Positions 1 through 23,847 of a stretch of DNA of 23,847 bases are shown here, piece by piece. The stretch's first letter is position 1, and every line of letters starts with the position of its first letter. The position numbers and the translations under genes are program-made. The notes below the pieces were generated by a model, which did no database searches, had not been told where the DNA came from, and saw nothing but the letters and a program-made list of their open reading frames with translations. Source of the stretch: a virus; the IMG/VR virus record IMGVR_UViG_3300026097_000104, positions 1-23,847 of that record; one strand, given 5' to 3'.

Positions 1-2
1 TA

Positions 3-1667
3 TTAGAAGAATTCCGTCGTCCGGTACCAGAAGGTGACGAATACCAAAATAGACTTGCTGAAGAGTTTGAAATTATTATTCAGCAACGTTTCACAGACTA
101 CTTTCTCAAAATACGCAAAATACTGGACCTGAACACAGATATACCGCACATGACTCGTGGAAGTGCAGGTAGCAGTCTGGTGTGTTATCTCATGGGCATC
201 ACAGATGTGGATCCCGTTGAATGGAAAATACCCTTGGCACGTTTTCTCAATCCTAACAGAGACGACTTGCCTGATGTAGACATTGATGTGCCTCATCACA
301 AACAAGAGCTAGCCATGCAGAGAATATTTGACACATGGCCGCAAGCAAGTGCACGCATATCAAACTATGTGATGTACAAAGAAAAAAGTGCACGCAGAGA
401 AGCAGCCCGTAGACTGGGTGCCAAAGGCAGACTGCCCAAAGACATTGACTATGCCAAATTGGGGGTAGATGTCACAGAAGCAGAACGCATTGAGAAAAAA
501 CTTATGGGCAAGAAACGCTGTATTTCAAAACATTGTGGCGGTGTGGTAGTGTTTGACCGACAGTTGCCCAAGAGCTTGTTCCGTGAAGATAATCTTATTT
601 TGCTAGATAAAAACGAAATTGAAGATCTAGAACACTTAAAAGTGGACATCTTGGCCAACAGAGGACTTAGTCAATTGATGGAAATTGATCCTAGTATAAT
701 GCTACACGAATATCCACAAGAAGATGATGCTACCGCTGACTTGCTCAGTAGAGGTGATGTACTGGGAGTGACACAAGGCGAAAGCCCTGCTATGCGCCGA
801 CTATTCCGTGCTATACAGCCTACTAGTGTAGAAGACTGTGTGTTTGCCACAGCTCTGGTACGTCCTGTTGCTATGGAAGGACGTCGCAAGGCTTCGTGGT
901 TCCGTGACTGGACAGAAAAAAGCACTGTGGAAGGTGCTATTGTATACGAAGATGACGCTATCAACAAAATCATGCGACTGATTGGTATCAACGCCTACGA
1001 AGCAGACATGTATCGTAGAGCATTTGCCAAGAAGAACGAAGAAAAAATGATGGAGTTTATGGCCCGTTTAGGAGATCATCCTGACAAGCACGATATCTAT
1101 GATCAAATGCTGTGTTTAAGTGGCTTCGGTTTGTGTAGAGCACATGCTGTTAATTTAGGAAGACTGATATGGGCACTGGCTTACCAAAAAGCGCACAATC
1201 CAAAACAGTTTTGGCGTGCTTGCTTGATGCACTGTCAAGGCAGCTATGCACGTTGGGTATATCGCAATGAAGCAAAACGTGCCGGTTGGGACCTGCGTGA
1301 ACTAGGGTTTGGCAATTGGATTACAGAAGATCCTGTACAGAGCTATCTGGAAAACGAAGCATGGAATAGCCCGGGATTTTTACCCGGTATGGGTATACAA
1401 AAATTATACTTGGATCGATTTCAGTTTGCTGGCATAGTTGCCAATAGCAGAGTGTTCAAAAGTGACAGCAAAAACTACATACACTTTATCACACTGGGTG
1501 TAGGAGAAGGCAAGTATGTAGATCTAATTGTGGATTGTCCAGTAAAGTACGGCAAAGGAACAGTAATACAGGGCGAAGGCGAATTGCACAGTCGAGACAA
1601 CAGCGAATATCTCAAAGTAAAACGCAAGTCAGTTCGTGTGCAGTCAATTATTGATTTTATTCAATAA
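3..1667 (+). CDS. dnaE: DNA polymerase III alpha subunit (DnaE-type), C-terminal part
   Basis: Template-dependent DNA polymerase of the bacterial C family, here phage-encoded. The frame is open from base 3 with no start, so the N-terminal PHP domain and part of the palm lie outside the window; 554 residues remain. Visible DnaE landmarks in order: RGSAGSS (nt 159 on), the palm acidic motif PDVDIDV (about nt 270-290), HCGGVVV, the second palm motif KVDILANRGL with the third catalytic Asp (about nt 645), GDVLGVTQGES, a region equivalent to the DnaE R-P-G-P block (LVRPVAMEG), FGLCRAHAVNLGRLIWALAYQ matching the DnaE F-x-KSHAxAYA block, and a C-terminal segment that looks like HhH plus OB fold (about nt 1370-1660). 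All three palm acidic residues are kept, so it is probably active. RGSAGSS and the short C-terminus recall DnaE2/ImuC-type subunits as well as DnaE1. The T4-like neighbours suggest it replaces a family-B gp43 polymerase; no gp43 is in this window. Confidence 0.9.
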   Translation, partial: LEEFRRPVPEGDEYQNRLAEEFEIIIQQRFTDYFLKIRKILDLNTDIPHMTRGSAGSSLVCYLMGITDVDPVEWKIPLARFLNPNRDDLPDVDIDVPHHKQELAMQRIFDTWPQASARISNYVMYKEKSARREAARRLGAKGRLPKDIDYAKLGVDVTEAERIEKKLMGKKRCISKHCGGVVVFDRQLPKSLFREDNLILLDKNEIEDLEHLKVDILANRGLSQLMEIDPSIMLHEYPQEDDATADLLSRGDVLGVTQGESPAMRRLFRAIQPTSVEDCVFATALVRPVAMEGRRKASWFRDWTEKSTVEGAIVYEDDAINKIMRLIGINAYEADMYRRAFAKKNEEKMMEFMARLGDHPDKHDIYDQMLCLSGFGLCRAHAVNLGRLIWALAYQKAHNPKQFWRACLMHCQGSYARWVYRNEAKRAGWDLRELGFGNWITEDPVQSYLENEAWNSPGFLPGMGIQKLYLDRFQFAGIVANSRVFKSDSKNYIHFITLGVGEGKYVDLIVDCPVKYGKGTVIQGEGELHSRDNSEYLKVKRKSVRVQSIIDFIQ

Positions 1668-1792
1668 TGTATTTGACAAACAAAGGTTTAAATATTTTTT
1701 GTAGATCTTCGGGCCACTTGCTAATTAAATTCTTATTGAGCTCCTTAAAAGTGGTAAACGAAAGGGTTTTCTTTTTGCACGGAGATACATAG

Positions 1793-1800
1793 TATAACTA
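1793..1800 (+). promoter_or_regulatory. Late-type promoter octamer TATAACTA before radical SAM gene 1
   Basis: One mismatch from the T4 late octamer TATAAATA. Its last base is 5 nt before the ATG at 1806. With T4 geometry (octamer at -13 to -6) transcription would start at the A of the ATG. There is no Shine-Dalgarno next to the ATG; a GGAG lies 21 nt upstream, too far away. Inference from sequence only. Confidence 0.4.
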
Positions 1801-1805
1801 GCTTT

Positions 1806-2837
1806 ATGGAAACATTTTGTGTATTGCCTTGGCACAGTTTAGAAGTTTACCCGGATCTAACTACTCCATGCTGTTTGATGCGCAAAAATTATAATTTAGA
1901 TCAAGTAAAAAAAGATTTATTAGCAGGTAAAAAAACATCAGCCTGTGACGCATGTTGGAAATTAGAAGGCAAAGGAATTGAAAGCCGACGACAAATTGAG
2001 AATAAATTTTTAGATTTTAAATTAGACCGAGATCTCATTGATATAGTTAACGAGTGTAGATCCAATGAAATAATTCCTACCATGTATCAAATTGCAACTA
2101 GTAATCTATGCAATCAAGCATGTGTTAGCTGTAACAGTCAATATAGTACTAAATGGGCTACTTTAGAAAAAAAACTAAACTTGATTCCAGTTAAACAATG
2201 GTCCACCGATATTAACCAATTGAACATAAATTATAAAGTTGCTAAAAGAATTAATTTGGTCGGCGGCGAGCCGTTATTTGATCCTAAGAGTTTTAAAATT
2301 TTACAAAATTTACTTGATTCCAGAAATACTGATTGTTTTATATCGTTTATTACCAATGGCAGTATAGAAATAGATCAGAAATATCTAAAACTTTTAGAAA
2401 AATTTTCAGACGTAAGTTTTTGTCTCAGCATCGACGGAATAGAAAAGAATTTTGAGTACATGAGATGGCCAGGAAAGTGGAATCAACTGTTGAAAAATCT
2501 TGAAATTTTTAAAAAGCTTACTGATAATATCAGTGTAAGTTATACCATCAGCTCACTTAACGCAGCATACTACAATGACACTGTAAATTGGTTTAAAGAA
2601 CAAAACTTACCATATAATCATAATATAGTACATGATCCTAATTGGTTAAGTTTATCTCATAGTCCTGAAGAATTAAGAGAAATTTCAACTTGCCCAGTGG
2701 GATTAGCTAGCTACTGCGAAGTTGATTTTGCAAATAACTTAAATGTAGTTAGAGAAAAAGTTCAGCAACAGGATCAAATAAAAAAAATTAATATTCGAGA
2801 CTACATGCCAGAAGTAGCTAATATACTTTTCGAATAA
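1806..2837 (+). CDS. Radical SAM protein 1 with N-terminal twitch/SPASM-like cysteines
   Basis: Predicted radical SAM enzyme (343 aa) that would bind a 4Fe-4S cluster and cleave S-adenosylmethionine; substrate unknown. The core motif CxxxCxxC is C102-C106-C109 (CNQACVSC), followed by the SAM-binding GGEP motif near residue 150. Before the core sits an auxiliary-cluster set: C5 in a CxxPW context, C22-C23, then C47 and C50, ending in an E-S-R-R element. This order is the reverse of ordinary SPASM proteins, where the auxiliary domain is C-terminal; it fits the N-terminal-twitch radical SAM family. It follows the polymerase gene after 138 bp and converges on radical SAM gene 2, overlapping its 3' end by 37 nt. 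Its composition is very AT-rich compared with the polymerase gene. Class assignment is strong; the reaction cannot be named. Confidence 0.88.
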   Translation: METFCVLPWHSLEVYPDLTTPCCLMRKNYNLDQVKKDLLAGKKTSACDACWKLEGKGIESRRQIENKFLDFKLDRDLIDIVNECRSNEIIPTMYQIATSNLCNQACVSCNSQYSTKWATLEKKLNLIPVKQWSTDINQLNINYKVAKRINLVGGEPLFDPKSFKILQNLLDSRNTDCFISFITNGSIEIDQKYLKLLEKFSDVSFCLSIDGIEKNFEYMRWPGKWNQLLKNLEIFKKLTDNISVSYTISSLNAAYYNDTVNWFKEQNLPYNHNIVHDPNWLSLSHSPEELREISTCPVGLASYCEVDFANNLNVVREKVQQQDQIKKINIRDYMPEVANILFE

Positions 2838-3931
2838 CCAAGCAAATCTGCACTTTTGGGACTGATGTCCGAAAAATCTAGTCCTCGTCGATGATCCATA
2901 ATTTGTAACTTTAGTAATGTATCGCCAAGATGAGAAGACTTAGACGATAAAGATTCTAATTGTTGTATCCAGGGTTGGCAATAATTAGTCATTGACAATA
3001 GGTGTGTTTTCATTGATTCAGACATATATTCCAATCCAAACTCTCCAAATGCTTGATGCGGTAGTATTTCTATTGGGTCTCCAAATACACTGTTACTAAA
3101 ATTTTTTTGGTACCACTCAAACAATTCGTTAAGATCTAATACATTTAAAATACTAACTGTAGCAGTAATACTCAACATACTATTATGCGGTAAATTGTTT
3201 TTCCACCATAACAAGTTAGATTCAACTTGCTCCCATTTAGCCGGATACCGTATATATTCAAATTTGCTTCCTATAGCATCAATACTAAAACTAATACGAG
3301 CAAACTTAAATTTTTCAATTATCTCTTTCACATCGTTGCTGATACGCACAGTACCATTGGTATTATACATAATTCTAACCTGTTTTGCTATTCCTAAATT
3401 ATATACATACTCAAGTAATCGAATGTGCGTTTTTGTTAAAAAAGGTTCTCCTCCCCACAGGCGTATCTCTTTCAACTCACTGAGATCAAGTAAATCTAAT
3501 TGCTCACTGATAAATTGGTCTAGGTTTGGGCGCACCTTAGATCCTTTAATCTTTAATTCTTTTCTCCAAGTGGTGCTTAGTTCAGGTCCACAAGTAATAC
3601 ATGCTAAATTGCAAGTCATGTCAATATTGATATCAAGATAATAAATTTTTGGCTCGTATGTAGGTTCACCGTGAAGAATCTGATAACCTTGACGCATGCT
3701 TTGTTTGCTAGCTTTTTCTTGTTCAATGCAAGTTTTGCAATAGTCGTAAGGTAATTGATTACTAGCATTTTGTTTTCGAAGTTGCTGAAAGTTTAAATGA
3801 TGAAAGTCGATAGCAGTTTCATTTTTTACGTCGGCGTTTGCCCAGCAACACACAGCATAACTTAGTGCAGAGTCAGAGATACTATTTAATGTGAGTCCGT
3901 GATAAATCCGTGGGCAATATTTTGTTGTCAT
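2801..3931 (-). CDS. Radical SAM protein 2 with N-terminal twitch/SPASM-like cysteines
   Basis: Predicted radical SAM enzyme of 376 aa. CxxxCxxC is C107-C111-C114 (CNLACITC), preceded by auxiliary cysteines C6, C28-C29 and C65/C68, and followed by WGGEPF, the SAM-binding GGE motif. The first auxiliary block is divergent: CPRIYHG replaces the CxxPW seen in paralogue 1. The SIDAIGSKFEYIRYP segment is shared with the other radical SAM proteins here (SIDGxxxxFEYxR), so they are paralogues. The ATG overlaps the TGA of the upstream helicase gene as ATGA, so it is translationally coupled to primase and helicase as the last gene of that operon. Its 3' end overlaps radical SAM gene 1 on the other strand by 37 nt. 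Substrate unknown. Confidence 0.88.
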   Translation of the reverse strand: MTTKYCPRIYHGLTLNSISDSALSYAVCCWANADVKNETAIDFHHLNFQQLRKQNASNQLPYDYCKTCIEQEKASKQSMRQGYQILHGEPTYEPKIYYLDINIDMTCNLACITCGPELSTTWRKELKIKGSKVRPNLDQFISEQLDLLDLSELKEIRLWGGEPFLTKTHIRLLEYVYNLGIAKQVRIMYNTNGTVRISNDVKEIIEKFKFARISFSIDAIGSKFEYIRYPAKWEQVESNLLWWKNNLPHNSMLSITATVSILNVLDLNELFEWYQKNFSNSVFGDPIEILPHQAFGEFGLEYMSESMKTHLLSMTNYCQPWIQQLESLSSKSSHLGDTLLKLQIMDHRRGLDFSDISPKSADLLGYSKSILATSGM

Positions 3932-5337
3932 TGTTTGCTTTTTAATTCAGCAAGCATCTGTTTAAGCTTGGTACTTTCCACATCAGCTGTGATCTTACCA
4001 GGTTCGTCTTCCACACTGGCGTCTGCATCCTGCGATGCACCCATTGTACTCTTGGTTTTAATACTCTCGTAGATACTGGGTGCACGTTTCTTAAATTCTT
4101 GATAGTCTGGATCATCACCTAAGTCTCTGATTCTCAAACTCTCCATATCAAACTCAAGGTCCACTTTGTTGCCCACACCCGAACTTGAACGTGTTTTCAT
4201 TGCCTGAATTTGATATCTGCCACGTTCTTTCATGGCGCGACTTGTAAAGATACCAAAAACGTTGTCTGCTGTGTTAATCTTACTTATGCCGCCTGCAATA
4301 TGACTATGGTCAAACTCAATTTCTTCTACAGCGGCCCTGTTCAACTGCGACGCTGTCACAAACAATATATTCATTTCCCGAGACAAATTGCGCAGCTCTT
4401 CTGAAACATACTTGTCTTTCACAAACTGATCATTGGGCGAAACTTTTGCACTCACAGGCATCAACAAGTCCAAGTAGTCCACGCACATAAAGTCAATGCT
4501 GCGTCCAGTTTTGATTTGCAACTCTTTACAAAATGCACGTATATCATTTACGTTGCTCTGTGCTGGCAAGTATTTGATCTGCAGGTTGCCTGATTTTTTC
4601 TTCATCATCTTGATCTTCATTTCCACTGTATCAAGATCTTTAAACAGTTGCTTGCTGGCTGTGTTAGTGAGCATGCTATCCACACGCATAGCAGTTAGCC
4701 CTTCGCTAAGTTCCAACGATATATACACGCCGTTGAGCCCTGCTTCCATCCAGTTACAAGCCAGGTTCTGCATGAACAAACTTTTACCTGATCCACTTCC
4801 GCCAGCAAAAATTTGCAGTTCGCCTCTGTTGAATCCTCCATATAACAGTCGATCCAGTGCTGGCCAGCCTGTGCTGTTCTGCCCGTTGTTGTCTTTGAGT
4901 GCGCTCAATCGAGCACGTGGATCTTCAAAATAATCTGTGCCAAGGTCTTTTGTGAGCGATATTTGTACTGCATCCTTGATCAGCTTTTCTACAGGATCAA
5001 ATGTGCCTTTTTCCAGCAAGTCGGCAGCCTTGAGGATAGCACGTTCCAGTTCCTGCCGCTTGGTAAATCCTTCAAACTCCTGCATGAACCAGTCAAAGTG
5101 CCCTTCGTTCAGCTCTGGAATCTCTTGCAGTTTTATGCCTGTAACTGCACGCACTTGCTCTCTGCCAGGCAAGGTCTTGTGTTCATTGGCATGAGCATAG
5201 ATAAACTCAGCAGTTTCTCTTAACCGCTTGTCAAAGTTTTCACTGTTAAAAATGTTCTGCACACGCAAAAAACTCTGCGCATCGTGCATCATGATTTCTA
5301 AAAACAGTTGTTGTACTTCAGGGCTATAGTCTTTCAT
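3928..5337 (-). CDS. Replicative DNA helicase, DnaB/gp41-type
   Basis: Hexameric 5'-3' replicative helicase (469 aa) that unwinds the fork and loads primase. Walker A is GGSGSGKS at residues 179-186, inside an RGELQIFAGG context typical of the RecA-fold DnaB core. The hydrophobic Walker B strand with D-Y-L-D follows near residue 285, and SQLNRAA is the DnaB-type sensor region. The first 120 or so residues form the helical N-terminal domain that contacts primase. A low-complexity charged tail ends the protein. Length matches T4 gp41 (about 475 aa). The start overlaps the primase stop as ATGA, and the radical SAM gene 2 start overlaps its own stop in the same way. Confidence 0.93.
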   Translation of the reverse strand: MKDYSPEVQQLFLEIMMHDAQSFLRVQNIFNSENFDKRLRETAEFIYAHANEHKTLPGREQVRAVTGIKLQEIPELNEGHFDWFMQEFEGFTKRQELERAILKAADLLEKGTFDPVEKLIKDAVQISLTKDLGTDYFEDPRARLSALKDNNGQNSTGWPALDRLLYGGFNRGELQIFAGGSGSGKSLFMQNLACNWMEAGLNGVYISLELSEGLTAMRVDSMLTNTASKQLFKDLDTVEMKIKMMKKKSGNLQIKYLPAQSNVNDIRAFCKELQIKTGRSIDFMCVDYLDLLMPVSAKVSPNDQFVKDKYVSEELRNLSREMNILFVTASQLNRAAVEEIEFDHSHIAGGISKINTADNVFGIFTSRAMKERGRYQIQAMKTRSSSGVGNKVDLEFDMESLRIRDLGDDPDYQEFKKRAPSIYESIKTKSTMGASQDADASVEDEPGKITADVESTKLKQMLAELKSKQ

Positions 5338-6305
5338 CTAATCTTCTTTTCAAGTTTTTTACGGGCCATTTTGATCTTGATATTGCCGCTTACACGGTTT
5401 TCGAATATGCTTACGAGTGTAGTTAGCTTGCCATACCGGCACACTGCATCATTCACGTCTTTGATATCCGCAGGCCAGTCTGGTACACTCACATTCCAAT
5501 GGTTTTCTTGAGCACTGTCTAGGAGTTTCAATCCTGCTTCGTCGTGATCTGGCACAACTATGATCTGCTTTTCCAAACTGCGTATCACTCTAGCTTGCTG
5601 TGCATTTACTTCGTTATGTAAAACAGCTAGTCCATCTATACAAAGTGCATCAAATACTCCTTCTACAAGTATAGCATACTGCCAGTGTTCTTGTTGCAAA
5701 TCGGAGCCGAATACATACCCGGGTTGTGCGTCTTGTATAAACTTTGGCTTGCGACCATCAATGTACCGTGTGGTGTGTCCTACCACGGTATTATTATAGG
5801 TGAACGGTACAACCAACCCGTGTCTTGTTACATGCTCGTGATCTTGAAACATGTAAGGATAGTTTTCTGGCAAACAGCGGTCTTGTACATACTTGTACAA
5901 AGGCTTGTTGGGTGTAAGAAATTCTGCAAAATCTGGCAAGTCGCGTTCTTCAAACTCTATGTTCATTAGACGTTCAGTGAGTGCCTTGCGCTCTTGTGCT
6001 ATGCCTTCTATGCTGCGATGTCTTAGACTTTCGAGGTTAACACGCTCAATATCGTCTTGCGGCACACCCAGCCACTGTAGTAGACGGCGGGCTTTGAAAC
6101 TGAGTGTTCGGCCCATTAAAAAACTAGCAGTGTAGTTGCAGTTAAAACAGTGATAACTCCACGAATCTTCATGCACCTTAATTCCGCCACGCTGACGTTT
6201 ATCTGTACTTTCGCCATTGTGCGTGCAACAGGGTGCGTTGAACGAAATCCAGCCCGAACTGGTTTGCTTGCGCCTTGCAGGAAGATACTGTAGAATATCA
6301 AACAT
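5334..6305 (-). CDS. DNA primase, gp61/DnaG-type
   Basis: Makes RNA primers for lagging-strand synthesis with the helicase encoded next to it (323 aa). An N-terminal zinc-binding domain is visible: C26, C27 and H29 in PCCTHNG, then C53 and C56 in HCFNCNY. The TOPRIM catalytic domain follows, with EGVFDALCIDG (the catalytic Glu motif) and a D-H-D-E-A-G motif in VVPDHDEAGLKLL (the metal-binding Asp pair). T4 gp61 is 342 aa, so this is full length. The ATG overlaps the preceding SGNH gene stop as TAATG, and the helicase ATG overlaps its TGA, giving a coupled primase-helicase pair. Confidence 0.92.
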   Translation of the reverse strand: MFDILQYLPARRKQTSSGWISFNAPCCTHNGESTDKRQRGGIKVHEDSWSYHCFNCNYTASFLMGRTLSFKARRLLQWLGVPQDDIERVNLESLRHRSIEGIAQERKALTERLMNIEFEERDLPDFAEFLTPNKPLYKYVQDRCLPENYPYMFQDHEHVTRHGLVVPFTYNNTVVGHTTRYIDGRKPKFIQDAQPGYVFGSDLQQEHWQYAILVEGVFDALCIDGLAVLHNEVNAQQARVIRSLEKQIIVVPDHDEAGLKLLDSAQENHWNVSVPDWPADIKDVNDAVCRYGKLTTLVSIFENRVSGNIKIKMARKKLEKKIR

Positions 6306-6967
6306 TAAACTAGTTTAACAGAGTCTATGTATTTGATCAACCTATTTGCTATTTTTTGATGTCCGCCTTCGTTTGGATGACCGTTTGGAGCATAGTCTAA
6401 TTTATTAACACATTGTTCCAGTATAAAATCAGCTTTAGCAAAACTTTCAAAAGGCAATTCATTCAGAAACACTGGAAGTAACACAATGTTTGAAGACGCA
6501 CCTTCGAACATTTTTATAGTCTGGTAAAGATTATATTTTTCCCATTCTTCGCAATGGCTTAACATCAGCCAATATTGGTTAAGTTTACCCCACCGCGAAT
6601 CACTATAATTATGAGTTAACCAAGCACTGTGACGATAAGGATTCCACGGTGGGTAAGTATCAGATGCATCAAAATAACTTTGCCTGTGAGCCTGTGTTAA
6701 GCCAACTACCAATAATGCATTATCAAGATCGCAATTTTGTGATGCCCAATAAAGCGCATAACGCATGCTTTCCAGACTGCCTCCTGGTGCGGCCGTGTTT
6801 ACAAATTTAAGATTGTAGTGATCTGCTACTATACCAGCATAACAATGACTATTTCTGTAGTCATCATTATAACTGCTGCTGCACGGTTCTCCTGACTTAA
6901 TGTTTGGATCCAGTAGTTCGTCACCGTATGTAACACTGCATCCGAATGCAATAATAGTATCAATCAT
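6305..6967 (-). CDS. SGNH/GDSL-like protein A
   Basis: 220 aa with the fold signatures of SGNH/GDSL hydrolases, which hydrolyse esters and often act as acyl- or acetyl-esterases on glycans. Block I is FGCSVTYGDEL with the candidate nucleophile Ser. A Gly block follows (GGSLES), then VVGLTQAHR in the place of the usual GxND, and the C-terminal His block NGHPNEGGH. The Asp of the usual D-x-x-H is replaced by Pro, and the GxND Asn is not seen, so catalysis may be altered or absent. It is a tandem paralogue of the next upstream gene (same GGSL, VGLT and HPN blocks) and overlaps it as ATGA. Position ahead of primase and behind a structural gene gives no clear role; a virion or cell-surface glycan esterase is possible. 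Confidence 0.72.
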   Translation of the reverse strand: MIDTIIAFGCSVTYGDELLDPNIKSGEPCSSSYNDDYRNSHCYAGIVADHYNLKFVNTAAPGGSLESMRYALYWASQNCDLDNALLVVGLTQAHRQSYFDASDTYPPWNPYRHSAWLTHNYSDSRWGKLNQYWLMLSHCEEWEKYNLYQTIKMFEGASSNIVLLPVFLNELPFESFAKADFILEQCVNKLDYAPNGHPNEGGHQKIANRLIKYIDSVKLV

Positions 6968-7647
6968 ACACGTTTAGTTAGCAAAAAAAGTTTTTCAGCA
7001 AGCAATTTATAACCTTTTTTGTTAGGATGTTTACAAGGCGCAGTAACGCCACCCACAGTGTGCTCTAGATGTGCAAGTTCTCCGCGCATGTTCCAATTTG
7101 GTTGTATGACATGTAGTGATTCTATAGGTGCAGGAAAAATATTAAACATTACAAGTTTAACCTGATTTACAGTAGCCCAATTGTGAAAAAATTCTGTTGC
7201 AATCCAATAGTTTATGTTCCACAGCGACTTATCATTGTTGTGTATTTGATAAAATTTTATGAAATCTTCCCAATTACGGTCTTTGCCAGGCGTATGGTTA
7301 TGCATATAACTAATATCAAGACTTATATCATTACTAACAAACTTTCTCTGCCACCAACTTTGTCTCGAACTTTCAGTGAGTCCTACGACAACCAGTGTAT
7401 CAGAAAAATCAGTTTCTTGTTGTGCCCACTGTGCAAAGTCCCATTGGGTGCTTTGTAAGCTGCCGCCGCTGGTGCCATAATTGATTACAGTAGAACTATC
7501 GTAAGGTATTTGCAAGCACTCAGCTAACTGCCCAATTAAACAGTGTTGCTCTCTATATTGACGGCTTGCTTTACTAAGATCGCCGACATCGACCAAGCCA
7601 TCGCCATGAATCCAACTGTCGCCAAAACCTACAATGCGAGTAATCAT
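6964..7647 (-). CDS. SGNH/GDSL-like protein B
   Basis: 227 aa, paralogue of the gene just downstream. Block I is GFGDSWIHGDG, closer to canonical GDS than its partner. Then GTSGGSLQST, VVGLTESSRQSWW and a C-terminal CKHPNKKGY block carrying the probable catalytic His. As in the partner, the residue three before the His is Pro, not the usual Asp, and no GxND is present. W-rich central segments differ between the two, so substrates or roles may have diverged. The ATG overlaps the TGA of the structural gene upstream (ATGA), so the two are translated together, which would fit a function on virions or on the host surface during infection. Confidence 0.72.
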   Translation of the reverse strand: MITRIVGFGDSWIHGDGLVDVGDLSKASRQYREQHCLIGQLAECLQIPYDSSTVINYGTSGGSLQSTQWDFAQWAQQETDFSDTLVVVGLTESSRQSWWQRKFVSNDISLDISYMHNHTPGKDRNWEDFIKFYQIHNNDKSLWNINYWIATEFFHNWATVNQVKLVMFNIFPAPIESLHVIQPNWNMRGELAHLEHTVGGVTAPCKHPNKKGYKLLAEKLFLLTKRV

Positions 7648-8627
7648 CTGTAAAGTATTTGTGTAATACTGCCCAAATTTACTGTAACTTCAGGCGCTAC
7701 CACATATCCTTGGCCGCCATTGACCAGTGTGGCACTGCTAACTGCTTCGCCGGTGGTTCCAGCTGTACCCGATGCACCTGTGCCCTGTCCTTTAATCTCG
7801 ATATTAGGAGCAGGCACTTGATATTCTGCGCCAGTTCCGGCAACATTTAAGCCTGTAACGGCACCGTTGCTCACTGCCGCAGTTACGCTGGCATCCTGAC
7901 CGTACTGATTGATTTCGAAGCGTATCCAGTTGTGATGCCCTGGTACATTGATATAGTCTCTGGTGTCTTGATTGGTGTACACCGTTTGACTGCCTATATC
8001 GTACCATGGACCCAGTTGCGAGTCTGAGCCTTGTGCTTTTACATTGCCCGAGAAGTTGTCAAAGTCAAACTGGAAGGTGTGCAAGTCTTTGCCAGCAGTG
8101 TACGCTATACTGGTATGAGGTCTGTTAAGACTGTCTTTCTTTTGCACTGTGTAATCTGGAACGCCCATTTCTTCGCTAGGTCGAAAATCTGGATAAACAC
8201 CATCTACAATGTCTACTACACCACGTGATCCTGCATAGTCATCCACAAACACTGCTTCATAAAGGTCTGCGTTTGATCTTTCCAAACTCCAGTTTGCAGG
8301 CTGTGCTTCAATCACGTCCAGCTCCTCCTCTGAGAGCGTTACTTTGGCTCTACCAAATGTACTATTCAGTGCTACTAGATCTTTACGTAACAAACTAGTC
8401 TCACCGTCTTGCGATATCAAGTGAAAGGTCACTGTACTACCTGAAATATTAACAGGCTTCTGGTCTTGATTAATAAATTCAAATAGTATTACATTATCAA
8501 CACCACGATTGATTTTTAAATTCTTAGTGTACACTGGTTGCCATCTCCGTTTGAAGTATGCACCACTGCTGTCTAAGATTAATACAGTCTGTTTTTGTTG
8601 ATATAAATAGGCAGTGGTAGAATACAT
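7644..8627 (-). CDS. Virion structural protein (baseplate/fibre-type)
   Basis: 327 aa, beta-rich. The N-terminal part (residues 30-140, KINRGVDNVILFEFINQD then a strand-rich V-T-F-H-L stretch) resembles the N-terminal domain of phage upper-baseplate or fibre-attachment proteins. The C-terminal part is Gly/Ala/Thr-rich, with a repeated pattern of the form TGLNVAGTGAEY..P and ATLVNGGQGYVVAP, a repeat style I associate with marine phage tail or structural proteins. The start is supported by a GGAG Shine-Dalgarno 11 nt upstream and a CATAAATA late octamer 24 nt upstream. It heads a coupled operon with the two SGNH-like genes, primase and helicase, an odd mix of structural and replication genes. 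The exact virion position is not known. Confidence 0.7.
   Translation of the reverse strand: MYSTTAYLYQQKQTVLILDSSGAYFKRRWQPVYTKNLKINRGVDNVILFEFINQDQKPVNISGSTVTFHLISQDGETSLLRKDLVALNSTFGRAKVTLSEEELDVIEAQPANWSLERSNADLYEAVFVDDYAGSRGVVDIVDGVYPDFRPSEEMGVPDYTVQKKDSLNRPHTSIAYTAGKDLHTFQFDFDNFSGNVKAQGSDSQLGPWYDIGSQTVYTNQDTRDYINVPGHHNWIRFEINQYGQDASVTAAVSNGAVTGLNVAGTGAEYQVPAPNIEIKGQGTGASGTAGTTGEAVSSATLVNGGQGYVVAPEVTVNLGSITQILYR
8602..8609 (+). promoter_or_regulatory. Exact T4-type late promoter TATAAATA, + strand
   Basis: Perfect match to the T4 late consensus, 47 nt before the ATG at 8657 and inside the first codons of the divergent structural gene. It would give a leader of about 40 nt. No Shine-Dalgarno is seen in front of the ATG. 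Confidence 0.5.
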
Positions 8628-8651
8628 TTATAATAAAACTCCAATATAAGC

Positions 8652-8659
8652 TATTTATG
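8652..8659 (-). promoter_or_regulatory. Late-type promoter CATAAATA, - strand
   Basis: Matches NATAAATA, the late motif described for cyanophage S-PM2. Read on the minus strand it lies 24 nt before the structural gene ATG (8627), with GGAG in between. It overlaps the start codon of the divergent gene at 8657, so two late promoters cross each other here. Confidence 0.5.
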
Positions 8660-9034
8660 GGTCCTGAAGTATTTAAAAAATTAGCAGAACGTTATCCGTT
8701 TATAACATTTTGCACATATGCCGGAAACGAGTATGTGGGTGTGGTTCAGAATCAAGATAATCTTGTTACAACCATCTATGACTTTGGCGGCATACAGGAC
8801 AGTGATCTTAAAACACGATTTCTGGATCTTGCCAGTGTATGGTGGTGGGAAAGTAACCGTAGCATACCCATAAATATTTTTCTCAAAGGCGAATGGGACG
8901 AATTTCGGCCTTATCTTAAAACCTTCGTAAACAAAGATCTAGATATTATAGTAGGTCCAGCTACCAGTTTAGCCGAGTTATCGAGAAAGAAAACCAAGCG
9001 TCGCAGTATTACTCTTGTTCGCAAAGTAGATTAA
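8657..9034 (+). CDS. Conserved phage protein of unknown function (125 aa)
   Basis: I do not recognise a functional domain. The protein is 125 aa, with a WWWESNRSIPINIFLKG core and a basic tail (RKKTKRRSITLVRKVD) that could touch nucleic acid. I recall similar short proteins in marine T4-like phages, without a function. It is a lone plus-strand gene between two minus-strand operons, with an exact TATAAATA late promoter at 8602-8609, so late expression is likely. Its last 26 nt overlap the 3' end of the mini-DnaE gene on the opposite strand. No signal peptide or membrane segment is visible. Confidence 0.72.
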   Translation: MGPEVFKKLAERYPFITFCTYAGNEYVGVVQNQDNLVTTIYDFGGIQDSDLKTRFLDLASVWWWESNRSIPINIFLKGEWDEFRPYLKTFVNKDLDIIVGPATSLAELSRKKTKRRSITLVRKVD

Positions 9035-9572
9035 CGTGTAATGCTACTAATCTCGCATAGCTTATGCTATGTGACTTTTTGAAAACAAATCCTCTACTGT
9101 CATCACCGTCCCATACACTGGCAAACACAGCGTCCCAGGGTTGTCGCTGTAGATGTGCTTTACCGGGTCGGATGATAGCAATAAAGGCAGCCATTCGTTC
9201 AATACTATCAGGTTGCATTTCTTTTACTAAGTCTGCATAGTTGCCAATGTGTACCACACGTTCACAGAATGTGTTGTTAAGTAACAAATGCCAGTTTGTT
9301 TCTTTGGCTAGCATACAATCATAATGATCTTGATCACGAATTAAATCATATACACTTTGATTGAGAAAGTCAATTTTAAAATAACCTCGAGCTTCTGCAT
9401 CTCGATAATCAATACTGCTGCAATTGTTTAAAGGATCCACAGGAATATCAGTAACAAATACTCCACTATTGTGTTTGCGGATTTCATTGTTGTTTTCTTG
9501 CCGTGCCGGCGTATGTTTGATTAAATCAAGTATTGCGTTTCTATCTGCAAAATCTATGTCTACGTCGGCCAT
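9009..9572 (-). CDS. Miniature DnaE-like palm protein (187 aa)
   Basis: A very short relative of the DNA polymerase III alpha subunit. Motifs appear in DnaE order with almost everything between them removed: ADVDIDF at residues 2-8 (the PDxDxDF acidic motif), KHNSGVF at 33-39 (DnaE H-x-GGV), FKIDFL at 65-70 (DnaE KFDFLGL, third catalytic Asp), PDSIERMAAFIAIIRPG at 121-137 (DnaE F-E-D-x-x-A-x-x-A-L-x-R-P-G), and FKKSHSISYA at 164-173 (DnaE F-x-KSHAxAYA). All three acidic positions are present, but PHP, most of the fingers, HhH and OB domains are absent. ATG at 9570-9572 is chosen because it overlaps the upstream stop as TAATG; an in-frame GTG at 9578 is the alternative. Role unknown: a regulator, a decoy, or part of a composite polymerase. 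Similar short proteins seem to occur in other marine phages (memory only). Confidence 0.75.
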   Translation of the reverse strand: MADVDIDFADRNAILDLIKHTPARQENNNEIRKHNSGVFVTDIPVDPLNNCSSIDYRDAEARGYFKIDFLNQSVYDLIRDQDHYDCMLAKETNWHLLLNNTFCERVVHIGNYADLVKEMQPDSIERMAAFIAIIRPGKAHLQRQPWDAVFASVWDGDDSRGFVFKKSHSISYARLVALHVNLLCEQE

Positions 9573-10255
9573 TACCACCCTGCCTGTTTTAGTATTTCTT
9601 CAGCGTATGCCTTGTCTGCTGGATAGTCTCGAAACTTCTTCTGCCAAAAATCTGTTTCGATCCAAGGCCACACTATATGCATTTGATCTGTGTTCATGTT
9701 TGCTAAAAACTGTTGCCCTGAGTTGCAGTTGTAAACTACCCACGGACTTATTCTGCCAGTGCTGATTGCAAATGCTACACTATTAGGATTTCCGTAACGT
9801 AGAAAATCCTGGGGCGGTAATTGTTTCTCCTCGCCCCATTTAATACTGTACTCAATTGCACGTTGCAGTGCGTCTGTGAGTGCTTCGTGTTTAAGATACT
9901 GTAACAAGTACTCGTCGTACATGCTGTCTTTATACCAGTGATCCAGCTTTTTATTGTTTTTAAGCAACCACTCAGTGTAAGCTGGCACATTTATAGCATT
10001 GATCATCACACACTGTCTGCCAAATTTTACAAAAGCCGCATAATACGGACTCTTGGCAAAGTCTTCATAGGTTTTGTACTTGGCTGAACCTTGTGTGGTT
10101 TCATAAAAACGCAAATAGGCATTCAATCCAATCTGAACACCTTTTTCATTTTGTTGATTGTGTCTGCGTTTAGGCTCGCAAAGATGAGCTGTTAGAGTGC
10201 TTTCCCTTTTGAACTCTTTGCTACAAAACTTACACTTGTATGTTTCACTTGTCAT
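9572..10255 (-). CDS. Zinc-finger protein of a conserved phage family
   Basis: 227 aa. An N-terminal zinc finger is clear: C8-x2-C11, then H24, with C26 or H32 as fourth ligand (YKCKFCSKEF then LTAHLCEPKRRH), followed by a basic stretch. The remaining 190 residues are a helix-rich domain with many aromatic residues (LNAYLRFYET, YYAAFVKFGR, GRISPWVVYN, DYPADKAYAEEIL). I recall this architecture as a conserved unknown in marine T4-like phages. DNA binding is plausible from the finger but not shown. ATG at 10255 is preferred over an in-frame TTG at 10261. It overlaps the upstream gene by 11 nt and the downstream mini-DnaE start as TAATG, so the three are translated as a unit. Confidence 0.78.
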   Translation of the reverse strand: MTSETYKCKFCSKEFKRESTLTAHLCEPKRRHNQQNEKGVQIGLNAYLRFYETTQGSAKYKTYEDFAKSPYYAAFVKFGRQCVMINAINVPAYTEWLLKNNKKLDHWYKDSMYDEYLLQYLKHEALTDALQRAIEYSIKWGEEKQLPPQDFLRYGNPNSVAFAISTGRISPWVVYNCNSGQQFLANMNTDQMHIVWPWIETDFWQKKFRDYPADKAYAEEILKQAGW

Positions 10256-10688
10256 TTCCAAGATCTTTCATTAGCTCCCGAAGTTCTTTCTTGGTAATCA
10301 TCTTGCTCAGCATGTGAATTTCATCTGCTTTCATTGCAGGATAAAGATTCATCAGTGTTTTTTTAATCTCGTTATCGCCTTTTTCTTTTTTCTTAGGTGC
10401 GATCCATTGATGACGATGTGTGCCCATATTTGGGCTAACAGTGGTAGCTAACAGCCATTGCAGTTTTGGATGACGACTCAACTCGAAGAAATGTTTGTTC
10501 AGCCGTTCGTTAGTTGCAACTAGGTAGTATTCTTGCAGTTCTGTAGCACCTTGCACACTGCTACCCCAACGTATCATGAGATAATTTGAAAACTTTTTGC
10601 GTTCTTCTTCCGTTAAACTGTCGTAGAACTGTCTGTCTTTATTGTCAAAACAGCGCATTTCATTGGCAATGTTCAGCTTGTTGCTCAT
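10245..10688 (-). CDS. Possible clamp-loader small subunit (gp62-like)
   Basis: 147 aa helical protein without a catalytic motif. The pattern FSNYLMIRWGSS, then EYYLVATNERLNKHF, then a short helical tail rich in Lys with LYPAMKADEIHML and TKKELRELMKDL resembles the layout of T4 gp62, the small subunit of the clamp loader (F-M-V-N-R-x-L-S, then an N-E-M-N-like helix, then a helical tail). The call is by pattern and by position next to UvsW and other replication genes; no gp44 or gp45 is recognised beside it. The ATG overlaps the upstream stop as TAATG. The alternative is a conserved phage protein of unknown function. Confidence 0.38.
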   Translation of the reverse strand: MSNKLNIANEMRCFDNKDRQFYDSLTEEERKKFSNYLMIRWGSSVQGATELQEYYLVATNERLNKHFFELSRHPKLQWLLATTVSPNMGTHRHQWIAPKKKEKGDNEIKKTLMNLYPAMKADEIHMLSKMITKKELRELMKDLGNDK

Positions 10689-11188
10689 TAAAATGCCTTG
10701 TTGTAATCCACCAACTCACAGTTGCGACTGATGTCTTTTACAAAGTATACACACAGTGGTTTGTCACTGTCGTTAATAGGTACACACAGCATCTGCCCAT
10801 TCTTTAATTTAGGAGCATACCAACTTACATCTTGGTACACATCCACAATCTCAATGTCGTGATAGGTTGGACTAAAGCTGGAAAGTGGGTTGTATTCAAA
10901 TGCTTTGAAACCTCTGTCATTGATACTGGTCAGTGGCAACATCTCCAAATCGCCCACATCCTCCTCTCCAATCAAGATCTGCCAATCAATAGGCATTTTG
11001 ATCCTGTGCTCGCCAATGCGCAGGACCAGTGCCGGGCTGTTAAAACTTTCCAAGAATACCAATGGTATAAAATGATAATCAGGATCGCCTGGATCACTGT
11101 TATCAAATATGCCAAAGTTCATGTCATCAATTTCTTCAGGAAGTTGATCCAATTCAAATACAGTTGTTTCTAGTGTTAAAATTCTCAT
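10688..11188 (-). CDS. Conserved phage protein of unknown function (166 aa)
   Basis: Acidic, beta-rich protein, 166 aa. Distinct segments are IKMPIDWQILIGEEDVGDLE, PLTSINDRGFKAFEYNPLSS and DVSWYAPKLKNGQMLCVPI. I remember similar sequences from marine T4-like phages but know no function. Position between the UvsW-like helicase (9 nt gap) and the gp62-like gene (TAATG overlap) suggests a replication or transcription accessory role. No zinc site, nucleotide-binding motif or signal peptide is visible. Confidence 0.75.
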   Translation of the reverse strand: MRILTLETTVFELDQLPEEIDDMNFGIFDNSDPGDPDYHFIPLVFLESFNSPALVLRIGEHRIKMPIDWQILIGEEDVGDLEMLPLTSINDRGFKAFEYNPLSSFSPTYHDIEIVDVYQDVSWYAPKLKNGQMLCVPINDSDKPLCVYFVKDISRNCELVDYNKAF

Positions 11189-11197
11189 GCTTATATA

Positions 11198-12658
11198 CTA
11201 ACTGTTCCAGTTTAATTTTTCTACAGTAAATGGATAATTTGCTTCTTTATAATAGGCTTTTCTTTTGGTCAAATGACGTTTGGCAAACTTGCAAGTGCTA
11301 GTGATGTCCCAGATCTGTACGTGATCTTTGTCTTCTGCTTTGCGAATGCCGCGACCAATACTTTGAATTACCCTAACAAAACTTTTGCCAGGCTCAATAA
11401 GAACAAGATTGAATATCCGAGGAATATTAATCCCAACAGCCGCAACTCCGTAGGTTGCAATAATGATTTTGCCTTCCGCTTCTTGAACTTCGTCATAATG
11501 ATCTTGACGTTCACCGGCTTTGGTACTGCCTGAGATGAACACCGAATTTGGCAGTCGATCGGCTAGCTCTTTGCCAGCACTGATGCGATCCACTAGAATT
11601 AGCGTGTTGCCAGTTTTATTTACTTCCTCTCCTAGTCCAGCAATAGCGTCTAACCTTCCTGGCTCTTCCAGCAAGTATTTAAGCTCTGATTGATAATTTG
11701 TGTGTTCTACATGATCTACCAACTGCACAATGTTTACATGACACTGTGCTAACACGCCTTGACCTTGCAGTTCGCTGGCACTGAGCTTGCCAATCACAGG
11801 CCCCAAACTAACATGAATACTTTGAAACTCAAACTGTTCTTTGGGCACTGTGCCAGTAAGTCCCCAACGAATCGGAATGTGACTCATTACGCCCGTGAGT
11901 AAAGTTTTAAGTGCATCTGCTTTGGCCATGTGCACTTCGTCTACAATCACAGCAACCACGTCTTCAATAAACTCGCCGATGGTTATATCAGCTGTTTGGT
12001 TCTTTGTGTTTTTTAACAACACATTAAGACTCTGCCAAGTACAAATTGTGTGCTTGTGACCAAACTCTTTTCTGTCGCCGTAAAACACACCCACATCTAA
12101 TTGCATGTTACGATAATCTTTTTCTGTTTGTGTTACAAGACTTTTGTTTGGCACAATAACAATACTGCGCCCATAGTTTTCCACACGCTCGCTGAGTGCA
12201 GCTGTCATAATGGTCTTGCCTGCGCCTGTAGCAATCTCCTGTAAACACTGTGGATTTTGCAAAAAGTTATTCACAATCTCCACTTGATAGTCACGCAGTT
12301 TCACTGGTTGTCCAGCTGCTGGATGTTTGTCTGGCCATAGTATGTCTGCGTAACTTTCTTCGGTTACAGGATCAAAATCAAATGTGGTTCTATATTCTCG
12401 GAGATCTTGTAGTTCAATGTCATAGCGTTCTTGCTCTAGTACAGGCAGTATGTCTGGCAGTAAATTAACAAAACTGCTACCGCCTAGCTGAAAGTATGCT
12501 ACTTTGCCGTCCCAGCGTCCCAGACGAACTGCTGGCAAATAGCGTGCATAAGGCACTTCGTACTTGAACTTGTTAACCAGTTTTCGTCTGGTATCTAAAT
12601 CAAGTCCTTCTATTTTAAGATTGACTTCATCTTTCACAATTAATTTTGCTGTTTTCAT
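11198..12658 (-). CDS. uvsW: UvsW-like superfamily 2 DNA helicase
   Basis: 486 aa, same size class as T4 UvsW (about 500 aa), which remodels branched DNA, drives fork regression and removes R-loops late in infection. SF2 motifs in order: the Q-like KLRDYQVEIVNNFL, motif I ATGAGKT (about 142-148), motif Ia IVVPNKSLVTQTE, motif II DEVH in VIVDEVHMAKAD, motif III GLTGT, and motif VI QSIGRGIRK. The N-terminal 100 residues (YARYLPAVRLGRWDGKVAYF) match the DNA-binding N-domain found in UvsW-type proteins. It is 9 nt downstream of radical SAM gene 3 and has its own TTGACA-17-TAATAT promoter inside that gene. There is no Shine-Dalgarno before the ATG. Confidence 0.92.
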   Translation of the reverse strand: MKTAKLIVKDEVNLKIEGLDLDTRRKLVNKFKYEVPYARYLPAVRLGRWDGKVAYFQLGGSSFVNLLPDILPVLEQERYDIELQDLREYRTTFDFDPVTEESYADILWPDKHPAAGQPVKLRDYQVEIVNNFLQNPQCLQEIATGAGKTIMTAALSERVENYGRSIVIVPNKSLVTQTEKDYRNMQLDVGVFYGDRKEFGHKHTICTWQSLNVLLKNTKNQTADITIGEFIEDVVAVIVDEVHMAKADALKTLLTGVMSHIPIRWGLTGTVPKEQFEFQSIHVSLGPVIGKLSASELQGQGVLAQCHVNIVQLVDHVEHTNYQSELKYLLEEPGRLDAIAGLGEEVNKTGNTLILVDRISAGKELADRLPNSVFISGSTKAGERQDHYDEVQEAEGKIIIATYGVAAVGINIPRIFNLVLIEPGKSFVRVIQSIGRGIRKAEDKDHVQIWDITSTCKFAKRHLTKRKAYYKEANYPFTVEKLNWNS

Positions 12659-12664
12659 AAAACT

Positions 12665-12693
12665 ATATTAAACGTTATTTGAATATTTGTCAA
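12665..12693 (-). promoter_or_regulatory. Sigma70-type promoter for the UvsW-like gene
   Basis: On the minus strand TTGACA (12688-12693) is separated by exactly 17 nt from TAATAT (12665-12670). The -10 element ends 6 nt before the ATG at 12658, which places the expected start of transcription on the start codon. It lies in the last codons of radical SAM gene 3. Confidence 0.45.
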
Positions 12694-13819
12694 TTAAATT
12701 GGCAACCTCAGGAAATGTTTTCTCAAAATTCAACTGTCTATATTCATCGTGAGCCTTTGTTTTTTTAATAAATTCATCAAAATACAGAGTATCATCACTA
12801 TTTTCCAATAGATTTGCCCAGATTTGCACATCCTTAAATTTACTTGAGCGAAGGCTGGCAACAATTGATTCTTTAATACTGTCTGGGTATACACCTAGTC
12901 TAAAATGCGCTGGCGTATGCACTCGTCCTATCCACGGTCGTGGTAATTTTTTCTGTTCACACCAATTAAAAAATTCATCAAGATAGTTTACGTTGTACGC
13001 ACTTAGGGTATGACTAACACTTAATCGCAGATTATCTGTTTGATGTTCGGCTGCAAGATATCGATCTACATTCTGCTCACAAGCCTCCCAATTGCCAGGA
13101 AACCTGATATATTCATATCTACTTCCGACTCCGTCTATACTAAGTTGCATGTCTATCTCATTGAAATACTGCCACCTGTCCCACCAAGATTGGTCTGGAA
13201 ATTTACTAACATTTGTTGTATAATGAATTGAGATATTTTTAGCTTGCCCACTTTGAATATAAAAGTCTAATAATTCTTGTTGTTGTCCTACTCCACTTAA
13301 AAAAGGTTCTCCGCCAGGAATATCTAAATGAATTAAATTATCACATTGTGCTATAAAATCTTCAATGAATCCTTCTTTGTAAAAATGATTAGGTTTTTTT
13401 GCTTGCCCATAAATTAGCTTGTATTCTTGATACCATCTACTGCTACTTGAAGGACTGCAGGTAATACATTTGTAATTACAAGTATTTCCAAATGCAATAC
13501 TTGCCGTTAAATATTTTTTGCTTTTTAAATTGTAACTGTCATAATGATCTTGCCATCTGCTGTAGTCTAATTGTCTTTTGCTTTCTACCGCATTTTCTTC
13601 TTCAATTCGGCAACGATTGCACCCTGTGGGCCACTGATCATTTAAAAAATCTTCCTTAATTTCTTGCAAAAGGTCACAACTACTATAAGATTGTATATCA
13701 GTAGTTATTATATTTTGTTTTTTATAGGTATAACTTTTGTGATCAAACTTGCAACAAGGCATTAAATCACCTTGCGGGCTTATATCTATGTTAGTCCATG
13801 GTGCAAAACAAAAAGGCAT
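12668..13819 (-). CDS. Radical SAM protein 3 with N-terminal twitch/SPASM-like cysteines
   Basis: 383 aa. The auxiliary block is the clearest of the four: C4 in CFAPW, an ISPQGDLMPCC segment with C22-C23, then C67-x2-C70 and ESKRQ. The core is C114-C118-C121 (CNYKCITC), followed by the SAM-binding PGGEPF and SIDGVGSRYEYIR. The N-terminal block reads like the C-terminal SPASM motif of ordinary maturases (C-x-x-P-W, I-x-x-x-G-x-x-x-x-CC) moved to the front. The ATG has no Shine-Dalgarno; TATAAGTA ends 4 nt before it. The gene lies directly downstream of the terminator of the AAA+ gene, so it needs its own promoter. UvsW follows after 9 nt. Substrate unknown. Confidence 0.9.
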   Translation of the reverse strand: MPFCFAPWTNIDISPQGDLMPCCKFDHKSYTYKKQNIITTDIQSYSSCDLLQEIKEDFLNDQWPTGCNRCRIEEENAVESKRQLDYSRWQDHYDSYNLKSKKYLTASIAFGNTCNYKCITCSPSSSSRWYQEYKLIYGQAKKPNHFYKEGFIEDFIAQCDNLIHLDIPGGEPFLSGVGQQQELLDFYIQSGQAKNISIHYTTNVSKFPDQSWWDRWQYFNEIDMQLSIDGVGSRYEYIRFPGNWEACEQNVDRYLAAEHQTDNLRLSVSHTLSAYNVNYLDEFFNWCEQKKLPRPWIGRVHTPAHFRLGVYPDSIKESIVASLRSSKFKDVQIWANLLENSDDTLYFDEFIKKTKAHDEYRQLNFEKTFPEVANLIDKYSNNV

Positions 13820-13823
13820 AAAA

Positions 13824-13831
13824 TACTTATA
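13824..13831 (-). promoter_or_regulatory. Late-type promoter octamer TATAAGTA before radical SAM gene 3
   Basis: One mismatch from TATAAATA, 4 nt before the ATG. It lies immediately behind the U-tract of the AAA+ gene terminator, the expected place for an independent promoter. AT-rich context makes chance matches fairly likely. Confidence 0.35.
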
Positions 13832-13832
13832 T

Positions 13833-13866
13833 AAAAAAAAAGCGGGGGGTTTTTACACCTCCCGCT
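13833..13866 (-). terminator. Strong rho-independent terminator after the AAA+ gene
   Basis: On the minus strand an AGCGGG stem pairs with CCCGCT (13841-13866), with a further GG/CC pair beyond an A-C mismatch and a TGTAAAAA loop, followed by nine Ts (13833-13841). It separates the AAA+ transcript from radical SAM gene 3. Confidence 0.85.
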
Positions 13867-13872
13867 AAGAAT

Positions 13873-13913
13873 ACAAGTCGTCCAGGAGCTAGACTGTTGA
13901 AATAACGACTTGT
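13873..13913 (-). ncRNA. Structured 3' UTR hairpin next to the terminator
   Basis: A perfect 9-bp inverted repeat (ACAAGTCGT at 13873-13881, ACGACTTGT at 13905-13913) encloses a 23-nt loop. It sits 3 nt beyond the AAA+ stop codon and 6 nt before the terminator hairpin, so the two stems make a compact structured tail. It may protect the mRNA end or be a small RNA processed from it; neither is shown. Confidence 0.4.
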
Positions 13914-13916
13914 AAT

Positions 13917-14732
13917 TTACGCACGATACATCACTGTATTTTCTGCCAGCTCTCTCCAGTTGGAGGAAACTTTGGTCAGATCCGCTATCTTAAGCGCCAT
14001 GCGTAAACTCATTTCGCGAAGTCGATTTTTGTTATCATTCATAAATTGCAAAATCTCCTCGCCTTGTTCTGGTGTTAAATCGTATGCTTGGAACAGATCC
14101 CCTTCTTGGAAAATCTGTTTGATGCGTAACAGTTTGTCGCGCATGGTGTCCAATGTTAGGTCTAAATAGTGACAACGTGATTGTAGTGCATCCAAATGGT
14201 CCCGTAATTTTTTACTGCGTACATTTTCGAACTTGATATTAGTTATAAAAATCACACTGCCGTGGAAATCAAATTTACTCGGAATGCCCTCGCCGCGCAG
14301 TTTTGAACTGTCTGCATTCCAGTGAATTGTCCTCTTCTTGCCACTGTCTAGTGCTGCCTTTAGAATATTCAATGAAAGATCATCCATTAGCACACTGTCG
14401 CAGTCGTCAAACACCAGCACATGATTTTTATCTGAATGCTTGTATAATGTAGCGTACAAACCAACTGGTGTCATTGCACCTTTGACAACTTCGTACTTGA
14501 GATGATTACCTCCAATACGATCAAACAAACTGGCTTTTTCCAATTCTGTTTCTACACCGTAGCTCTTGCCCACACCTGGCGGTCCTGTTACAATCATTGC
14601 TCGCACTTCATTTTTAATAGCGGCTTTGGTCATGTCGTCTAAGATCTTAAAACGTGTACTGATACGCTTGATGATCTGCTCGTCAGTTTCCATAGAAACC
14701 ACGTTTTCTGCTGTGTTGGTCTTTGACATCAT
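13917..14732 (-). CDS. AAA+ ATPase
   Basis: 271 aa ATPase. Walker A GPPGVGKS at residues 50-57, Walker B VLVFDDCD at 105-112, sensor 1 in VIFITNIKF (Thr164-Asn165), and an arginine-finger-like LQSRCHYLDL at 183-192. The SRC triplet recalls clamp-loader ATPases, but the protein lacks their collar domain and is shorter than T4 gp44 (319 aa), so I call only the superfamily. A C-terminal lid helix bundle runs from about 195. A TTGACC-17-TATTAT promoter and a GGAG Shine-Dalgarno 6 nt before the first ATG show independent expression; a second ATG follows directly. A hairpin and a strong terminator follow the gene. Confidence 0.85.
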   Translation of the reverse strand: MMSKTNTAENVVSMETDEQIIKRISTRFKILDDMTKAAIKNEVRAMIVTGPPGVGKSYGVETELEKASLFDRIGGNHLKYEVVKGAMTPVGLYATLYKHSDKNHVLVFDDCDSVLMDDLSLNILKAALDSGKKRTIHWNADSSKLRGEGIPSKFDFHGSVIFITNIKFENVRSKKLRDHLDALQSRCHYLDLTLDTMRDKLLRIKQIFQEGDLFQAYDLTPEQGEEILQFMNDNKNRLREMSLRMALKIADLTKVSSNWRELAENTVMYRA

Positions 14733-14768
14733 TCTAGCTCCTATGTGTCAATTTCTAACTATACAACT

Positions 14769-14797
14769 ATAATAAGATAAAGTTTAGGTTTGGTCAA
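14769..14797 (-). promoter_or_regulatory. Sigma70-type promoter for the AAA+ gene
   Basis: Minus strand TTGACC (14792-14797), 17-nt spacer, TATTAT (14769-14774), giving a leader of about 30 nt with GGAG before the ATG. The -35 box overlaps the last codons of the small gene upstream. Same architecture as the promoters at 15370-15398 and 17690-17718. Confidence 0.75.
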
Positions 14798-14999
14798 CCG
14801 TTTTGTTTTCTAATGCTTGCATTTTTTTGATCATATCAAACATCTGATCAAACATTTGGTCACTTTCGTCTACTCCTGCAGGAATACAAAAAGCTGACTC
14901 ATCTTGCGGTTTTATGTTAGTTAATGCTTGCTCACACACAGCTTTATCTGGGTATGTGATTTGTAAGTTTAAGGCTGTTGCAATTAGAATGTAGTTCAT
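14784..14999 (-). CDS. Small Cys-pair protein 1, possibly exported (71 aa)
   Basis: 71 aa from the ATG at 14997-14999, which overlaps the upstream SWIM gene stop as ATGA, the reason for this start. The first 14 residues (MNYILIATALNLQI) are hydrophobic and signal-like but short. A Cys pair follows (DKAVCEQAL, then SAFCIPAG), suggesting one disulfide, and a Met/Asp-rich tail (DQMFDQMFDMIKK). It resembles the small protein at 15404-15586 in length, N-terminus and Cys spacing, so the two are probably paralogues. Function unknown. Confidence 0.6.
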   Translation of the reverse strand: MNYILIATALNLQITYPDKAVCEQALTNIKPQDESAFCIPAGVDESDQMFDQMFDMIKKMQALENKTVDQT

Positions 15000-15340
15000 A
15001 GTGCTTGCTCCACTACTTGATTGACATGCTTGCATGTGCCACGAAACCGATATCCTGAGCAGGTGCAGGTCTTCTCGTCGAGATTCACTGCATAGGTATT
15101 TCCTTTGCTCCCGGCAACTTGCACAATGTTTGCAGGGATCTCTTCTTCTATGGTACCAATTTTTTCAAACTTGCGGCCGGTACGGAAAAACTTTTTTGGC
15201 ACAGCATACTTGTCCAACCCGCGACTGTAGTCGCCCACTTGAAACCATACCAGCTTATCAGCATCATTTACATAGTAGATATGCGGATAGTATGTAAATC
15301 CGTCTTTAGTGCCAGTTATCTCTTTGAGGATACGAATCAT
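14996..15340 (-). CDS. SWIM zinc-finger protein (114 aa)
   Basis: C-terminal SWIM motif CxCx(n)CxH: C92, C94, C103 and H105 in TCTCSGYRFRGTCKHV. SWIM fingers bind zinc and are used for DNA or protein contacts. The first 85 residues are beta-rich and basic, without another motif. Well supported start: AGGAG 8 nt before the ATG, and a TTGACC-17-TATACT promoter upstream. It is translationally coupled to the small gene downstream (ATGA). A nucleic-acid-binding role early in infection is plausible from the promoter type, but is inference. Confidence 0.82.
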   Translation of the reverse strand: MIRILKEITGTKDGFTYYPHIYYVNDADKLVWFQVGDYSRGLDKYAVPKKFFRTGRKFEKIGTIEEEIPANIVQVAGSKGNTYAVNLDEKTCTCSGYRFRGTCKHVNQVVEQAL

Positions 15341-15369
15341 ACGCGGCTCTCCTAACTTTGTGTACTGTT

Positions 15370-15398
15370 AGTATAGCCTAAATTGCAGAAAAGGTCAA
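15370..15398 (-). promoter_or_regulatory. Sigma70-type promoter for the SWIM gene
   Basis: Minus strand TTGACC (15393-15398), exact 17-nt spacer, TATACT (15370-15375). The expected leader is about 22 nt and contains AGGAG. Probably used by unmodified host RNA polymerase. Confidence 0.78.
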
Positions 15399-15403
15399 CC
15401 TTT

Positions 15404-15586
15404 TTATGTGTCAGTGTGATTGTTTTGTGCTATACAAATAGCTTGATAGTTTACAATAGGACGCCCAATTTGTTGTACTAAGATATTTCTTGCTGTAAAA
15501 CACTTGTCCATTGTATCGAAAAATTCAACCGGCTGTGTACCAAACTGTGTACCCGACACTTGTATTAAGAACAGTATGTATATCAT
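15404..15586 (-). CDS. Small Cys-pair protein 2, possibly exported (60 aa)
   Basis: 60 aa from the ATG at 15584-15586; an upstream in-frame TTG at 15610 is less likely. N-terminal hydrophobic MIYILFLIQVSGT, then DKCFTARN and YQAICIAQ carrying the two Cys, the same layout as the small protein at 14784-14999. It lies 34 nt downstream of radical SAM gene 4. No Shine-Dalgarno is visible; AATAAATA ends 5 nt before the ATG. The gene position would suit a peptide substrate of the radical SAM enzyme, but its likeness to a second protein that has no such neighbour argues for a general small exported phage protein. Confidence 0.55.
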   Translation of the reverse strand: MIYILFLIQVSGTQFGTQPVEFFDTMDKCFTARNILVQQIGRPIVNYQAICIAQNNHTDT

Positions 15587-15591
15587 AGTGA

Positions 15592-15599
15592 TATTTATT
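15592..15599 (-). promoter_or_regulatory. Late-type promoter octamer AATAAATA
   Basis: Matches the cyanophage late motif NATAAATA and ends 5 nt before the ATG at 15586, so the predicted start of transcription is the A of the ATG. No Shine-Dalgarno. Confidence 0.4.
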
Positions 15600-15620
15600 G
15601 CAATGCACAAAACTTAACTA

Positions 15621-17264
15621 TTAGTTTGCAGTAATTATTATATCGTTAAACATATCTTGTAATTTAGGAAAAACGTCATAAAAGTTTTCATTTCTATTAG
15701 CATCCAAAATTTCTATGTCTCTTTTAGTTTGAATAAGTTTATAACTTTTATCTGCACTGTGCATGTAATTGTTTATTTCTTGCCATTCATTTGCTAGACG
15801 TAAAATGTTTTTGTCCTTTAACCATGTCACATATTCATCGATAATAAATCCTAATCGTTTTTTATGTTTGTAAGGTAATGTTTGTACATCATAATTGCCA
15901 TTATGGCCTTCTATCATATTCATAGCAAAACTATTTGCATTTATTAGTCCAGTTGTGTGAAAGATTTTTTGTAATTCAATGATTGATTCTAGAGATATTG
16001 AACTAACAACCGATGTTAAACTTAATTTTACATGTGAACAATGATTTTTAATTTGGTTGATGTTATAATTTACCGTTGACCAATTTGCACCATGTCTTAG
16101 ATACTCAAAAGATTTGCCGTGACCGTCGATACTCAGTGAAACTGATACGTCATCAAACATGTTCCAATAATCTAAAATTGACTTTTTTTTATAATATAAA
16201 TTTGTAGCATTAGTGCTATAAGTTAGGGCAATATTTTTTTGTGCTCCATGCTGAATTATATACTCTAGTATATTATAATGGCCACGTTGCAATAACGGTT
16301 CGCCGCCATAAAATCCTATTTTTTTTGTTCTAAGAACATACGGTAACACAGCATCTACAATTTTATTTTTTTGTAATGGGGTTAATATTTTATTTTTATT
16401 GTGTGTTCTACCAAAAATATTGGCTTCTTCTATTGCAAGTAAACTAGACGACTCGCCCGAGCAGACTCTGCACTTAAGATTACAAGTGTTATCAAGTGAT
16501 AGTTCTAAAGACTCAAAATTAAGATCTTCTATACTCCCGTCGGGACAAGTGATTTTTTTTGCGTGTTCTTTTGTAAAAGAATACTTTTTATTCATAAGAA
16601 GACGTCTGCTTTCTTTACCATGTTTTTCGTAATTATAACAACTTTTGCATCCTGGAGATTTTCGATTCTCTAGCATATTTTTTCTTAAAGCGTTGGCTTC
16701 ACTGCTATGTAAAATATTAGCTAAACTATCAGTTTTCAGATTTCCTAAGCTCGAATCGGACTGGTAAATGCAACAGGGTAAAACGTGTGCATCTGGCTTG
16801 AGGAAAAATCCTTTCCACGCATCCACACAAAATGTTTCTTGTGTGTGAATATTTTTTTCGTATTGCCCCGGAATATGCATACAATTTATAAGTGTGCTAT
16901 CATTTGGCGAATACAACTTACTAACACTGTCTATTTCTTTTTCTATGCAAGAATTTGTAGACATTATTAACACAAAACAATTAGTAATGTCTAATTTTTC
17001 CAAGTAAGTTTGGATTAAGGTAAGATAATTGCCCGGTGTATCGCTCGACGTATCATATTCATATTCATCAAAAATATCCTGGACCAGGACAATACGATCA
17101 GTAGGACAAAATTTATCTTTACGAACACTATGTAAATAATCTACTAACGCATTTTCCCCATTGTGGGTTTTTATTTGTGAAAAATAAAAAATGTCTCCTA
17201 CAATGGTATACTCGGTCTTAATGTTATCAAAAGCCTGCGCAAGTTCTGTTTTATCAAAAATCAT
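15621..17264 (-). CDS. Radical SAM protein 4, with extra N-terminal domain (547 aa)
   Basis: The largest of the four. From the ATG at 17262-17264 (an in-frame TTG at 17282 is possible) it has about 140 residues of unrecognised alpha/beta sequence absent from the other three. An auxiliary block follows: C146 in ETFCVDAW, C164-C165 in VLPCCIYQSD, a GNLKTDSLANILHS element typical of SPASM domains, C206-x2-C209 and ESRRLL. The core is C261-C265-C268 (CNLKCRVC), then FYGGEPLLQ and SLSIDGHGKSFEYLR. The tail is about 150 residues. Very AT-rich compared with the genes around it. No Shine-Dalgarno; TATACATA ends 4 nt before the ATG. The extra domain might bind a different substrate or partner. Reaction unknown. 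Confidence 0.88.
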   Translation of the reverse strand: MIFDKTELAQAFDNIKTEYTIVGDIFYFSQIKTHNGENALVDYLHSVRKDKFCPTDRIVLVQDIFDEYEYDTSSDTPGNYLTLIQTYLEKLDITNCFVLIMSTNSCIEKEIDSVSKLYSPNDSTLINCMHIPGQYEKNIHTQETFCVDAWKGFFLKPDAHVLPCCIYQSDSSLGNLKTDSLANILHSSEANALRKNMLENRKSPGCKSCYNYEKHGKESRRLLMNKKYSFTKEHAKKITCPDGSIEDLNFESLELSLDNTCNLKCRVCSGESSSLLAIEEANIFGRTHNKNKILTPLQKNKIVDAVLPYVLRTKKIGFYGGEPLLQRGHYNILEYIIQHGAQKNIALTYSTNATNLYYKKKSILDYWNMFDDVSVSLSIDGHGKSFEYLRHGANWSTVNYNINQIKNHCSHVKLSLTSVVSSISLESIIELQKIFHTTGLINANSFAMNMIEGHNGNYDVQTLPYKHKKRLGFIIDEYVTWLKDKNILRLANEWQEINNYMHSADKSYKLIQTKRDIEILDANRNENFYDVFPKLQDMFNDIIITAN

Positions 17265-17268
17265 ATAG

Positions 17269-17276
17269 TATGTATA
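17269..17276 (-). promoter_or_regulatory. Late-type promoter octamer TATACATA before radical SAM gene 4
   Basis: One mismatch from TATAAATA, 4 nt before the preferred ATG, with no Shine-Dalgarno. The 50-nt gap is almost pure A/T, so a chance match cannot be excluded. Confidence 0.3.
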
Positions 17277-17317
17277 ATACAAAATTACTTTGATAAATTA
17301 TAAAGATTTAAAAAAAT

Positions 17318-17662
17318 TTACAAATACTTTGGACCGTTCCAGTTGATGTCAAAGTCACCGTCTAATATATTACCACGTGGCTTGTTACGAGCAGGAGCGT
17401 TAAAGCCCGCTGCCATCAACAAGTCACCTTTGCGGAACTTCTTGTCATCATCTACTGCTACGACGAAACCCCACACCATTGTCTGCGATCCTAGCTTCTT
17501 GAGTACTTTGATGTACTTCTTACCCTCTTTAACAGCAAGTCCATCAGCAAACTTTTCAACTTCACTGATTTTGTTATCGTAATCAAGATAGCGACTGCCA
17601 AGTAAGAACAACCGATAATCATCTACAATTGCATTCAACAAGTTTTGAATTTCGTTTTGCAT
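17318..17662 (-). CDS. Conserved phage protein of unknown function (114 aa)
   Basis: 114 aa. A helical N-terminal half is followed by a beta-rich half (KKYIKVLKKLG, QTMVWGFVVAVDDDKKFRKGDLLMAAGF, APARNKPRGNIL). The second half reads like a small domain with a K-G-D-x-L turn. I recall this family as common in cyanophages, function unknown. Expression signals are textbook: TTGACT-17-TATTAT and an AAGGAG Shine-Dalgarno 6 nt before the ATG, so early, strong expression is expected. Confidence 0.78.
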   Translation of the reverse strand: MQNEIQNLLNAIVDDYRLFLLGSRYLDYDNKISEVEKFADGLAVKEGKKYIKVLKKLGSQTMVWGFVVAVDDDKKFRKGDLLMAAGFNAPARNKPRGNILDGDFDINWNGPKYL

Positions 17663-17689
17663 GTCTTGCTCCTTATTGTTTATATTATT

Positions 17690-17718
17690 ATAATAACGTA
17701 GGTAGCAGATTAAGTCAA
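17690..17718 (-). promoter_or_regulatory. Sigma70-type promoter for the 114-aa gene
   Basis: Minus strand TTGACT (17713-17718), exact 17-nt spacer, TATTAT (17690-17695), leader about 20 nt with AAGGAG. It directly follows the terminator of the upstream gene. Confidence 0.78.
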
Positions 17719-17737
17719 CCTTTTTTGTACAAAAAGG

Positions 17738-17764
17738 AAAAAAGGTAGATAAATTATCTACCTT
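17738..17764 (-). terminator. Rho-independent terminator after the 166-aa beta-rich gene
   Basis: Perfect inverted repeat AAGGTAGATAA / TTATCTACCTT around one central base (17742-17764), forming a stem of about 9 bp with a 5-nt loop, followed on the minus strand by a run of Ts. It ends the transcript from the gene at 18283. Confidence 0.8.
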
Positions 17765-17782
17765 AGTAAAAGATGTTTTTTA

Positions 17783-18283
17783 CTATGCTTGATAAAAATT
17801 ATACTGAATTACTAAATTCCCTGATTCGCCGTCGTATATAGGAAAATTACCCATGCCGTCAGTACCGCCGGCAGCTGTATGACTCGGAAAATCATATCTA
17901 AGTGTATCTATTTCTCCGTCTATAGTAGGCTGTGCCACAATGTCAATAGGACCTTGATCCAATGGCGCAAATTCTGCACCGCCGCCAAATCCATTGGCAT
18001 AATTGTCGGTGCCACCTACAAATAATACGTCCCCGCCGGTTGGAATGATTGTTAGATTCACATTAGGCAGGTTGTCTTCAGATTCTGGGTCCCAGACTGG
18101 GGTATCTAACATGAGGTCTATATTCGATGCATCAGTTAATCCATCATCTAATAACCAGTCATCTGTATGATTTAAATTAAATAATTGAGGTTGGCTATCA
18201 TCCACACTAATTGATAGTTCAACCGGAGTTGTACCATCATTACTTTTAATTTGGAAAAATAATCTCAAAGTTTTAGTTGCCAT
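17783..18283 (-). CDS. Beta-rich acidic protein, possible structural protein (166 aa)
   Basis: 166 aa, strongly acidic, rich in Asp, Gly and Thr, with few basic residues (MATKTLRLFFQIKSNDGTTP, then many D-N/D-G turns, GGTDNYANGFGGGAEF). No catalytic motif or signal peptide. The composition is that of a virion decoration or fibre-associated beta protein, but I do not recognise the family. The start has an AAGGAA Shine-Dalgarno 5 nt before the ATG. A possible late octamer, ACTAAATA, lies 34 nt upstream, and its own terminator makes it a single-gene transcript. Confidence 0.68.
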   Translation of the reverse strand: MATKTLRLFFQIKSNDGTTPVELSISVDDSQPQLFNLNHTDDWLLDDGLTDASNIDLMLDTPVWDPESEDNLPNVNLTIIPTGGDVLFVGGTDNYANGFGGGAEFAPLDQGPIDIVAQPTIDGEIDTLRYDFPSHTAAGGTDGMGNFPIYDGESGNLVIQYNFYQA

Positions 18284-18317
18284 TTGGTTTCCTTGCGAAT
18301 GTTTTTGTTTGCTAAAC

Positions 18318-18325
18318 TATTTAGT
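18318..18325 (-). promoter_or_regulatory. Possible late promoter ACTAAATA
   Basis: One mismatch from NATAAATA, 34 nt before the ATG at 18283, with a Shine-Dalgarno between. The 89-nt gap (18284-18372) holds nothing else recognisable. Confidence 0.3.
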
Positions 18326-18372
18326 AAATTTTAATTATAAATTGTCCAATCAAATAAAGAGTAGATTGTGTT

Positions 18373-19119
18373 TTATATCCAATTATCTCTGAGTAGAGGA
18401 TGGTTTTCCTCGTGCGGATTAGGGTTTCCATGAAACACCAATATGCTTGTGTCTTCACTTGGCCAACTTATTTCTCCTGGTTTGGTATATTTTCTTGTAG
18501 AAAAATTATACCCGCCTTCTTTAATTTCCCATTTGTAACTTTTTATCTTAGAAATATCAAAAAAACTTAATTGATTACTGGGTATTTGTGCATGTATATA
18601 ATCTTGATCGCCGTGATATCTTACTGTTTGCTTCCTTACCATTCCGCTATCAAAATTATCATACACATATCTGTATTTGGCCGTGTTAAACCACATTACA
18701 CTACTGTTGAGCGTAACTCTGCGACTGCGAAAAAGATACTTAAAATCCTTAACAGCCCATAAGCGATCTTGCGGTAGTTTCCAAATCCAGTCTAAGTTTC
18801 CAACTATCACTGTATCTAAGTCAAAATATAACAACTGTCCACTGTACTGGTCCGGATTGTACAGTTGAATTTTGTACCACCAACTGGATTTAGGACCTCT
18901 AACGCCGGGCCATTCCTGCAAACTGTGTTTGATATAAGGTGCAGGCACTGACCTATTGCTTTCGGTGTAAACATGCAGTACAACGTCTGGTGTGAGGTTT
19001 CTACACAAAGCTCTATACAATTTGTCTACATACGAAAAATCATACTTGGTATCGTGGATCACACAAGCACAATGTATTTGGGTTAGTTTTCCAAGAAGTC
19101 GCCGAGTCTTTTTAGCCAT
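18373..19119 (-). CDS. GT-A-type glycosyltransferase (GT8-like)
   Basis: 248 aa. A nucleotide-sugar-dependent glycosyltransferase by fold: first strand IHCACVIHDTKYD, a conserved region WWYKIQLYNP ahead of the metal-binding D-x-D in LLYFDLDTVIVGNLD (Asp100, Asp102), then LNSSVMWFNT and GDQDYIH, the acceptor-side blocks typical of GT8/GT-A enzymes. The length is short but contains the whole fold. It overlaps the end of the upstream GT-B-like gene by 37 nt; the start cannot be moved inward without losing the first strand. It probably modifies a surface glycan or a virion protein; donor and acceptor are unknown. Confidence 0.8.
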   Translation of the reverse strand: MAKKTRRLLGKLTQIHCACVIHDTKYDFSYVDKLYRALCRNLTPDVVLHVYTESNRSVPAPYIKHSLQEWPGVRGPKSSWWYKIQLYNPDQYSGQLLYFDLDTVIVGNLDWIWKLPQDRLWAVKDFKYLFRSRRVTLNSSVMWFNTAKYRYVYDNFDSGMVRKQTVRYHGDQDYIHAQIPSNQLSFFDISKIKSYKWEIKEGGYNFSTRKYTKPGEISWPSEDTSILVFHGNPNPHEENHPLLRDNWI

Positions 19120-19919
19120 TGTCCTTGTTCTATTTCTGGTAATGTGTATTCAGTATGACAAATTTCTATTAGCCATTGGCTTCTGTCTATCTCAGGAGGG
19201 TTTTCTATTTCATCCATTTTAATGCTAACAGGAAAAGCCAAACTGGTCCGATCACAAATAATAGGACAACCAGCTATTGCTGCCTGTATAGCAGGTCCAC
19301 TGTTAAAATTAACCATAGCATGGCATCCAAAATCCATGTCATAGCTGTCGTAGGTACCTGCTAGCTTTTGCGGTATTTGCACGTTTTCACCGTCATAGCC
19401 TAAACTGCATCTTGGATGATGCCGTACCACACTCAGTCTATCGCTAGCGGAGTTTAGTTGTTGCAAGGTATATTCTACCCATTTTTTGTAGTCAATGTGT
19501 GCTACCTGCTCACTGCGAACATGCTGTGTAGCAAGTACAATATTTTCGTTGGTTTTATTGTGCGATAGCAATTCTATGCCAAGTTTTCTTGGGCGGTCTA
19601 AATCAAGATTGGTTCTATGCCCGTATTCGCCGTATGCATTGATATTGTTGATTGCAATTTTCCAAGTAACTCCACGTTGCAGTGCACCAACATCGATCAC
19701 AATTACAGGTTTTCCGTGGCTGCGAAAGTGATTATAAACTTTTTGATTTTTTGTCATGCGGCCATTCCACAACACACTCCAAATAACAGCCGCATCGCAC
19801 ATATCACCGTTAGCCACAGTGTGTATGCCCACATGTCTGCAACTTCGTAAAAATGCATCCATCACAGGCACGCTGTTGCGAGCACACTGTAAAGGATAAT
19901 ATGCTATGTTTTTGATCAC
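19083..19919 (-). CDS. GT-B-like glycosyltransferase of the capsule-synthesis type
   Basis: 278 aa from a GTG at 19917-19919, chosen because the residues after it line up with the start of the paralogue at 21069-21977; an ATG at 19967 would overlap the divergent gene. The C-terminal half carries VVRHHPRCS, then NFNSGPAIQAAIAGCPIICD, the pattern of capsular-polysaccharide glycosyltransferases in which a Ser before an A-x-x-G-x-P loop contacts the nucleotide sugar. The protein ends with an R-S-Q-W-L block shared with its paralogues. It is coupled to the GT-A gene downstream. Sugar specificity unknown. Confidence 0.72.
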   Translation of the reverse strand: MIKNIAYYPLQCARNSVPVMDAFLRSCRHVGIHTVANGDMCDAAVIWSVLWNGRMTKNQKVYNHFRSHGKPVIVIDVGALQRGVTWKIAINNINAYGEYGHRTNLDLDRPRKLGIELLSHNKTNENIVLATQHVRSEQVAHIDYKKWVEYTLQQLNSASDRLSVVRHHPRCSLGYDGENVQIPQKLAGTYDSYDMDFGCHAMVNFNSGPAIQAAIAGCPIICDRTSLAFPVSIKMDEIENPPEIDRSQWLIEICHTEYTLPEIEQGQWLKRLGDFLEN

Positions 19920-19921
19920 TC

Positions 19922-19929
19922 TATAAATA
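19922..19929 (+). promoter_or_regulatory. Exact late promoter TATAAATA 5 nt before an ATG
   Basis: Perfect T4 late octamer in the 15-nt space between two divergent starts (GTG 19919 on minus, ATG 19935 on plus). T4 spacing puts transcription start on the A of the ATG at 19935. No Shine-Dalgarno. Confidence 0.5.
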
Positions 19930-19934
19930 CTCTT

Positions 19935-20759
19935 ATGAAATATACTGTAATTACCACTTTTCATCAACCCGGACTAGAATTGTACGGTCAGAAAATGATC
20001 GACACATTCGAACAACATTGGCCCAACTCAGTAGAACTTGTAGTTTATGCGGAAAATTGCACACCAATAACTCGCAAACCAAACGTAAGGGTTGTTCAAC
20101 TGTTAGAAGCCAGCAAAGAATGCAAACGCTTTGTAAAACGCCACAAAGACAATCCACGAGCGCACGGGAATCCAAACCCGGGCGTGACTGACGATATTAC
20201 CCGCAAAAAAGCATTTCGCTGGCAGGCAGTAAGATTCTGTTACAAGGTATTTGCAGTTAAACATGCCATGGATACCATAAACAGTGATTGGATTATTTGG
20301 CTGGATGCGGACAGCCACACACACAGCCCAGTAACACCGGAGTGGTTATCCAGTGTTTGCCCTGACAACTGTGATTTTAGTTATCTTGGCAGAACAGATA
20401 GATATCACAGCGAGTGCGGCTGGGTAGGCTACCACAAAGGCACAGAATATGCTACAGATTTTGCAGATAGATTTAGTGAAATGTATATTACAGACGAAAT
20501 ATTCAATTACAAAGAGTGGCACGACAGTTATATTTGGGATATAGTAAGACGAGAAACAGAGTTGCAAGGTGCTTGTTTTTGCAATCTCAACCCTGAGCCG
20601 GACACAAAAGGACTTGCGGGCCATCCATTTATTAACAGCACACTGGGACTGTGTCTTGATCACATGAAAGGTGACAGAAAACAACGAGGGCACAGTAAAG
20701 CCAAAGAAGTAAAACTACATCCAGACCATCCTTATTGGAAAAATATCCTAGGTGGGTAA
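19935..20759 (+). CDS. GT-A-type glycosyltransferase
   Basis: 274 aa. The first strand KYTVITTFHQPGLELYGQKM opens a GT-A fold, and a D-x-D metal site is in WIIWLDADSHTHS (Asp124, Asp126). GWVGYHKG and a later EWHDSYIWD segment look like the acceptor-side blocks. The end (LDHMKGDRKQRGHS) is basic. It differs from the two other GT-A domains here beyond the D-x-D, so it is a separate family member. A TATAAATA octamer lies 5 nt before the ATG. The stop overlaps the next gene by 8 nt. Target unknown; cell-surface or virion glycan modification is the likely role. Confidence 0.78.
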   Translation: MKYTVITTFHQPGLELYGQKMIDTFEQHWPNSVELVVYAENCTPITRKPNVRVVQLLEASKECKRFVKRHKDNPRAHGNPNPGVTDDITRKKAFRWQAVRFCYKVFAVKHAMDTINSDWIIWLDADSHTHSPVTPEWLSSVCPDNCDFSYLGRTDRYHSECGWVGYHKGTEYATDFADRFSEMYITDEIFNYKEWHDSYIWDIVRRETELQGACFCNLNPEPDTKGLAGHPFINSTLGLCLDHMKGDRKQRGHSKAKEVKLHPDHPYWKNILGG

Positions 20760-21072
20760 CTTGGCTTTCAGCATTGCACTAAGCGCACACTTGGGCATGA
20801 GCGGAAATTTTAATAGCGTTCATCCAACGATAACCTACGAGAAAAACACTGTTATTTCTGGCATTTTTTACAATAGCGAAAGCCGACCCAGTTTGTTCTT
20901 AGCTCAATCTCGTGAATACAAAAAATACACCATTGCCACGGGCATAGTCACCGGTTATAGTGGATCTGACATTTTACCAATGATAAAAATAAATCGTGGT
21001 AAATTTTTTGTTACACCTGGATATGCAAACGGAGACGCCGGTATGGTTGTTGGTTACGAGTTTAAATTCTAA
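20752..21072 (+). CDS. Small beta-barrel-like membrane protein (106 aa)
   Basis: 106 aa starting at GTG (20752); a TTG at 20761 is an alternative. The protein is a series of short alternating strands separated by turns (PTITYEKNTVISGIFYNS, KYTIATGIVTGYSG, KFFVTPGYANGDAGMVVGYE) and ends in EFKF, a terminal aromatic as in outer-membrane beta barrels. The N-terminus (NLAFSIALSAHLGMSG) may be a short signal. I recall this as a widespread small protein of marine phages, function unknown. It overlaps the glycosyltransferase before it by 8 nt, and its TAA shares CTAA with the TAG of the convergent gene. Confidence 0.62.
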   Translation: MGNLAFSIALSAHLGMSGNFNSVHPTITYEKNTVISGIFYNSESRPSLFLAQSREYKKYTIATGIVTGYSGSDILPMIKINRGKFFVTPGYANGDAGMVVGYEFKF

Positions 21073-21977
21073 TTCAAGTAAGGTTCGAATCGTCTGTAAA
21101 TATCGCCCGATTTGCTTTGCTGACGACTCCAGTGTGCTTCTGCTAAACTCCACAGCCATTGCTGGCGGTCAGGTTTTTTAGGATTCTCAATGTCATTGAG
21201 ATTTTTATTTGCAATATCCCAGGTTACAGCACTGCGCTCACTAACAAATAAAGGAACACCTACAAGTGCACAAGCAACACTGCTACTACTGTTATAAAAC
21301 ACACCAGCATGTGCATTTTCTAAGTCATCCATAATACTGGTTGCCCTACAATCACTGACACTTATGCCCGGCATTTTAACAAAAGCACTGGTGTCACTGA
21401 TACTGCCGGGATGACATCGCAATCTAATAGGTCTGTCTGTGCGCTGTCTTAGAGAGGCAATGGTTTCACGCACCCATTGTTGTTGATCGAACCCCTTTCC
21501 TTGCCATCCGTTATCTCTCTGTAAACACAATAATATGTGATCGCCGGCTGTTTTCCAATCATTGCATTGGATATTCAGTGTTTTGCTTATATCTCTCCAA
21601 CGCTGTTTGTCTGGATTAGAATTTGCATAGTTTCCTTGATCGTAAAAAACGCTGTTAAGACTGTATCTCAACCATATGTCGTTAGGATCTGCCCACTTGA
21701 AACAGTTTCCGTCGATTGGCATAATATGATTACAAGAGTTTAATTGGTGATCAATTAGCTGTTTTCTAAAACCAATATGAGGACCAGAAATTTTCTGCCC
21801 GTGCCAGCCAATCATCACAGCCAATCGCGCAGATTGAATGTTTCTATCTGTGGTTACTATTACATTTGCGCCAGCACTTTTAGCACCTTGTGCAAAATCA
21901 TTGAGAATATCTACCTTGACACTGCGATTTTTTATCTTGGGCAGTGTGCCAAGGTAGACTGCAACATCATATCTCAT
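21069..21977 (-). CDS. GT-B-like glycosyltransferase of the capsule-synthesis type
   Basis: 302 aa, paralogue of the gene at 19083-19919. The N-terminal half is a Rossmann-like domain (RYDVAVYLGTL, ANVIVTTDRN, LAVMIGWHG); the C-terminal half has RPIRLRCHPG, then VFYNSSSSVACALVGVPLFV, the nucleotide-sugar loop, and a closing KKPDRQQWLWSLAEAHW block shared with its paralogues. It is coupled by ATGA to the fused glycosyltransferase upstream and ends on the convergent beta-barrel-like gene (4-nt overlap). The acceptor is unknown. Confidence 0.72.
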   Translation of the reverse strand: MRYDVAVYLGTLPKIKNRSVKVDILNDFAQGAKSAGANVIVTTDRNIQSARLAVMIGWHGQKISGPHIGFRKQLIDHQLNSCNHIMPIDGNCFKWADPNDIWLRYSLNSVFYDQGNYANSNPDKQRWRDISKTLNIQCNDWKTAGDHILLCLQRDNGWQGKGFDQQQWVRETIASLRQRTDRPIRLRCHPGSISDTSAFVKMPGISVSDCRATSIMDDLENAHAGVFYNSSSSVACALVGVPLFVSERSAVTWDIANKNLNDIENPKKPDRQQWLWSLAEAHWSRQQSKSGDIYRRFEPYLN

Positions 21978-23662
21978 TTTGCAATTACAGGATCGCCGTA
22001 TTTGTCATACCAGCTGTTTAACATACGCCAAGCGGTGCCATCTCGCATTTCATTCACTGTGAACTGTTGATATGCAAGATTGCACATCAAGTTGCGTATT
22101 TCGTCCATGCTAGGCATGTAAGGGTTGTCAATGTTTGCTAGATCTGTATTTGCCAGTGGTTGAGCAGCATTAGGACCCATTGTGAATACTGGTTTGCCAT
22201 ATATTAAACTTTCTACTGCAGCTATACTATTAAAAGTGACCATACAGTGTACATCTTTGCTGAGAGCCATTTCCATTGTATCAGTTTCTGTTCTTACGCT
22301 TCTCAGTTGTTTTTCTCTAATAATAATAGGACGATCTGTGCATTTTTTAATGTCATCAACAGTTATTCTTAGCCATTCTTCCAAATCCAAATTCCAATAC
22401 TTCATTGCTTTGTCGCTGGGCGGACAGATTAAAATACTGGTTCCTGGACGGTGCTTTGATAATCGTGTACCTGTTTTTAAAAACCTATCATCTGCACAAT
22501 TGGGATCCAATTTTCCGTAATATTGCATGGCATTTTTTGTGATCCTGTGATAGTGTTTGCGTTTGTCGTTACCAAAATATCCTGTGTCCACATAGTAGTA
22601 GTTTCTGCCTTCGCTACGTGCTTGGTGCATGAGCTTACGCTTGGTTATTCCTCTTAACACTATAGGCACACTCGGCGGTGTTTTATCCATTAGGTCCATT
22701 CTACCCACAACACCATCGGTGCCTATTACAAAATTTTCAAGAATTTTGTCATTTTTCACAGTTGTAGTTTCCTCTGAGTCGTCGCCGCCGTCTAGCACTG
22801 CCATAATCTTTGGGAGTCTTATATAATCTATCTGGCTAATAAAATCTTGAACAGAATGATCATGAAAAAGATTATGTGGATCTGTTCTTAGCAATACCAA
22901 TTTTTCCACTAGATCTTTAATACTAGTATTGGCAGTTATCATGTCTGGTGTAATCGACACAGGCCTTTTATCAGCTTGCATTAAATCTTTGTATCTATTC
23001 CACACAGCAGCGTAGTCGCAGTCTTTGTAATTGTCAAACCAAGGACCGCCCTCTGTCCAATGATACAGCTTGGGATAACCATCTCTTACTTCGCGATACC
23101 ATCCAACCAGCCAGTTGTATTCTGGACTGAGGTTTCCTATTTGTGTATCACGCAACCAAGTGAATCGGTGCAGTTCTTGACCAGTTGCAGTGTTTACAAA
23201 ATCAAGATCTACTTTACGATTATCTTTGTGTCCGGTGTTCCAGAGAATCATGCTTGACCAGTTCTTTCTTGGATAGGGCAATTGTGCTTTGCCGTCCATT
23301 TTGACGCCTTCGGGCGGTGAGTAATTGTGTTGCACAACTTGCACAGCTTTTCGTGGATTGTATTCTTCCATTAAATGAGCAACGTCGCAGTCAAAAACAA
23401 AGTCACAGTCTACAAAGATAGCAGGACCGTCGTAGTTGTTCAAATAGGGTACTAAAAATCTTGTAAACGTAAATTCAGTGCTTGCTAGGTCGTCTTCTGG
23501 TCTTGTGTACAGACCTTGCTTTCGCAATTCTTTTTGTTTGAGGTACACAATATTTACTGGTATGCTAGTGTTTTCCAAAATACTGTATCTACAAACATCT
23601 GCCGCGATCGGTTCACGACTGTCCCATCCAATATAGATTGTTAGAGTTTTTTGTTTACTCAT
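21974..23662 (-). CDS. Two-domain glycosyltransferase: GT-A fused to GT-B-like
   Basis: 562 aa with two glycosyltransferase domains. Residues 1 to about 285 are GT-A, GT8-like: TIYIGWDSREPIAADV, a region STEFTFTRFLVPYL, the D-x-D in AIFVDCDFVFDCDV (Asp85, Asp87), and WSSMILWN. Residues about 310-562 are GT-B-like of the capsule type: YVDTGYFGN, RPIIIREKQLR, HCMVTFNSIAAVESLIYGKP, and a closing block shared with the proteins at 21069 and 19083. A charged linker (DGGDDSEETTTVKND) joins them. Such a protein could add two sugars in sequence. ATGA overlaps at both ends place it in a coupled operon with a probable methyltransferase upstream and a GT-B-like gene downstream. Confidence 0.8.
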   Translation of the reverse strand: MSKQKTLTIYIGWDSREPIAADVCRYSILENTSIPVNIVYLKQKELRKQGLYTRPEDDLASTEFTFTRFLVPYLNNYDGPAIFVDCDFVFDCDVAHLMEEYNPRKAVQVVQHNYSPPEGVKMDGKAQLPYPRKNWSSMILWNTGHKDNRKVDLDFVNTATGQELHRFTWLRDTQIGNLSPEYNWLVGWYREVRDGYPKLYHWTEGGPWFDNYKDCDYAAVWNRYKDLMQADKRPVSITPDMITANTSIKDLVEKLVLLRTDPHNLFHDHSVQDFISQIDYIRLPKIMAVLDGGDDSEETTTVKNDKILENFVIGTDGVVGRMDLMDKTPPSVPIVLRGITKRKLMHQARSEGRNYYYVDTGYFGNDKRKHYHRITKNAMQYYGKLDPNCADDRFLKTGTRLSKHRPGTSILICPPSDKAMKYWNLDLEEWLRITVDDIKKCTDRPIIIREKQLRSVRTETDTMEMALSKDVHCMVTFNSIAAVESLIYGKPVFTMGPNAAQPLANTDLANIDNPYMPSMDEIRNLMCNLAYQQFTVNEMRDGTAWRMLNSWYDKYGDPVIAK

Positions 23663-23847
23663 AGTTTTCTAAAAACCAATCCTCTTTTTTTAACAAATTT
23701 TTTCTTTTGAGTGCTACAAGATCTGACTGCTTTGGTGTTTGCGGCACTGAAAGCATAGCCAATGTTTTGCATGGCATCAATCCAATACTGTTCTGGTTGA
23801 CAGTTCACATGATGATGTCCAGGATAACCAGGCGGTGCATAGGTCAT
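23659..23847 (-). CDS. C-terminal end of a probable SAM-dependent methyltransferase
   Basis: 62 residues up to the window edge. The frame begins with an ATG exactly at the edge, but the content is that of a C-terminus, so the gene almost surely continues outside. PPGYPGHHHVNCQPEQYWID followed by NIGYAF is the ending I associate with class I SAM methyltransferases found in phage glycan clusters; the SAM-binding part is not in the window. The tail is basic (KKKFVKKRG). The stop overlaps the fused glycosyltransferase start as ATGA. Confidence 0.45.
   Translation of the reverse strand: MTYAPPGYPGHHHVNCQPEQYWIDAMQNIGYAFSAANTKAVRSCSTQKKKFVKKRGLVFRKL

Follow-up and report, generated by a model that had tools for sequence, protein, structure and literature searches.

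A jumbo-phage mini-DnaE as the predicted C-terminal half of a clamp-loader-linked split Pol III alpha

Background

The closest described counterpart of the protein studied here is the split minimal Pol III alpha that Iyer et al. (2021; Viruses 13:63, PMC7824862) predicted for group 2.2 jumbo phages. In the portions of that paper available to us, the predicted enzyme consists of an NTP-binding N-terminal half and a Mg2+- and DNA-binding C-terminal half, encoded by distant genes in phages that carry a family-B polymerase (PolB) alongside. One of the two halves had already been annotated in individual genomes: CBB_328 (172 aa, PMC5259590) and Atu_ph07 gp316 (PMC6102473), correspond by size and annotation to the N-terminal partner. 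CBB_328 is described as a truncated alpha subunit, and the excerpts do not recognise the other half. According to the same excerpts, a gp44-type clamp-loader gene lies four gene numbers from the N-terminal partner in both phages (CBB_328/CBB_332 and gp316/gp312). In the open-licence literature we found no experimental work on the split pair.

Family-C polymerases are recognised by a small set of residues. Three aspartates, D401, D403 and D555, hold the catalytic magnesium and are invariant throughout the family, D405 is a mark of DnaE as opposed to PolC, and the palm has a fold in common with that of X-family polymerases (Timinskas et al., PMC3919608). E. coli H760 has been proposed as a steric gate against ribonucleotides (PMC8485763).

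Here we report on a viral DNA fragment of 23,847 nt (IMG/VR record IMGVR_UViG_3300026097_000104), the whole of which is called the window below. On the evidence of sequence and structure prediction, we identify its 187-residue mini-DnaE as the C-terminal half of the split Pol III alpha of Iyer et al. (2021), a family catalogued as PHROG 11778.

Mini-DnaE carries family-C palm motifs

The features of the window referred to in this report are the following.

3-1667, plus strand: compact C-family polymerase without PHP domain, about 565 aa when complete; about 11 N-terminal residues are lost at the window edge
3928-5337, minus strand: DnaB-like replicative helicase, conserved neighbour
5334-6305, minus strand: DNA primase, conserved neighbour, annotated in orthologues
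8657-9034, plus strand: convergent conserved ORF, PHROG 11637, overlapping the 3' end of mini-DnaE
9009-9572, minus strand: mini-DnaE, 187 aa, PHROG 11778; predicted to hold the palm beta-strands, Asp triad included, and reduced fingers; the putative C-terminal half of a split minimal Pol III alpha
9572-10261, minus strand: zinc-finger protein, PHROG 11058, with invariant C10, C13, H26 and C28; overlaps the start of mini-DnaE
10245-10688, minus strand: gp62-like small clamp-loader subunit, PHROG 11758
10688-11188, minus strand: conserved neighbour, PHROG 11279, of unassigned function
11198-12658, minus strand: UvsW-like helicase, conserved neighbour, assigned by position and annotated orthologues

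The mini-DnaE gene runs from an ATG at 9572-9570, directly before the ADVDIDF motif, to a stop codon ending at 9009, and its start, stop and length agree with the first-pass annotation of this DNA. An in-frame GTG is also present at 9578; the conserved start of the family is the one just before ADVDIDF. That annotation had named five DnaE motifs in the correct order, all of which we located and mapped onto E. coli DnaE: D3-V-D5-I-D7-F (PDFDVDF, 400-406), H34-N-S-G37-V (HAGGVV, 511-516), K66-I-D68-F-L (KFDFLGL, 553-559), I134-R135-P136-G (RPGPL, 639-643) and F164-K-K-S-H168-S-I-S-Y172 (FNKSHSAAYAL, 756-766). D3, D5 and D68 are the equivalents of the catalytic D401, D403 and D555; a D405-type Asp is kept as well, making the protein DnaE-like rather than PolC-like, and H168 retains the steric-gate residue, equivalent to H760. 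Over its full length the protein matches the PHROG 11778 profile ("DNA polymerase", 197 positions) at positions 7-194 with E=3.4e-58; in Pfam the Pol III finger domain alone was matched, below threshold (E=0.025). A chance motif match is ruled out by the PHROG 11778 score together with the residue invariance described below. By sequence and alignment, the Mg2+-binding Asp triad is there and the GRGS nucleotide-binding motif is not.

An AlphaFold2 model built from a 63-sequence alignment reached a pLDDT of 94.5 and a pTM of 0.82. In a second-look structural alignment all 15 entries above Z 6 were C-family polymerases (Z 6.1-9.8), with 181-186 of the 187 residues aligned, and the next chain scored only Z 3.0. 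Plain Foldseek placed the same C-family chains on top, with E-values of at least 1.4e-3. The proposal of a DnaE-type palm, against which an unrelated fold would have counted, thus survived the comparison, and the three Asp are predicted to meet at one site, as follows from the alignment of their strands to the DnaE palm.

The model spans residues 400-779 of E. coli DnaE and 461-836 of the Taq enzyme, that is, palm and fingers. Since 187 residues stand against 380 in the E. coli stretch, thumb and a large part of the fingers are deleted, and with the DxD strand as the first element of the model, the GRGS segment of the palm is absent. Mini-DnaE therefore shares with bacterial DnaE the catalytic palm strands, the Asp triad, the D405-type Asp, the RP motif and the FxKSH fingers helix, but has large internal deletions and lacks the PHP, thumb, HhH, OB and C-terminal domains and most of the fingers, while the GRGS half of the palm is found on another protein. 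The earlier description, which had listed the PHP, HhH and OB regions and most of the fingers as removed, was borne out in this respect but was incomplete, as the thumb and the GRGS part of the palm are gone too. We accordingly rejected the view of mini-DnaE as a complete miniature polymerase, because the GS motif and the palm helices preceding it are absent and were located on a second protein.

Conservation across jumbo phages

Relatives of mini-DnaE were recovered by tblastn from 79 phage records, 63 of them with at least 80% of the protein covered. Carriers comprise PA5oct-, RaK2-, 121Q/PBECO4-, GAP32-, CBB- and Munch-type phages, Atu_ph07, Phosso, SCTP-2, XacN1 and others. A first scan of viral contigs gave 65-86% identity in 80 contigs among the matches listed, and a profile scan returned at least 600 matches. 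In all, more than 60 records of jumbo phages contain the family, and viral contigs with it run to hundreds. Weak matches in Streptomyces phages (E about 0.3) were rejected as members, being pieces of larger DnaE-like proteins. Among genome contigs, only nine, all from MAGs, carried relatives (39-45% identity), and these are probably misbinned phage; the PHROG 11778 profile had no match in any of 14 control genomes. Recent capture from a host was rejected, as these scans gave no close cellular relative.

The residues expected at the active site hardly vary. D3, D5 and D7 are Asp in 142 of 143 distinct aligned relatives, the remaining row having a gap at this place, and all 143 keep D68, H34, G37, K66, R135, P136, F164, K165 and H168. 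Diverged relatives differ at synonymous sites far more than at non-synonymous ones (pS 0.41-0.82 vs pN 0.06-0.17). Mini-DnaE is under strong purifying selection, and the excess of synonymous change therefore identifies it as no decaying gene; with the residue invariance, this upholds the earlier argument against a pseudogene.

A second phage protein carries the GRGS motif

The GRGS motif sits on a separate phage protein of about 160-180 aa, PHROG 11127 ("DNA polymerase", 171 positions), here called the N-half. It was found in PA5oct, PBECO4, Atu_ph07, Phosso and a 328-kb contig, G001, whose mini-DnaE is 71% identical to the window protein. GRGS is invariant in the N-half, and each of the 25 sequences aligned ends in EFLR, EFLK or DFLK. 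PF07733 was matched by each of the 25 members, the first of which exceeds the Pfam cut-off. The N-half model (pLDDT 82.7) retrieved C-family polymerases only in the second-look alignment, covering E. coli DnaE 272-393 with Z 7.9-12.0.

The end of the N-half aligns to E. coli DnaE residue 392-393, and mini-DnaE picks up at the position of residue 400. Because the two proteins map to adjacent stretches of DnaE, their models tile palm and fingers without overlap. When HHalign compared the alignments with one DnaE sequence at a time, that of E. coli or the compact form, partial matches only were obtained, at the expected places. Despite the common fold of C- and X-family palms, the sequence and fold matches of both halves go to the C-family only, and not to family X or other Pol-beta-like nucleotidyltransferases. 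A search for a natural fusion of the two halves gave no match, using a single narrow DNA pattern that does not exclude fusions.

The two halves travel together. Of the phage records listed for mini-DnaE, 59/60 also contain the N-half, the exception being PP728206, a partial record of 109 kb. Fifteen further records comprise 12 with both halves, two incomplete contigs of 136 and 105 kb with the N-half alone, and LR756508, in which neither half is a separate gene. The window is a fragment of 23.8 kb within which both the N-half and a family-B polymerase are absent; by analogy with relatives such as G001, the phage it comes from probably encodes an N-half.

Additional polymerases in the same genomes

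The first-pass annotation had placed a full-size DnaE on the same genome. This turned out to be a compact chain without a PHP domain: the ORF at 3-1667 is open to the left edge of the window and encodes 554 aa, and its complete relatives are 566-585 aa long and start shortly before the palm. A single chain here holds the palm motifs TRGSAGSS, PDVDID and KVDIL, and this protein is a polymerase in its own right rather than a partner for mini-DnaE. Its relatives lie about 5 kb from mini-DnaE on the opposite strand in 18 mini-DnaE loci, and its best match in the isolate collection is a 484-kb uncultured phage (36% identity). In the available portions of Iyer et al. (PMC7824862), split-form phages are said to lack every other Pol III domain, whereas the lineage of the window has this compact C-family polymerase.

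A family-B polymerase is present in all 15 further records and in G001. In three related contigs (G001, G008 and G009), PolB occurs together with both the split pair and the compact DnaE. In LR756508.1 (484 kb), PolB occurs with the compact single-chain DnaE and no separate split pair, a hint that the compact enzyme may stand in for the pair.

Conserved neighbourhood and clamp-loader genes

Across 198 loci the gene order is strongly conserved: UvsW, PHROG 11279, gp62-like, zinc finger, mini-DnaE, convergent PHROG 11637, primase and DnaB. Among 160 loci with enough flank, the zinc-finger gene lies upstream of mini-DnaE in 157 and the gp62-like gene in 154, and the convergent ORF is kept in 165 of 169. 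The operon context noted at first reading is thus confirmed, the proteins encoded directly upstream being a zinc-finger protein of CCHC type and one that is gp62-like. The zinc-finger protein has a strict C-x2-C...H-x-C pattern, its gene often overlaps the start of mini-DnaE, and it is a possible third subunit. PHROG 11758 is assigned as gp62-like because its member in Slickus01 also matches the clamp-loader PHROG 225 (E=3e-4) and comes right after gp44.

The N-half gene has clamp-loader company of its own. Of 48 N-half loci, 36 have the gp44 clamp-loader ATPase gene 1.4-3.1 kb downstream in the same orientation (e.g., L123, L131 and L145), where distances are mid-point values and the 48 loci include some duplicates or short flanks. 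The published gene numbers of CBB and Atu_ph07 accord with this. Most genomes have the genes for the two halves at a long distance from each other; Slickus01 has those for the N-half, gp44, the gp62-like protein and mini-DnaE on one strand within a span of about 12 kb. As both halves lie near clamp-loader genes, a shared replication role is supported. This linkage was not found in the portions of Iyer et al. (PMC7824862) available.

Other genes nearby deserve mention. A DnaQ-like (epsilon) exonuclease is annotated a few kb from mini-DnaE in PBECO4 and XacN1 (L085 3805-4623 and L263 8865-9458) and is a possible proofreading partner. The window also encodes four radical-SAM/SPASM-type proteins (1806-2837, plus strand; 2801-3931, 12668-13819 and 15621-17282, minus strand), and another that looks similar by eye lies near the N-half in locus L123.

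Proposed role of the pair

Based on these sequence and model data, we suggest that the split pair is a putative clamp-loader-associated heterodimeric DNA polymerase, a reading to which we give a probability of about 0.75. Mini-DnaE would give the palm beta-strands with three metal-binding Asp and the reduced fingers, together with the residues predicted to surround the incoming nucleotide (R135, K165 and, as the steric-gate residue, H168). The PHROG 11127 protein would give the palm helices and GRGS, which binds the triphosphate in DnaE. Most likely the two halves depend on each other and form a heterodimer with a single active site, which we infer to be catalytically active and to prefer dNTPs. 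Beside the family-B replicase, such a heterodimer would most likely perform clamp-assisted DNA synthesis, for example short-patch, lagging-strand or repair synthesis; we propose this because both genes lie near gp44- or gp62-like genes and mini-DnaE also near those for helicase, primase and UvsW. Several points count against the heterodimer. Its two genes mostly lie at a distance from each other, and the N-half is absent from the window. With thumb, HhH and OB missing, the DNA binding of the pair must be weak or supplied by other proteins. The phages that bear the pair also have PolB, which leaves the need for the pair unexplained.

Three roles had been proposed for mini-DnaE at first reading: a regulator, a competitor or a minimal nucleotidyltransferase. 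The catalytic one comes closest, the metal- and nucleotide-binding residues being invariant, but activity of the protein standing alone is unlikely, as the GS motif and the palm helices are on a second protein.

The pair could instead be a catalytically silent scaffold in the clamp loader or replisome, or a tuner of PolB or of the compact DnaE. The clamp-loader neighbourhood, the loss of thumb and DNA-binding domains and the fact that these phages already own PolB would all be consistent with silence, but metal-binding, GRGS, RP and steric-gate residues are all retained across families at about 40% identity, where some loss would be expected, and we regard this explanation as unlikely. We give somewhat less credence to an active pair that is not a templated DNA polymerase, such as a terminal transferase or a modifier of protein, RNA or DNA ends. 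The Pol-beta-like superfamily holds many nucleotidyltransferases of a non-polymerase kind, and the template-binding and thumb regions of the pair are very reduced; against this, the surroundings of the incoming nucleotide are those of DnaE, steric-gate His included, and the gene context is one of replication.

That mini-DnaE acts by itself as a competitor or decoy for the host Pol III, the clamp or the other polymerase of the phage is suggested by its resemblance to a DnaE fragment. It is nonetheless highly improbable, given the conserved active-site chemistry and the co-inherited complementary half; moreover, phages of very different hosts carry mini-DnaE, and divergence would be expected of a host-directed decoy. 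A decaying fragment or annotation artefact, for which the small size relative to full DnaE might speak, is already refuted by conservation: many relatives share the same length and ends, strong purifying selection and synteny.

Returning to the heterodimeric polymerase, we tentatively propose that some jumbo phages may have a three-polymerase replisome composed of the family-B enzyme, a compact C-family enzyme and the clamp-loader-tied two-protein C-family enzyme, perhaps with the zinc-finger protein as a third subunit and with labour split between the strands or between replication and repair.

Conclusions

The family and its split have been published before; the link to the clamp loader and the genomes with three polymerases are new here. 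For one large marine group of jumbo phages, PF07733 has been reported as the marker Pfam domain (PMC9123017), and, as N-half members match PF07733, we think that this marker may be the N-half. If active, the pair would be, to our knowledge, the smallest C-family polymerase, with a catalytic centre divided over two genes in phages that have a family-B replicase too. An active pair would also explain genes labelled "hypothetical", "putative membrane protein" or "truncated Pol III alpha" in more than 60 sequenced jumbo phages, and would show the minimum needs of the bacterial replicase fold.
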